Origin: an uncultured Eubacterium sp.
GTDB taxonomy: Bacteria; Bacillota; Clostridia; Oscillospirales; Acutalibacteraceae
Direction: 5' to 3'
Assembly: GCA_905234995.1 (NCBI GenBank)
Contig: CAJOJV010000002.1
Span: 49,906-113,905 of the forward strand
DNA length: 64,000 bases
A program made the translations under genes and the position numbers. Below the pieces are notes generated by a model. That model did not search any database, was not told where the DNA came from, and saw only the letters and a program-made list of their open reading frames with translations. This document shows positions 1 through 64,000 of the stretch, in pieces (positions within the stretch are counted from its first letter, which is position 1; the number at the start of each line of letters is the position of its first letter).

Positions 1-1
1 G

Positions 2-178
2 ATTACCGAAAAGGACGGGAATTATTTCGTTACCCTGCATATCAAAAGCGAGGCGGGCTTTGACGTTTTAACGCTGACGTTACTCGCCGTTTCCTACGAT
101 GATGCAATGGATATTAAAAACAAATTCTTTGAAGACCCGATTACGGTTTACAACAGCATTATGAAGATGCTTTATTGA
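2..178 (+). CDS. C-terminal fragment of an unidentified protein (start lies before the window)
   Basis: Open frame from base 2: ITEKDGNYFVTLHIKSEAGFDVLTLTLLAVSYDDAMDIKNKFFEDPITVYNSIMKMLY*, TGA at 176-178. Confidence 0.6.
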   Translation: MTEKDGNYFVTLHIKSEAGFDVLTLTLLAVSYDDAMDIKNKFFEDPITVYNSIMKMLY

Positions 179-210
179 TGGATAATACTAATTGGGAGTT
201 GTCAAATTGA

Positions 211-385
211 AGTGACCAGTGGCTAGTGACCAGTTATTGGTCGGGATTGCTCAGCCGCAGACGGCTCACCCCTCTGTCAGCTATCGCTGACTTCTCCCCT
301 GTCAAGGGGAGTACCCGCACCCGATTATATTCGTAGAGAAGCGACCCCCAACTGACCACTGACCACCGGACACTGACCACTTCGC
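211..385. repeat. Composite intergenic repeat: inverted heptanucleotide arrays (AGTGNNN / ACTGNNN) flanking a hairpin cluster (family A, copy 1)
   Basis: agtgacc|agtggct|agtgacc|agttatt at 211-238; actgacc|actgacc|accggac|actgacc|acttcgc at 351-385. Internal hairpins: AGCCG..CGGCT (253-266), GTCAGC tatc GCTGAC (276-291), CTCCCCT gtca AGGGGAG (294-311). Confidence 0.75.
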
Positions 386-421
386 GAGCAGCGCGACACA
401 CTCTGATTTGTTAAAATATTA

Positions 422-450
422 AAGGACTTGTGCGGATTGCACAAGTCCTT
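422..450 (-). terminator. Hairpin downstream of ispH-rpsA
   Basis: AAGGACTTGTGC ggatt GCACAAGTCCTT, perfect 12-bp stem next to the stop of the minus-strand gene; T-rich tail on the minus strand. Confidence 0.75.
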
Positions 451-460
451 AGTTTTTATC

Positions 461-2683
461 TTATTCAGCGTCCTCAGCGGGAGCTTCCTCTGCTGCTTCT
501 TCAGCAGGTGCTTCCTCAGCGGGAGCCTCTTCAACTGCCTCTGCAGGAGCCTCTTCAACGGGAGCTTCCTCAGCAGGAGCCTCTTCAACTGCCTCTGCAG
601 GAGCTTCTTCGGCAACCTCAGCAGGTGCTTCCTCTGCTGCTTTCTCGGCAGGAGCGTCATCCTGAAGCGCTTCAATCTTTTCCTCCGGCTTCTCAAGAAG
701 CTGCTTGATTGAAAGGCTTACTCTCTTCTTATCAAAATCAATATCTGTGATAAGAACGTTAACAACGTCGCCAACCTTGAGAACGTCACCCGGAGTCTTT
801 ACTCTTTCCCAGCTGATCTGGCTGATATGTATAAGACCTTCAATACCCGGAACAACGGTTGCGAATGCGCCGAATGCGGTTAAACCGACAATCTTTGCCT
901 CAAGCTGTGAGCCGACGGGATAATCTCTCTTGAGGATTTCCCAAGGATTATCCTCAATCTTTTTGAAGCCAAGTGAAATCTTGTGTGACTCAGCGTCAAG
1001 AGCCTTGATGTAAACCTCAACCTGATCACCAACGTTAACAACCTCAGACGGATGCTTAATGCGAGTCCAAGAAAGCTCGCTGATATGAATCATACCGTCA
1101 ACGCCGCCGATATCAACGAAAGCGCCGTAATTTGTTAATGACTTAACTGTGCCTGAGAGTTTCATACCCTCTTCAAGCTTTGCCCAAGCCTCTTCGCGGG
1201 CTGCCTTCTTTTCCTCGTTAAGAACAACCTTGATTGAGCCCGTTGCACGTCTTCTTGCAGGATTGATGTCAATAATCTTAAACCTTGCAGTTGTGCCCTT
1301 TAAAATATCAAGCTCCTGATTGCGAGGAACGCCTGTTAATGATGCGGGAATAAATACTCTTGTGCCGTTAACGCTTGCAAGCACGCCGCCGCGAACTACC
1401 GCAACGATTACGCCCTCGAGAACCTCATCATTCTCCTTAGCGGCAACGATATCATCCCAGCCCTTGAATGCGTCCGTAAGCTTCTTTGAAAGCTTGAGAA
1501 CGCCTTCCTGATCATCAGTTTTCATGATGATTAAATCGAGAACATCGCCGATTGAAACAACGTCTTCGCATTTATCAAACGGCTCCGAGGATAAATCATC
1601 ATAGGCGATTACGCCTGTTTGCTTTCTGCCGATAACATCAACGAACACCTCTGACGGGGTGATGTTAACAACAGTTCCCTTAACGATTTTGCTTGTGTCA
1701 TCATCGCTGAAAGATTGTTCGAGCATTTCTGCGAAGGTTTCACCATCAGCAGATGCTTCGACAGCAGCCTTATCGGCAGTATCAGCGGTTTCTGCTGTCT
1801 CAGCAGCAACTTCAGCTGCCTCAACTTCCTTTTCTTTAATTTCTTCGGACATGGTTTTTAGTACCTCCTTAATGATTACGGACGGTGTTGACGCGCCCGC
1901 TGTAACTCCAACTACTTTATAAGGCGATAAATCAAGCAAAGAAAGCTCCGCCGCAGTTTCAATTAAAAACGTCGGCGCATTTTCAGAGCAAACATCACGC
2001 AGCTTACAGGTATTGGACGAATGGCGACCTCCGACGACAAGCATAGCGTCACACTCCTTGGACAGTGAAAACGCTTCAGTCTGCCTATCGGATGTAGCAT
2101 TACATATTGTATCAAATATTTCGCAATTTGTACATACTTTTTTTATAATTTCTTCGCATTTTTTCCATTCTTCGAGGCTGAAGGTGGTTTGCGAAACGCA
2201 AATCAGGGGTAAATCAGCGTTAAAGCCCTCTGAATCAAGTATCGAAAGCAGCTCCTTTTCATTCTTAAACACGAAGCTTTTGCCCGTGCAGAAGGAGCGG
2301 ATTCCCCTGACCTCCGGATGATTTTCATCACCCGCGATAAGGGTTATTGCTTCTGGCGGCTGCTTTTTTACGATATTGTGAATCTTAAGCACGAACGGGC
2401 AGGTTGCGTTAATATAAGGAATATTTCTGCTTTCAATATCCTCAATAACCTCTTTTTCAACCCCGTGTGTGCGAACGACGATTTTATAGCCCTCTTTGCA
2501 ATCAGCAGGGCTTTCAATTGCCTCAACGCCCTTTTCAAGCAAATCATCAACAAGCTGCTGATTATGGATTATGGGGCCGAGAGTGCACACCTTTTCGCCC
2601 TTTTCAACGAGGTCATAAACGAGATTAACAGCTCTGTCAACCCCGAAGCAGAAGCCCGCGGTTTTTGCAAGCTTAATCTGCAT
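461..2683 (-). CDS. ispH-rpsA: Bifunctional 4-hydroxy-3-methylbut-2-enyl diphosphate reductase (IspH) / ribosomal protein S1
   Basis: N-term MQIKLAKTAGFCFGVDRAV with IspH cysteines (FCFG, ATCPF, CNATSDRQ); C-term has four S1 motifs (e.g. GTVKSLTNYGAFVDIGGVDGMIHISELSW); Glu/Ala/Pro-rich tail. Confidence 0.95.
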   Translation of the reverse strand: MQIKLAKTAGFCFGVDRAVNLVYDLVEKGEKVCTLGPIIHNQQLVDDLLEKGVEAIESPADCKEGYKIVVRTHGVEKEVIEDIESRNIPYINATCPFVLKIHNIVKKQPPEAITLIAGDENHPEVRGIRSFCTGKSFVFKNEKELLSILDSEGFNADLPLICVSQTTFSLEEWKKCEEIIKKVCTNCEIFDTICNATSDRQTEAFSLSKECDAMLVVGGRHSSNTCKLRDVCSENAPTFLIETAAELSLLDLSPYKVVGVTAGASTPSVIIKEVLKTMSEEIKEKEVEAAEVAAETAETADTADKAAVEASADGETFAEMLEQSFSDDDTSKIVKGTVVNITPSEVFVDVIGRKQTGVIAYDDLSSEPFDKCEDVVSIGDVLDLIIMKTDDQEGVLKLSKKLTDAFKGWDDIVAAKENDEVLEGVIVAVVRGGVLASVNGTRVFIPASLTGVPRNQELDILKGTTARFKIIDINPARRRATGSIKVVLNEEKKAAREEAWAKLEEGMKLSGTVKSLTNYGAFVDIGGVDGMIHISELSWTRIKHPSEVVNVGDQVEVYIKALDAESHKISLGFKKIEDNPWEILKRDYPVGSQLEAKIVGLTAFGAFATVVPGIEGLIHISQISWERVKTPGDVLKVGDVVNVLITDIDFDKKRVSLSIKQLLEKPEEKIEALQDDAPAEKAAEEAPAEVAEEAPAEAVEEAPAEEAPVEEAPAEAVEEAPAEEAPAEEAAEEAPAEDAE

Positions 2684-3335
2684 TATGAGCACCTTCCCAA
2701 AGAGCGAGAATATTATCCATTACCTTATCGGCAGCAGCCCTGATTTCCTCCTGAGACACCTCAGTCTTATTGAGGCCGAGCTCTTCATTAGTGAGAAGCT
2801 TGCCGTAAAGCATTTTTGTTTTCTTAAAAGGCTTAACCTTGCCCTTTGCATAAATACAGGCAGGAAGCACGTCAGCGCCCGTGTTATGAGCAATAATTGC
2901 AACGCCTGACTTTGCTTTCTGAGGCACGCCGTTTTTGTCCTTAATACGCTTACCCTCGGGGCAAAGCGCCATTACGTGACCCTCGTTAATAATCTTTTCG
3001 CCGTACTCAATTGCCTTAGCGCTGTCTCCCTTTCCCCTGTTAACCGGGAAGCCGTAAAGATGCATAATTACCCAGCCGACAACGGGATTTTTGAAAAGTT
3101 CAATCTTTGCCATAAAGTGAAGCGAAGGCATCTGCTTCGGAAGCGAAGCAAAAAGAGGGTCCGCCATACAGGTGTGATTAATTGCAACTATGTATTTATG
3201 GTCCTTATCCTGCGGGATATTTTCAAGCCCCTCAAACTCAACGGGATAGAGCACCTTAAAAATAGGACCGATGCACTTTTTTACGAAGCCGTAAAACTTA
3301 TAATGCTTAACAACGGAATAATCAAAATCAATCAT
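2673..3335 (-). CDS. plsC: 1-acyl-sn-glycerol-3-phosphate acyltransferase (PlsC family)
   Basis: NHTCMADPL (NHxxxxD-type) and CPEGKR motifs; located in a cmk-plsC-ispH/S1 cluster typical of Clostridia. Confidence 0.9.
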   Translation of the reverse strand: MIDFDYSVVKHYKFYGFVKKCIGPIFKVLYPVEFEGLENIPQDKDHKYIVAINHTCMADPLFASLPKQMPSLHFMAKIELFKNPVVGWVIMHLYGFPVNRGKGDSAKAIEYGEKIINEGHVMALCPEGKRIKDKNGVPQKAKSGVAIIAHNTGADVLPACIYAKGKVKPFKKTKMLYGKLLTNEELGLNKTEVSQEEIRAAADKVMDNILALWEGAHNAD

Positions 3336-4012
3336 TACTGAAGACCTCCCTTTTCCTTAATTATGCCGATAATCAGGGCTATGCTTTCCTCAAGCGTGAG
3401 CTTTGAGGTATCCGCCATAACGGATTCCTCGGTCGGCTTAAGGGGTGCGATTTCTCTGTGGCTGTCCTGATAATCGCGCTTATTAACGTCTTCCAGAACC
3501 TCTTCAAAAATTACGCTTTCGCCCTTTTCAACAAGCTCCTTATAGCGGCGCTCTGCGCGGCATTCCGGAGAAGCGAAAAGAAAAATCTTAACCTGAGCGT
3601 CTGGCAGCACGACGGTGCCGATATCCCTGCCGTCCATAATAACGTTATTGGTGCGGGCAATGCTGCGCTGCAGCTCAAGAAGGAATGCGCGAACCTCCGG
3701 AATTTTGGAAACGTTTGAGGCGCCCATGGAGATTTCCTGAGTGCGGATTAAGGAGGAAACGTCCTCCCCGTTAAGAATTACGCACTGCGCTCCCGTTTCG
3801 TCAAATGCAAGCTCAACCTTCGTGTCCTCAAGCATTTTAATAATTTCGGCGTCATCGTCAATAACGCCGTTTCTGACTGCGTTAAGAGCCACGGCACGGT
3901 AAAGCGCGCCGGTGTCAACGTAAATGAAGCCGAGCTCCTTTGAAGCAGCCTTTGCAATAGTGCTTTTGCCTGCGCCTGCAGGTCCGTCAATAGCAACGTT
4001 AATCATAATCAT
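3335..4012 (-). CDS. cmk: Cytidylate kinase
   Basis: INVAIDGPAGAGKSTIAK P-loop, YVDTGALYRAVAL, MDGRDIGTVVLPDA. Confidence 0.96.
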   Translation of the reverse strand: MIMINVAIDGPAGAGKSTIAKAASKELGFIYVDTGALYRAVALNAVRNGVIDDDAEIIKMLEDTKVELAFDETGAQCVILNGEDVSSLIRTQEISMGASNVSKIPEVRAFLLELQRSIARTNNVIMDGRDIGTVVLPDAQVKIFLFASPECRAERRYKELVEKGESVIFEEVLEDVNKRDYQDSHREIAPLKPTEESVMADTSKLTLEESIALIIGIIKEKGGLQ

Positions 4013-4055
4013 TTTTCCTTACATATTTTTTTGAAATGAAAACATTTCCGATTAA

Positions 4056-5282
4056 CTAAAATAAGTTGTTTCCGCAGAGATAGCCCGTTGAAAAGGCAAT
4101 CTGCAGATTGAAGCCGCCCGTATAAGCGTCAACGTCAATAACCTCGCCTGCAAAAAAGAGGTTTGAGATGATTTTTGAATTCATCGTTTTCGGCTCAATC
4201 TCCTTAACGTCAACCCCTCCGCTTGTTATAATTGCGGCGTCAATATCATAAAACGAGGTTACGTCAAGCGAGAGATTTTTTATAAGCTCTACGAGGGAAT
4301 GCCGTTCCTCTCTGGTGATTTCATTCACCTTTTTTGAAGGCTCAATTCCGCTTAAGGAAACTATAACAGGAATGAGCTTTTTTGGCAATAATTTTGAAAG
4401 CGAGTTTATAAAATCTTTATTGCTTTCCTCTGAAAAATCGCGCAGAATTCTTTTATCAAGCGCCTGAAAATCAAGCGCGGGCTTTAAATCAATGCTTATT
4501 GTGCAGGGACCGTTTTTGAAATTACGGATATGGCTTGAGGCTGAGAGAATTACGGGGCCGCTCACTCCGAAATGAGTGAACAGCATTTCGCCGAAATCCT
4601 CATAAAGCAGCTTGCCGTTCTGATAAAGCTTAACGCCGACGTTGCGCAGGCTTAAGCCCTGCAGCCTTGTGATGAAATTATTGCTGCAGACGAGCGGCAC
4701 GAGGCTGGGCTGAATTTCCGTTACGGTGTGCCCTGCCTGACGGGCAAGGATATATCCGTCTCCCGTTGAGCCCGTTGCGGGATAGCTTTTGCCGCCGGTG
4801 CAGATTGCAACGCTTGAGCATTCAAGCCTGCTGCCGTCCTCAAGAAGCACGGCTGAAATCCTGTTTTCATCAAATTCAAAGGATTTAACGGTTCCGTGAA
4901 TGAACTTTACGCCCGCTGCTTTTGCATTATTAACAAGCGCATCAACGACATCAACCGCCTTATCTGATTCAGGGAAAACTCTGTTGCCCCTTTCAATCTT
5001 CGTTTTAACGCCCAAATCCTCAAAAAAAGCGATGGTATCATACGGCATAAAGGCGGAAAAGGCAGAGTAAAGAAACCTTGGATTTTTCGGGACGAAGCCG
5101 ATAAGCTCCTCCAAATCAAAGGTTGCGTTTGTAAGATTACACCTGCCCTTGCCTGAGATTAAAACCTTGCGGGCACAGCGAGGCATCTTCTCAATTATAA
5201 CGGTTTCGTTACCCTTTTTTGCGCTTTGAGCGGCTGCCATCAAGCCTGAAGCGCCGCCGCCGATGATGATTGCTTTTGACAT
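4056..5282 (-). CDS. NAD(P)/FAD-dependent oxidoreductase (HI0933/BaiN-like)
   Basis: MSKAIIIGGGASGLMAA Rossmann motif; KVLISGKGRCNLTN, ATGSTGDGY and FAGEVIDVDAYTGGFNLQIAFSTG signatures. Confidence 0.92.
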   Translation of the reverse strand: MSKAIIIGGGASGLMAAAQSAKKGNETVIIEKMPRCARKVLISGKGRCNLTNATFDLEELIGFVPKNPRFLYSAFSAFMPYDTIAFFEDLGVKTKIERGNRVFPESDKAVDVVDALVNNAKAAGVKFIHGTVKSFEFDENRISAVLLEDGSRLECSSVAICTGGKSYPATGSTGDGYILARQAGHTVTEIQPSLVPLVCSNNFITRLQGLSLRNVGVKLYQNGKLLYEDFGEMLFTHFGVSGPVILSASSHIRNFKNGPCTISIDLKPALDFQALDKRILRDFSEESNKDFINSLSKLLPKKLIPVIVSLSGIEPSKKVNEITREERHSLVELIKNLSLDVTSFYDIDAAIITSGGVDVKEIEPKTMNSKIISNLFFAGEVIDVDAYTGGFNLQIAFSTGYLCGNNLF

Positions 5283-5285
5283 AGT

Positions 5286-7172
5286 TTATTCCAATTCGCT
5301 CAGCTGCTGAGAGGTTTCCTCCCACTCCTCATAAAGGGCGGAGAGAGCTTCTGATTTTTCCTCGTGCCGAGCGTTGATTTTAAGATATTCCTCATATGGA
5401 GGATTATTATTAAGCTGCTCGCTGAGGAGACCTATCTCCTCTTCCAAATCCTCAATTTCGCTTTCAAGACGGGACAGCTTCGTTTTCAACTTGCGCAGAT
5501 TGCTTTGAGCTTCCTTTTTGAGCTTATACTCGTTAACCTTAGGCTTAGCCTCCTGCTTCTTTTCCTGAGCGGCAACGAAGCGGTGCTCTGCATAATCGTC
5601 GTAATTGCCGAGATATTTATTAACGCCCGTGGGGGTTAACTCGAGAATTCGGGTTGCGAGCTTGTTTATAAAATATCTGTCGTGCGAAACGATGAGCATC
5701 GTGCCGCTGTAATCAAGCAGCGTGTTTTCAAGCTCCTCTCGCGAAGCGGCGTCAAGATGATTGGTGGGCTCGTCCAGCAGCAGGAAGTTATACTTGCCGA
5801 GCATTAATTTGAGCAGCGCAATTCTTGCCCTTTCGCCACCGGAGCAATCGCGCAGCGGACGATAAACCTCGTCGCCCTTGAAAAGAAAAGCCGCAAGAGC
5901 GTTGCGCACCTTGGTTTCGGTCATCGCGGGAAAGGCGGACCACACCTCTTCAATCGCGGTTTTATTCAAATCAAGCTTTGCCTGCACCTGGTCAAAATAG
6001 CCCGTGAACAGATTTGCGCCGAATTTATATCCGCCCGAGTTTTGCGTGTAATCGCCCGTAAGTATTTTCAACAGAGTTGTTTTTCCGCAGCCGTTATCTC
6101 CGACGAGAAACACGCGTTCTCCCCTGCCGATATCAAAGCTTACGTTGCTGAAAACCTCCTTATCGCCGAAGGCTTTGCACAAATCCGTAACGGTTAAAAC
6201 CTCCTCGCCCGAAACGGCTTTCGGCGTGAAATCAAAGCGGATGGTTTTCTGCTTACTGTCCGGCACGACGAGTTGCTCTTTGAGCTTTTCAAGGGTTTTT
6301 TCCTTGCTCTCCGCCGTCTTGATGCTCTTTTCTCTGTTCCACTGGCGGAAGCGGGTAATCATCTCCTCAAGGCGCTCTATCTCGCGCATATCGTTTTCGT
6401 ATTTTTCCTCAATCGCTTTTTGCTCTGCCTGCTTCTTTTTCAGAAATTCGGAGTAATTGCCCTTATAGGAACGGATTTTTCCGTTTTCAAGCTCAATGGT
6501 TTTATCGGTGATTTTATCAAGAAAATATCTGTCGTGCGAGATAACGATGAACGCCTTGTTGAAGGTTGAAAGAAAGCCCTCAAGCCATTCAACCGCGCTG
6601 ATATCAAGGTGATTGGTAGGCTCGTCAAGCAGGAGCAAATCCGCCTTTGCAAGCAGCAGCTTTGCCAAAATCAGCTTTGAGCGCTGACCGCCCGAAAGCT
6701 TTGAGGTTGGCATACCGAACTCCGCTTCGGCGAAGCCTAAGCCCGTAAGTGCGGAGCGGGTTAAGCTTTTATAAGTGAGCCCGCCGTTTTGATTGAACTG
6801 ATTTGACAGCAAATCCTGCCTTGCAATCAGCTCGGCGCTCGGGTTATTAACGAGCTCGTTGGCAATTCTTTCAAGCTCCGCTTCGGTTTCAATCAAATCC
6901 GAAAAAACGGAAATAAGCTCCTCCCACACGGTTCTGTTTTCCGAGCAGGTGTGCTGCTCCATATAGCCGAGCTTAACGTTTTTGCCGATAAAGGCATCGC
7001 CGGCGGTAGGCTCATATGCCCCCGTTAAAATCTTAAACAGAGAGGTTTTGCCTACGCCGTTTGAGCCGATGAAGCCCACGCGGTCCTTTTCATTTATTTC
7101 AAATGAAACGTTTGAAAACAGCGTGTTTTCACCGAAGGCAAGTGTTAAATTTTGAACGCTTACAACTGCCAT
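5286..7172 (-). CDS. ABC-F family ATP-binding protein
   Basis: Two ABC domains (GSNGVGKTS...LSGGQRSK...LLLDEPTNHLD; GDNGCGKTT...CSGGERARIALL...LLLDEPTNHLD) with a charged linker and C-terminal coiled coil. Start taken at MAVVSVQNL. Confidence 0.93.
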   Translation of the reverse strand: MAVVSVQNLTLAFGENTLFSNVSFEINEKDRVGFIGSNGVGKTSLFKILTGAYEPTAGDAFIGKNVKLGYMEQHTCSENRTVWEELISVFSDLIETEAELERIANELVNNPSAELIARQDLLSNQFNQNGGLTYKSLTRSALTGLGFAEAEFGMPTSKLSGGQRSKLILAKLLLAKADLLLLDEPTNHLDISAVEWLEGFLSTFNKAFIVISHDRYFLDKITDKTIELENGKIRSYKGNYSEFLKKKQAEQKAIEEKYENDMREIERLEEMITRFRQWNREKSIKTAESKEKTLEKLKEQLVVPDSKQKTIRFDFTPKAVSGEEVLTVTDLCKAFGDKEVFSNVSFDIGRGERVFLVGDNGCGKTTLLKILTGDYTQNSGGYKFGANLFTGYFDQVQAKLDLNKTAIEEVWSAFPAMTETKVRNALAAFLFKGDEVYRPLRDCSGGERARIALLKLMLGKYNFLLLDEPTNHLDAASREELENTLLDYSGTMLIVSHDRYFINKLATRILELTPTGVNKYLGNYDDYAEHRFVAAQEKKQEAKPKVNEYKLKKEAQSNLRKLKTKLSRLESEIEDLEEEIGLLSEQLNNNPPYEEYLKINARHEEKSEALSALYEEWEETSQQLSELE

Positions 7173-7228
7173 CTCATTAACCTTTAAACTAAAAATAATT
7201 AACAGATAATATTTTACCATTTATTTAC

Positions 7229-7257
7229 TTGAATGTGAAGAAAAATTTTGATATTAT
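7229..7257 (+). promoter_or_regulatory. Sigma-A-like promoter for manA
   Basis: TTGAAT-17 bp-TATTAT, 33 bp upstream of the manA ATG. Confidence 0.5.
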
Positions 7258-7289
7258 AATTACATATTTTGATAAAGAGGTTTTTTGTG

Positions 7290-8243
7290 ATGGAAATTTT
7301 GGAATTAAAACCCGTATTCAAGGATTACATTTGGGGCGGCACAAGGCTGAAGGATGATTTCGGCTTTGAAACCGACGTTGACCCCGTTGCCGAGGGATGG
7401 ATGCTTTCCTGCCATAAGGACGGCAAAAACACGATTATCGGCGGCGAGGCTGACGGCGAAACGCTTGAGGAGTATATCGAAGCAAACGGCAGAGCAAAGG
7501 TGCTCGGCGCGAACGCGGATAAATTCCCCTACTTCCCCGTTCTTATAAAGCTTATTGACGCGAAGGACAATCTTTCAATTCAGGTGCACCCCGATAACGA
7601 ATATGCCGCAAGGGTTGAGGGCGAATTCGGCAAAACCGAAATCTGGTATGTGCTTGATGCAACGGACGACGCTACGCTCGTTTACGGCTTCAAGGATAAA
7701 ATCAGCAGTGAGGAATTCAGGGCTGCGATTGAAAACAACACACTGATGGACGTGCTTAACGTGGTTAACGTTAAAAAGGGCGATTTGTTTTTCATTGAGG
7801 CGGGCACCGTGCACGCCATCGGCAAGGGCACGCTGATTGCGGAAATTCAGCAGAACAGCAATTCCACCTACCGCGTTTACGACTACGGCAGAATCGGCAA
7901 GGACGGCAAGCCGAGAGAGCTGCACATCAAAAAGGCAGTTGACGTTTCCAAAACGGAGCCTGCAAAATACGAGATTAAGCCTTTCGGCGAGAAGGAGGAA
8001 ATCAGCGGCGGCGCAAGGCAACTGCTGACGGAATGCGATTTATTCACAGTTTGGCATTATGACGTTGACGGCGAAATCACGCTCAGCGCAGACGAAAAGA
8101 GCTTTAACCACATACTTGTCATTGACGGCGAGGGCGAAGCAGACGGCATAAAAATCAAAAAAGGCTCAAGCCTTTTCGTGCCTGCAAATTACGGAAATTA
8201 CAGAATTAGCGGAAGCTGCGAAATTATCGTGACAAAAATTTAA
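7290..8243 (+). CDS. manA: Class I mannose-6-phosphate isomerase
   Basis: KPVFKDYIWGGTRLKDDFG, KDNLSIQVHPDNEYA, EAGTVHAIGKGTLIAEIQQNSNSTYRVYDYGR. Confidence 0.94.
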   Translation: MEILELKPVFKDYIWGGTRLKDDFGFETDVDPVAEGWMLSCHKDGKNTIIGGEADGETLEEYIEANGRAKVLGANADKFPYFPVLIKLIDAKDNLSIQVHPDNEYAARVEGEFGKTEIWYVLDATDDATLVYGFKDKISSEEFRAAIENNTLMDVLNVVNVKKGDLFFIEAGTVHAIGKGTLIAEIQQNSNSTYRVYDYGRIGKDGKPRELHIKKAVDVSKTEPAKYEIKPFGEKEEISGGARQLLTECDLFTVWHYDVDGEITLSADEKSFNHILVIDGEGEADGIKIKKGSSLFVPANYGNYRISGSCEIIVTKI

Positions 8244-8259
8244 AATTAACAATGAATAA

Positions 8260-8294
8260 AAAGTCGTTAGTATGGCAATCATACTAACGACTTT
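8260..8294. terminator. Hairpin terminator between manA and the DUF378 gene
   Basis: AAAGTCGTTAGTATG gcaat CATACTAACGACTTT, perfect 15-bp stem followed by ATTTTA. Confidence 0.7.
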
Positions 8295-8314
8295 ATTTTA
8301 TGGAGATGATTTAA

Positions 8315-8521
8315 TTGAAAATAGCAAATCGAGTTGCGCTGGTGCTTGCGATTATCGGCGGCATTAACTGGGGACTTATCGGGCTTTTCAAGTTTGATTT
8401 GGTTGCCTGGATTTTCGGCGGGCAGGACGCAGTGCTTGCAAGGATTATCTATGCCCTTGTCGGTCTTGCGGCGGTATGGTGCATCAGCCTGTTTTTCACT
8501 CACGATATGATTGAGGAATGA
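8315..8521 (+). CDS. DUF378 family small membrane protein
   Basis: 68 aa, two TM segments, VALVLAIIGGINWGLIGLFKFDLVAWIFG; TTG start preceded by GGAG. Confidence 0.85.
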   Translation: MKIANRVALVLAIIGGINWGLIGLFKFDLVAWIFGGQDAVLARIIYALVGLAAVWCISLFFTHDMIEE

Positions 8522-8549
8522 TTAAAGGGCGGTTTTCTGCCCTACATAT

Positions 8550-9245
8550 TTAAACAAATTCGCGCTGCATTTGGGTGCGGATTTTTTCAATTATGCGCTT
8601 TTCAAGGCGGGAAATATAGCTTTGCGAAATGCCCATTTCATCCGCAAGCTCCTTTTGCGTGTGCTCCTGCTCGCCGAGAATGCCGAAGCGCTTTTTCATC
8701 AGCTCCCTTTCCTTTTCGGGAAGGGAGTGAATTATTTTTAAAAGCAGTGCCTTTTCATCGCTGTATTCAATATCCATTGAGATTTCATCCGGCTCGCTGC
8801 CGAGCACGTCGCGCAGGGTTAGCTCGTTGCCGTCCCAATCAATGCTGAGGGGCTCGTCAAAGCTGAGCTCAAATTTTGCATTGCCGACCTTGCGCAGATA
8901 CATCAGAATTTCATTTTCAATGCAGCGGGAGGCATAGGTTGCAAGTTTGATGTTTTTATCCGGATTAAAGGTTTTAACGGCTTTCATCAGCCCTATCGTG
9001 CCGATTGAAACTAAATCCTCCGTTGAGGCGGTTGCGCTTTCAAACTTCTTTGCGATATAGACCACAAGGCGCAGATTATGAGTAATCAGCAGCTCCCTGT
9101 GCGTTTCATCGCCCGCGCGCAGCTCTGCCATAACAGTTTCCTCCTCTTCTTTTGTGAGCGGCGGAGGCAGGGTTTCGGGGCCGTTTATGTAATGGCATTC
9201 TTTTTTGAATAATCTTAATAAGAATTGCTTGATTTTATTTAGCAT
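8550..9245 (-). CDS. sigE: RNA polymerase sporulation sigma factor SigE (pro-form)
   Basis: Pro-sequence ending [12 protein letters not shown], core [20 protein letters not shown]; directly downstream of spoIIGA. Confidence 0.95.
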
Positions 9246-10065
9246 AGCGCACCTCATTTTCGGATAAAAGAATTGTTTGCGGATTTATTATTCCCCTGTA
9301 TTCCCCACGTTTGACGTTTTCGCTTAGTGCAATATAGATGTTGCTTAGTTCGTAGCTTTTATTTGCGGTTGAAACGAGCACTTTATCAGGCTTAAACGCC
9401 TGCAGCAGTCCCTCGCCGCCTATGCTTGAATACGGCACGACTCGGCTGCACTGTGCATTTTCAAAAAGCGATTTATCGGCAACGATTACGGGATAATCGG
9501 AGAACGGCTCTTTCAGATTATTGCCGCTGTCTGCAAGGGCGAAAAAGCGCACCTGCTGCCCGTTATAATTAACCGTAACGCTGTAAAGCTGATTTTTTGC
9601 AAGCTTATTATTGTAAATGCGAAGCGCAACGACGGAAATCACATAAGCAATCAAAGCGGAAAGGAGCAGCGTTTTTGCACTGACGTTAAAATATACCACC
9701 GAATTATTGATAACAACGCCCGCGGGCTGAAAAATCAGCCACAGCCCGACGACCAAACCGACGAGAATGAAATTTGCAAGAAAGAAAATTGCGGTTTCCT
9801 TTATCAGGCATTTAACGCCCTGCCAACTGAAAGCAATTAAAATTATTATTAACGCGGCGGCGAGCCTGCCGAGATAAGTTACTGCGGGCGAAAGCTCATC
9901 AACAAGAATAACGAGCGAATACGCCCCGCCGAAAAACGAGGAAAGCACCATTCGCCAGAGGCACTCGTTTCTTTTGCAGAGCTTTTCAGTAAGCTGCAGC
10001 AGCAGAAAGGTTATAAAGAAATTGATTATAAACAGCACATCGGCATAAATGATTGTCATTCCCAT
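9235..10065 (-). CDS. spoIIGA: Sigma-E processing peptidase SpoIIGA
   Basis: Multi-TM N-terminus ([20 protein letters not shown]) and a C-terminal aspartic protease-like motif [12 protein letters not shown]; adjacent to sigE. Confidence 0.92.
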
Positions 10066-10116
10066 CACCGCAATAAGATTATATCGCGGCGAAAACAAAT
10101 AAATTGTCAAAAATAA

Positions 10117-10146
10117 AAGCGCCCCTGAAAAAATTCGGGAGCGCTT
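10117..10146 (-). terminator. Rho-independent terminator after the cyclophilin gene
   Basis: Minus strand: AAGCGCTCCCGAATTTTTTCAGGGGCGCTT followed by TTATTTTT. Confidence 0.75.
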
Positions 10147-10157
10147 AAAGCAATCAT

Positions 10158-10742
10158 TTATTCCGTGATTTCAATTGTTTCAATTACAACGTCGTGCACA
10201 GGCTTATCGCCCATACCGCAACGAACTGCGGCAATATTCTCAAGCGTTTTTTCACCGCTAATGAGCTGACCGAATACCGTGTGATGAAAATCAAGCCACG
10301 GCGTGCCGCCGACCTTCTTATAATTATCAATAACCTCCTCGGGATAGCCCTTATCGGTAAGCATTTCCATCTGAGAAAGGAGCGACGAGGGAACGTCCTT
10401 CGCCTGAACGATAAAGAACTGGCTTCCGTTTGTGTTCGGACCCGCGTTTGCCATTGAAAGCGCGCCGTAAAAATTGCGTGCGTCAAGCGCAAATTCATCC
10501 TCAAAGCTTTCGCCCCAGATGGATTCGCCGCCCGTGCCCGTGCCGTTCGGGTCGCCGCCCTGAATCATAAAATCCTGAATTACGCGGTGAAAAATGAGCC
10601 CGTCATAATAGCCGTTTTTAGCGTGGGTTGTGAAATTTTCAACCGCCTTCGGAGCAACCTCCGGGAAAAGCACGAATTCCATATCGCCCATATTCGTTTT
10701 AATCAGCGCCTTAACGCCTTCCTTAATCTCTAACTGATTCAT
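10158..10742 (-). CDS. Peptidyl-prolyl cis-trans isomerase (cyclophilin type)
   Basis: [54 protein letters not shown]. Confidence 0.95.
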
Positions 10743-12436
10743 AATTTAACCCTTTCGTTTATTGCTTTTATCGTTTCCTCATCGATTTTAACGAGCTTGC
10801 GGTCATAGGTCATTATGCCGTTAAGCTCGTCCTCAACGTCCGTAAGCTGAGTATATACGGTTGCGGCAAGCCCCGTTTCAAGCTGAGGAATAATCGTTTT
10901 CTCAAACAGGCGCTTATACGCTTTTGTGAGACTTTCCTTTGAATAATAAATCTTATAGCCGAACATTTTATCGTTAAAGGTGTGCCCCTTAATGCGCAGA
11001 GAGAAGCCGCCGAATTCGGAGAGCACATAGGGCTTCTCGCCCGTTTTAACCTTAATCGGTGTGAAATAGATGTGCTTTGAAATTACGTCCGTCACACCCC
11101 TGTCATGCCAGCCCGAGGCTGAATCAACGGTACGGGTGCCGTCATATGCCTTTATTAAATCATACGCCTTAGCGCTGTCAAACTGCCCCCAGCCCTCGTT
11201 AAAGGGCACCCAGAGCGCGATGCACGGGCAATTATAAAGCGCGTCAAGCATTTCGCGAAGCTCCTTATAATAATTATCCCTGCACTCGACGTCCGTGCGC
11301 TTAAAGGTTTTATAATTAGTATCGTCAAGATTAACTCCGATGAACGGCAGCACGCTGATTTCGGAGCCGTACTGACCTCCGCCGTTAACCATATCCTGCC
11401 AAACGATTATGCCGTTTTTATCGCAGTAGTGATACCACAATAGCGGCTCAACCTTAATGTGCTTGCGCAGCATATTATAGCCGAGGCGCTTTGCCGTTTT
11501 CACGTCAAACTCCATAGCCTCGTTTGAGGGCGGAGTTAAGAAGCCGTCTGGGTAATACCCTTGGTCAAGAAGCCCGTTATGGAAATAGGGCTTGTTGTTA
11601 AGAAACAGCCTTTCAATTCCGTTTTCATCCTTGCCGACGGAGAATTTGCACATACCGAAATATGACTTTATGCGCTCTCCGCAGGCGGTAAATACCACGT
11701 CGTAGAGGAACGGGCTTTCGGGCGACCACGGCTTGAAATCGGGCAGCTTAATTGTTTTTTCCCTCGTTTCGGCAACGAGCTCGCCTCCGTCATACACAGA
11801 GGTAACGACGTCATCAGTGCCGAAAAATTCGAAGCTGACCTGCTCTTTATCATAATCGGGCGTAATTCTAACGCGCTGCAGAAATACCTGCGGCGTGCTT
11901 TCAAGCCAGACAGTCTGCCAAATACCGCTTTGCGGGCTGTACCATATTCCGCCCCTTTTAAAGCGCTGCTTGCCGCGCGAATGCTCGCGGGTGTCGGAAT
12001 AATCCTTAACGCAGACATTTAGCGTGTTTTCGCCGTCAACAAGATAATCAGTGAGCTCAAACGTAAACGGCGTGAAGCCGCCGACGTGCCTGCCGACCTG
12101 CGCGCCGTTTAGATAAACGACCGCAATCTGATCCACCGCGCCGAAATTTATGAACACCCTGCCCTTATTAAAGCCCTCGGGCAAGGTGAATTTCCTTTCA
12201 TAATGAAGAAATTCATCGGGAGTTAAAACCCTGTTAACGCCCGAAAGCGGCGCCTCGGGTGAAAACGGAACTATGATTTCCTGCGAAAACGAAGACGGAA
12301 TTTCGCCCGATTTTGTGAATTCGCAGCGCCATTTGCCGTTGAGGTTATAATAGCTGCTTCGCACGAACTGCGGACGCGGATATTCCGCAAGCGGCATTTC
12401 CCTATTCAGTTTTTCGCCGAACTCGGTTAAGAGCAT
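10739..12436 (-). CDS. Glycoside hydrolase family 2 protein (beta-galactosidase/glucuronidase-like)
   Basis: Sugar-binding jelly roll, [61 protein letters not shown]; no signal peptide. Confidence 0.88.
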
Positions 12437-14136
12437 TATTTTTCCTCGCTTATAATCTTTGAGTTTTCTATGCGGACGTATTTATTGCAGATTTCAAGCG
12501 CCGCCTTTTTGTGGCTTACTATAATGCAGGTGACGTTTTTCATCTGCTTTAAATTCATCAAAAACTGCTTTTCGGTTTCCTCATCAAGCGCAGAGGTTGC
12601 CTCATCAAGCAGAATAACGGGTGATTTTGAAAGGAGCGAGCGCGCGATTGCAAGGCGCTGAATCTGCCCCTCGGAAAGCCCCATTCCCTTTTCGCCTATA
12701 ACGGTTTCAATGCCGAGCGGCAGCTCGTCAATAAACTGCTTTGCGCAGGAAATTCGGATTGCCTCATCAATTTCCTCATCCGTAACGTTATCGTTAATAA
12801 AGGTCAGGTTTTCCCTGATTGTGCCCGACAGCAGCATATTACCCTGCGGCACGTAGGCAAAGAGCTTCCTCGTATGTCGGTCAACCGAAATACTTTCAGT
12901 GCCGAGCTTAAGCTCAACCGAGCCGCTCTGCACCTTGAACACGCCGAGCAGCAGCTTGAGCAACGTGCTTTTGCCGATGCCCGAAATACCCATAATTGCC
13001 ACGAAATCGCCCTTTTTAACCGTGAGCGAGGTATTGTCAAGAATAATATCCCTGTCATACTTAAACGAAATATTATTAAAGGAAATTGCGGAAAGCGCGT
13101 TATAGGTTTTATCCGTGTCAATATCTTCTGCATTTGCCTCCTCCTCATCGGGAAGATTGCAGATTTCCATCATTCGCTCTGCGGAGGCAATCATATTATA
13201 ATATCTCGGCAAAATGCTTGAAAGGCTTGCAAAGGGACCCTGCACCTGATTTACGAGCTGAAGCATTGCCGTGACGGTACCGTAGGTCATACTGCCGTCA
13301 AGCAGCTTTAACGCGCCGAAGGCAAGCGCAAAAACGTAGCCTGCATTAAAGGTTGTTGAAACGCCCGCATTTGAAGCGATTGCCATAAAGCGGCGCTTCA
13401 TCCTTGCCTTATAGTTAACCTCCTGCAGCTCCTCAGCCTCAGCGTCTATTTTTTCCTCAACGCCGAAGGCCTTGACAACGAGCAGATTGATAATGCTTTC
13501 CTGAATAAAGGAGCGGGTTTTGCCCTCCGTTGCCTGAACGTTTTTATGCAGCTTTTTAAGCGTGCCCCTGAACATACGTAGCACGCAGAAAACGAGAATT
13601 CCGCCGATTAAAAATACGAGCGCAAAAATCTTGTTTATGATAACGAGATAAACGAACGCGCACAGCAGCTTAACTACATAGAACGCAAAGTTCGGCAGAA
13701 TGCTCGTCATACCCTCGGTAACGACGAGCACGTCGTTAAACATTCTGTTCTGCAGCTCGCCCGTGTGATATTCGGAAACCGAGGAATAATCCTTTTTCAT
13801 TATCTGAGTGAGCAGATGCCTTTTATAGATTATATCAAGCCTGCCCTTGCATCTTTCCGAAAAGCTGTTTGAAAACAGATTGCAGGTAAGCTGCGCCATA
13901 ATTATGCAGAAAAGCGCAATGGCATATTTAATTACGTAACGCATATCGTGATAAACGACTGCGCCGTCAATAATATGCTTTGAAAAATTGGCAAAAACGA
14001 CGGAAAGGCTTGCCCAGATTACGTTTGAAATGAGAATCAAAACGATTTTATAAAGCTGGCTTTTGCCCACTTTCATCAGCCATTTAATTGCATACTTATC
14101 CGATTTTTTAATTCCGAAATTTCTTTTATTTTCCAA
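12436..14136 (-). CDS. ABC transporter, fused permease/ATPase (exporter type)
   Basis: Six-TM N-terminal half; GISGIGKSTLLKLLLG Walker A, LSEGQIQRLAIARSLL, VILLDEATSALD. Confidence 0.93.
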   Translation of the reverse strand: MENKRNFGIKKSDKYAIKWLMKVGKSQLYKIVLILISNVIWASLSVVFANFSKHIIDGAVVYHDMRYVIKYAIALFCIIMAQLTCNLFSNSFSERCKGRLDIIYKRHLLTQIMKKDYSSVSEYHTGELQNRMFNDVLVVTEGMTSILPNFAFYVVKLLCAFVYLVIINKIFALVFLIGGILVFCVLRMFRGTLKKLHKNVQATEGKTRSFIQESIINLLVVKAFGVEEKIDAEAEELQEVNYKARMKRRFMAIASNAGVSTTFNAGYVFALAFGALKLLDGSMTYGTVTAMLQLVNQVQGPFASLSSILPRYYNMIASAERMMEICNLPDEEEANAEDIDTDKTYNALSAISFNNISFKYDRDIILDNTSLTVKKGDFVAIMGISGIGKSTLLKLLLGVFKVQSGSVELKLGTESISVDRHTRKLFAYVPQGNMLLSGTIRENLTFINDNVTDEEIDEAIRISCAKQFIDELPLGIETVIGEKGMGLSEGQIQRLAIARSLLSKSPVILLDEATSALDEETEKQFLMNLKQMKNVTCIIVSHKKAALEICNKYVRIENSKIISEEK

Positions 14137-14140
14137 GAAA

Positions 14141-14611
14141 TTAACCTCTCTTGATAATTCTGTTAATCAGTCTTTTAATCCTGCCGAAAACCCTGTTGGG
14201 TATCAGCACGAAAAATCTTACGGGCAGCAACGCCACCCAGATTTTTGAATAGAGCTTATAGCCCTTATTCGTTTCCAAATCAATATAGCGCCTGCCGTTT
14301 TTATAAAAGGCAACGAGCTTGCCGATAATCATATCGTCGGTAACGTATTCCCTGTTGCGCAGATTATCGCCGACGATGAGATAATGGTCGTCATAAACCT
14401 CAATAACCCTGTGCATAACGTATTTACCGCTCGGCAGAATATATACGGGTATATCGTATTTTTCCATTCTGCCCTTCGGCTTAACGACGATAACGGTATC
14501 CCTCTGATGATGGATAAGCGGCTCCATTGAGGTGCCCGAGGTGAGCCCCGTGTAAATGCCGTTTTGCTCCAGCGCTTCCTTTATTGACTTTGCATCGCCC
14601 GAATTATTCAA
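14141..14611 (-). CDS. S24/S26 family peptidase (signal peptidase I-like)
   Basis: TSGTSMEPLIHHQRDTVIV (Ser region), YVMHRVIEVYDDHYLIVGDNLRNRE. Confidence 0.88.
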   Translation of the reverse strand: MNNSGDAKSIKEALEQNGIYTGLTSGTSMEPLIHHQRDTVIVVKPKGRMEKYDIPVYILPSGKYVMHRVIEVYDDHYLIVGDNLRNREYVTDDMIIGKLVAFYKNGRRYIDLETNKGYKLYSKIWVALLPVRFFVLIPNRVFGRIKRLINRIIKRG

Positions 14612-14697
14612 CGCAATTCTCCTAAACCGACAAATCTAATTTATATATTATAACATAATAACCGCATATATGCAAATAAACTGATAACAATTGCCCA

Positions 14698-14735
14698 GTC
14701 GCAATAATGCGACAGCTCCCCTTACACAGGGGAGC
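14698..14735. repeat. Twin-hairpin intergenic repeat (family B, copy 2)
   Basis: GTCGCA ataa TGCGAC a GCTCCCCT tacac AGGGGAGC. Confidence 0.75.
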
Positions 14736-14749
14736 CTGATAAAGCATAA

Positions 14750-15160
14750 TTATATTTTGAGTTCATAAGAAATGTTATTCTCATCGCACCAGGCGCAGAG
14801 CTTTTTGGCGATATAGCTTTGGGCAAAATCATCAATACCCTCGCTGAGCTCGGGATATACGTTATAGCATTTCCAAAACTTATCCATAAAATCCTCTGAT
14901 TTAACGGCACGAAGGCTGTTAATAAGCTTCTCGGAGCCCTTTTCGCGGACGAAGGCTCTTAACATTTCCTCATTGCCGATATGAATAAACGGAATAATGC
15001 CGAGGGAAACGTAGTACTCAATCTGCCCCATATTCTCGGGCTTATCCTCAGCATTAAAATCGCTGATATTTTTTATTGAATAATCATTATAGGAAAACCA
15101 GTATTCAGAGGAACCGCCGCCGCATTTGCGAAGCACCTCATCAGTTATTTCAAGTGTCAT
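14750..15160 (-). CDS. Hypothetical protein co-directional with ilv-leu genes
   Basis: 136 aa ORF starting 3 bp after leuD stop; no recognised family. Confidence 0.7.
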   Translation of the reverse strand: MTLEITDEVLRKCGGGSSEYWFSYNDYSIKNISDFNAEDKPENMGQIEYYVSLGIIPFIHIGNEEMLRAFVREKGSEKLINSLRAVKSEDFMDKFWKCYNVYPELSEGIDDFAQSYIAKKLCAWCDENNISYELKI

Positions 15161-15163
15161 TTC

Positions 15164-15646
15164 TTACTGCTCCAGAGATTTAAGGAGCCCTCCTTTGGAA
15201 ATAATATCCTGAATAAACGGCGGGAACGGCTGTGCCTGATAGGTTTTGCCCGTAGTAATATCCGTTATTACACCGGTTTCAAAATCAACGGAAACCTCAT
15301 CGCCCTCGCTGATTTCATTTGCTGCAGCCTCACATTCAAGAATAGCAAGACCGATGTTGATTGCATTTCTGTAAAAAATTCTTGCAAAGGTTGAAGCTAT
15401 AACGCAGGAAATACCGCTTGCCTTAATTGCAATCGGTGCATGCTCTCTTGATGAGCCGCAGCCGAAATTCGCCTTTGCAACCATTATATCGCCGGGCTTA
15501 ACCTTACTGACGAACTCGGCGTCAATATCCTCCATACAGTGAGAGGCAAGCCAAGCATCGTCGCTCTTATTAAGATAGCGTGCAGGGATGATAACGTCCG
15601 TGTCAACGTTATCGCCGAACTTATGCACAATTCCTTTTGCATTCAT
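15164..15646 (-). CDS. leuD: 3-isopropylmalate dehydratase small subunit
   Basis: [56 protein letters not shown]. Confidence 0.96.
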
Positions 15647-15658
15647 ACTGCGCACCTC

Positions 15659-16927
15659 CTAAATTTTCTCAGGGTCAGCAATATAACCCTTGATTGCAGA
15701 AGCGGCGGCAACTGCGGGAGAAGCAAGATAAATCTCCGACTCCGTGTGCCCCATTCTGCCGACAAAGTTTCTGTTTGAGGTTGAAACCGCTCTCTCGCCC
15801 TTGGCAAGAATACCCATATGACCGCCGAGGCAGGGACCGCAGGTGGGAGTTGAAACGATTGCGCCCGCTTCAACGAAAATCTCCGCAAGGCCTTCCTTAA
15901 TGCAGTTAAGATAAATCTGCTGGGTTGCGGGGATTACGATTACGCGCACGCCCTTTGCAACCTTTCTGCCCTTAAGGATTTCGGCAGCCTCGCGCATATC
16001 CTGCATCCTGCCGTTCGTGCAGGAGCCGATAACAACCTGGTCAATCTTAATCTCGCCGACCTCGTCAATGGTTTTCGTATTCTCCGGAAGATGAGGGAAT
16101 GCAACGGTCGGGCGAAGCGTGCTCAAATCAATTTCAATCACGCTGTCATACTCAGCATCTGCATCTGCCTCAAACACTTTATATTCGCGTTGTGAGCGAC
16201 CGTTAACGTAATCAAGAGTAACCTCATCAACGGGGAAAATGCCATTTTTGGCGCCGCATTCAATCGCCATATTTGCAATGGTCAAGCGGTCGTCCATTGA
16301 GAGAATCTTAATACCGTCGCCTACAAATTCAAGGCTTTTATACAACGCGCCGTCAACGCCGATTTCACCAATGAGATGAAGCACGACGTCCTTGCCGCTG
16401 ACGTACTTATTCTTCTTGCCCGTTACAACAACTTTGATGGCGGACGGAACCTTGAACCAAGCCATACCCGTTGCCATACCCGCCGCCATATCCGTTGAGC
16501 CGACGCCGGTTGAAAATGCGCCGAGCGCGCCGTAGGTGCAGGTGTGGCTGTCCGCGCCGATAATGCAGTCGCCGCAGGTTACGATGCCCTGCTCGGGAAG
16601 GAGCGCATGCTCAATGCCCATATTGCCGACGTCGTAATAATGCAGAATATCGTTTTTCTTTGCAAATTCGCGCACCTGCTTGCAGTTCTGCGCGGACTGA
16701 ATATCCTTATTCGGCGTGAAGTGATCCATAACAAGTGAAATTCTTGTTTTATCAAACACCTTATCAATGCCGAATTTATTCATTTCATTAATTGCAACGG
16801 GTGAGGTTACATCATTGCCGAGCACCATATCGAGCTTTGCATTGATGAGCTGACCCGCAACAACGCTGTCAAGCCCTGCGTGAGCCGCAAGGATTTTCTG
16901 AGTCATCGTCATACCCATTTGTATCAC
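15659..16927 (-). CDS. leuC: 3-isopropylmalate dehydratase large subunit
   Basis: [69 protein letters not shown]. Confidence 0.96.
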
Positions 16928-16943
16928 CTGATTTCAATAATAA

Positions 16944-17453
16944 TTATACGTCCTCCGTGAAGGAGCCTGCCCCTCTTTCAAGTGAGGTTATACCCGTTCT
17001 TGCAAGCTCAACGATGCCGAAGTCTTTTTCAATTAATTCGATAAACTCGTCAATAGTTTCGCTCGTGCCTGTGAATTCAAGAGTAATCGTATCAAGCGAA
17101 ACGTCAAGCACGCGCGCGCCGTATTTAACGTTGAAAGCAAGAAGCGCATTTTTAACGTCAATGCCGTGCGCCTTAACCTTAATCAGAAGCAGCTCCGAGG
17201 AAACGGCGCTGTCCTCCTTAAGCTGCGAAACCTTTTTAACGATTTCAAGCTTAATGAGCTGGCGCTTAATCTGGCGGAAGTTTTCGGGCTCCGTGAACAC
17301 CTCAATCGTCATTCTTGAGAAAAGCGGATTTTCCGTTTCACTAACCGTGAGCGAGGAGATGTTATAGCCCCTTCTTGAGAAAAGGCTTGCAACACGCTGA
17401 AGCACGCCGCTGACGTTATCAACGAGTACCGATAAAACCAATCTTTCTTTCAT
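16944..17453 (-). CDS. ilvN: Acetolactate synthase small subunit
   Basis: LSVLVDNVSGVLQRVASLFSRRGYNISSLTV ACT domain; downstream of ilvB. Confidence 0.95.
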   Translation of the reverse strand: MKERLVLSVLVDNVSGVLQRVASLFSRRGYNISSLTVSETENPLFSRMTIEVFTEPENFRQIKRQLIKLEIVKKVSQLKEDSAVSSELLLIKVKAHGIDVKNALLAFNVKYGARVLDVSLDTITLEFTGTSETIDEFIELIEKDFGIVELARTGITSLERGAGSFTEDV

Positions 17454-17465
17454 TGTGCAGCCTCC

Positions 17466-19127
17466 TTAAATTTTTTCAATAGTATCCGCTGCCGAACCGC
17501 CCGGAGGAATCATCGGCAATACGTTTGAATCGGGGCTTACTCTGCAATCTATAAGCACGGGGCCGTCAAAAGCAAGTGCCTCGTCAACAACTGCGGCAAT
17601 ATCATCATTAGTGGAAATCCTCATTCCTTTAACACCGAAAGCCTCTGCAACCTTAACGAAATCCGTTTTTCTGTGCGGATCGGTATCAGCAAAGCGGTTG
17701 CCGTAAAGCAGCTTCTGCCACTGGCGTACCATACCGAGCACGGCGTTATTCATAATAAACACCTTAACGGGAACATTATAAGACGCCATAGTTGCAAGCT
17801 CTGCAAGGTTCATATGGAAGCCGCCGTCGCCCGCAAACATAACAACCGTTTTATCCGGGCAGCCGATCTGACCGCCGATTGAAGCGCCCATTGAATAGCC
17901 CATAGTGCCGAGGCCGCCCGAGGTGAGCAGAGTTCTCGGCTGCTTGAACTTATAGAACTGTGCAGCCCAGAGCTGATGCTGACCAACGTCTGTTACAACC
18001 AATGTATCCTCAGCTGTTTTGCTGTCAACATACTCAATAAGAGTCTGCGGATTAACGTAATCGCCGATCTGATTCTGAACAAACGGTCTCTTGGACTGCT
18101 CGATTTCATTCTTCCAGTCGCTGTGGTCTGCCTGCTCAAGCAAATCGGTGAGCATAGGCAAAACCTCGCTTAAATCGCCCTTAAGGTGATAGTTTGAAAC
18201 GACGTTCTTATCCATCTCAGCGGGGTCAATATCAATATGTACAATTTCTGCATTGGGCGCAAACATAGCTCTGTTGCCTGCAACACGGTCCGAAAACCTT
18301 GCGCCGCAGGTTACGAGCACGTCGCAATCGTGAGCAGCCTTATTGCATTCAAATCTGCCGTGCATACCGATAAGGCCGAGATGAAGCGGATGGCCGTTCG
18401 GAAATGCGCCGAGACCCATAAGGGTTGAAGCAACGGGAGCGTCCAGCTTTTCCGCAAATTTAATCAAAGCGCCCGCAGCGTCTGAAAGAATTGCGCCGCC
18501 GCCGACGTAAATAAGCGGCTTCTTTGCGCTTTTAAGAATTTCCAGCGCTCTGTCAACGCAATCCTGTGAAGGCTTAATCGGCTCGTCCGGCACCTGAGCA
18601 GGCTCGGGACTGTATTCGCATTTTGCGGCGGTAACGTCCTTCGGAATATCAATGAGCACGGGGCCCTTCCTTCCGCTTGTTGCAATCTTGAATGCGCGGC
18701 GAATCGTGGGAGCCAGATCCTCAATATTCTTAACAAAGAAATTATGCTTCGTGATAGGCATAGTAATACCGCAGATATCAACCTCCTGGAAGGTATCTCT
18801 TCCGATAAGGCTGTTTGCAACATTAGCCGTAATTGCAATAACGGGAACAGAATCAAGATAAGCCGTTGCAATACCCGTTACAAGATTTGTTGCGCCGGGG
18901 CCTGAGGTTGCGAAGCAAACGCCGACCTTGCCGGTTGCGCGGGCATAACCGTCCGCCGCATGGGACGCGCCCTGCTCGTGAGCGGTTAAGATATGGTTAA
19001 AAGTGTCGCCATACTTATACAGCTCATCAAAGATATTAAGAATAGTTCCGCCGGGGTAGCCGAATATGGTATCTACTCCCTGCTCCTTTAATACCTCAAG
19101 AACAATCTGAGAACCGTTTAATTCCAT
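17466..19127 (-). CDS. ilvB: Acetolactate synthase large subunit
   Basis: TPP enzyme motifs: FGYPGGTILNIFDELY, HEQGASHAADGYARATGKVGVCFATSGPGATN, GDGGFHMNLAEL. Confidence 0.96.
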   Translation of the reverse strand: MELNGSQIVLEVLKEQGVDTIFGYPGGTILNIFDELYKYGDTFNHILTAHEQGASHAADGYARATGKVGVCFATSGPGATNLVTGIATAYLDSVPVIAITANVANSLIGRDTFQEVDICGITMPITKHNFFVKNIEDLAPTIRRAFKIATSGRKGPVLIDIPKDVTAAKCEYSPEPAQVPDEPIKPSQDCVDRALEILKSAKKPLIYVGGGAILSDAAGALIKFAEKLDAPVASTLMGLGAFPNGHPLHLGLIGMHGRFECNKAAHDCDVLVTCGARFSDRVAGNRAMFAPNAEIVHIDIDPAEMDKNVVSNYHLKGDLSEVLPMLTDLLEQADHSDWKNEIEQSKRPFVQNQIGDYVNPQTLIEYVDSKTAEDTLVVTDVGQHQLWAAQFYKFKQPRTLLTSGGLGTMGYSMGASIGGQIGCPDKTVVMFAGDGGFHMNLAELATMASYNVPVKVFIMNNAVLGMVRQWQKLLYGNRFADTDPHRKTDFVKVAEAFGVKGMRISTNDDIAAVVDEALAFDGPVLIDCRVSPDSNVLPMIPPGGSAADTIEKI

Positions 19128-19179
19128 AAAATCCTCTCCATATATATTTAAGATTAAATATTTACATTATATGTTGATT

Positions 19180-19208
19180 ATTTTATTACTTTAAGCACAC
19201 AAAGTCAA
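19180..19208 (-). promoter_or_regulatory. Sigma-A-like promoter for ilvB
   Basis: Minus strand TTGACT-17 bp-TAAAAT in the ilvB/ychF divergent intergenic region. Confidence 0.5.
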
Positions 19209-19292
19209 GAATATATTTTTTGCTTGCTAAATCTTTCCGTATGATATATACTATCAATTGTAATTTTTCTCATTTCCCGAAAGGAATTAACA

Positions 19293-20387
19293 ATGAAACT
19301 TGGAATAGTCGGTTTGCCGAACGTAGGCAAAAGCACACTTTTTAACGCAATAACAAACGCAGGCGCACAGAGCGCAAACTACCCTTTCTGCACGATTGAG
19401 CCGAACGTAGGTATGGTCAGCGTGCCGGATGAAAGGCTTGATAAGCTTGCGGAAATGTTTGAGCCCGATAAATTCACTCCCGCAACGATTGAATTTGTTG
19501 ATATCGCGGGGCTCGTTAAGGGCGCCTCTAAGGGCGAGGGGCTCGGCAATAAATTCCTGAGCCACATAAGAGAGGTTGACGCAATCATTCACGTTGTGCG
19601 CTGCTTTGAGAATACGGATATTACTCACGTTGACGGCAGCATTGACCCCGCAAGGGATATTGAAACAATTAATCTTGAGCTTGTGCTTTCGGATCTGGAA
19701 ATTCTTTCAAGGAGAATTGACAGCCGCAAAAAGGCAATGAAGGGCGATAAAACGCTTGCCGCAGAGGTTGCATTTTTAGAGCGTCTTTACGCTGAAATGC
19801 AGAACGGCAAAACCGCCAGAAGCGTTGATATAAGCGAGGATGAGGAGGAATTCCTCAAAGAGGTTTCCCTGCTTACAATCAAGCCCGTTATCTACGCCTG
19901 CAATATGAGCGAGGATGATTTTGCAAACGGCATTGAGAGCAACGAAAACTTCAATATCGTTAAGGAAATCGCCGCTGCAGAGGGCGCCGAAACGCTTCCG
20001 ATTTGCGCTGAAATGGAAGCGGAAATCGCCACCCTTGACGAGGACGAGAAGGAAATGTTTCTTGCAGATATGGGCCTTGAAAAGAGCGGGCTTGACAGGC
20101 TTATCAAGAAAAGCTATCACCTGCTCGGATTAATCTCCTTCCTGACGGCGGGCAAAAAAGAGGTTCGCGCCTGGACTATTAAAGAGGGCACCAAGGCACC
20201 GCAGGCAGCGGGCAAAATTCACACGGATTTTGAGCGCGGCTTTATCAGGGCTGAGGTTGTTTCTTTTGCAGATTTAACAGAAAACGGCTCACTTTCCGCT
20301 TGCAGGGAGAAAGGGCTTGTGAGAAGCGAAGGCAAGGAATATATAATGAAAGACGGCGATATAGTTGAATTTCGCTTCAATGTATAA
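19293..20387 (+). CDS. ychF: Redox-regulated ATPase/GTPase YchF
   Basis: MKLGIVGLPNVGKSTLFNAITNAGAQSANYPFCTIEPN, VDIAGLVKGASKGEGLGNKFLSHIREVDAI. Confidence 0.97.
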   Translation: MKLGIVGLPNVGKSTLFNAITNAGAQSANYPFCTIEPNVGMVSVPDERLDKLAEMFEPDKFTPATIEFVDIAGLVKGASKGEGLGNKFLSHIREVDAIIHVVRCFENTDITHVDGSIDPARDIETINLELVLSDLEILSRRIDSRKKAMKGDKTLAAEVAFLERLYAEMQNGKTARSVDISEDEEEFLKEVSLLTIKPVIYACNMSEDDFANGIESNENFNIVKEIAAAEGAETLPICAEMEAEIATLDEDEKEMFLADMGLEKSGLDRLIKKSYHLLGLISFLTAGKKEVRAWTIKEGTKAPQAAGKIHTDFERGFIRAEVVSFADLTENGSLSACREKGLVRSEGKEYIMKDGDIVEFRFNV

Positions 20388-20418
20388 AAATTCGCCAATT
20401 TTTGTATATTTTTAAATC

Positions 20419-20447
20419 TTGACAATATTTTTAAATTATTATATTAT
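20419..20447 (+). promoter_or_regulatory. Sigma-A-like promoter for the sigH-like gene
   Basis: TTGACA-17 bp-TATTAT. Confidence 0.55.
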
Positions 20448-20475
20448 GTAACGTAAGAAAGACGGAGGATTTATA

Positions 20476-21048
20476 ATGTTAAATAATTTAACAGAAAATG
20501 AAATCCTTTCTCTTGCAAAAAAAGGAAACGATGAAGCACTTAACTTCATTATAAGCAAATACAGGTCAACCGCGGAAGCGCTTGCTGCCAGATGGATTAA
20601 CTCCCCCATTGAGCATGAGGATTTGGTTCAGGAGGGCTCAATAGGTATTCTTGCGGCAGTTAAGTCTTACGATGCTGCAAAAGGCGCCGCCTTTTCATCT
20701 TACTGTTATACCTGTGTTTACAATTCCATTAAAACCGCTTTGCGCAAGGTGAACAGAAAAAAGGACGTGCCCACGGGCAACGTCGTTCCTCTTGAAGAGG
20801 AATTTGTTGACGCTAAGGCGGCGATGCTCAGCGCTGAGGATGACTTTCTTGCTCAGGAAAGCGTTTCCCTTTTGATTGAACAGCTGGATAAAAATCTTTC
20901 AAAGCTTGAAAACGAGGTTTTAAGGCTTTATATTTCAGGCCACAGCTACAGTGAAATCGGAAGCCGAATCGGCAAGGATGAAAAGGCAATCAACAACGCT
21001 ATGCAAAGAATCAGGAAAAAGCTTAAAGAAGTTTCTTTTGGGAATTAA
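20476..21048 (+). CDS. RNA polymerase sigma-70 family factor, SigH-like
   Basis: EHEDLVQEGSIGILAAVKSYDAAKGAAFSSYCYTCVYNSIKTALRK; region 4 LENEVLRLYISGHSYSEIGSRIGKDEKAINNAMQRIRKKL resembles SigH. Confidence 0.85.
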   Translation: MLNNLTENEILSLAKKGNDEALNFIISKYRSTAEALAARWINSPIEHEDLVQEGSIGILAAVKSYDAAKGAAFSSYCYTCVYNSIKTALRKVNRKKDVPTGNVVPLEEEFVDAKAAMLSAEDDFLAQESVSLLIEQLDKNLSKLENEVLRLYISGHSYSEIGSRIGKDEKAINNAMQRIRKKLKEVSFGN

Positions 21049-21103
21049 TCGGTTTCTTTTAAGAAATAATTTAGGGGGTAAAATAAAATAAGGGGTAAGA
21101 AGT

Positions 21104-21409
21104 ATGTATGAAGACAAAGTTTTAGTCTGCAAGGACTGCGGCAATGAATTCATCTTCTCCGCCGGCGAACAGGAGTTTTACGCAGAACGCGGCTTTGAAA
21201 ACGAGCCTCAGAGATGCAAAAACTGCCGCGCAGCAAGAAAGGCTGCTGCAAGAGCACCGAGAGTTTATCACGACGCTGTTTGCGCAAGCTGCGGAAAAGA
21301 ATGCAAGGTGCCGTTTGAGCCCAGGGACGACCGTCCCGTTTATTGCAGCGAATGCTTTGCAAAGCTTCAGGAAGAAGCTGCGTCGAGCGAAGAAGAACCC
21401 ACAGCATAA
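21104..21409 (+). CDS. Zinc-ribbon domain protein (two paired CxxC units)
   Basis: CKDCGNEFIFSAGEQEFYAERGFENEPQRCKNCR and CASCGKECKVPFEPRDDRPVYCSECF. Confidence 0.88.
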   Translation: MYEDKVLVCKDCGNEFIFSAGEQEFYAERGFENEPQRCKNCRAARKAAARAPRVYHDAVCASCGKECKVPFEPRDDRPVYCSECFAKLQEEAASSEEEPTA

Positions 21410-21454
21410 CTCCCGGCACAATCCCACGCATTATCCCAAGCAAATATTAAAATC

Positions 21455-21482
21455 CGGTCTTGCAAAGGCAAGACCGTTTTTT
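21455..21482 (+). terminator. Rho-independent terminator
   Basis: CGGTCTTGC aaag GCAAGACCG TTTTTT. Confidence 0.85.
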
Positions 21483-21511
21483 ATTGAAATAAATATATAA
21501 ATAAAAAATGC

Positions 21512-21540
21512 TTGACAAGTATTTTTTGCTATGATAATAT
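21512..21540 (+). promoter_or_regulatory. Promoter for tRNA-Ser(UGA)
   Basis: TTGACA-17 bp-TAATAT, ending 14 bp upstream of the tRNA. Confidence 0.65.
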
Positions 21541-21554
21541 ATTTGAGCAGATAC

Positions 21555-21642
21555 GGAGAGGTATCGAAGCGGTCATAACGAGGCGGTCTTGAAAACCGTT
21601 TGGCCAAAAGCCACATGGGTTCGAATCCCATCCTCTCCGCCA
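21555..21642 (+). tRNA. tRNA-Ser(UGA), CCA encoded
   Basis: Acceptor GGAGAGG/CCTCTCC, anticodon loop ctTGAaa in cggtcttgaaaaccg, long variable arm, GGTTCGAATCC T-arm, CCA. Confidence 0.95.
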
Positions 21643-21644
21643 AG

Positions 21645-21678
21645 AAAAAACGACTCGGTTGATACCAAGTCGTTTTTT
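21645..21678 (+). terminator. Terminator after tRNA-Ser(UGA)
   Basis: AAAAACGACTcGG ttgata CCaAGTCGTTTTTT. Confidence 0.8.
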
Positions 21679-21916
21679 CAATTTGAATGCATTAGCTATT
21701 TATTAATGTTTCTATCGGCAAGTGTTATCATTATAGATAAAAAAGCATTGCCATTTTATATATACTGTTTTATAATTTTATTGAAAAAAGTATTCTTTAA
21801 TAGTTTTATTGTAGTGAAAAACATAATTATTTGATTATCGCAATTTGAGAAAACAATCATGTATTTTAAATATGCTTATTAGCTATTATTTATTACCGTA
21901 AAAGAAAGGAGTTCTT

Positions 21917-22603
21917 ATGAATAATCTTAAAATGTTTAAAAACTCTCGCAAAACAGAATTGAAATCCGGAGACACTATCACATTCGGCAGATATTATTAT
22001 GATAGTAACATAATAAAGCCTATTGAGTGGATTGTTTTAAAGGAATATAAAGACAGGATTCTCGTTTTTAGCAAATACGCTATTGATGTAATGGGATACA
22101 TCACTGATTGGGATTATAATGACATTGAAAAAAGCCATAAAAAATTGATTTGGGAATTCAGCGATTTAAAAAAATGGTTAAATGAAGATTTTTATCAAAC
22201 TGCATTTAACGAACGGGAGAAAAAAAGAATATTAGTTACTACTATAATAACAACAGAAATTGAAGGCAATAGTGATAATAAGGTCTTTATACTATCTGAA
22301 GAACAGATTGAACAGTTGTTAAATCAAGACACACTATGTGCCTCTCCAACGCCATACGCATTGGCGCAAAATGCTGTTGTTGAACACGGTACAGATTGTT
22401 CCCCTTACTGGATACTCCCAAGTATCAATAAATCCGCAGGTTACTGCTTAGAAATCGAGGATGAGTACTTGTCACATCTTGAAATATATCCAAAAGCAAT
22501 AACCGGTTCCGGCAAAATTTACTGTCATTCAAGAAATGTTTATCACAAGGACTTTACTATACGACCGGCGCTCTATATTGAAAAAGCATTTATAGCTAAT
22601 TAA
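21917..22603 (+). CDS. DUF6273-like domain protein
   Basis: SGDTITFGRYYYDSNIIKPIEWIVLKEYKDRILVFSKYAID...LKKWLNEDFYQTAFNEREKKRI...TIRPALYIE pattern. Confidence 0.75.
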   Translation: MNNLKMFKNSRKTELKSGDTITFGRYYYDSNIIKPIEWIVLKEYKDRILVFSKYAIDVMGYITDWDYNDIEKSHKKLIWEFSDLKKWLNEDFYQTAFNEREKKRILVTTIITTEIEGNSDNKVFILSEEQIEQLLNQDTLCASPTPYALAQNAVVEHGTDCSPYWILPSINKSAGYCLEIEDEYLSHLEIYPKAITGSGKIYCHSRNVYHKDFTIRPALYIEKAFIAN

Positions 22604-22662
22604 AACTGCAACCCCCTAAAAAAGGTTGCATCGTATTAATCTTATATACCTTTGCCATAAAA

Positions 22663-22696
22663 AGAAAGCAGCCTTTTGGGCTGCTTCTTTTTTTAT
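22663..22696. terminator. Terminator-like hairpin between the convergent DUF6273-like gene and the GltD-like gene
   Basis: aGAAAGCAGCC ttttg GGCTGCTTCTTTTTTT. Confidence 0.75.
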
Positions 22697-24894
22697 TATT
22701 TGGTAAACATATTTATGAGAGCTTCGCGGTTGACGCTTCTGGCGTTTTCATCATTGGGAATTACGCGAAGCACCTTGCCGTTATAGCGGGAAACGAGCAC
22801 CTGACATTCCTTGCCGTCCACCGTGCAGGTTTCCGGAGTGTATTGCTCCTCAAGCGGGACCTGCTTTTTGAGGGTTGACTTTTCAGTGAGCGCGCCCGTC
22901 GGGCAAAGCTTAACGCAAAGGCCGCAATTCGTGCACTTAGTCTGGTCAAGCGGAAGCGAGAACGCAGGAGACACGCTGGTTTTAAAGCCTCTGCCAAGCA
23001 GACCGATTGCGTGAATATCCATAACCTCGCGGCAGGAGCGAACGCAGAGTCCGCACAGAATACACTTTGAAACGTTGCGCTCAATGAACGCGTTTTCATC
23101 GTGCGTATATTTCTGCGGCATATCGCCCGCAAAGCGCTCGGGATTGATATCATAGCGCTGCGCAACGTTAAGAAGACGGCACTTGAAATACTCGCGGCAG
23201 CCGCATTCAAGGCAGCGGCTTGCTTCCTTCTGGGCTTCCTCAACGGTTAAGCCGAGTGAAACCTCGTCAAAATTCTTGTTTCTTACATCTGCAGGAAGAA
23301 CCGAAGCAACGGTGCGCGGTTTAACCTCGCGGTCCGAAACGTCAACGCGGTCATCCTCCCTCTTGCTGAGATACGGATGCTCCTCAACGTAGGTTTCGCC
23401 CTTAAGATAAGCGTCAACCACCTTTACGCAGCGGTCAGCCTCGCCGATTGCCTCAACGGCAATTGAAGCGCCCTTATTCGTTGCGTCGCCGATTGCAAAT
23501 ACGCCGTCAATATTAGTTGCAAAGCTTTCCTCATCAGCGGCGATATTGCCCCTGTCATTAAGAGCGAATACGCCGAAATCGGACGGGTCAAGCTTCTGAC
23601 CGATTGCCATAATCACGCTGTCAAGCGGGAGATATTCGGTTTTGCCCTCAATCGGAACGGGTCTTCTTCTGCCGCTTGCATCAGGCTCGCCGAGCTCCAT
23701 AAGCTGCAGAGTCATACCGACAACCTTGCCGTTTTCGGAATGAATTTCCGTAGGATTGGTGAGGAATTTATAAATAACTCCCTCTTCCTTAGACTCCTTA
23801 ATTTCAATTTCCTCGGCGGGCATTTCAGCCTCTGTGCGGCGATAAATAACGTAAACCTCTTTTGCACCGAGCCTTACCGCCGTGCGGCAGGCATCCATTG
23901 CGGTGTTACCGCCGCCGCATACTGCAACGCGGCTGCCGATATCAATGGGATTGCCCTGAATAACGCTGCGTAGGAAATCAATGCCGCCGAAAACGCCCTC
24001 GGCATCCTCGCCCTTAACGCGCATAGAGCTTGATTTCCAAGCGCCGGGTGCAAGAATAACCGCGTCGTTAACGCTTTGAAGCATTTCCAGGGTTATATCC
24101 CTGCCGAACTTAACATTATTTACCATTCTTACGCCGAGCTTTTCAATCAGCGCGATTTCGGCATCAAGCACCTCTTTGGGCAATCTGTATTGCGGAATAC
24201 CGTAGCGCAGCATACCGCCCATTTTTTCCATCATATCAAACACGGTTACCTCGTGGCCGAGCTGACGGAGATAATAAGCAGCAGTCAAGCCGCCGGGACC
24301 GCCGCCTACGATGGCAATCATTTTGCCCGTGCTTGCTGCAACTGCGGGCATATAGCTTTCGCCCTTTAAATCAAGGTCTGCGGCAAAGGCTTTGAGCTGA
24401 GCAATATTAATCGGCTCCTCAACCTTCTGCCTTCTGCAGGCAGTTTCGCAGGGATGGGGGCAAACTCTGCCGATTGAAGCGGGCAGAGATATTCTGTTTT
24501 TGATAAGCTTTAATGCAGCTTCAAATTCGCCGTTTGCGATTAAGCCGACGTAGCCCTGGCAATCCGTGTGTGCCGGGCAGGCAAGCTCGCAGGGAGCGAT
24601 GCAGTCACCGTCGTGCGCGGACATAAGAAGCTCCATTGCAATTTTTCTTGATTTAACAACGCGCTCGCTTTCGGTATGAACGACCATACCCTCGCTGACC
24701 TTAGCTGAGCAGGAACGGAGCAGCTTCGGGATACCCTCAGCCTCAACGACGCAAACGCCGCAGGCACCGTAAACCTCAACCGCCTCATCATAGCAGAGCG
24801 TGGGAATATATATGCCGTTCGCGCGCGCCGCTTCAAGAATTGTGCTGCCCTCAGGAGCAGTTATTTTTTTATCGTTAATTGTTAAATTAATCAT
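22696..24894 (-). CDS. GltD/NfnB-like FAD/NAD(P) oxidoreductase with N-terminal NuoG-type [2Fe-2S] and C-terminal ferredoxin domains (candidate StnA-like subunit)
   Basis: Ferredoxin-like N-term (PTLCYDEAVEVYGACGVCVVE), CIAPCELACPAHTDCQGYVGLI, IVGGGPGGLTAAYYLRQLGHEVTVFD, VCGGGNTAMDACRTAVRLGAKEVYVIYRR, CILCGLCVRSC and CTNCGLCVKLCPTGAL. Confidence 0.88.
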   Translation of the reverse strand: MINLTINDKKITAPEGSTILEAARANGIYIPTLCYDEAVEVYGACGVCVVEAEGIPKLLRSCSAKVSEGMVVHTESERVVKSRKIAMELLMSAHDGDCIAPCELACPAHTDCQGYVGLIANGEFEAALKLIKNRISLPASIGRVCPHPCETACRRQKVEEPINIAQLKAFAADLDLKGESYMPAVAASTGKMIAIVGGGPGGLTAAYYLRQLGHEVTVFDMMEKMGGMLRYGIPQYRLPKEVLDAEIALIEKLGVRMVNNVKFGRDITLEMLQSVNDAVILAPGAWKSSSMRVKGEDAEGVFGGIDFLRSVIQGNPIDIGSRVAVCGGGNTAMDACRTAVRLGAKEVYVIYRRTEAEMPAEEIEIKESKEEGVIYKFLTNPTEIHSENGKVVGMTLQLMELGEPDASGRRRPVPIEGKTEYLPLDSVIMAIGQKLDPSDFGVFALNDRGNIAADEESFATNIDGVFAIGDATNKGASIAVEAIGEADRCVKVVDAYLKGETYVEEHPYLSKREDDRVDVSDREVKPRTVASVLPADVRNKNFDEVSLGLTVEEAQKEASRCLECGCREYFKCRLLNVAQRYDINPERFAGDMPQKYTHDENAFIERNVSKCILCGLCVRSCREVMDIHAIGLLGRGFKTSVSPAFSLPLDQTKCTNCGLCVKLCPTGALTEKSTLKKQVPLEEQYTPETCTVDGKECQVLVSRYNGKVLRVIPNDENARSVNREALINMFTK

Positions 24895-24906
24895 TCTGCT
24901 CCCTCC

Positions 24907-26652
24907 TTATCTCTTGATTATTGCATCAAATCTGCAAGAGCTGAAGCACTTGCCGCACTTAATGCATTTAGCAGTGTCAATAGTATGCGGGCTTTTAACC
25001 TCGCCAGTGATTGCATCAACGGGGCAATTTCTTGCGCAGAGCGTGCAGCCCCTGCATTTATCGGGAACTATGAAATACTCAATCAAATCCGAGCATTCGC
25101 CCGCGGGGCACTTCTTTTCATTGATATGTGCCTCATACTCATTGCGGAAATACTTAATTGTGGTAAGCACGGGGTTAGGCGCCGTCTGACCCAAGCCGCA
25201 GAGCGCGCCGTCCTTAATACCGTAGCAAAGCTCCTCAAGAAGCTCGATATCGCCTTCCTTGCCCTTACCCTCCGTAATCCTTTTGAGGATTTCGAGCATA
25301 CGGGTTGTGCCGATACGGCAGTGTATGCACTTACCGCAGCTTTCCTTTGCCGTGAAATCAAGGAAGAACTTAGCCATACCGACCATACAGGTGCTTTCAT
25401 CCATAACGACCATACCGCCGGAGCCCATAATTGCGCCTGTCGCGCCGAGCGCCTTATAGTCGATAACGGTGTCAATAAGCTCTGCAGGAATACAGCCGCC
25501 TGAGGGGCCGCCCATCTGAACGGCTTTGAAAGCCTTATCGCCTTTCATACCGCCGCCGATATCAAAGATAACGTCGCGTAGAGTTTTACCCATCGGGATT
25601 TCAACAAGCCCGCTGCGCTTAACCTTACCGGTTACGGCAAACACCTTCGTGCCCTTTGAGCCCTCTGTGCCCATTGCGGCAAACGCCTCGCCGCCGTTAA
25701 GAATAATCCATCCGACGTTGGCAAAGGTTTCAACGTTATTAATATTTGAAGGCTTACGCCAGAAGCCCGACTGTGCCGGGAAAGGAGGCTTAAGCCTCGG
25801 CATACCCCTGTGCCCCTCAAGGCTTTCAATAAGCGCGGTTTCCTCACCGCAAACGAAAGCGCCCGCGCCCTTTTTAATGGTCATATCGCACGAGAAGCCC
25901 GTGCCGAAAATATTATCGCCGAGATAGCCTGCGGCAGTTGCCTGCTCGATTGCACGCTCGAGGCGCTTAATTGCAAGCGGATATTCCGCGCGAACGTATA
26001 CGACAGCGTGCTGAGCGCCGATAGCATAAGCGGCGATGAGCATACCCTCAATGAGATTGTGGGGGTCGGATTCAATAACCGCTCTGTCCATAAACGCGCC
26101 GGGGTCGCCCTCGTCCGCATTACAAATCAGATACTTAACCTCACCCTCGGACTGCCTTGCGGCATTCCATTTAAACCATGTCGGGAAGCCTGCGCCGCCT
26201 CTGCCGGCAAGACCCGAAACCTTAATGGTTTCAATAACCTCCTCAGGCGTCATATCGCAGACTGCTTTTTTAAGCGCTGCATAACCCTCTGCGTTAACGA
26301 ATTCATCAAGCTCCTCGGGATTGATGATACCGCAGCGGCGAAGCGCAATCCTCGTCTGCTTTTCAAGGAACTGCCTGTCATCCTCGGAAACGAGCAAATC
26401 GCTGATAACGGTTTCATCGCCCGTGCAGGTATATTCCGCAATTTTGCCCGCATCATCGGCAGTTACCTTTACAAGCCTTTTAACCTCACCGTCGTCCGCA
26501 TAAATATCAACGATGGGCTCAAGATAGCACATACCGATACAGCCCGCAATGCTGAGGGACGAACCGTTTAATTCCTCATTAAGGAGCGCTTTTCTGACTT
26601 TCTCCGCGCCTGCCGCAATACCGCAGGAGCCCTGTCCAACAACAATACGCAT
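24907..26652 (-). CDS. NuoF/HydB-like NADH-binding flavoprotein subunit
   Basis: VSGLAGRGGAGFPTWFKWNAAR, CNADEGDPGAFMDRAVIESDPHNLIEGM, GAGAFVCGEETALIESLEGHRGMPRLKPPFPA, ESCGKCIHCRIGTTRMLEIL; two C-terminal [4Fe-4S] motifs. Confidence 0.94.
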   Translation of the reverse strand: MRIVVGQGSCGIAAGAEKVRKALLNEELNGSSLSIAGCIGMCYLEPIVDIYADDGEVKRLVKVTADDAGKIAEYTCTGDETVISDLLVSEDDRQFLEKQTRIALRRCGIINPEELDEFVNAEGYAALKKAVCDMTPEEVIETIKVSGLAGRGGAGFPTWFKWNAARQSEGEVKYLICNADEGDPGAFMDRAVIESDPHNLIEGMLIAAYAIGAQHAVVYVRAEYPLAIKRLERAIEQATAAGYLGDNIFGTGFSCDMTIKKGAGAFVCGEETALIESLEGHRGMPRLKPPFPAQSGFWRKPSNINNVETFANVGWIILNGGEAFAAMGTEGSKGTKVFAVTGKVKRSGLVEIPMGKTLRDVIFDIGGGMKGDKAFKAVQMGGPSGGCIPAELIDTVIDYKALGATGAIMGSGGMVVMDESTCMVGMAKFFLDFTAKESCGKCIHCRIGTTRMLEILKRITEGKGKEGDIELLEELCYGIKDGALCGLGQTAPNPVLTTIKYFRNEYEAHINEKKCPAGECSDLIEYFIVPDKCRGCTLCARNCPVDAITGEVKSPHTIDTAKCIKCGKCFSSCRFDAIIKR

Positions 26653-27125
26653 TATTCAGCCTCCCTTAATTCTCTTAATATTTTTATCGCCTTATCGGGT
26701 GTGAGCGAACCGTAAGTGTCATCATTAATCATCATAACGGGAGAAAGCGAGCAGCACCCGAGGCACGCAACGCACTCAAGTGAAAACAGGCCGTCCTCGG
26801 TTGTTTCACCGTCGTCAATGCCGAGCTCCTCCTTAATCGTCTGCAATATCAGCTCGCTTGAATTTACGTGGCAAGCCGTGCCCTGGCAGAGCATAATGAG
26901 ATACTTGCCGACGGGTGTGAGCCTGAACTGAGTGTAAAAGGTTGCAACGCCCATAATTTCACTCTCGGCAATGCCCGTTCTTGCGCTGATTTCAATGATA
27001 GCTTCTTTTGGAAGATATCCGTAAATCTCCTGCGTTTTCTGCAAAATAGTGATGAGGGAACCCTCAACAGCCGCATACTCATCAAGCACACCGCCGATAA
27101 GAGAAAGATCAACCTTCTGTTCCAT
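26652..27125 (-). CDS. NuoE/HydC-like [2Fe-2S] subunit
   Basis: LPKEAIIEISARTGIAESEIMGVATFYTQFRLTPVGKYLIMLCQGTACHVNSS, LECVACLGCCSLSPVMMIND. Confidence 0.95.
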   Translation of the reverse strand: MEQKVDLSLIGGVLDEYAAVEGSLITILQKTQEIYGYLPKEAIIEISARTGIAESEIMGVATFYTQFRLTPVGKYLIMLCQGTACHVNSSELILQTIKEELGIDDGETTEDGLFSLECVACLGCCSLSPVMMINDDTYGSLTPDKAIKILRELREAE

Positions 27126-27316
27126 ACACTACCTCCTTGTTTGTTTTATAATAATATGATACCTAAATTAGGCAAATGTTTCAAGTAAAATTAAATATTT
27201 GTAAATATATATAAATATTTAAACATATTATTGGAGATATTCACGATTGATATTGATAATAATGATAATTTGTTAAAACTGCGCTGTTGCATAGCTTCTA
27301 AGCACCAAAGGCGCTT

Positions 27317-27417
27317 GGAGAGATTCCCGCTCTTTATCGAAACCTCCACCGGAGGTTTCTCCCGAAAATTTTCGCCTGTTAGGCTTAATTTTCGGAAACT
27401 CGCTTCGCAATCTCTCC
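27317..27417 (-). repeat. Structured dispersed repeat (family C, copy 1)
   Basis: On minus: outer stem GGAGAGATT/AATCTCTCC; stem CCGAAAATT..AATTTTCGG; GGGAG then AAACCTCC ggt GGAGGTTT CGATA. Confidence 0.7.
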
Positions 27418-27425
27418 CATCAAGC

Positions 27426-27461
27426 AAAAAAAGAGAAGCACGTAAGTGCTTCTCTTTTTTT
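27426..27461 (-). terminator. Terminator after tRNA-Ser(GCU)
   Basis: AAAGAGAAGCAC gtaa GTGCTTCTC with A/T tracts on both sides. Confidence 0.85.
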
Positions 27462-27552
27462 TGGCGCAGATGGAGAGATTCGAACTCTCGCGGCGGTTAC
27501 CCACCCTACGCCCTTAGCAGGGGCGCCTCGTCACCAGCTTGAGTACATCTGC
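27462..27552 (-). tRNA. tRNA-Ser(GCU), CCA encoded
   Basis: Minus strand GCAGATG...cccctGCTaaggg...long variable arm...GAGTTCGAATCTC...CATCTGCGCCA. Confidence 0.94.
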
Positions 27553-27737
27553 AGGTCACTGAACATCTCTGTCAAGTTAACGCACCGATTGGTGCTTAGG
27601 CAGAGTAAAACAAATCTAAATACGGTTTAAAATGGTAGATTCGTCTTGCTCTGCCTAAATAATATAACAAAAACTAAATAAAAAGTCAACCCAAAATAAT
27701 TCACAAATTTAAAACATAGAATATTTTAGGTGATACT

Positions 27738-28265
27738 ATGAACAAAAAGCTGTTTAAATATGAGATTATCGGGTTCGTTTTCACCGGCATCGTCGGCTCC
27801 GTTGCACATTTTCTCTATGAGCTGAGCGGCTATAATACGGTGGTGGGGCTGTTTTGCTCAGTTAACGAAAGCGTTTGGGAGCATTTAAAGCTGCTGTTTT
27901 TCCCGTATATTATATATGCCGCGTCTGAATTCTTTTTGCTTAATAAACCCAAAGGCTTTTTTCGTGCAAAGCTTATCGGAATAATATCAGGTATGCTTGC
28001 CACCGTTGCAATGTATTACATATATAACGGCGCGGTCGGCAAAAGCCCTGATTTGCTTAACATCCTTTCATTTTTCATAGGCGTGGGCGTTGCATATTTA
28101 GTCAGCTACACCGTTATAAAAAATGAAAAGGAAGCCTCCGCAGCAGGCGATATTATCAGCATTTTACTGATAATCGCAATCGGCGCTTCCTTTGCTCTGT
28201 TTACTTTTTATCCGCCGTTCATTCCCCTTTTTGAGGATCCGCGCTATGCAGTTTTCGGGCAATAG
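27738..28265 (+). CDS. Polytopic membrane protein (DUF6512-like)
   Basis: EIIGFVFTGIVGSVAHFLYELSGYNTVVGLFCSVNESVWEHLKLLFFPYIIY, five or more predicted TM segments. Confidence 0.75.
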   Translation: MNKKLFKYEIIGFVFTGIVGSVAHFLYELSGYNTVVGLFCSVNESVWEHLKLLFFPYIIYAASEFFLLNKPKGFFRAKLIGIISGMLATVAMYYIYNGAVGKSPDLLNILSFFIGVGVAYLVSYTVIKNEKEASAAGDIISILLIIAIGASFALFTFYPPFIPLFEDPRYAVFGQ

Positions 28266-28268
28266 TCG

Positions 28269-28303
28269 AGTGGTCAGTGGGCAGTGTCCAGTGGTCAGTT
28301 GTT
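28269..28303 (+). repeat. Heptanucleotide array (family A, copy 2)
   Basis: agtggtc|agtgggc|agtgtcc|agtggtc|agttgtt. Confidence 0.7.
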
Positions 28304-28326
28304 GGTTTGGTTGACTTCGTCAACTA

Positions 28327-29106
28327 TTATAAACTGCGCTGAATATAAAGCGTGGTTTCTTTTATGCCCTTGCCGACGTCCTCGGGGCGATGAGCGTCCG
28401 AGCCGGTTGAAAAGGCTGCGCCCTCCTCCACTGAGGCATTAAAGAACGCCTCGTTAATGCCGAGCTGCTTGCCTCGGGTGGTGTTCATTTCCAGTGCCAC
28501 GTTATGCTTTACGGCATTTTTTGCAAGGTTATGATAGGTTTCGGTTAAATCATAATCGGGATATAAGCCGTGGCAGCGGATTAAATCGGGATGAGCGATA
28601 ATATCAAAAATATCGCTTTCAATCAGGGAGCCTTCCATTTCAAAATAGCGCTTATAAATCTGATTATAAGCCTTGTTTTTCCACTGATATTTGCGCTGAT
28701 TGAAGGTCCAGTTATCAACCCAGTGCACCGAGCCGAGGAGGTAATCAAGAAAGCCGTCCGACACAAGGCTTCTTATATAATCCTCATGCTGCTCAAACCA
28801 GCAGATTTCAAGCCCGAAATTGACCTTAATCGGATATTCCCTGCCCCTGATTTCATTTATCAGGGCGCGGTATTCCTCAAAACCGTGAGCGGAGCTTTCC
28901 TTACCCTTAAACCAATTTTCCTGATAGGCGGAATACTCCCTTGCTTCCTTAAAGCAGGGGTGAAATTCCTTTATCCTAATTGAGTGTTCAAGCAGATTGA
29001 TTTCGGATAAATTCATTTTAATTGCATGGTTTATGAATTTTTCTATCCATTCAACGGTATAAGGTCCGCGTTCAATATGGATGTGCAAATCCTTTAAAGC
29101 TTCCAT
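28327..29106 (-). CDS. PHP-domain phosphatase (histidinol-phosphatase family)
   Basis: DLHIHIERGPYTVEWIEKFI, LGSVHWVDNW, DIIAHPDLIRCHG, STGSDAHRPEDVGKG. Confidence 0.88.
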   Translation of the reverse strand: MEALKDLHIHIERGPYTVEWIEKFINHAIKMNLSEINLLEHSIRIKEFHPCFKEAREYSAYQENWFKGKESSAHGFEEYRALINEIRGREYPIKVNFGLEICWFEQHEDYIRSLVSDGFLDYLLGSVHWVDNWTFNQRKYQWKNKAYNQIYKRYFEMEGSLIESDIFDIIAHPDLIRCHGLYPDYDLTETYHNLAKNAVKHNVALEMNTTRGKQLGINEAFFNASVEEGAAFSTGSDAHRPEDVGKGIKETTLYIQRSL

Positions 29107-29129
29107 AATAATTCCTTTATAAAACGAGC

Positions 29130-29153
29130 GGGCGGATAATATCCGCCCCTACG
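29130..29153. repeat. Short hairpin repeat GGGCGGATA..TATCCGCCCCTACG (family D)
   Basis: GGGCGGATA a TATCCGCCC CTACG. Confidence 0.65.
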
Positions 29154-29184
29154 ATTTTGGGAAACTATAACGTTTCGAATTAAT

Positions 29185-30486
29185 TTAAAACTTGTTGTGA
29201 CCGTGCTTGAAGCGCTTTGCGCCCCCCTCGCGGAAAGCGTCAATACCGCCTGCCTCATCATAAAGCTTTGCAGCCTCAATGCAGATATCAAGCGAAAGAT
29301 TAATGCATTCCTCGCTCATATTATCCGGAGTATCAAGGCGGGTGTGATAATAGGTTTTCGGGTCATGGTTTACGGCGCAGAAGCCCGAAGCAAGAAGCCC
29401 GTTTCTGCTGAAGCTTTCGGAATCAATAGCGCCCGGATAAAGCTCGGTTTCGGGCATTTCAATGCCGCATTTTACGCCTGCCTGATAAATAAGCTCAGAA
29501 ACGGCGTTTGAATTTTTCTGAGTGCCCGTGCAGCCGTTGGTATATATCTGCAGCTGCTCAATTTCACGCATAGTATCAAGCGCGATGAACACGGTTTCAA
29601 CGTCCGTTAAATCATCCTTATGCGCCTTTGCATAAGCAGCGGAGCCGCGGATACCCGCCTCCTCCGAGCCCGCAAGGAAGCAACAAACCTCCGTGTTTTC
29701 AAAGCGGAAATCATTATCTGCCATTTCCTTGAGAACGCCCATTGCAACGTAATCCGCAGTGAGATTATCGTTAGCGCCGTCAACAATTACTTTCCAATTG
29801 ATGAAGAAGAGAATTGCAATGAAGAACGGGATGAGAATAAGCTGAATAATGCCCATAATGAGCCAGAAAATATTTGTGTAAGTATTGCCCGCAAAAGCAG
29901 AAATAAGCCAGACGATATCAAATACGGTTACGAACAGCAAGCCGCCGATTGAGCCCGCCATAACGGGGGCAAGGCTCTTTAAGCCGCCGTGGAGAGAATA
30001 GGTCCATTCCCAAACGGCATCAGTGTGACCGCCGAAGATAATTCTTCTTTTAACCTCGCCGCTCGGCTTACGGAAAGCCATAACGTTGCGCGAGGTTTTC
30101 TTCGGAAACAGGAAATCAACATAGGGCTTATAAAGCAAAAACTGGAATAAAAGGCAGGAGGTTGCAAGCAGGGTTAATATAACTGCAATAACGGGCAGCG
30201 CATAACCCGATGAAACGTGCTTAAGACAAAGCCAATAAAGAATAACGGAGATAATTCCGATAATACCGGCGGGCGGAATCCAGCCGAAGAACGACGCGGG
30301 ATGCACGGGGAAATCCTCCATATCAACGCGGTCTGCCCACTGCTCAAGCTCGCCCTTAAGATATTTCTGAGCCTTTCTTTCACTGTGGCTGCCGGGTGAA
30401 CGGTCCTTAAAATTCTCACAAACATAGCGTATGCCGTTAAGCATATACTTATGAGTATCCGCAGAAGCGGTAAAGGTTGGTTTCAT
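29185..30486 (-). CDS. M28-family metallopeptidase with internal TM segments
   Basis: GGHTDAVWEWTYS, VDGANDNLTADYVAMGVL, LAGSEEAGIRGSAAYAKAH, FCAVNHDPKTYYHTRLDTPDNM. Confidence 0.88.
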   Translation of the reverse strand: MKPTFTASADTHKYMLNGIRYVCENFKDRSPGSHSERKAQKYLKGELEQWADRVDMEDFPVHPASFFGWIPPAGIIGIISVILYWLCLKHVSSGYALPVIAVILTLLATSCLLFQFLLYKPYVDFLFPKKTSRNVMAFRKPSGEVKRRIIFGGHTDAVWEWTYSLHGGLKSLAPVMAGSIGGLLFVTVFDIVWLISAFAGNTYTNIFWLIMGIIQLILIPFFIAILFFINWKVIVDGANDNLTADYVAMGVLKEMADNDFRFENTEVCCFLAGSEEAGIRGSAAYAKAHKDDLTDVETVFIALDTMREIEQLQIYTNGCTGTQKNSNAVSELIYQAGVKCGIEMPETELYPGAIDSESFSRNGLLASGFCAVNHDPKTYYHTRLDTPDNMSEECINLSLDICIEAAKLYDEAGGIDAFREGGAKRFKHGHNKF

Positions 30487-30632
30487 AAAAACTCTCCTTT
30501 CAAAAGATAAATTTAACAGATATATTATAATGCAAACGGGGCTTCATTTCAATGTATTCTTTTTACATATTTAGAGAAAACATTTTGTGCAGTTAGTAAA
30601 CATAAAAAGCAGAAGAACGGCTCTCCTGCTTA

Positions 30633-31409
30633 TTAAGGTTTTATTAAATTTACGCTTTCAATCGGCGTTATGCCAAGCTTTGAAAGATACGCGCGCATAT
30701 CCGCAAAAACCTCGCGCATTGTGAAAAGCTCGGGCCAATGAGCGTCAAGCCCGATAACAACGTCATTTCCGACCTCGGCAGCAAGCTCCCAGAACGCACC
30801 GTTAGGATAATTGCGGTTATCAATGAAGCCGTACATATTAAACTCAAGCGGAATGCCAAGCTCCCTTGCACGCCTGCAAAGCCCGTACATCTGCTGCTTA
30901 TAATAATCTTCATCGCCAATAAAATTGATTAAATCAGGATGGGCAAAATATGTGAATTTGCCCGTTTCAAGCCCCTCAATCGCCTGCTTGATGTACTGAT
31001 TAAATATGGCTGCATCGCTTGTTTTTGAGCCGCAGTAAAAGGCGGCGGGTTCAAATTCGTTAAGCGTAAAATGCTGCCCTAAAATCAGATAATCAATGCC
31101 GAAGCTTTTAAGATATTCAAGCTCGTTTTCAAATAAAGCGGGATAGTATTCAAGCTCAAAGCCGAGATTGATTTTAATTTCACCCGCATATTGTTCCCGC
31201 AGGGCCTTTACGGAATTAACGTAATCCTGCGCAAGCTCAGGCTTCATTCTGAAGCTTGAATAATAATTCAGCTCAGAAGGAAACAGCATCGGGGCATGAT
31301 CCGAAAAGCCGATTTCATCAAATCCGCCCTCTATTGCCGCTTTAACAAATTCCTCGTCCGCACCGTTTGCGTGGCCGCAGCGTGCGGTATGTGTGTGATA
31401 ATTTTTCAT
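30633..31409 (-). CDS. Histidinol-phosphatase HisJ-like (PHP domain)
   Basis: NYHTHTARCGHANGADEEFVKAAIEGGFDEIGFSDHAPM, YLILGQHF, TYFAHPDLINF, VIGLDAHWPE. Confidence 0.92.
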   Translation of the reverse strand: MKNYHTHTARCGHANGADEEFVKAAIEGGFDEIGFSDHAPMLFPSELNYYSSFRMKPELAQDYVNSVKALREQYAGEIKINLGFELEYYPALFENELEYLKSFGIDYLILGQHFTLNEFEPAAFYCGSKTSDAAIFNQYIKQAIEGLETGKFTYFAHPDLINFIGDEDYYKQQMYGLCRRARELGIPLEFNMYGFIDNRNYPNGAFWELAAEVGNDVVIGLDAHWPELFTMREVFADMRAYLSKLGITPIESVNLIKP

Positions 31410-31458
31410 AGCAAAACTATTTTATCATATTTTTTATTTTTTTCAACATACTTTTTAC

Positions 31459-31487
31459 TTGACATTGCGCAAACAATCCCGTATAAT
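31459..31487 (+). promoter_or_regulatory. Promoter for tRNA-Asp/tRNA-Thr
   Basis: TTGACA-17 bp-TATAAT. Confidence 0.8.
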
Positions 31488-31513
31488 ACCATTTGCACAC
31501 AGTTGCAAACCGT

Positions 31514-31590
31514 GGCCCGGTAGTTCAGCTGGTTAGAACGCCTGCCTGTCACGCAGGAGGTCGACGGTTCAAGTCCGTTCCGGGTCGCCA
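31514..31590 (+). tRNA. tRNA-Asp(GUC), CCA encoded
   Basis: GGCCCGGTAGTTCAGCTGGTTAGAAC..cctgcctGTCacgcagg..GGTTCAAGTCC..CCGGGTCGCCA. Confidence 0.97.
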
Positions 31591-31596
31591 CTATAT

Positions 31597-31672
<76 letters not shown>

Positions 31673-31675
31673 AAC

Positions 31676-31712
31676 AAATGCATAAGGCTTTTGCCTTATG
31701 CATTTATTTTTT
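31676..31712 (+). terminator. Terminator after the tRNA pair
   Basis: AAATGCATAAGGC tttt GCCTTATGCATTT then ATTTTTTT. Confidence 0.88.
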
Positions 31713-31716
31713 TATT

Positions 31717-31811
31717 GCGGACTTGAAACGACCTCCAAGAGCGGCGCGTTTAGTGCCGCGATTGGGAGAAAGGTCCGGTGGACCTTTCGATAGCCGGAGA
31801 GGAAAGTCCGC
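31717..31811 (+). repeat. Structured dispersed repeat (family C, copy 2)
   Basis: Outer stem GCGGACTT/AAGTCCGC; P2 CCAAgaGCGGC..GCCGCgaTTGG; P3 AAAGGTCC ggt GGACCTTT; then CGATA. Confidence 0.75.
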
Positions 31812-31849
31812 CGTTTGAGTCCTAACTTCAAGCAGAAAGTCCGCTATAC

Positions 31850-31876
31850 GGGAGGGCGCAGAGACCCTCCCCTACA
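31850..31876. repeat. Short hairpin repeat GGGAGGG..CCCTCCCCTACA (family D)
   Basis: GGGAGGG cgcagaga CCCTCCC CTACA. Confidence 0.6.
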
Positions 31877-31902
31877 GAAAGCATATTAATAAGATGCCTG
31901 AA

Positions 31903-32793
31903 TTAATCCACCCCGTTATACGAAACGAAGCCGCATTTCTGAGCGGTTGATCCGTTTACAGAATAGAGCACGAGATACATTCCGTCTATCCTGCCGAGGC
32001 AATAGCACTGCTCGTATTTATCAAGACTTCCGACCTTTTTCGTTTTATTCGTATCGCAATAAACGGGCTCCCTCGTTGAGCCGTTTTTATACTGCCTGCT
32101 TTCGGGAGGTGCCTTTTTTACGCCGCCACTGTACTTAACAAAGCCTGCCTTATACGCGTCTGTTCCGTCAAGCGAATAGACCACAAGATAGCTATTGCCC
32201 GCCCTGCTGTAGCAGCGGGCTTTTTCATATTTTGCAAGCACGCCAAGCTTCTTTTTAAGCAGACTCGTTTCAAACACCTTTTCCTTCGTGCTGCCGTTTT
32301 TCCATTCGACGGGAGTAGGATATTCATTATACTTAGGCGTTAAGCCGAGCGCCGCCTGATTCTTCGGGCGAAGCACGCCGAGCACATATTTATAGCTGTG
32401 ATAAACAAACTGGCAAACTGCGCCAGACGGATAATTCTGGTCAAACGATTCAAACTCCGAGGAATCATATTTACCCGTTGCAATGGCGATATGCCCCGCG
32501 CCCGACTTGTTTGATTTTGACGACCACACAACGATATCTCCTGCCTGAAGCTTCATTCCCTTTTTATAGGCAATACGGAAAAAATTATTGTAAAGCACAG
32601 ACTTCTTATAAAAATCATCATAATAAGAATGCGCATTTCCGTAGCCGTTCATAGAGGAAACCGGAACGCCGAAAACGCGGTTGCAATACGCCTTAATTAA
32701 ATCCACGCATTGATATTTATTCGTTGCGCTGCCCTGCCCGTCAACATCAATATGCTTGCCGTTAAGCGAATTAAAAAACTGTTTTAAAGTCAT
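31903..32793 (-). CDS. CHAP-domain amidase/endopeptidase with two C-terminal wall-binding-like repeats (endolysin-like)
   Basis: YQCVDLIKAYC, GDIVVWSSKSNKSGAGHIAIATG; tandem repeats WKNGSTKEKVF... / YKNGSTREPVY...; no signal peptide. Confidence 0.82.
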   Translation of the reverse strand: MTLKQFFNSLNGKHIDVDGQGSATNKYQCVDLIKAYCNRVFGVPVSSMNGYGNAHSYYDDFYKKSVLYNNFFRIAYKKGMKLQAGDIVVWSSKSNKSGAGHIAIATGKYDSSEFESFDQNYPSGAVCQFVYHSYKYVLGVLRPKNQAALGLTPKYNEYPTPVEWKNGSTKEKVFETSLLKKKLGVLAKYEKARCYSRAGNSYLVVYSLDGTDAYKAGFVKYSGGVKKAPPESRQYKNGSTREPVYCDTNKTKKVGSLDKYEQCYCLGRIDGMYLVLYSVNGSTAQKCGFVSYNGVD

Positions 32794-32898
32794 ATTTCAC
32801 CACCTGTACGGAATCATCAGAAATTATAATTATGCCTGTTATTCTATGTCAGAAACGCATATTTTGTTAAACCGTATATGGAATATTTGCACATTATA

Positions 32899-32937
32899 TT
32901 TGCATATTTATACAATGTTTTTGTATATTTATAAATA
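32899..32937. promoter_or_regulatory. Putative pair of ARG boxes (ArgR/AhrC operator) upstream of argC
   Basis: TTTGCATATTTATACAAT (32899-32916) and TTTGTATATTTATAAATA (32920-32937), each one mismatch from TNTGNATWWWWATNCANA, separated by 3 bp. Confidence 0.7.
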
Positions 32938-32952
32938 TTTATACATTTTCTA

Positions 32953-32980
32953 TTGACATTAAAAAACAAGGGTGTATAAT
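32953..32980 (+). promoter_or_regulatory. Promoter of the arg operon
   Basis: TTGACA-16 bp-TATAAT. Confidence 0.7.
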
Positions 32981-33034
32981 AAGTTAGAATTTTATTACAT
33001 TAAATTATTCTATGCTTTTGGAGAATGTATAAAA

Positions 33035-33982
33035 ATGATTAAGGTTTTCATTGACGGCCAGGCAGGAACGACGGGGCTTCGCATTAAGGACAGGCTTTCC
33101 CTGCGCGACGATATTGAGCTGATGGAAATAGCGCAGGACAAGCGCAAGGACGCCGCTGAGATTAAAAAATTCATTAACGAGAGCGACGTTACCTTCCTCT
33201 GCCTGCCCGACGACGCGGCAAGAGAGGCAGTAAATCTGCTTGATAGGGACAACAAACGCACAAAAATCATTGACGCTTCAACCGCTCACAGAACGCTGCC
33301 CGAATGGGCTTACGGCTTTCCCGAGCTTTCTGCAGAGCACAGAGAAAGGATTGAAAGCAATCAGCTGATTGCAAACCCCGGCTGCTATGCAAGCGGCTTC
33401 ATTTCAATAGTTTATCCGCTGATTGCAAACGGAATTATTGACAAGGACTATCCCCTTTCCTGCTTTGCTGTTTCGGGCTACAGCGGCGGCGGCAACAAGG
33501 CGATTGCACAGTATGAGGATGCAGAGCGTGACACGGAGCTTGACTCTCCCCGTCAGTATGCATTAACTCAGCAGCACAAGCACCTCAAGGAGATGGTTGC
33601 GATTACGGGCATTGAGAGAACACCGATTTTTTCCCCGATGATTTGCGATTATAAATGCGGAATGGTTGTGAGCATTCCCCTTTTTGCGGATAAGCTGAGC
33701 AAAAAATGCGGCATTGAGGATTTGAGAGAAATCTTTAAAGCGCATTACGAAGGCAAGCCGATGATTAAAATCCGTGAGGCTGATTTTGAGCAGAATATGC
33801 TTGGCGCAAATAATTTTGACGGCAGGGACGATTTGGAAATCCGGATAAACGGAAATGATGAAAGAATTGTGATTACCTCAAGATTTGACAATTTGGGCAA
33901 GGGCGCAAGCGGCGCGGCAATTCAGTGCTTTAACCTTGCCTGCGGAGTTGAGGAAACGAAATCACTTGTTTTGGGAGACTGA
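33035..33982 (+). CDS. argC: N-acetyl-gamma-glutamyl-phosphate reductase
   Basis: MIKVFIDGQAGTTGLRIKDRL (short ArgC type), NPGCYASGFISIVYPL. Confidence 0.95.
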   Translation: MIKVFIDGQAGTTGLRIKDRLSLRDDIELMEIAQDKRKDAAEIKKFINESDVTFLCLPDDAAREAVNLLDRDNKRTKIIDASTAHRTLPEWAYGFPELSAEHRERIESNQLIANPGCYASGFISIVYPLIANGIIDKDYPLSCFAVSGYSGGGNKAIAQYEDAERDTELDSPRQYALTQQHKHLKEMVAITGIERTPIFSPMICDYKCGMVVSIPLFADKLSKKCGIEDLREIFKAHYEGKPMIKIREADFEQNMLGANNFDGRDDLEIRINGNDERIVITSRFDNLGKGASGAAIQCFNLACGVEETKSLVLGD

Positions 33983-33985
33983 TTT

Positions 33986-35221
33986 ATGAGCTATATTTAC
34001 GGCGGAGTATGTGCCGCAAAGGGCTTTAAGGCTGCAGGAATTTACTGCGGCATTAAAAAGAGTGCAGATGAAAGCGCTGCCCACAAAAACGATTTGGGAT
34101 TAATCCTTTCGGACGCCCCCTGCTCCACCGCCTGTGTTTACACCACAAACAAGGTTAAGGGCGCGCCGATATTGGTTACAAAGAAAAACCTTGAAAAAAG
34201 CGGCGGTATTTCAAAGGCGGTTATCGTTAATTCAAAGAATGCAAACACCTGCAATGCGGACGGCGAGGCTAAGGCAGAAAGAATGTGTGAGCTTGCAGCA
34301 GGTGCGCTCGGCATTGAGCCGCAGGAGGTTGTTGTTGCATCAACGGGCGTTATCGGCCAGGTTTTACCGATTGAGCCGATTGAGAATAAGATTGACGAGC
34401 TTGCCGCAAAGCTTTCCTACACGGGCAACGAGGAAGCGGCAACCGCAATTATGACCACCGATACCATTAAAAAGGAATACGCCTGCGAATTTGAAATCGG
34501 CGGGATTAAATGCACAATCGGCGGAATGGCAAAGGGCAGCGGAATGATTCACCCGAATATGGCAACCACGCTGAACTTCATTACGACGGACGCGGCAATT
34601 GCTCAGCCGATGCTGCAGAAAGCGCTTGATGAAATCGTTAAGGTTACATATAATTGCCTTTCAATTGACGGCGACACATCAACAAACGATATGGTTTGCG
34701 TGATGGCAAACGGCGAAGCAAATAATTCCGAAATCACCGCTGACGGCGCTGATTTTGAAAGCTTCAAGGCTGCGCTTTACGAGGTTATGATGAACCTGAC
34801 CCGTATGCTTGCAAAGGACGGCGAGGGCGCTTCAAAGCTGCTTGAATGCGAATGCAGCGGCTGCGAAACCAAGGATAAGGCAATCGTTATTGCTAAGAGC
34901 GTTATCGGCTCAACCCTTTTCAAATGCGCGATTTTCGGCGAGGATGCAAACTGGGGACGCGTGCTCTGCGCAATCGGTTATGCAGACGCTGAATTTGACA
35001 TCAACAAGGTTGACGTTGATTTGGCTTCCGAATTCGGCAGAATTGCCGTTTGCAGAAACGGCGCGGGAGTTGACTTTTCCGAGGAAGAGGCAGCAAAGAT
35101 ACTGAGCAGCGACGAGATTATGGTTTACGTTAACCTCAATGAGGGCGATGCATCTGCGATGGCTTGGGGTTGCGATTTAACATATGATTACGTAAAGATA
35201 AACGGGGATTACAGGACTTAA
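33986..35221 (+). CDS. argJ: Bifunctional glutamate N-acetyltransferase/amino-acid acetyltransferase
   Basis: GMAKGSGMIHPNMATTLNFITTDA autoprocessing region, NCLSIDGDTSTNDMV, C-terminal DYVKINGDYRT. Confidence 0.96.
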   Translation: MSYIYGGVCAAKGFKAAGIYCGIKKSADESAAHKNDLGLILSDAPCSTACVYTTNKVKGAPILVTKKNLEKSGGISKAVIVNSKNANTCNADGEAKAERMCELAAGALGIEPQEVVVASTGVIGQVLPIEPIENKIDELAAKLSYTGNEEAATAIMTTDTIKKEYACEFEIGGIKCTIGGMAKGSGMIHPNMATTLNFITTDAAIAQPMLQKALDEIVKVTYNCLSIDGDTSTNDMVCVMANGEANNSEITADGADFESFKAALYEVMMNLTRMLAKDGEGASKLLECECSGCETKDKAIVIAKSVIGSTLFKCAIFGEDANWGRVLCAIGYADAEFDINKVDVDLASEFGRIAVCRNGAGVDFSEEEAAKILSSDEIMVYVNLNEGDASAMAWGCDLTYDYVKINGDYRT

Positions 35222-35577
35222 GTAGACTTTTAGAAAGCAACAGCTTTCGCGTTAAATCGTAAACGAGTTTCCAAATTTTAAAGCCGCAGGTTGAAAAAAT
35301 TTGGGAGAACAGTCCGGTGGACTGTTCGATAATGAGTGACGAACCGTGGAATACTGCTTTGCCAAAGTTTAAAAAGACTACGGAGATTACAGAACTTAAT
35401 TAACCCAAAAATAAGACTAATTTTTAGCGTTAAATCGCAAACGAGTTTTCAAATTTTAAAGTTGCAGGCTGAAAAAATTTGGGAGAATAGTCCGGTGGAC
35501 TGTTCGATAATGAGTGACGAACCGTGGAATACTGCTTTGCCAAAGTTTAAAAAGACTACGGAGATTACAGAACTTAA
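35222..35577 (+). repeat. Two tandem 178-bp units containing family C repeats (copies 3 and 4)
   Basis: Highly similar 151-bp cores at 35249-35399 and 35427-35577, six transition differences all in the first half. Both units end GGAGATTACAGAACTTAA, like the argJ 3' end GGGGATTACAGGACTTAA. Confidence 0.88.
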
Positions 35578-35589
35578 AACACCTCATCA

Positions 35590-35626
35590 GTCGCATAAAT
35601 GCGACAGCTTCCCCTCAAGGGGAAGC
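35590..35626. repeat. Twin-hairpin intergenic repeat (family B, copy 3)
   Basis: GTCGCA taaa TGCGAC a GCTTCCCC tcaa GGGGAAGC. Confidence 0.75.
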
Positions 35627-35660
35627 CAAAACGGAATAATTTGTATTGGATGTGAAGAAA

Positions 35661-36530
35661 ATGGATATTACAAATGCAATGAAGGCTGACGTGCTGGCAA
35701 AGGCGTTGCCTTATATTCAGCTTTACAGGGGCAAAACCATCGTTGTTAAATACGGCGGCAATGCAATGATTAACGAGGAGCTCAAGGCAGCCGTTATGAA
35801 GGATTTGGTGCTGCTTTCAACAGTCGGCATCAAGGTTGTGCTCGTGCACGGCGGTGGACCGGAAATCAACAAAGCGCTTAACGCTATGCAGGTTGAAAGC
35901 GAATTCGTTGACGGGCTTCGCGTTACAACAAAGGAAACCGCAAACGTTGTGCAGATGGTGCTCGCAGGCAAGGTTAACAAGGATTTGGTTTGCCAAATCG
36001 GCAACCTCGGCGGGCACGCAATCGGGCTTTCCGGTATGGACGGAAATATGATTAAATGCAAGCCGCTTGATGAGAAGCACGGCTATGTTGGCGACATTAT
36101 CGAGATGAATATGGAAATCGTTGAGGAAACCCTTGCAAACGGATATATTCCCGTAATCTCAACAATCGGCTTTGATGAGGAGAGCAACTGCTATAACATT
36201 AATGCTGACACGGTTGCCGCGGCGGTTGCTGGTGCGCTTAAAGCAGAGGCGCTTATTTCAATGACCGACGTCGTTGGTCTGCTTCGCGATAAGGACGACC
36301 CCGAAACCCTCATTCACCGCGTTTATATTTCCGACGTGCCTGCGCTTATCAGCGAGGGCGTTATCAGCGGAGGAATGATTCCGAAAATGGATTCAATGAC
36401 TCAGGCGCTGCGAGAGGGCTGCAAAAAGGCGTTTATTATTGACGGCAGAGTGCCCCACTCCATTCTTATGGAGCTTCTTACAGACGAAGGTATGGGCACG
36501 ATGTTCAGGATTTCAAGCACATTAAACTGA
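35661..36530 (+). CDS. argB: Acetylglutamate kinase
   Basis: TIVVKYGGNAMI, VLVHGGGPEIN, AIGLSGMDGNMI, GVISGGMIPKM. Confidence 0.96.
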   Translation: MDITNAMKADVLAKALPYIQLYRGKTIVVKYGGNAMINEELKAAVMKDLVLLSTVGIKVVLVHGGGPEINKALNAMQVESEFVDGLRVTTKETANVVQMVLAGKVNKDLVCQIGNLGGHAIGLSGMDGNMIKCKPLDEKHGYVGDIIEMNMEIVEETLANGYIPVISTIGFDEESNCYNINADTVAAAVAGALKAEALISMTDVVGLLRDKDDPETLIHRVYISDVPALISEGVISGGMIPKMDSMTQALREGCKKAFIIDGRVPHSILMELLTDEGMGTMFRISSTLN

Positions 36531-36544
36531 CAGTGGGATACGAT

Positions 36545-37705
36545 ATGAATACTAAAGAAAAAGATAAAAAATACGTTGCAAACACATACGGACGCTTTGA
36601 CGTTGCGCTTGCAAGCGGTAAGGGCTCAACGCTGATTGACGAGGACGGCAAGGAATATATTGATTTCGGCTCAGGCATCGGAGTTACTGCATTCGGCATA
36701 TGCGACGAGGAATGGAAGGCTGCTGTGAGCGCTCAGCTTAATAAGCTGCAGCACACCTCTAACCTTTATTACACTGCTCCCTGTGCAGAGCTTGCAAGAC
36801 TGCTTTGCGAGAAAACGGGAATGGCAAAGGTTTTCTTCGGAAACAGCGGCGCTGAGGCAAACGAGGGCGCAATTAAATTTGCAAGAAAATACAGCAGCGA
36901 TAAATACGGCGAGGGCAGAAGCACGATAATCACGCTTGTAAACTCCTTTCACGGCAGAACGATTGCAACCCTCTCCGCAACCGGGCAGGACGTTTTTCAC
37001 AAGGATTTCGGTCCGTTCGTTGAGGGCTTTAAATACTGCGAGGCTAACAACTGCGAGCAGCTTACCGAGATGGCAACCGATGACGTTTGCGCGATTATGT
37101 TTGAATGCGTGCAGGGCGAGGGCGGCGTGCTTAATCTGGCACCTGAGTTTATTGGCACTATTGAGAAAATTGCAAATGAAAAGGACATACTTATGATTTG
37201 CGATGAGGTGCAGACGGGCAACGGCAGAACAGGCAAATATTTTGCTTATATGAATTTCGGCATCAAGCCCGATATCGTTACAACGGCAAAGGGGCTCGGC
37301 GGCGGACTGCCTATCGGCGCAGTGCTGTTTAACGAGAAGTTTGAGGACATTGTTACACCGAGCTCACACGGCAGCACCTTCGGCGGAAATCCGATTGCAG
37401 CGGCAGGCGCAATCAGCATTGTTAACCGCATTGACGACAAGCTGCTTGACGAGGTATGCAAAAAGAGCCAACACATTAAAGATTATTTATCATCCGTTAA
37501 GGGAGTTAAAAGCATAAGCGGTATGGGGCTTATGCTCGGCATTGAAACAGAAAAGCCCGCGGGCGACATTGCAAAGGAATGCCTTGAAAACGGTTTGCTT
37601 GTTCTTACGGCAAAGACTAAGGTAAGGCTGCTGCCCGCTTTAAACATAAGCTGTGAAGAGCTTGATAAGGGACTTGAAATTCTTAAGGAGGCAATTGAAA
37701 AATGA
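36545..37705 (+). CDS. argD: Acetylornithine aminotransferase
   Basis: Class III PLP aminotransferase: FGNSGAEANEGAIKFAR, ICDEVQTGNGRTGKYFAY, TTAKGLGGGLPIGA. Confidence 0.95.
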   Translation: MNTKEKDKKYVANTYGRFDVALASGKGSTLIDEDGKEYIDFGSGIGVTAFGICDEEWKAAVSAQLNKLQHTSNLYYTAPCAELARLLCEKTGMAKVFFGNSGAEANEGAIKFARKYSSDKYGEGRSTIITLVNSFHGRTIATLSATGQDVFHKDFGPFVEGFKYCEANNCEQLTEMATDDVCAIMFECVQGEGGVLNLAPEFIGTIEKIANEKDILMICDEVQTGNGRTGKYFAYMNFGIKPDIVTTAKGLGGGLPIGAVLFNEKFEDIVTPSSHGSTFGGNPIAAAGAISIVNRIDDKLLDEVCKKSQHIKDYLSSVKGVKSISGMGLMLGIETEKPAGDIAKECLENGLLVLTAKTKVRLLPALNISCEELDKGLEILKEAIEK

Positions 37706-38604
37706 AGCATTTACTGAAATTACAGGACTGGAGCACCAAGGAAATTCTTGACGTTTTAAATCTTGCAGACCAGCTTAAATATGAAAATCACCACAGCATT
37801 GAGCACCACCATCTTAAGGGCAAAACGCTGGGTATGATTTTCCAGAAAAGCTCCACGAGAACGAGGGTTTCCTTTGAAACGGGAATGTATCAGCTCGGCG
37901 GACAGGCGCTGTTCCTTTCAAACCGCGATTTGCAGATTGGCAGGGGCGAGCCCGTTGAGGACACCGCAAGAGTGCTTTCACGCTATCTTGACGGAATTAT
38001 GATAAGAACCTTTGAGCAGAAAGAGGTTGAGGATTTGGCTGAATACGGCTCTATTCCGATTATTAACGGACTTACCGATTACTGCCATCCCTGCCAGGTG
38101 CTTGCGGACCTTATGACAATACGCGAGCGTAAGCACACCTTTGACGGGCTTAAGCTCTGCTTCATCGGCGACGGAAATAATATGGCAAACAGCCTTATCG
38201 TGGGCGCAATCAAAATGGGAATGGAATGCGCTATTGCCTGCCCCGACGGCTATAAGCCCGACGCCGAGCTTATGAAATGGGCTGAGGCAAACGGCAAATT
38301 CACCTGCAGCGACAACATCCTTGAATGTGCAAAGGGTGCAGACGTGCTTTACACCGACGTTTGGGCTTCTATGGGACAGGAAGAGGAAAAGGCAGAGAGA
38401 GAAAAGGTTTTCAAAAACTTCCAGATTAACGACGAGGTTATGGCGGTTGCAAACGAGGGCGCAATGGTGCTGCACTGCCTGCCTGCTCACCGTGAGGAAG
38501 AAATTACCGCAAAGGTTTTTGAAGAGCACGCAGACGAGATTTTTGAAGAAGCCGAAAACAGGCTTCACGCTCAGAAAGCAGTTTTAGTAAAATTATTAGG
38601 TTAA
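37702..38604 (+). CDS. argF: Ornithine carbamoyltransferase
   Basis: FQKSSTRTRVSFE, DYCHPCQVLADLMTI, MVLHCLPAHREEEI. Confidence 0.96.
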   Translation: MKHLLKLQDWSTKEILDVLNLADQLKYENHHSIEHHHLKGKTLGMIFQKSSTRTRVSFETGMYQLGGQALFLSNRDLQIGRGEPVEDTARVLSRYLDGIMIRTFEQKEVEDLAEYGSIPIINGLTDYCHPCQVLADLMTIRERKHTFDGLKLCFIGDGNNMANSLIVGAIKMGMECAIACPDGYKPDAELMKWAEANGKFTCSDNILECAKGADVLYTDVWASMGQEEEKAEREKVFKNFQINDEVMAVANEGAMVLHCLPAHREEEITAKVFEEHADEIFEEAENRLHAQKAVLVKLLG

Positions 38605-38611
38605 AAAATAT

Positions 38612-38629
38612 GGGCGGATTAATCCGCCC
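38612..38629. repeat. 18-bp perfect palindrome GGGCGGATTAATCCGCCC (family D) between argF and carA
   Basis: GGGCGGATT|AATCCGCCC followed by TTAGG. Confidence 0.65.
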
Positions 38630-38643
38630 TTAGGTTGATTTTT

Positions 38644-39720
38644 ATGGATAATGAGAAAGTTTACATCTGCCTGTCCGACGGGCAGATTTTTGAGGGAAAG
38701 CGCTTCGGTGCGGGAGGAGATATCATCGGCGAGCTTGTGTTTACCACGGGTATGTGCGGATATATTGAAACGCTTACCGACCCGAGCTATTACGGTCAAA
38801 TCGTTTTGCAGACCTTCCCTCTTATTGGTAATTACGGATTTATTGAGGACGACGCGGAATCGAAGAAGAGCTACGTTTCCGCTTACATCGTGCGCGAAAA
38901 ATGCGATAATCCCTCAAACTTCCGCTGCGACAAAACGCTTGATGAATATCTTAAAAGCGAGGGCATCATCGGCGTTTACGACGTTGACACGAGAGAAATT
39001 ACAAAAATCATCCGTGAAAGCGGCGTTATGAACGCGGCAATCGTTTCCAACCCGAATATGCTTGACAAACAAGCCATTGAGGATTACAGAATTACCGAGG
39101 CTGTTAAGGCGACCTCGGTTTCTAAGCCCTGCCTTGTTGCAAGCGAAAATCACAAATATAACGTCGTTTTACTTGATTACGGCAAAAAGGACAATATTCC
39201 GCGCGAGCTTGCAAAGAGGGGCTGCAACGTTGCAATCGTGCCCTATGACACGAAGGCTGAGGATATACTTAAGCTTAATCCCGACGGCATTATGCTTTCA
39301 AACGGCCCCGGCGACCCGAGCGATAATGAGGAATGCATTGAGGAGCTTAAAAAGCTTATAGGCAAAAAGCCGATTTTCGGAATATGCCTCGGCCATCAGC
39401 TTTTAGCGCTTGCAATGGGTGCGAAAACCGAGAAGCTCAAATACGGGCACAGGGGCGTTAACCAGCCCGTTAAGGATTTGAAAACGAACAGGACTTATAT
39501 TTCCTCCCAAAACCACGGCTACGCCGTGCTCAACGAGGGCATTGAGGAATGCGGCGGCGTTATCAGCTTCATTAACGCTAACGACGGCACTAACGAAGGA
39601 ATTGATTATCCCGAAAAGAACGCCTTTTCCGTTCAGTTCCACCCCGAGGCTTGCAGCGGACCGCACGACACGAGATTTTTGTTTGACAGATTTATCGATA
39701 TGATGGGAGGTAATGAATAA
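38644..39720 (+). CDS. carA: Carbamoyl-phosphate synthase small subunit (arginine operon copy)
   Basis: [53 protein letters not shown]. Confidence 0.95.
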   Translation: MDNEKVYICLSDGQIFEGKRFGAGGDIIGELVFTTGMCGYIETLTDPSYYGQIVLQTFPLIGNYGFIEDDAESKKSYVSAYIVREKCDNPSNFRCDKTLDEYLKSEGIIGVYDVDTREITKIIRESGVMNAAIVSNPNMLDKQAIEDYRITEAVKATSVSKPCLVASENHKYNVVLLDYGKKDNIPRELAKRGCNVAIVPYDTKAEDILKLNPDGIMLSNGPGDPSDNEECIEELKKLIGKKPIFGICLGHQLLALAMGAKTEKLKYGHRGVNQPVKDLKTNRTYISSQNHGYAVLNEGIEECGGVISFINANDGTNEGIDYPEKNAFSVQFHPEACSGPHDTRFLFDRFIDMMGGNE

Positions 39721-42700
39721 TGCCTCTTAACAAAGATATAAAAAAGGTTTTGGTTATCGGCTCAGGACCGATAGTTATCGGACAGGCAGCTGAATTTGAC
39801 TATGCGGGCGCTCAGGCTTGCCGCGTTTTGAAGGACGAGGGTATTGAGGTTGTGCTCGTTAACTCCAACCCCGCAACCATTATGACGGACAAGGCGCTTG
39901 CAGACCATATTTACCTTGAGCCGCTGACCGAGGAAACCGTTAAAAGAATTATTGAGAAGGAAAAACCGGACAGCATACTCGGCGGACTCGGCGGTCAGAC
40001 AGGGCTGACAATTTCAATGCAGCTTGCGGCAAGCGGGTTTTTAAAGGAACACGGTGTTCGCCTGCTCGGCACCGATGCTGAGGCGATTGACAAGGCTGAG
40101 GACAGGCAGATGTTCCGCGACACGATGCTGAAAATCAATCAGCCCGTCGTGCCGTCAGACATTGCAAACGACCTTGAAACCTCCGTTAAGATTGCAAACG
40201 AAATCGGCTACCCCGTTATCGTGCGCCCCGCATTCACGCTCGGCGGCGCAGGCGGCGGCGTTGCTTACGACGAGGCAGAGCTTAAAGAGGTTGCAAAACG
40301 CGGGCTTATGATGAGCCCGATTACCCAGGTGCTTGTTGAAAAATACATTGCGGGCTGGAAGGAAATTGAATTTGAGGTTATGAGGGACTGCGCGGGCAAC
40401 GTTATAGCCGTTTGCTCTATGGAGAACTTTGACCCCGTCGGCGTTCACACGGGCGACAGCATCGTTATTGCCCCCGCCGTAACCCTCGGGGACAAGGAAT
40501 ACCAGATGCTGCGCTCAGCATCGCTTGACATTATCACCGAGCTTGGCATTGAGGGCGGCTGCAACTGCCAGTTTGCGCTCAATCCCGAAAGCTTTGAATA
40601 CAGCGTTATTGAGGTTAACCCCCGCGTTTCGCGCTCCTCTGCGCTTGCTTCAAAGGCAACGGGCTATCCGATTGCAAAGGTTACAACGAAGATTGCACTT
40701 GGTTACACGCTTGACGAGATTAAAAACGACATCACGGGCAAAACCTGCGCCTGCTTTGAGCCGACGCTTGATTACGTTGTTGTTAAGGTGCCGAAATGGC
40801 CTTTTGACAAATTCGTTAACGCTTCAAGAAAGCTCGGCACTCAGATGAAGGCGACGGGCGAGGTTATGAGCATTGCCCCCTCCTTTGAGATGGCGATAAT
40901 GAAGGCTATCCGCGGTGCAGAAATCGGGCTTGACACTCTTAACAACCCTGCCCTGCCCGCAGACGAATACATCTACGATGCGCTGAAAAAGCAGGACGAC
41001 CTGAGAATTTTCACCGTTTTCAAGGCGCTCAAGGAGGGCGTTTCCGTTAACGAAATCCACCGCCTGACTATGATTGACGAGTGGTTTTTATACAAGCTTA
41101 AAAATCTGGCGGAATACGAGGCTAAAATCGCAAACACGCCGATTTCAAACGAGCTTTATATTCAGGGCAAAAAGCTTGGATACACCGACGAGGCGCTGGA
41201 GCGCATAAGCGCTTCTCCCCTTGCCTTTCACAGGGAAGCCGTTTATAAAATGGTTGACACCTGCGGCGCGGAATTTGCCGCGGAGACTCCGTATTTCTAT
41301 TCAACCTTTGACAATCACTGTGAAAGCCGCGAGCTTGCAAGGGGCGAAAAGGAAAGAATTATCGTTCTCGGCTCGGGACCGATTCGCATCGGCCAGGGCA
41401 TCGAATTTGATTACTCCTCCGTTCACTGCGTATGGACGCTCAAGGAGCTCGGCTACGAGGTTATCATAATCAACAACAACCCCGAAACCGTTTCAACGGA
41501 CTTTGACACGGCGGACAGGCTGTATTTCGAGCCGCTCACGCCCGAGGACGTTATGAACATCATCAAGGTTGAACAGCCGATAGGCATAGTTGTTGCTTTC
41601 GGCGGGCAGACCGCGATTAAGCTGACGAAATTCCTTGACGACAACGGCATTACCATTCTCGGCACCTCTGCCGAGGGCATTGACGTTGCCGAGGACAGGG
41701 ATAAATTTGACAAGCTCTTAGAGCAATTCGGCATTTTCAGACCGAAGGGCACTTCCGTTACGACGCTTGACGGTGCTATAGCTGCGGGCAATTCGCTCGG
41801 CTATCCTGTTCTGCTGCGCCCGAGCTACGTTATCGGCGGGCAGAATATGACCATTGCTTACACGGACGATGACGTTAAAAGATATATGGACATCATCCTG
41901 AAGCAGGGCATTGAAAATCCCGTGCTCGTGGATAAATATATGATGGGCACGGAGCTTGAGGTGGATTGCATTTCGGACGGCGAAAAGGTGCTCATCCCCG
42001 GAATTATGGAGCATATTGAGCGCGCGGGCGTTCACAGCGGCGATTCCATTGCAGTTTATCCGCCTTATAATATTCAGGATAAAATGCTGCAGAAAATCTG
42101 CGATATTTCAACGAAGCTTGCGCTTTCGCTCGGAACTAAGGGGCTCGTTAACATTCAGTACCTCACCTATCAGAACGAGCTTTACGTTATTGAGGTTAAC
42201 CCGAGGGCTTCGCGCACGATTCCCTATATCAGCAAGGTTACGGGCGTTCCGATGGTTGAGCTTGCAACCAAAATTATGGTTGGCGCAACGCTTGAGGAAC
42301 TCGGCTACGAGGCGGGGCTTTACAGAATTCCGCCCTACTATGCGGTTAAGGTGCCCGTTTTCAGCTTTGAAAAGCTGAACGACGTTAACAGCAAGCTCGG
42401 CCCCGAGATGAAATCCACGGGCGAGGTTCTGGGCGTCGGCAAAAATCTGAACGAGGCGCTTTTCAAGGGACTCGTTTCCGCAGGCTTCAAGGTTGATTTT
42501 CATAAGAAGGACAAGCACGCGGTGCTCATCACCGTTACCAAGCAGGACAGATATGAAATCGTTAACCTTGCCAAAAAGCTTGACGATCTGGGCGCAGAGC
42601 TCTGGGCAACTCCCGAAACCGCAAAGGCAATTGAAAGCCTCGGCATTGAGGTTAAGAGAGTTAACAAGCTGCGCGAGGATAATTCCATTATGGAGCTTGT

Positions 42701-43754
42701 TGAAAGCGGAATTCTTGATTACATCGTTTATACCGGCAAGAGCGACAAAAAGAGCATTGACGATTATATTAAGCTCTTTAACCGCGCAAACCAGCTCGGC
42801 ATTGCAACGATAACCTCGCTTGACACGGCAAACGCGCTCGCAGATATTATTGCAAGCAGATACAAGCAATCGAACACCGAGCTTGTTGATATTAACAATA
42901 TGCGAAGCGAAAAAGGAATTCTGAAATTCAGCAAGATGCAGGGCACGGGCGACGATTATATTTTCTTCAACAACGAATGCGGCATTATTACCTGCCCCGA
43001 AAGCTTTGCAATTGAGTTTACGGACAGACACAGGGGCATAGGCGGCGACGGCATCGTGCTGATTGAAGGCTCTGAAATCGCAGACGCGAAGATGAGAATT
43101 TTCAACCTTGACGGCTCCGAGGGCAAAATGGCAGGCAATTCCATTCGCTGCGTGGGCAAATATCTTTATGACAACGGCTGGGTTGACAAGGACTTCGTCA
43201 CCGTTGAAACCGCAAGCGGAATAAGGGAGCTGCAGCTTTTCACCCGCAACGGCAAGGTTAGCTCCGTTACCGTTAATATGGGCAGGGCTGAGCTTAAGCC
43301 CGAGAGCATTCCCGTGCTTCTTGAGGGAGATAAAATCATCGGCAGGCAGGCTAAAATCGCGGGCGATAAATATAATATCACCTGCGTTTCCGTCGGCAAT
43401 CCGCACTGCGTTGTTTTCGTTGATAACGTTGACAGGGTGCCGCTTGAAAAAATCGGGCCGCAGTTTGAAAATGCGGAAATTTTCCCCGAGAGGGTTAACA
43501 CGGAATTCGTGCGCATAGTTAACAGCCGCACGATTAAAATGCGCGTTTGGGAACGCGGCAACGGCGAAACCGAGGCTTGCGGCACGGGCGCGTGCGCGGC
43601 GGTTATTGCAGCGGTTGAAAACGGCTACTGCAGCAAGGGTGAGGACATCACCGTTAAGCTGCGCGGCGGTGATTTAATAGTTAATTACACGGACGATGCT
43701 GTTTACCTAACCGGCGACTGCAATCTCGTTTTCACGGGACAAATTGAGTATTAA
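39720..43754 (+). CDS. carB-dapF: Fusion protein: carbamoyl-phosphate synthase large subunit (aa about 1-1060) + diaminopimelate epimerase (aa about 1061-1344)
   Basis: CarB N-term [27 protein letters not shown], second half [25 protein letters not shown]-like domain; then uninterrupted LKFSKMQGTGDDYIFFNN, GNSIRCVGKYL, NPHCVVFVD, ERGNGETEACGTGACAAV of DapF. Confidence 0.93.
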   Translation: MPLNKDIKKVLVIGSGPIVIGQAAEFDYAGAQACRVLKDEGIEVVLVNSNPATIMTDKALADHIYLEPLTEETVKRIIEKEKPDSILGGLGGQTGLTISMQLAASGFLKEHGVRLLGTDAEAIDKAEDRQMFRDTMLKINQPVVPSDIANDLETSVKIANEIGYPVIVRPAFTLGGAGGGVAYDEAELKEVAKRGLMMSPITQVLVEKYIAGWKEIEFEVMRDCAGNVIAVCSMENFDPVGVHTGDSIVIAPAVTLGDKEYQMLRSASLDIITELGIEGGCNCQFALNPESFEYSVIEVNPRVSRSSALASKATGYPIAKVTTKIALGYTLDEIKNDITGKTCACFEPTLDYVVVKVPKWPFDKFVNASRKLGTQMKATGEVMSIAPSFEMAIMKAIRGAEIGLDTLNNPALPADEYIYDALKKQDDLRIFTVFKALKEGVSVNEIHRLTMIDEWFLYKLKNLAEYEAKIANTPISNELYIQGKKLGYTDEALERISASPLAFHREAVYKMVDTCGAEFAAETPYFYSTFDNHCESRELARGEKERIIVLGSGPIRIGQGIEFDYSSVHCVWTLKELGYEVIIINNNPETVSTDFDTADRLYFEPLTPEDVMNIIKVEQPIGIVVAFGGQTAIKLTKFLDDNGITILGTSAEGIDVAEDRDKFDKLLEQFGIFRPKGTSVTTLDGAIAAGNSLGYPVLLRPSYVIGGQNMTIAYTDDDVKRYMDIILKQGIENPVLVDKYMMGTELEVDCISDGEKVLIPGIMEHIERAGVHSGDSIAVYPPYNIQDKMLQKICDISTKLALSLGTKGLVNIQYLTYQNELYVIEVNPRASRTIPYISKVTGVPMVELATKIMVGATLEELGYEAGLYRIPPYYAVKVPVFSFEKLNDVNSKLGPEMKSTGEVLGVGKNLNEALFKGLVSAGFKVDFHKKDKHAVLITVTKQDRYEIVNLAKKLDDLGAELWATPETAKAIESLGIEVKRVNKLREDNSIMELVESGILDYIVYTGKSDKKSIDDYIKLFNRANQLGIATITSLDTANALADIIASRYKQSNTELVDINNMRSEKGILKFSKMQGTGDDYIFFNNECGIITCPESFAIEFTDRHRGIGGDGIVLIEGSEIADAKMRIFNLDGSEGKMAGNSIRCVGKYLYDNGWVDKDFVTVETASGIRELQLFTRNGKVSSVTVNMGRAELKPESIPVLLEGDKIIGRQAKIAGDKYNITCVSVGNPHCVVFVDNVDRVPLEKIGPQFENAEIFPERVNTEFVRIVNSRTIKMRVWERGNGETEACGTGACAAVIAAVENGYCSKGEDITVKLRGGDLIVNYTDDAVYLTGDCNLVFTGQIEY

Positions 43755-43787
43755 AAAAACAAGGTGCTGTTTGCACCTTGTTTTTTT
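43753..43787 (+). terminator. Terminator of the arg/carB-dapF operon
   Basis: AAAAAAACAAGGTGC tgttt GCACCTTGTTTTTTT. Confidence 0.9.
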
Positions 43788-43898
43788 AGTGGTCAGTGGC
43801 CAGTGATTAGTGGTCAGTTATCGTCGCTTTGCTCCAATTATAATTGGGTGCGGGCTTTGACCGCCCGACAACTGTACACTAGCCACCGGTCACTATCC
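43788..43898. repeat. Composite heptanucleotide element (family A, copy 3)
   Basis: agtggtc|agtggcc|agtgatt|agtggtc|agttatc ... actgtac|actagcc|accggtc|actatcc. Interior GTCGCTTTGCTCCAATTATAATTGGGTGCGGG matches the reverse complement of the copy 1 interior. Confidence 0.75.
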
Positions 43899-43919
43899 CG
43901 GCAAGCTCCGATTTGTATA

Positions 43920-44501
43920 TTATATATGTTTTTTAATTAAGCCGTCTTTGTTGCAGCAGGCATAGAGGATTCCTCTGCCGCGTTTGAAGAAGCGGGCTTC
44001 GGCATTCTGCTCGGGATAGAGCTTGGCGATTTCGCATCTGTCGCCCGTTACATAAGCGACAAATGAAATATAATGCGATTTACTCATATCGTGGTTTACC
44101 GAAACATAATACTCGTTTTCAATAACCTCGCAGCTGATTATGCCCTTTTCATCCTCCTCCGCCTCAAGTGCTGGCAGATTTATGCCGCAGCAGGATTTAA
44201 CGCTTTCGCCGACGGAATAAATCACATTGCCGCAAATCGGGCAGACGGAAAAGCAGGATTTAAGCACATTGGCGGATTTATTGCTGTTTGTTATATATTC
44301 GCCGTTCATAAGCTCAATAACTGAAACGCCGAGCGCCTGCGCAAGCGGCTCAATCAGAGAAATATCGGGCAAGCCCTTCCCCGTTTCCCATTTGCTTACT
44401 GCTTTATCACTGACGCCAATAATATCTGCCAGATTCATTTGGGTGAGCTTTTGCTTTTCCCTTAATTCCTTAATTATTTTCCCGGTTACGTAATTATTCA
44501 T
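43920..44501 (-). CDS. XRE-family transcriptional regulator fused to a desulfoferrodoxin/superoxide reductase-like C-terminal domain
   Basis: IIKELREKQKLTQMNLADIIGVSDKAVSKWETGKGLPDISLIEPLAQALGVSVIELMNG HTH; C-term CPICGN..CC, VNHDMSKSHYISFVAYV, YACCNKDGL. Confidence 0.82.
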   Translation of the reverse strand: MNNYVTGKIIKELREKQKLTQMNLADIIGVSDKAVSKWETGKGLPDISLIEPLAQALGVSVIELMNGEYITNSNKSANVLKSCFSVCPICGNVIYSVGESVKSCCGINLPALEAEEDEKGIISCEVIENEYYVSVNHDMSKSHYISFVAYVTGDRCEIAKLYPEQNAEARFFKRGRGILYACCNKDGLIKKHI

Positions 44502-44603
44502 ATTTTCACCTCCGTAAATGATTATAAAGCGGGATGATGAAATACACAACCTACCTAGCGTAGAGTTAAAAAAGGCTGCCTCAAACGAAGCAGCCTTAAA
44601 TAA

Positions 44604-46469
44604 TTATTCAACGTTTATATCAAATTCATAAGTGATAACAATCCAGTATTCCAAAGAGAGGCATTTTGAATTATTCGCAAGTCTTACGTCTGCGCCGGGT
44701 GCAACATTCGTCATTACAATCTGATTGTTTGCAAGAGCCTGATATACTGCATCATACTGAGCCTGATACTTTTTATCAACAAAGCTCATATAAATACCGT
44801 TATTTGCACAGGTGCCCGTGTAGTTAAAGCCGCCCTGATAATTTGAAAGGCAAGCCTTAACGGCGGAGCCGTAATCCTTAATTACAACGGAATAATAATT
44901 CTCCCAGCCGTTCTGCCAATTCTCGGAGCCGATTGCGTACTTGGGATAATTATAAATCTTCGTTGCCTCTGATACTGCGCCGATATCCTCGTTACCGCCC
45001 GCAAAAACGATTGAAACGCCGTTATCGTACATCTTTTCAACGACTGCCTGATAGCGGTTAACCATCTGATAGCTTGTGTTTGCGGAATATTCGTTTTCCA
45101 TACTGATGCCCGCGTTATAGCCGTCAGCATCCGCATTTGACCAATGGGTGAAAATATATCCCGCAAGCGGAGGAGCAGCTGAAACCTCAACGGTATCATC
45201 CGTGATATACGAGCCTGTGCCCGCGGATTCGCCGTTGCCGCCCTCGCCCGTTACAACTGCAACGTCAAAGGTGGGCTCAGCGCTTTCAACAAAAATCGGA
45301 GTAAGGGTTAAGCCGCCGGCCTCATCGCTGATATGAACCCAGGTATCCTTAGCAAACGCATCGTCAATATCAACCTCTCCGCCGTTTTCAGTCTGAATAT
45401 CCCAACGGTCAAACACATAACCGCTTTCGGCAGCAGGCGCTTTAACGTTGCAGGACTCCCCTGCCATTATGTACTGCGCGGAGAAATCTGCAGAGCCGTC
45501 CGCAGTTTTTACGATAACGGGATAGGTTGTTGAAGGAGCATCGGTATAAACCGCGGTAATCGTGCAATCGCATTTTTCAACGAGAAGATTAGTTTCCGGC
45601 TTCTTGGTTTCGGAAAGATTAACCTTTTTATCCTTAACGCCGTCAGTATCGCTCTGATAATCCCAATGGTCAAAAATCTGACCCTCGGGAGCGGGAGCGG
45701 CAGTGATTGCAACGTTTGAGCCCTCCGTGTAAGTGCCCGTGCCCGTGCCGTTAACAACGTTAACTACGAAGCATTTTTCGCCGATATCCTCAATCTTTTC
45801 GTAATTAGCGGTAAGAGTGAAGGAATAATCAAAATCAAGATAGGGTGAATCATAATCCGCATATGAAAGCTTAACGGGAATACCGAGCTCGTCTGCGGCA
45901 TAGCCTGCGCCCTGAACGAAGCCCGCACCGTAACGGCTTGAGGGTTCGGACTGAACGGAGCCGAAATAGCCAAGATTTGTGTTGCCCGCCATAACAGCGC
46001 TGTAGCCCGCAAGGAAGCCGCTTTCAAGCGAATTGAAATCAATCGTCATAACGTTACCGAGGAAGGCGTCAATATCAGAGCCCTCGGGGTGCGGCATACC
46101 GTCAACGAGGATAAACTGAGCCTCGGGATAAAGCGGAGAAGCCTCATAAACAGCAACCTCAAACGCATCGGTCGGCAAAACAATCATTGCGGCGCCGTTC
46201 TTAACGGCAAGCTCAATATACCGAAGCGCGGTTTCAGTTGTTAACACATCGTCCTCGAGAGGCGGCTGGTAGTAGCGATAAGCAAGCCCCTGCTCCTCGC
46301 AGTACTCCTTAACGCCACTCCACGCGCTTTCGTTATATGCGCCGTCGGTTACAAGACCGCCGTCAGTGATAAGAACAACGTCATAATGCTGCGTTTTAGC
46401 CTTTGCACAGCCTGCAAAGGAAACTGCAAGCAGCGCAACGCACATTAATGCACAAACTATCCTTTTCAT
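44604..46469 (-). CDS. BMP-family (PnrA/Med-like) lipoprotein substrate-binding protein with inserted InlB B-repeat-like domains
   Basis: Lipobox LLAVSFAGC; DVVLITDGGLVTDGAYNESAWSG; three AAPAPEGQIFDHWDY / APAAESGYVFDRWDI / AAPPLAGYIFTHWSN repeats; BMP C-lobe resumes NRYQAVVEKMYDNGVSIVFAGG. Confidence 0.85.
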   Translation of the reverse strand: MKRIVCALMCVALLAVSFAGCAKAKTQHYDVVLITDGGLVTDGAYNESAWSGVKEYCEEQGLAYRYYQPPLEDDVLTTETALRYIELAVKNGAAMIVLPTDAFEVAVYEASPLYPEAQFILVDGMPHPEGSDIDAFLGNVMTIDFNSLESGFLAGYSAVMAGNTNLGYFGSVQSEPSSRYGAGFVQGAGYAADELGIPVKLSYADYDSPYLDFDYSFTLTANYEKIEDIGEKCFVVNVVNGTGTGTYTEGSNVAITAAPAPEGQIFDHWDYQSDTDGVKDKKVNLSETKKPETNLLVEKCDCTITAVYTDAPSTTYPVIVKTADGSADFSAQYIMAGESCNVKAPAAESGYVFDRWDIQTENGGEVDIDDAFAKDTWVHISDEAGGLTLTPIFVESAEPTFDVAVVTGEGGNGESAGTGSYITDDTVEVSAAPPLAGYIFTHWSNADADGYNAGISMENEYSANTSYQMVNRYQAVVEKMYDNGVSIVFAGGNEDIGAVSEATKIYNYPKYAIGSENWQNGWENYYSVVIKDYGSAVKACLSNYQGGFNYTGTCANNGIYMSFVDKKYQAQYDAVYQALANNQIVMTNVAPGADVRLANNSKCLSLEYWIVITYEFDINVE

Positions 46470-46605
46470 ATTTTTCCCTCCAGGAAAGAAAGATATTTCA
46501 ACTAATATATAATAACAAAAAATAATTAATATTGCAATAAGATTTGTTGATTTAGTATTTAAAAAGAATTATAATGGGTATAACATTATTTTTACGGAGG
46601 GCGTT

Positions 46606-47421
46606 ATGCTTCAGAAACAGCTTGAATATATCAGAAATATTACGGATTTCGAGCCCGATATTGCAGTGGTTCTCGGCTCGGGCCTCGGCGGCTTTACAGA
46701 CGGCGCCGAGATTGAGGCGGCGGTTGATTTTGCGAACATTCCCGATTTCCCCGTTTCCACCGCTCCTACTCACAGGGGGCGCTTCGTTTTTTGCAAAATC
46801 GGCGGGGCAAGGGTTGCCGTTATGCAGGGGCGCGTTCATCTTTACGAGGGCTACACCCCACAGCAGGCTGTTATGCCGATTAGGCTTCTGCGGCTGATGG
46901 GCGCAAAGCAGCTTATACTGACGAACGCTGCAGGCGGAATTAACAGAGATTTTCAAATCGGGGATTTAATGATTATTGAGGACCATATTTCAAGCCTCGT
47001 GCCCTCTCCCCTGCGCGGAAAGAATATTGACAGCCTCGGCGTGCGCTTTCCCGATATGAGCGAGGTTTACAGCAAAAGGCTTTGCAAAATCATCACCGAA
47101 TGTGCAATGAAAAACGGCATTGAAACAAAGAAGGGCGTATACATTCAGCTTCAGGGGCCCGCGTTTGAAACTAAGGCGGAGATAAAGATGTGCTCAATCC
47201 TCGGAGCGGACGCTGTGGGTATGAGCACGGCGATTGAAGCGCAGGCGGCTAAGCACTGCGGCTTTGAGGTTTGCGGAATAAGCTGCATAACGAACCTTGC
47301 CTGCGGTTTGCTTGACCAACCTATTACGAGCGAAGAGGTTTCCGAAACCGCAGCGAAAACGGCGGTTAAATTCAACGCGCTTTTAAGAAGCACAATTGAG
47401 AGAATTGCAGATGAATACTGA
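46606..47421 (+). CDS. Purine nucleoside phosphorylase (PNP/MTAP family)
   Basis: [70 protein letters not shown]. Confidence 0.94.
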
Positions 47422-48397
47422 AAACATAAAATATGAAAACGGCAGGCTGTTTATTCTTGACCAGACCCTGCTGCCTAACGAAATTAAATATATTGAGATG
47501 ACCTGCCTTGAGGATTGCTACGACGCTATAAAAAGACTTGCCGTTCGCGGCGCGCCTGCAATCGGAATTTTTGCGGGCTATGCCATTGCGCTTTTCCACG
47601 GAAATAATCTTGAGGAAAGCGCCGAATATCTGATTTCCTCCCGCCCGACTGCGGTTAACCTGAGCTGGGCAGTTAAGCGCGTTAAGGCGGCGATTGAAAG
47701 CGGCAACAGCGGCATTGACGAGGCGATTGCAATTCACAACGAGGATATTGAAATGTGCCGCAAAATCAGCGAATACGGGCTTTCACTGCTCAGGGACGGC
47801 GACGGGGTTTTAACCCACTGCAACGCCGGCGAGCTTGCCACGTCTAAATACGGCACGGGACTTGGTCCGCTGATTTTAGGAAAAGAAAAGGGATATAACT
47901 TCCACGCCTACGTTGACGAAACGCGGCCGCTTTTGCAGGGCGCGAGGCTGACGAGCTTTGAGCTTGAAAACCACGGAATTGACACCACACTGATTTGCGA
48001 CAATATGGCAAGCCTCGTTATGAAAAAAGGGCTTATTAACGCCGTGCTCGTAGGTGCGGACAGGATTGCCGCTAACGGCGACACGGCTAACAAAATCGGC
48101 ACGAGCGGAGTGGCGGTGCTTGCAAAGCATTACGGAATTCCGTTTTACGTGCTTGCGCCGTACTCAACGATTGATTTTAACTGCGAAACGGGCGACGGCA
48201 TTATTATTGAGGAGCGCAATCCCGGGGAAATCAAAAATATGTTTTTTGAGCGCCCCTCTGCCCTGCCGCGGACCAAATGCTTCAACCCCGCGTTTGACAT
48301 GACGGACAACGAACTGATTACGGCGATTATTACTGACAGGGGCGTTATATATCCCCCGTTCAGCGAAAACCTGAGAAAGGCATATAATAATGATTAG
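47411..48397 (+). CDS. mtnA: S-methyl-5-thioribose-1-phosphate isomerase
   Basis: [88 protein letters not shown]. Confidence 0.95.
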
Positions 48398-49646
48398 ATT
48401 TTACAACGGCAGAGTTTTAACTCTGAAAAACGGCTTTGAAATTACGAACGACGAGGTTTGGGTTGACGGCAGTGAAATTTGCTTTATCGGCAAAAACGCA
48501 AACCTTAAGGCGGACAGAGAGATTGACCTTAAGGGCAATCTTCTAATGCCGTCCTTTAAAAACGCTCACACCCATTCCGCAATGACCTTTGCAAGAAGCC
48601 TTGCGGACGATTTGGCGCTGCAGCCCTGGCTTTTTGATATGATTTTTCCGATGGAGGCAAGGCTGACGGGAGATGACATTTACAAGCTTTCCCGCCTTGC
48701 CTTTCTTGAATATCTGACGAGCGGCATAACGGCGTGCTTTGATATGTACTACTTTCCCGAGGATATGGCGAGAGCGAGCGTTGACGCGGGCTTCAGAACC
48801 GTTATGTGCTGCGGGATTAATAATTTTAAGGAAAACATTCAGCTGCTTGAGGATTATTATATCAGATACAATAATTATAACGAGCTTGTAGGCTACAGGC
48901 TTGGTTTCCACGCGGAATACACGACCTCGCTTGAAAGAATGAAGGAGATTGCAGGCGTTGCCGAAAAATACGAGGCGCCCGTTTTTATGCACTCCTCCGA
49001 AACCGAGAGCGAGGTGCAGGGCTGCCTTGAGCGCTACGGCAAAACGCCGACCGCGCTTTTTGACGAGCTCGGGCTTTTCAACCACGGAGGCGGCGGTTTC
49101 CACAGCGTCTGGATAAACGACGAGGATTTGGAGATTTACAAAAAGCGCGGAGTCTGGGCTATAGTAAACGCAGGCTCAAACGCGAAGCTTGCATCGGGTA
49201 TTGCGCCCGTTTGCAGGATGCAGGAAATGGGAATTAACCTTGCAATCGGAACTGACGGCCCGAGCAGCAACAATGCACTTGATATGTTCCGCGAGATGTT
49301 TATGATTGCGGGAACGCAGAAGCTCAGAAAGAAGGACGCGGCTGCCTGCAACGCGAACGAGATACTGAAAATGGCGACCGTCGGCGGAGCGCACTGCATG
49401 GGACTTAACGACTGCGACTGCATTGATATCGGCAAGAAAGCGGATTTAATCGTGATTGATTTAATGCGCCCGAATATGCAGCCGATTAACAATATCACCA
49501 AAAACCTTGTTTATTCAGGCTCAAAGGAAAATGTTAAGCTGACGATGATTAACGGCAAAATCCTTTATGAAAACGGCGAATTCATTGACACGGATATTGA
49601 AAAAATCTACGCCGAGGCGCAGGAGATTGTTGAGAGAATTAAATAA
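48390..49646 (+). CDS. Amidohydrolase, 5-methylthioadenosine/S-adenosylhomocysteine deaminase-like
   Basis: [72 protein letters not shown]. Confidence 0.88.
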
Positions 49647-49654
49647 TAGCAAAA

Positions 49655-49687
49655 GAAAAGGTCAGGTTATAAAAAGCCTGACCCTTT
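49655..49687 (+). terminator. Terminator after the amidohydrolase gene
   Basis: AAAAGGTCAGG ttataaaaag CCTGACCCTTTT. Confidence 0.75.
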
Positions 49688-49700
49688 TAATGCGAAAACA

Positions 49701-49722
49701 GGAGGGCACGGAGGTCCTCCCC
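49701..49722. repeat. Short hairpin (family D-like)
   Basis: GGAGG gcacggaggt CCTCC ccttc. Confidence 0.4.
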
Positions 49723-49740
49723 TTCAAACTTCAATTCAAA

Positions 49741-50445
49741 TTACTTTGCTTCTGCCTTTTCCTTTTCAAGGAATTTATAAACGAGAGCGGCGAGAGCTGC
49801 GCCTGCGAGCGGAGCAACGATGAAAATCCAGAGACTCTTGATAGGCTCTGCATTGCCCGTTATTGCTGCTGCAACTGCGGGAGCGAGGCTGCGCGCAGGG
49901 TTAACGGAGGTTCCCGTTAAACCGATGCCGAGAATGTGAACAAGCGTTAAGGTTAAGCCGATAACAAGACCGCCAAAGGAACCGTGAGCCGCCTTCTTTG
50001 AGGTTACGCCGAGAATTGTTAAAACGAAAATAAAGGTTAAAACAACCTCAACAACAAGACCCGCAACGACGCTGCCGTTTACGCCTGCAAGGCCGTTTGC
50101 GCCGAAGCCGCCCGTCATATCGGTAACATTACCCGCTCCGAAGATGAGAGCAAGAATTCCAACGCCTGCGAAGCCGCCGATGCACTGAGCAATTACATAG
50201 CCGATGAAATCGGAAACGCTCATTCCGCCGCTGATTAAAACGCCGAGTGAAACTGCAGGATTAATATGGCAGCCCGAAATATTGCCGATGCAATAAGCCA
50301 TTCCGACGATTGTTAAGCCAAACGCAAGCGCAGTTAAAATATAACCGCCGCCGTTTGCCGCATCACAGCCGACAAGCATTGCCGTGCCGCAGCCGAGAGT
50401 TACAAGCACGCAGGTGCCGATAAGCTCTGCAAGATACTTTTTCAT
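49741..50445 (-). CDS. MIP-family aquaporin
   Basis: Two NPA motifs: SGCHINPAVSLG and TGTSVNPARSLAPA; six TM segments. Confidence 0.94.
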   Translation of the reverse strand: MKKYLAELIGTCVLVTLGCGTAMLVGCDAANGGGYILTALAFGLTIVGMAYCIGNISGCHINPAVSLGVLISGGMSVSDFIGYVIAQCIGGFAGVGILALIFGAGNVTDMTGGFGANGLAGVNGSVVAGLVVEVVLTFIFVLTILGVTSKKAAHGSFGGLVIGLTLTLVHILGIGLTGTSVNPARSLAPAVAAAITGNAEPIKSLWIFIVAPLAGAALAALVYKFLEKEKAEAK

Positions 50446-50490
50446 AATTATTACTCCTTTATTATATTATTTGCAAATATGCCATTTATA

Positions 50491-50907
50491 TTATAACCTT
50501 TTTGCTTTTGTTTCGCAATACAAACAGCGATAAGTTCCCTTATTATCCGTTAAAACGAATTCATAGGGCACGTTATCCTCAACATTTGTGATGCACCTTG
50601 GATTTGAGCATTTTGCAACGCCCTTTATCCTTTGCGGCATATTGAGCTTTTTCTTTGAAGCAACGGAATTATCAATAATATTAACCGTTATGCCCGAATC
50701 AATAAAGCCGAGCACGTCGAAATTTAAATCAATCAGCTCGTTAACCTTGATGATATCCTTTTTACCGAGCTTAACTGATTTTGCATTCTGAATAATTGCA
50801 ACCTGGCAATCAAGCTTATCAAGCCCGAGAGCGTAATAAACCTTCATTCCCATACCTGCGGAAATATGGTCCAGCACATAGCCGTTTTCTATTTCATCAA
50901 TCTTCAT
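50491..50907 (-). CDS. pyrI: Aspartate carbamoyltransferase regulatory subunit
   Basis: [24 protein letters not shown]; zinc site [15 protein letters not shown]. Confidence 0.94.
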
Positions 50908-51829
50908 CAAGTTCACCTGCCCATCTCAAAAGTGTAATAATCAGTGCCATTCTTATATATTTGCCGTTGAGCGCCTGCTCGAAATATTTTGCCCTTGGGT
51001 CGTCATCAACCGCAGTGGTGATTTCGTTTACACGAGGAAGCGGGTGCATAATGGTTAAATCCTGCTTCGCGTTTTCAAGCTTGGCAGTATCAAGAATAAA
51101 GGCGTCCTTATGCTTTAAATATTCATCCTCGGAGAAGAAGCGCTCGCGCTGAATGCGGGTCATATAAAGGATATCAAGGGAAGGCATAACCTCCTCCATC
51201 TTTTCAACCTCAATATATTCAATGCCCTTTTCATCAAGATAATCGGTTTTGATGTAATCGGGAACGGAGAGCTCCTTGGGTGAGATTAGCACGAATTTAA
51301 CGCCTTGATAGCGGCACATTGCCTTAATAAGGCTGTGCACGGTTCTGCCGAATTTCAAATCGCCGCAAAGGCCGATTGTAAGATTTTCAAGCCCGCCCTT
51401 TTCGCGGTAAATCGTGAGCAAATCCGTGAGTGTTTGCGTGGGGTGGCTGTGCCCGCCGTCGCCCGCATTGATAACGGGGACCTCTGATTTATAAGAGGCA
51501 ACGCGCGGCGCACCCTCAACGGGATGGCGCATTGCAATTATATCCGCATAATAGGAAACGATTTTAACAGTGTCCGACACGGATTCGCCCTTTGAAGCGG
51601 AGGAGGAATTTGCTTCCGAGAAGCCGAGCACGTTTCCGCCGAGCTCCATCATAGCTGCCTCAAACGAAAGGCGCGTGCGGGTGCTGGGCTCAAAGAAAAG
51701 CGTTGCAAGCTTTTTGCCCGCGCAGACTGCGGAATATTTCTTTTTGTTTTCGATAATATCCATTGCAAGGGAAAGCATTTCATCAATTTCCTGCAGGGAT
51801 AAATCGGTTGTATCTAAAAGATGGCGCAT
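50897..51829 (-). CDS. pyrB: Aspartate carbamoyltransferase catalytic subunit
   Basis: [45 protein letters not shown]. Confidence 0.97.
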
Positions 51830-51847
51830 TACTAACCGTCCTTTCTT

Positions 51848-52501
51848 TTATTCTTTTGCTCCGTTGATTGCAAGATAATTCTTAATTCTTTCAACGTTTT
51901 CGCGGTTATTATCGTCTTCCTCAAGGTATTCAATGATATCATAAACATCAACAACGGAATAAACCGGGAAGCCGAATTCCTCGCCAACCTCAGCCATAGC
52001 GGATTTTTCGGTTTTTCCCTTTTCCTTACGGTCCACCATAACGAAAACTGCGGCAACCTTTGCATCGAGTGAGGAAAGGATTTCCATACTTTCCCTGATA
52101 GCCGTGCCTGCGGTTATAACGTCCTCAACGATAACGATTTCCTGGCCTGCAGCCGGCTTATAACCAACGAAAACGCCGCCCTCGCCGTGGTCCTTTTCCT
52201 CTTTGCGGTTAAAGAAAAACGGCACATCAAGCCCCTGCTGTGCAAGCGCAACGGAAACGGAAACCGCAATCGGAATGCCCTTATAGGCGGGACCGTAAAG
52301 CACAGCCTGCTTTTTGCCGAGCTTTTCAAAATATGCCTTGGCATAAAACTCGCCGAGCTTCTGAATATGAGCACCGGTTTTAATATCGCCTGCATTGATG
52401 AAATACGGAATTTTTCTGCCGCTTTTTGCAGTGAAATCGCCGAACTTCAGAACGCCTGCGCCCTCAAGAAATTGGATAAATTCACGTTTATAAGTTTCCA
52501 T
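51848..52501 (-). CDS. pyrE: Orotate phosphoribosyltransferase
   Basis: LYGPAYKGIPIAVSVSVAL, VIVEDVITAGTAIRES PRPP-binding motif. Confidence 0.96.
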   Translation of the reverse strand: METYKREFIQFLEGAGVLKFGDFTAKSGRKIPYFINAGDIKTGAHIQKLGEFYAKAYFEKLGKKQAVLYGPAYKGIPIAVSVSVALAQQGLDVPFFFNRKEEKDHGEGGVFVGYKPAAGQEIVIVEDVITAGTAIRESMEILSSLDAKVAAVFVMVDRKEKGKTEKSAMAEVGEEFGFPVYSVVDVYDIIEYLEEDDNNRENVERIKNYLAINGAKE

Positions 52502-52510
52502 ATTTGCCTC

Positions 52511-53215
52511 CTAATCAACAAATTCCGCAACGCAGCGGCGATATGCCGCAACGGGGTCCTCTGCCTGTGTTATAGGTCTGCCGACTACGATATAATCCGA
52601 GCCGGTTTCCTTTGCCTTTTCGGGCGTGGTTACGCGCACCTGGTCGCCCACCTCGCCGTCCGCAAAGCGCACGCCGGGGGTTACGGTTACGAAGCCGCTG
52701 CCGCAGGCATTCTTAACCATACCCGCCTCAAGCGGTGAGCACACAACGCCGTCCAGCCCTGCAGCCTTTGCATTTTCGGCATACTTAATAATCGTTTCGT
52801 TAATTGATGCGTTTATCAACAGCTCGTTTTGCATACGCTCCTCGCTTGTGGAGGTGAGCTGAGTTACTGCGATTAATATCGGGCGGGTGCCGTCCGGCTT
52901 AGTTAAGCCCTCAAGCGCAGCCTTCATCATATCAATTGTGCCGGCAGCGTGAAGATTTGTCATATCCACATCAAGAGCGGAAAGCACCGCCATTGATTTT
53001 TTAACCGTGTTCGGAATATCGTGCAGCTTTAAATCAAGGAAAATCTTATGACCGCGCGCTTTGATTTCGCGCACGATTGAGGGACCCTCCGCATAATAAA
53101 GTTCCATTCCGATTTTAACAAAGGGCTTTCTTTCCTCATCCTTAAACTTATCAAGAAAAGAAAAGGTCTGAGCCGCGCTGCTGAAATCGCAGGCAATAAT
53201 TACATCCTTACCCAT
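52511..53215 (-). CDS. pyrF: Orotidine 5'-phosphate decarboxylase
   Basis: [46 protein letters not shown]. Confidence 0.96.
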
Positions 53216-54126
53216 TATTCAACCACTCCTATAATATCGCTTATTTTTTCTATTCCGAGGCGCTCACACTCAGCGGGGAGCGCTTCAATTATTTCCTTGC
53301 AGGCATAGGGATTAACCAGATTTGCCGCGCCGACCTGAACGGCGGTTGCGCCTGCCATCATCATTTCTATAACGTCTGTCGCAGTTGAAACGCCGCCGCA
53401 GCCCATAACGGGAATATTGCACGCCTTTGAAACCTGATAAACCATTCGAACTGCCACGGGGAAAACCGCATCTCCAGAGAAGCCGCCCATTTTATTTGCA
53501 ATAACGGGTGCTCTGCGCTTTGTGTCTATCCTCATACCGAGAAGCGTATTTATCAGGCAAATGCCGTCTGCGCCCGCCTCCTCACAAGCCTTTGCGATTG
53601 CAACGATATCCGTTACATTCGGTGAAAGCTTGATTACGACGGGCTTGGTGGTGACCGCCTTAACCGCTCTCGTTACCTCAGCGGCGCAAGCGGGATCCGT
53701 GCCGAAGCTCATTCCGCCGCCGTGAACGTTGGGGCAGGAAACATTAACCTCTAAAATACCGACCTGCTCCTCCTTATCAAGAAGCTCGCAGGTGTAAGCA
53801 TAATCCTCAACGGAAAAGCCGCTGACGTTTGCAATAACCTTTTTATTGAAGAACTTCTTTAACTCGGGAAGCTCGTTTTTAATTACACTTTCAACGCCGG
53901 GGTTCTGAAGACCGACGGCGTTAATCATTCCGTTTTTGCATTCCGCAATGCGGGGCGTGGGATTACCGAAGCGGGCGTCCTTAGTGGTGCCCTTAAAGGA
54001 GAAGGAGCCGAGGATATTAATATCGTAAAAATCCTTGAATTCCCTGCCGAAGCCGAAGGTGCCGCTTGCGGGAACAACGGGATTATCCATCTGCATTCCG
54101 CAGAAGTTTACAGATAAATCTACCAT
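53215..54126 (-). CDS. pyrD: Dihydroorotate dehydrogenase (PyrDB type)
   Basis: [62 protein letters not shown]; paired with pyrK. Confidence 0.96.
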
Positions 54127-54848
54127 ACGATTTCCTCCCTTTCAAGCACGGGGCCGTCCTTACAGATGCGCTTATAGCCGTTCTTCGTTTTGCAGGAGCA
54201 GCCCATACAAGCGCCGAAGCCGCAGCCCATTCGCTCCTCAAAGCTGTACTGCCCCGAGGTTTGCACCTTTGACTCAATTGCTTTGAACATCGGCATAGGA
54301 CCGCAGGTGTAAAAATAATCGTAATCCGCATCCATAGCATCCGTTACAAAGCCTTTGGTGCCGAAGCTGCCGTCAACAGTAGTTACACGAACCTCGCAGC
54401 CGAGCGCTTTAAACTCGTCAATATAAAAAATCTCGCTTACGGTGTTAAAGCCGAGGATTACTATAGGCTTCTGACCGTTTGCAATAAGGCGCTTTGTGAG
54501 ATTATAAAGAGGCGGAATACCAACGCCGCCGCCGATAACGAGCGGCATCGACGATTTTGAAATATCATAGCCATTGCCGAGACCGACGAGGCAATCAAGA
54601 GTTTCGCCCGCGGGCAGCTTGCTCATCTGCTCCGTTCCCTCACCCACGACCTTAAATATGATTGTGATTGAGCTTTCATCATAATCGCAAACAGAAATAG
54701 GACGGCGCAGGAATTTGCCCTCAAGCTGAATGTTGATGAACTGACCCGAGGCAGTAATTGCCGATGTATCGCCCTCCAGCACCATTTTAAAAACGTCCGA
54801 GGTTAAGGGCTCGTTTGATTTTATTGTGTAAATACCCTGAATTGACAT
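54120..54848 (-). CDS. pyrK: Dihydroorotate dehydrogenase electron transfer subunit
   Basis: QFINIQLEGKFLRRPISVCDYD, GGGVGIPPLYNLTKRL, GFGACMGCSCKTKNGYKRICKDGPV [2Fe-2S] site. Confidence 0.96.
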   Translation of the reverse strand: MSIQGIYTIKSNEPLTSDVFKMVLEGDTSAITASGQFINIQLEGKFLRRPISVCDYDESSITIIFKVVGEGTEQMSKLPAGETLDCLVGLGNGYDISKSSMPLVIGGGVGIPPLYNLTKRLIANGQKPIVILGFNTVSEIFYIDEFKALGCEVRVTTVDGSFGTKGFVTDAMDADYDYFYTCGPMPMFKAIESKVQTSGQYSFEERMGCGFGACMGCSCKTKNGYKRICKDGPVLEREEIVW

Positions 54849-54862
54849 AGTTTTTCCTTTGC

Positions 54863-54928
54863 GGGCGGATGATATCCAACCCTACGGTGTTGTTATTTTT
54901 GCGGGGCGCCGAGGTCGTCGCCCCCTAC
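54863..54928. repeat. Two adjacent family D hairpins between carB and pyrK
   Basis: GGGCGGAT gat ATCCaaCCC TACGG (54863-54886) and GGGGCG ccgaggtcgt CGCCCC CTACA (54903-54928). Confidence 0.55.
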
Positions 54929-54929
54929 A

Positions 54930-57900
54930 TTATTCTGCGTCTATGGTTGATACGCCGAGGGTGATTTCCTCAAGCACGTCAAGAAGCACCTTAACGGTAT
55001 CAAGCGAGGTGAACATCGTTACGTTATTTTCAACTGCGGCACGGCGAATTTCGGAGCCGTCCGAATGGCTGTCGCCGTGATTAACGTCAATCGTGTTGAT
55101 AACATATGAGATATGCCCCTGACGAAGCGCAACGAGAATTTCATCACTGCCGTTAAGAGTTAACTTTTTACGAACGCGGGTACGGATGCCGTGCTCCTTA
55201 AGGAATGCAGCCGTGCCCGAGGTTGCCTCGATATTAAAGCCGAGGTCATAAAAGCGCCTGATAAGCGGAAGCGCCGCAGGCTTATCCGCATCTGCAATGG
55301 TTGCAAGCACGGTGCCGTAGTTTGCAACGTTGAGCCCGCTTGCCTGAATTGCTTTATAGAGCGCGCGGGTTAAGGATTTATCGTAGCCGATAGCCTCGCC
55401 CGTGGATTTCATTTCGGGTGAAAGATAGGTGTCCATTCCCTTGAGTTTTGAGAACGAGAATGCGGGCGCCTTAACGTACCAGCGTTTTTTCTCCGGCGGG
55501 CAAACCGCAGTTATGCCCTGCTCCTTGAGGGAGTGCCCCAATATAACCTGCGTGGCAATATGCGCCATCGGAATTGAGGTTGCCTTTGAAAGGAACGGAA
55601 CCGTTCTTGAGGAACGCGGATTGACCTCAATTACGTAAACGTCGTTATTCTCATCGGCGATGAACTGAATGTTGTAAAGACCGACGATATTGATTGCCTT
55701 GCCGAGCCTTACGGTGTAATCAATAATTTTCTGCTTAACGCTTTCGTCAGCCGTGAAGGTCGGATAAACCGAAATAGAATCGCCGCTGTGAACGCCCGTT
55801 CTTTCAACGTGCTCCATAATACCGGGGATGAAAACGTCCGTACCGTCGCAAATAGCATCAACCTCAAGCTCACGCCCCATAATGTATTTATCAACGAGAA
55901 CGGGCTGTTCAGTGTTTATTTCAACCGCGGTCTGCAGATAATGGCGCAAATTCTTTTCATTTGAAACGATTTGCATTGCTCTGCCGCCGAGCACGAAGGA
56001 CGGACGAACGAGCACGGGATAGCCGATTTTTTCGGCAACGCGTACGCCCTCCTCAATATCGGTTACCGCCTCGCCCTTGGGCTGAGGAATTCCGAGGGAT
56101 TCCATAACCTTTTCAAAGGAATCGCGATTTTCGGCGCGGTCAATCGCCTCAACGTCCGTGCCGATAATTGGAACGCCGAGAGCATCGAGAGGCGGCGCAA
56201 GGTTGATTGCCGTCTGCCCGCCGAGGGATACGACGATGCCCATCGGCTTTTCAAGCTCAAGCACATTCATTACGTCCTCAACCGTGAGGGGCTCAAAATA
56301 GAGCTTATCGGAGGTGGTGTAATCCGTTGAAACGGTTTCGGGGTTATTATTGATAATAATTGCCTCATAGCCCGCCTCGCGGATTGACCAGATTGCGTGA
56401 ACCGTTGAATAGTCAAATTCAACGCCCTGCCCTATTCTGATGGGGCCTGAGCCGAGCACGACGATCTTCTTTTTATCGGAAACGATGCTTTCATTTTCCT
56501 CTTCATAGGTTGAATAGAAATACGGCACGTAGGAATCAAACTCCGAAGCGCAGGTGTCAATCATTTTATAAACCGGGAAAATGCCGTTTTCCTTACGCAG
56601 GCGGAAAATCTCAGCCTCCGTCATATTCCAGCAAATGCCGATATACTTATCCGAAATGCCGATTTTCTTTGCATCGCGAAGCGCTTCAACGGAGCCGATA
56701 TTTTCCTTAACGGCGCGCTCCGCCTCAACGATATTCTTCAGCTTTTCGATGAAGAACATATCAATCTTGGTTGCATTATAAATATGAATTAAATCCACGT
56801 TAAGCCTGATTAGCTGTGCGATTGCATAAATACGGTCATCAGTGCCGATTCGGATATAATCGAGCAGCTCCTGCGCGGTGAAATCATCAAACTTTTTGTT
56901 ATAAAGATGGCAAACGCCCGTTTCAAGCGAGCGGATTGCCTTTAAGAGGCTTTCCTCAACCGTTCTGCCGATTGCCATAACCTCGCCCGTTGCCTTCATC
57001 TGGGTGTTAAGGCTATTGTTAGCATCCGAGAATTTATCAAACGGAAAGCGCGCAATCTTTGAAACAACGTAATCAAGAGTCGGCTCAAAGGAGGCGGGGG
57101 TGTTTGCAATCGGGATTTCATCAAGATGCATACCGACTGCGATTTTTGCGGAAACGCGCGCAATCGGATAGCCTGAAGCCTTTGAAGCGAGCGCGGAAGA
57201 ACGCGAAACGCGGGGATTAACCTCAATTAAATAATACTGGAATGAGTGCGGATCAAGCGCAAACTGAACGTTGCAGCCGCCCTCAATCTCAAGCTCGCGG
57301 ATAATGCGAAGGGCAGAATCGCGCAGCATATGATATTCCTTATTTGTGAGAGTCTGCGACGGGCAGACAACGATTGAATCGCCCGTGTGAATACCGACGG
57401 GGTCAATGTTTTCCATATTACAGATGGTTATTGCGGTGTCGTTTGCATCGCGCATAACCTCATATTCAATTTCCTTATAGCCCTTAATGCTTTTTTCAAC
57501 AAGCACCTGATGAACGGGAGAAAGCGCAAGCGCATTCTTGAGCATTAAGCGGCATTCCTCTTCATCATCTGCAAAGCCGCCGCCCGTGCCGCCGAGGGTG
57601 AACGCAGGGCGAAGCACGACGGGATAGCCGATTTCGCGGGCAGTTTTCAAGCCGTCCTCAAGATTATCGCAGATATCAGAGGGAAGCACGGGCTCGCCGA
57701 GCTTTTCGCAGAGCTGCTTGAAAAGCTCTCTGTCCTCCGCCCTTTCGATTGCCTCAAAGCGGGTGCCGAGGATTTCAACATCGCACTCCTTAAGAATACC
57801 CTTTTTTGCAAGCTGAACGGCAAGGTTTAAACCCGTCTGTCCGCCGAGCGACGGAAGGATTGCATCGGGGCGCTCATGGCGAATAATTCTTGCAACGTAT

Positions 57901-58115
57901 TCAAGGGTGAGCGGCTCCATATAAACCTTATCGGCAATATCGGTATCCGTCATAATGGTTGCGGGGTTGGAGTTTATGAGAACAACCTCATAGCCCTCCT
58001 CGCGCAGGGAAAGACAGGCTTGCGTGCCCGAATAGTCAAACTCAGCAGCCTGACCGATTACGATGGGGCCTGAGCCGATAACGAGAATTTTGTGAATATC
58101 AGTACGCTTAGGCAT
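54930..58115 (-). CDS. carB: Carbamoyl-phosphate synthase large subunit (pyr operon copy)
   Basis: [51 protein letters not shown]; 1061 aa with a normal C-terminus. Confidence 0.97.
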
Positions 58116-59205
58116 TCTGCTTTCCCTCCTTTTCCATTAATGAGATAAATTTATCAAAAAGATATTCCGAATCCTGCGGACCGGGCGCACTCTCGGGGTG
58201 ATACTGAACCGAGAAGATTTTATTTGCCTTGCTTTCAACTCCCTCTGCAGTGTTATCAAGCAGGTTTTTATGAGTCATCACAAGCTCGGTGCCCTCAAGC
58301 GATTTATCGTCAACCGCATAGGAATGGTTTTGCGAGGTGATTTCAATCCTGCCCGTTTCAAGATTCATAACGGGATGGTTGCCACCCCTGTGTCCGAACT
58401 TCATTTTAAAGGTTTTTGCGCCGAGCGCAAGCGAAATCATCTGATGCCCGAGGCAGATGCCGAAAATCGGAAGCTGCCCCTTGAGCTGACGAACGACCTC
58501 GATTACGGGGGTTACGTCCTCGGGATTGCCGGGACCGTTTGAAAGAAACAGACCGTCCGGATTCATTTTCATTATTTCCTCTGCGGTGGTATCAAACGGA
58601 ACGACGGTTACGTTGCAGCCCTTTTCATTGAGCTTTCGAACGATATTCAGCTTCATTCCGCAGTCAACCGCAACGACGTCGTATTTATGATTCGGAGTTC
58701 TGGAATACCAACGCTTTTTACATGAAACGCGGCTGACCATATCCGTGGGAATCTGATAAGCCCTAACCTTTGCGAGCGCCTCCTCATACGGAGTTGAGGC
58801 ATCCGTTATAATTACCTTCTGGCTACCCTCATCGCGGATGATGCGGGTGATTTTTCTTGTATCCACGCCGGATATTGCGGGGATATCGTATTCATCGAGA
58901 ACCTCCGAGAGGGTTTTGGTGTAGCGGAAATTTGACGGCAAATCGTTATATTCACGAACAATCAGGCCGCCCATCGTGGGAACCTTGGTTTCGTAATCCT
59001 CATCCGTCATACCGTAATTGCCGATGAGAGGATAGGTCATACACACCATCTGGTCGGTATATGACGGGTCCGAAATAATTTCCTGATAGCCCACCATTGA
59101 GGTATTAAAAACGATTTCGTTAATGGCTTCCCTGTCTGCGCCGAAGCCCCAGCCGTAAAACTCTGCGCCGTTTTCAAGCACAATTTTTTTGTTATATGGC
59201 TTCAT
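58108..59205 (-). CDS. carA: Carbamoyl-phosphate synthase small subunit (pyr operon copy)
   Basis: [60 protein letters not shown]. Confidence 0.96.
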
Positions 59206-60466
59206 AAACAATCTCTCCTCTCAGCACGGTTAAAATATTTTTTGAAGTAAGCTGCCAGCCCTCAAACGGGGTTGACCTGCCCTTTGATTTAAAATCATTC
59301 GGATTAACAAGCCACTGCCTGTCAAGATCAATTGCACAGAGATTTGCGGGAGCGCCCGCCTTTATCTCTCCGCCCTCAATACCGAAAATCTCACGCGGGC
59401 GGGTGCACATCATTTCAATCAGTTTTTCAAGGCTGATTATACCTGTTTTAACAAGCTTTGTGTAAAGCACGGGAAAAGCGGTTTCAAGCCCGACGATGCC
59501 CATTGCACTGCCTGCAAGCCCCTTTGCTTTTTCCTCAGCGCTGTGGGGCGCGTGGTCCGTTGCAATAACGTCAACCGTGCCGTCAAGCACGCCCTCGAGC
59601 AGCGCCTTTCTGTCCTCAGCGGAACGCAGGGGCGGGTTCATTTTAAACCTGCCGTCCTCCTGCAAATCCTCGTCGCACAGCGTTAAATAGTGCGGCGCGG
59701 TTTCGCAGGTTACGTGAACTCCCCTTGCCTTTGCGGCTCTTATGATTTCAACGCTTTCCTTAGTTGAAATGTGGCAGACGTGATACTGACAGCCCGTTTC
59801 CTCCGCAAGGCGGCAATCGCGCTCAATCTGCGCCCATTCGCTTTCACTGCATATGCCCTTGTGGTTATGGGCTTTGCAATATTCGCCGTCGTGAATATAC
59901 CCGCCGCGGAGCAGCTCGTTAACCTCACAGTGAGCAGAAATTATACAATCAAGCTTAGCGCATTTTTCCATAGCCTCACGCATAAGTTCCTCTGTCTGCA
60001 CGCCGCAGCCATCGTCAGAAAAGCCGATTACATCTTTTTTCATTGAAGCAAAATCAACGCATTCGCCCTCGCCCTTTCTGCCCTTTGTTATCGTGGCGAA
60101 GGGCAGCACGTCAATAACGGCGTCACGCTTAATGATATCAAGCTCCTGCCGAAGATTTTCGGGGCAATCCGGCGCGGGATTGAGATTTGGCATCGGGCAC
60201 ACGGCGTTATAGCCTGCCGCGGCGGCTGCCGCCGTGCCGGACTTAACGGTTTCCTTATAAGAAAAACCGGGCTCACGGAGATGAACGTGCACATCTACGA
60301 AACCCGGAATTAATAAATATTTATTCTGAAAATCAAAAACACAATCAGCACCGTTTTCGGAAACGGAGTCACTGATAGAAGCGATTGTTGAATTATCAAT
60401 AAGAACGTCAGCCTTTTGAATTTTGCCACCCAGATAAGCACGGGCGTTTTTAATCAACAGCGTCAT
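59192..60466 (-). CDS. pyrC: Dihydroorotase
   Basis: LIPGFVDVHVHLREPGFSYKETVKSGTAAAAAAGY, ATDHAPHSAEEK. Confidence 0.96.
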   Translation of the reverse strand: MTLLIKNARAYLGGKIQKADVLIDNSTIASISDSVSENGADCVFDFQNKYLLIPGFVDVHVHLREPGFSYKETVKSGTAAAAAAGYNAVCPMPNLNPAPDCPENLRQELDIIKRDAVIDVLPFATITKGRKGEGECVDFASMKKDVIGFSDDGCGVQTEELMREAMEKCAKLDCIISAHCEVNELLRGGYIHDGEYCKAHNHKGICSESEWAQIERDCRLAEETGCQYHVCHISTKESVEIIRAAKARGVHVTCETAPHYLTLCDEDLQEDGRFKMNPPLRSAEDRKALLEGVLDGTVDVIATDHAPHSAEEKAKGLAGSAMGIVGLETAFPVLYTKLVKTGIISLEKLIEMMCTRPREIFGIEGGEIKAGAPANLCAIDLDRQWLVNPNDFKSKGRSTPFEGWQLTSKNILTVLRGEIVYEAI

Positions 60467-60556
60467 ACTTAAACAGCCTTTCAGACATTTTTATTATTAT
60501 ATATTATCAATATCATTTAGTCAATTACAATTTTATTACAAATAGATATATTAAGT

Positions 60557-60581
60557 CGGACAGGGAACCGTCCCCTGTCCG
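60557..60581. repeat. GC-rich hairpin CGGACAGGG..CCCTGTCCG (family E) downstream of dltD
   Basis: CGGACAGGG aaccgtc CCCTGTCCG, perfect 9-bp stem. Confidence 0.7.
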
Positions 60582-60588
60582 GTGTTTA

Positions 60589-61638
60589 TTAAGCGATATC
60601 GTATTCCTTTTTGAACGCCTCGTTGCTTTCGCGCCAGAAGGCGTAGCTTTCGTCATCGCGGGTATCTGTGAGAATATCGGAATATTTTTCCTTAAGATAA
60701 TCCGAAAGATAATTGCTGACCTTAACCGCTCCGCTGAAATTACAGTGGTGCCCCGCATCCCTGAAATCCTTTGAAATATCAAAGCCGATTTCATCATAAA
60801 GCAGATTAAAATCAATATAATCAATGCCGTTTTCGGCGGCAAGCTGCGCTGCGCCGTTGTGCTTATAATACGACCAGGAATGAGTTGTGGGAACGGAAAT
60901 CAAAACGACCTCTATCCCCTTGCCTTTGCAGGTATTAACAATTTCATTGAAAAACGCCTTTTCATCAAAATCAATATCCTGAACCAAATCAGTCGGCTGC
61001 ATTTCATCGTTTGCTTTTGCGGGGCGCACGGTGTCATTAAAATAATAGCCGTGGTCTATCGTTTCAAAGCTTTGCTCTTCACGAGCGTTATTAACAAACT
61101 GCTTTACGCTGAAGCTCTTCCATCTATCGTGAAAAATAAAGACGGAGAAAACACTTTGAATCTTATTCTGCAGAAAATCAGAAGATAAAAGCTGAGTTGC
61201 AGTGTTGATTCTTTTGCTTAATTCCGATTTCTGCTTTGATGCCTTATAGGTTGTCTGCCCGTCATAAAGCATATCCGCCTCAAGCAGCAACACCTTTGGC
61301 GACTGAGTTTCCAGAAGCTCCTCAAGAAAGATTTCGGAAAGCTGAGTGCTTTGATGGGGAGATGAAATAATAGTTGAGGTATAACCCGTATTTTCATAAA
61401 TCGTCATAGGAACGACGGCGGAATAAAGATTGCTGTTGCCTATTCCCGCAATCTCTATCGTGTTTTCAGGCTCAAACAGGAAGGAATACGCCTTATTATA
61501 AGTGTTATTATAAGCAAACGCGCCCGTTTTTGAAAACACATAGGTTGAGAGAAAATACAGCGACAGCACAAAGGCAAGCACAAAAGCAAACAGCTTTGTG
61601 AAGGAGCGCCAATATTCCTTAAACAGTTTCTTTATCAT
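60589..61638 (-). CDS. dltD: DltD-like teichoic acid D-alanylation protein
   Basis: N-terminal TM segment, GIGNSNLYSAVVP, FRDAGHHCNFSGAVKVSNYLSDYLK; downstream of the MBOAT gene and carrier protein. Confidence 0.86.
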   Translation of the reverse strand: MIKKLFKEYWRSFTKLFAFVLAFVLSLYFLSTYVFSKTGAFAYNNTYNKAYSFLFEPENTIEIAGIGNSNLYSAVVPMTIYENTGYTSTIISSPHQSTQLSEIFLEELLETQSPKVLLLEADMLYDGQTTYKASKQKSELSKRINTATQLLSSDFLQNKIQSVFSVFIFHDRWKSFSVKQFVNNAREEQSFETIDHGYYFNDTVRPAKANDEMQPTDLVQDIDFDEKAFFNEIVNTCKGKGIEVVLISVPTTHSWSYYKHNGAAQLAAENGIDYIDFNLLYDEIGFDISKDFRDAGHHCNFSGAVKVSNYLSDYLKEKYSDILTDTRDDESYAFWRESNEAFKKEYDIA

Positions 61639-61649
61639 AATCCATTACC

Positions 61650-63221
61650 TTAGAAATTTGCATATATTAAATCAACCACGCCGTAATTATCGCCGTAAGC
61701 GCCGAGAATAATAATCATAAGTGCGGCGATAAGATAGCCGATAAACTTAACGATGAACGGCAACTTATAAAGCCTTTCTCGGATATCAATCTTCTTTTCA
61801 CGCAGAAGACCGACGATAAAGACGATGCCCGTGCCGATTACGAGAATTGCATAATCCTTTAAATCGAGCCCCAATCCGTTGCCGCTGCCCGGCTTTAATG
61901 CGCCGAGATTGAGCTGAGGGATTGAAAGCAGCATTGTGAACGCCGCCTTAAGGCTGTCCGCCCTGAAAATCAGCATACCGATATTGACGATAATAAAGGT
62001 GCGCAGCATCTGAAACAGCGCATAGGGCTTTGCCTCCCTGTTGATTTTGAGCGACTTGCAGAGCTTTTCAAACAGCGGCTCCATAAAGAGCGCAAGCATC
62101 ATCAGCACGTAATAGTAAAGCCCGTAAACGATATATTTCCAGCCTGAGCCGTGCCAGAAGCCGTTTGCAAACCAAACGAAAAACAGCGCAAATGCGGTCG
62201 GAATCAAGTTAGCATAATAGGGATTAAAGCGCTTCCTTGCACTCTTTGTCAGCTTCATAAACGGCTTTGAAAGCGAGATTGAATAGAAAATATAATCCCT
62301 TAAAAACGCGCCGAGCGTAATGTGCCAGCGCTGCCAGAATTCATTTATGGATTTTGCAAAGAAGGGGCGCGAGAAGTTTTCGGGAAGCTTAATTCCCATA
62401 AGCTCGCCGAGACCCGTTACAACGTCCATAACGCCCGAAAATTCGCAGTACAGCTGCAGAGTATAGAACAGTATACCTGCGATTACCACGACTCCCGTAT
62501 ACTTATTCGGGTTATCAAACACGTTATTAACAAATTCCGCTGCACGGTCTGCAACAACAATCTTTTTGAATAAGCCCCAGACAATGAGCATAAAGCCCTT
62601 TTGCAAATCCTTGAAGCAGAGCTTTTTGCCGCCGGTGAGCTGAGTGCCGAGCTGGTCATAACGCGCAACGGGACCCTCAACGATAGTCAGCATAAAGGAC
62701 AGATACAGGAAAATATCAAGCGGATTCTTGCCTGCCTTATACTTGCCGCGGTTAACGTCAACCACATAGCTGACCGCCTGCAGGGTATAAAACGAAATGC
62801 CGAGGGGCTGAATAAAACTCAGCTCTGGCACCTCTATTCTGCAGATTGCGCCGAAGGTTGAAACAAAGAAGTTTGAATACTTGAGCACGAGCAGGATTGC
62901 GAGATTAAGAATAACGCCCGCCGTGCATATCAGCCCTTTGCGTTTATTATATTTTGCTTTCAGTGCCTTGCGCTCAGGCTTTTCAACAAGCTTCTTTTTT
63001 GCGGCAAATTCATCATTCTGCTTCTGAATCAGCAAGCCCGCAAGCCAGGTCAGCAGTGCCGATGCGATAAGCGCAAAAATATGCCCCCTGGTTGCGACGA
63101 AATAGAAAAACGCCGAGCCAAGGAGAAGCGCATACTTTTTATATTTAATCGGGGCAAGCGTATAAAGCAGAAAAGTTGCCCCGAAAAAGATTATGAAAAA
63201 TTCAAACGATGTGTAGGTCAT
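61650..63221 (-). CDS. dltB: MBOAT family O-acyltransferase (DltB-like)
   Basis: Polytopic; QPLGISFYTLQAVSYVVDVNRGKY, FLYLSFMLTIVEGPVARYDQL, EFWQRWHITLGAFLRDYIFYSI, WFANGFWHGSGWKYIVYGLYY. Confidence 0.9.
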   Translation of the reverse strand: MTYTSFEFFIIFFGATFLLYTLAPIKYKKYALLLGSAFFYFVATRGHIFALIASALLTWLAGLLIQKQNDEFAAKKKLVEKPERKALKAKYNKRKGLICTAGVILNLAILLVLKYSNFFVSTFGAICRIEVPELSFIQPLGISFYTLQAVSYVVDVNRGKYKAGKNPLDIFLYLSFMLTIVEGPVARYDQLGTQLTGGKKLCFKDLQKGFMLIVWGLFKKIVVADRAAEFVNNVFDNPNKYTGVVVIAGILFYTLQLYCEFSGVMDVVTGLGELMGIKLPENFSRPFFAKSINEFWQRWHITLGAFLRDYIFYSISLSKPFMKLTKSARKRFNPYYANLIPTAFALFFVWFANGFWHGSGWKYIVYGLYYYVLMMLALFMEPLFEKLCKSLKINREAKPYALFQMLRTFIIVNIGMLIFRADSLKAAFTMLLSIPQLNLGALKPGSGNGLGLDLKDYAILVIGTGIVFIVGLLREKKIDIRERLYKLPFIVKFIGYLIAALMIIILGAYGDNYGVVDLIYANF

Positions 63222-63227
63222 TAAGAA

Positions 63228-63458
63228 TTAATCCTCGTCCTGAAGTCTTTCAATAAGTTTCCAAACGGTTTTAACGCTTTCAAAATTTTCGGGCACAATA
63301 TCCATTGCGCCGATTTCAACGTCAAATTCATCCGAAAGCTCTGCGATAAGAGAAATCATACCGAGGCTGTCAAAAATCTTATTTTCCGCAAGCTTTGTGT
63401 TTTCGTCAAACTCAACGCCGGGCTTTAAGCTTCTTAAAATTTCAAGTAATTCTTCCAT
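63228..63458 (-). CDS. dltC: D-alanyl carrier protein (acyl carrier fold)
   Basis: 76 aa; phosphopantetheine site IFDSLGMISLIAELSDEF. Confidence 0.88.
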   Translation of the reverse strand: MEELLEILRSLKPGVEFDENTKLAENKIFDSLGMISLIAELSDEFDVEIGAMDIVPENFESVKTVWKLIERLQDED

Positions 63459-63475
63459 CTCATTTTCCTCACTTT

Positions 63476-64000
63476 TTATAAATTCTGCATAAGCAGCTTT
63501 CTGTCTATCTTGCCGTTTTGATTATGCGGCATATTTTTCATTCTGATAATTCTGTTCGGCAGCAGATACTCGGGCAGCCTTTCGCGCAGGGCTTTGATAA
63601 TTTCACCCTCGTCAAGCTTCTTGCCCGAATAGATGAACACGATTTTATCGTTCGGCGCATCAAACACGCAGGCAACCTCGTTAAGCCCCTGAATAACGCC
63701 TGCCGCCGCCTCAATCTCGCCGAGCTCAATGCGGTAGCCCATATGCTTAATCTGAAAATCGCGGCGGGTGATATAAAGAATTTCGCCAAGCTCATTGAGC
63801 TTAACCAAATCGCCCGTTTTATAAACAATCTCGGGATAAGCAGAATTGAGCGGGTTTTGCACAAACGCCTCTGCGGTTTTTTCGGGATTATTATAATACC
63901 CGCCCGCAAGGAAGGAGCCGCGGACGTAAAGCTCGCCCTCCTCGCCGTCAGCAGCAAGAGCGCCGTTTTCGTTGATAATCATAACGTCGCAATTATCGCA
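63476..64000 (-). CDS. dltA: D-alanine--carrier protein ligase (DltA-like), C-terminal part; continues beyond the window
   Basis: GELYVRGSFLAGGYYNNPEKTAEAF, VYKTGDLVKLNELGEILYITRRDFQIKHMGYRIELGEIE, NGKIDRKLL adenylation-domain C-terminus. Confidence 0.88.
   Translation of the reverse strand, partial: CDNCDVMIINENGALAADGEEGELYVRGSFLAGGYYNNPEKTAEAFVQNPLNSAYPEIVYKTGDLVKLNELGEILYITRRDFQIKHMGYRIELGEIEAAAGVIQGLNEVACVFDAPNDKIVFIYSGKKLDEGEIIKALRERLPEYLLPNRIIRMKNMPHNQNGKIDRKLLMQNL

What the first reader, a model, noticed from the sequence alone, without database searches (positions are those of the whole stretch)
31717..31811. Dispersed structured repeat (family C) with covarying stems around an invariant core
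Four copies (27317-27417 minus; 31717-31811; within 35249-35399 and 35427-35577) share the order: [A/G]CGA..TCC - hairpin P2 - GGGAGA - hairpin P3 centred on TCC GGT GGA - TTCGATA or TCGATA. P3 arms change in a compensated way: AAACCTCC/GGAGGTTT, AAAGGTCC/GGACCTTT, AACAGTCC/GGACTGTT. P2 also varies while remaining paired (CCGAAAATT/AATTTTCGG; CCAA..GCGGC/GCCGC..TTGG; CCAAATTTT/AAAATTTGG). Two copies have an enclosing P1 (GGAGAGATT/AATCTCTCC; GCGGACTT/AAGTCCGC). This pattern implies selection on structure, as RNA or as a folded ssDNA/mobile element. I do not recognise it as a named Rfam family.
Basis: partly seen in the sequence, partly recalled or inferred. Interest (0 to 1): 0.8.

Follow-up and report, generated by a model that had tools for sequence, protein, structure and literature searches.

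The report
tRNA-matched structured element behind tRNA genes
The repeat is an undescribed ~95-base folded element that sits just behind tRNA genes of gut Oscillospirales bacteria and, at each site, closes its fold with a copy of that particular tRNA's 3' end plus a matching complement, which suggests a mobile element that re-tailors itself to every tRNA it joins.

Summary
The four copies are real and far beyond chance. The genome holds 16, the genus up to 35 per genome (27 of 37 genomes), with patchy copies in six other Oscillospirales genera. No Rfam, phage or plasmid match. The stems P1-P3 covary strongly, also in the other genera.

All 92 parsed copies within 110 nt of a tRNA lie 3' of it on the same strand, usually ~45 nt on, behind its terminator, across 30 anticodons. 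The 3' arm of P1 is a direct copy of that tRNA's nucleotides 57-76: it starts at 57 in 87/92 and reaches A76 in 62/92. The 5' arm is the complement of nucleotides 54/59 to ~66 of the same tRNA. Cores up to 98.7% identical occur behind different tRNAs with different, locally matched arms. The same tRNA locus is occupied in some species and empty in others.

Best reading: a non-coding mobile element whose core (P2+P3) spreads among tRNA 3' ends, with both arms rewritten from the local tRNA so that the tRNA stays intact. The enzyme, expression and any host function are unknown. RT and TnpB/Cas12 genes are missing from the copy-rich genomes.

The parts
31717..31812 (+). Copy 2, complete element: 5' arm GCGGACTT 31717-31724, GAAACGA 31725-31731, P2 31734-31766, P3 31768-31788, 3' arm AAGTCCGCC 31804-31812
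   Evidence: Sequence; model hit 104 bits; fold z -5.57
31597..31672 (+). tRNA-Thr(GGT) that supplies the P1 arms: nucleotides 57-65 (AAGTCCGCC, 31653-31661) are repeated in the 3' arm and complemented in the 5' arm; terminator-like hairpin at about 31677-31714 between tRNA and element
   Evidence: ARAGORN; sequence; arm analysis
27317..27417 (-). Copy 1, complete element on the minus strand: 5' arm GGAGAGATT 27417-27409, P2 27395-27362, P3 27358-27340, 3' arm AATCTCTCC 27325-27317
   Evidence: Sequence; model hit 58.5 bits; fold z -4.93
27462..27552 (-). tRNA-Ser(GCT) upstream of copy 1; its T-arm 3' half AATCTCTCC is the sequence of the 3' arm of copy 1
   Evidence: ARAGORN; sequence
35251..35351 (+). 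Copy 3: core with P2 and P3 (P3 about 35307-35327), no P1; 5' arm region GTTAAATCGTAA 35251-35262 complements argJ with 11 of 12 matches
35429..35529 (+). Copy 4, tandem repeat of copy 3 at +178 bp; 5' arm region GTTAAATCGCAA 35429-35440 is the exact complement of argJ TTGCGATTTAAC (35170-35181)
33986..35221 (+). argJ, the gene behind which copies 3 and 4 lie; its last 20 nt (35202-35221) are repeated at 35380-35399 and 35558-35577
   Evidence: Pfam ArgJ 492 bits; alignment 18/20
35380..35399 (+). Copy of the last 20 nt of argJ behind the core of copy 3 (second one at 35558-35577 behind copy 4)
   Evidence: Score 30 against shuffle maxima 28 and 24 of 1000

Best explanation
It is a non-coding, non-autonomous mobile element that lives behind tRNA genes. 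Shown: a core (GAAACGA - P2 - GGAGA - P3 - ...GAGAAGA) is joined exactly between nucleotide positions 56 and 57 to a second copy of the neighbouring tRNA's 3' end (nucleotides 57-76, usually through CCA). Its other end carries the complement of the same tRNA segment, so the two close into helix P1 around P2 and P3. The upstream tRNA remains intact and normally keeps its terminator. Nearly the same core is found behind different tRNAs with different arms, and one tRNA locus is occupied in some species and empty in others. Inferred: the core is copied from tRNA locus to tRNA locus by a factor acting in trans, which recognises the conserved T-loop (TTC|RA) and joins the core 5' of nucleotide 57. 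The local tRNA 3' end (in recent copies together with the terminator) is duplicated, so the tRNA is not destroyed. The 5' arm is then made complementary by templating on that tRNA sequence (snap-back or template switching). The folded molecule is most likely the sense-strand RNA, in which a copied tRNA 3' end with CCA completes the fold. Any benefit to the host is unknown; a selfish element is assumed.
For: 92 of 92 copies near a tRNA lie 3' of it on the same strand, 30 anticodons. 3' arm starts at tRNA nt 57 in 87/92 and reaches nt 76 in 62/92; 5' arm complements nt 54/59 to ~66. Own tRNA against shuffled tRNAs: 3' arm 9.53/10 vs 6.31, 5' arm 7.13/8 vs 5.02, tail 9.42/11 vs 6.31, beyond all 500 shuffles. 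The rule held in genomes fetched afterwards, eight of nine from other genera. Cores 98.7% identical with different arms at Pro(cgg) and Leu(cag) tRNAs. Occupied and empty versions of one tRNA-Asp-Thr locus. Terminator duplicated with the tRNA end in 12 of 45 copies. Patchy distribution. Sense-strand G-U over A-C; GA against GA 39, GA against AA 1 at nt 57-58; covariation.
Against: No transposition was seen directly and no enzyme identified: no linked gene, no RT or TnpB in copy-rich genomes, Y1 transposases missing in several carriers. Neighbours also share the tRNA locus across species, so much of the pattern is vertical. No close strain pairs were available, so the exact footprint of an insertion rests on duplicated terminators. 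No expression data and no promoter-like excess. Template switching alone could keep the arms paired.
Confidence: 0.6

Rival explanations
1. A host-serving small RNA, one per tRNA: the RNA pairs through its 5' arm with the T-arm of its own tRNA or pre-tRNA, and its tRNA-like tail with CCA engages processing enzymes, thereby regulating that tRNA. It is inherited mainly vertically and lost in some species.
For: In copies with unrelated terminators, identity to the tRNA is still high up to A76 and falls to control level right behind it. Where the 3' arm differs from the tRNA, the 5' arm fits the upstream tRNA at 24 sites and its own 3' arm at 8. Terminator-like signal behind the element in 41/81 against 8/280 control windows. 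Nearest cores share the tRNA 26% against 3.4% by chance.
Against: Ten of 37 genus genomes, several ~98-99% complete, lack it. Usually behind a terminator and without a promoter-like signal. Tandem, truncated and chimaeric copies look like mobile debris. No expression data.
Confidence: 0.2
2. A purely DNA-level palindromic repeat of the REP kind, moved by a Y1 (RAYT-like) transposase, with arms homogenised by template switching during replication; no RNA role.
For: Y1/RAYT genes occur in several copy-rich genomes. GGAG stands at the foot of P3, recalling the conserved tetranucleotide of REPs (own knowledge). Template switching makes and maintains hairpins (PMC8794818).
Against: Y1 is not detected in carriers G003, G008, G009, G012, G015, G033, G034, and 20 Y1-domain loci have no element nearby. 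REPs are not tied to one strand behind tRNAs. G-U exceeds A-C on the tRNA-sense strand.
Confidence: 0.13
3. Leftover attachment sites of tyrosine-integrase islands: the 3' arm is the displaced tRNA 3' fragment of an integrated element that restored the tRNA.
For: A restored tRNA plus a displaced 3' fragment is what islands leave (PMC4383910), and integration in the T-loop is known (Ms6, PMC1762012). Real island scars occur in these loci.
Against: One conserved core serves ~30 tRNA kinds although copy-rich genomes encode only 1-3 detected tyrosine recombinases. It does not explain the complementary 5' arm, P2/P3 or the lack of cargo.
Confidence: 0.04
4. A guide RNA of a TnpB/Cas12- or CAST-like system homing on tRNA genes: core as scaffold, nucleotides 57-76 as a 20-nt guide, TTC (54-56) as the adjacent motif.
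For: The copied segment is 20 nt, starts right after TTC, and the element's own copy lacks TTC in front. The usual left end is ~65 nt from TTC, as in some tRNA-homing transposons (own knowledge).
Against: TnpB/Cas12f-like genes are missing in nearly all carriers. The distance shrinks to 0-24 nt inside tRNA operons, so there is no ruler. The 5' arm would block the guide. No cargo.
Confidence: 0.03

Closest known systems
tRNA-gene genomic islands and their att sites (Islander, PMC4383910; phage Ms6, PMC1762012)
   Same: Target is the tRNA 3' half or T-loop; tRNA stays intact; a copy of the tRNA 3' end lies downstream.
   Different: ~95 nt, no integrase, one core for ~30 tRNAs, an added inverted copy of the tRNA end, conserved hairpins P2 and P3.
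REP/REPIN palindromes with RAYT transposases (PMC3116915, PMC2817692)
   Same: Short, dispersed, hairpin-forming, non-coding; Y1 genes in some carriers.
   Different: Tied to tRNA 3' flanks on one strand; arms rewritten from the local tRNA; no Y1 gene needed to carry it and none nearby.
Integron attC sites
   Same: Variable sequence with conserved fold; tandem arrays.
   Different: Three-way junction rather than one imperfect hairpin; no attC consensus noticed by eye; arms equal the local tRNA.
TnpB omega RNAs, CAST homing guides, bridge RNAs
   Same: A structured RNA joined to a segment matching its own target.
   Different: Self-complementary guide, no TnpB/Cas12 in copy-rich genomes; IS110-type enzymes were not searched.
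Gut-1 RNA (RF01706, PMC2864571)
   Same: Gut-bacterial structured repeat; one match directly behind an element (L356:869-944).
   Different: A separate array of GATAT-linked hairpins matching on both strands; no shared sequence or fold.

Membership tests
Rfam families (release 15) | Score above a family's gathering cut-off | tested here: not met
   Only tRNAs matched in the window; low-threshold matches at chance level; in nine other loci only tRNAs and a neighbouring Gut-1 match
tRNA-integrated genomic island | Intact tRNA followed by a displaced copy of its 3' end | tested here: met
   nt 57-76 copied; 62/92 reach nt 76
tRNA-integrated genomic island | Integrase gene in the element | tested here: not met
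   Element ~95 nt; no recurrent gene beside it
tRNA-integrated genomic island | Each integrase serves one or few tRNA targets | tested here: not met
   30 anticodons with 1-3 detected tyrosine recombinases in copy-rich genomes
REP/RAYT repeats | Cognate RAYT gene in the genome, flanked by the repeats | tested here: not met
   Y1 not detected in several carriers; no element at 20 Y1-domain loci
REP/RAYT repeats | Short palindrome with a conserved tetranucleotide at its foot | tested here: inconclusive
   GGAG stands before P3 in most copies, but the element has three helices
TnpB/Cas12-type guide RNA | Cognate nuclease gene in carriers | tested here: not met
   PF07282 over cut-off only in 2 of 38 genomes
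Retroelement (RT-borne) | RT gene in carriers | tested here: not met
   PF00078 not detected in G000, G002, G006, G007, G031
IS110/IS1111 bridge or seek RNA | Cognate recombinase gene in carriers | not tested
   No search left for these families
Expressed small RNA | A transcript | not testable with these tools
   No transcriptome data; no promoter-like excess

The most novel reading that the evidence does not exclude
An RNA-level parasite of tRNA: the 5' arm guides the core RNA to the T-arm (complement of nucleotides 54-65 in many copies, spanning the 56^57 junction), the core is joined to nucleotide 57 of the tRNA or its gene, and the chimaera with its copied CCA end is written back behind that tRNA. 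This would be a programmable element that retargets itself to each new tRNA.
Probability: 0.12. Interest if true: 0.96.

Novelty: categorically new. Interest (0 to 1): 0.86.

Why it matters
I know of no described bacterial repeat that rewrites both of its ends to match the gene it sits behind, across ~30 tRNA kinds. If the mobile reading is right, there is a mechanism that joins a fixed core to the T-loop of any tRNA at a single-nucleotide junction while leaving the tRNA working. If the functional reading is right, gut bacteria carry a tRNA-by-tRNA set of RNAs aimed at the T-arm. Both can be tested with small-RNA sequencing and strain comparisons.

Tried and rejected
Integron-like cassettes: L125 (a glycosidase-like gene, read by eye) and L095 (toxin-antitoxin-like genes, read by eye) between two elements looked like cargo, but at L125 and similar loci the second element follows a tRNA 3' fragment, an ordinary island scar. 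Retroviral-style tRNA priming: the 5' arm rarely reaches the CCA complement, and RT genes are missing. Hammerhead, T-box, group II domain V and RNase P resemblances recalled from memory did not fit the conserved bases. Phage or plasmid carriage: none. Linked recurrent gene: none. Own promoter: no -10-like excess. Literature searches found no description; one search was malformed, and supplements of the human-microbiome RNA survey PMC8040213 could not be read.

Full report
Observation. The four copies exist as described. The core motif occurs 4 times in the window against 0.56 expected with mismatches and 10 times in the genome with none in the reversed control. A covariance model built from these 10 finds 16 copies at E<1e-8. 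Rfam gives no match.

The fold. Consensus: P1 5' arm - GAAACGA - P2 (CTCCAA...TTGGGAG with a variable inner hairpin, or one long hairpin) - P3 (closed by TCC-GGT-GGA) - CGATAGNNGAGARGA - P1 3' arm. Single sequences fold at z -4.9 to -6.4; copy 3, without P1, at -2.9. On 95 distinct copies 93.5% of cells pair, covariation score 0.487 against 0.147 shuffled and at most 0.074 when slid. On 24 distinct copies mostly from other genera (some from genus member G008) 87.9% pair, score 0.509 against 0.181. These alignments were fitted to the model, so the counts lean towards it. G-U against A-C on the tRNA-sense strand is 243:4 in P2, 13:3 in P3 and 41:21 in P1. Much of the P2 excess comes from two near-constant columns.

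The tRNA link. 137 distinct elements were collected. All 92 with a tRNA within 110 nt stand 3' of it on the same strand, mostly 42-54 nt behind, less inside tRNA operons, next to 30 anticodons. The others are second tandem copies, contig starts, copies behind tRNA fragments, and a few true exceptions. The 3' arm is a direct copy of tRNA nucleotides 57-76: start at 57 in 87/92, end at 76 in 62/92. The 5' arm complements nucleotides 54 or 59 up to about 66, in a few cases up to 70-74. Matching to the own tRNA far exceeds matching to other tRNAs. The copies are not all independent, because related species share loci. The dinucleotide opposite 57-58 is TT against AA (34), TC against GA (23) or GA against GA (39, a tandem G-A mismatch); GA against AA occurs once. 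The distant set repeats this (7, 1, 7, 0). That exception is used only where tandem G-A pairs can form, which is what a real helix predicts.

Independent check. Nine genomes fetched after the rule was seen, eight of them outside the genus, show the same anatomy: 40-59 nt behind Leu, Ala, Pro, Trp, Ser, Thr, Lys and Arg tRNAs, with arms matching the local tRNA.

Movement. Cores up to 98.7% identical carry different arms at different tRNAs (L183 Pro cgg, L134 Leu cag). Nearest neighbours share the tRNA more often than chance and also the genome more often than chance, so both inheritance at a locus and spread within genomes contribute. At a tRNA-Asp-tRNA-Thr locus, near a gene for a P0001-like CHAP-domain protein, the element is present in the window's genome, L249 and L267, decayed in L250, reduced to a 5' fragment in L266, and absent in L247, L252 and L258. 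27 of 37 genus genomes carry 1-35 copies; 10 of 394 genomes in 7 of 168 genera of the order; among 391 genomes drawn from the class only the window's own. A scan of 85,462 species genomes with a strict pattern hit only Eubacterium, Oscillospiraceae, Ruminococcaceae and related Clostridia assemblies, many from ruminants. That scan may leave out the window's own genome.

What is copied. In 12 of 45 copies the terminator before the element is repeated behind the CCA copy; L117, L191, L196, L169, L086 and L104 are not followed by a second 5' arm. This suggests that 57-76 plus terminator is duplicated at birth and the terminators then diverge. In 54 copies with unrelated terminators, identity to the tRNA is 98-100% over 57-65, 67-91% over 66-76 with 29 perfect tails, and at control level right after A76. 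Either selection or the copying process itself ends at the mature tRNA 3' end.

Chimaeras. Some elements have a 5' arm matching the upstream tRNA and a 3' arm matching another tRNA (for instance L088, L140, L141, L146, L194), probably recombination between elements at two tRNA loci. Where the 3' arm differs from the tRNA, the 5' arm fits the upstream tRNA at 24 sites and its own 3' arm at 8.

A protein-gene case in the window. Copies 3 and 4 lie between argJ and an amino-acid kinase gene in the argB position. Their 5' arms complement argJ (12 of 12 in copy 4, 11 of 12 in copy 3), and the last 20 nt of argJ are repeated behind each core (18 of 20), at or beyond the best of 1000 shuffles. The argJ stretch GGTTGCGATTTAAC resembles a T-arm. 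This is one locus and only suggestive.

Enzyme. No gene recurs beside the elements. RT and TnpB/Cas12f are missing from the copy-rich genomes. Y1 transposases occur in some carriers but not in others and not near elements. Tyrosine recombinases are few in copy-rich genomes. Phages and plasmids carry no detectable copy. All genomes are metagenome assemblies or the like, so absences are not absolute.

Judgement. Anatomy and tRNA matching are shown. Mobility is strongly supported. Mechanism, RNA nature and host effect are inferred. Template switching (PMC8794818) is a plausible way to make the 5' arm fit and could contribute to all stems, so covariation by itself is not taken as proof of RNA function.

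Noticed in passing
L343:1187-2876 (G002:C3): An open frame of 563 aa joins what reads by eye like a CCA-adding tRNA nucleotidyltransferase to a C-terminal Y1 (RAYT-like) domain, in the genome with most elements (35); it lies near a contig end, so fusion or assembly artefact is open.
   Followed up: partly
L356:869-1044: Rfam Gut-1 matches on both strands of an array of hairpins linked by ATGATAT right behind an element; Gut-1 may be a REP-like DNA repeat rather than a small RNA.
   Followed up: partly
L144, L176, L125, L168, L152, L129 (upstream of elements): Elements stand behind tRNA 3' fragments that begin in the anticodon arm or variable region, typical scars of islands integrated in tRNA genes.
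   Followed up: partly
L123, L103, L172 (behind the second terminator): A second 5' arm plus only the first ~10-20 nt of the core, then unrelated DNA: truncated copies that break off inside P2.
   Followed up: no
L052 and L116: Diverged copies whose 5' arm complements a longer tRNA stretch (L052: to about nt 75 of tRNA-Arg(acg); L116: the T-arm including its 5' strand) without an intact tRNA detected upstream.
   Followed up: no
L150:3802-4251 and upstream of the element in L167: Variant subfamilies: three weak-scoring tandem copies with a different P2, and a form with a short P2 and an added 3' hairpin.
   Followed up: no
L249, behind the tRNA-Thr element: The following terminator-like hairpin (gcgcatcc...ggatgcgc) repeats and inverts the tRNA-Thr anticodon-arm sequence, another possible inverted copy of a tRNA part.
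   Followed up: no
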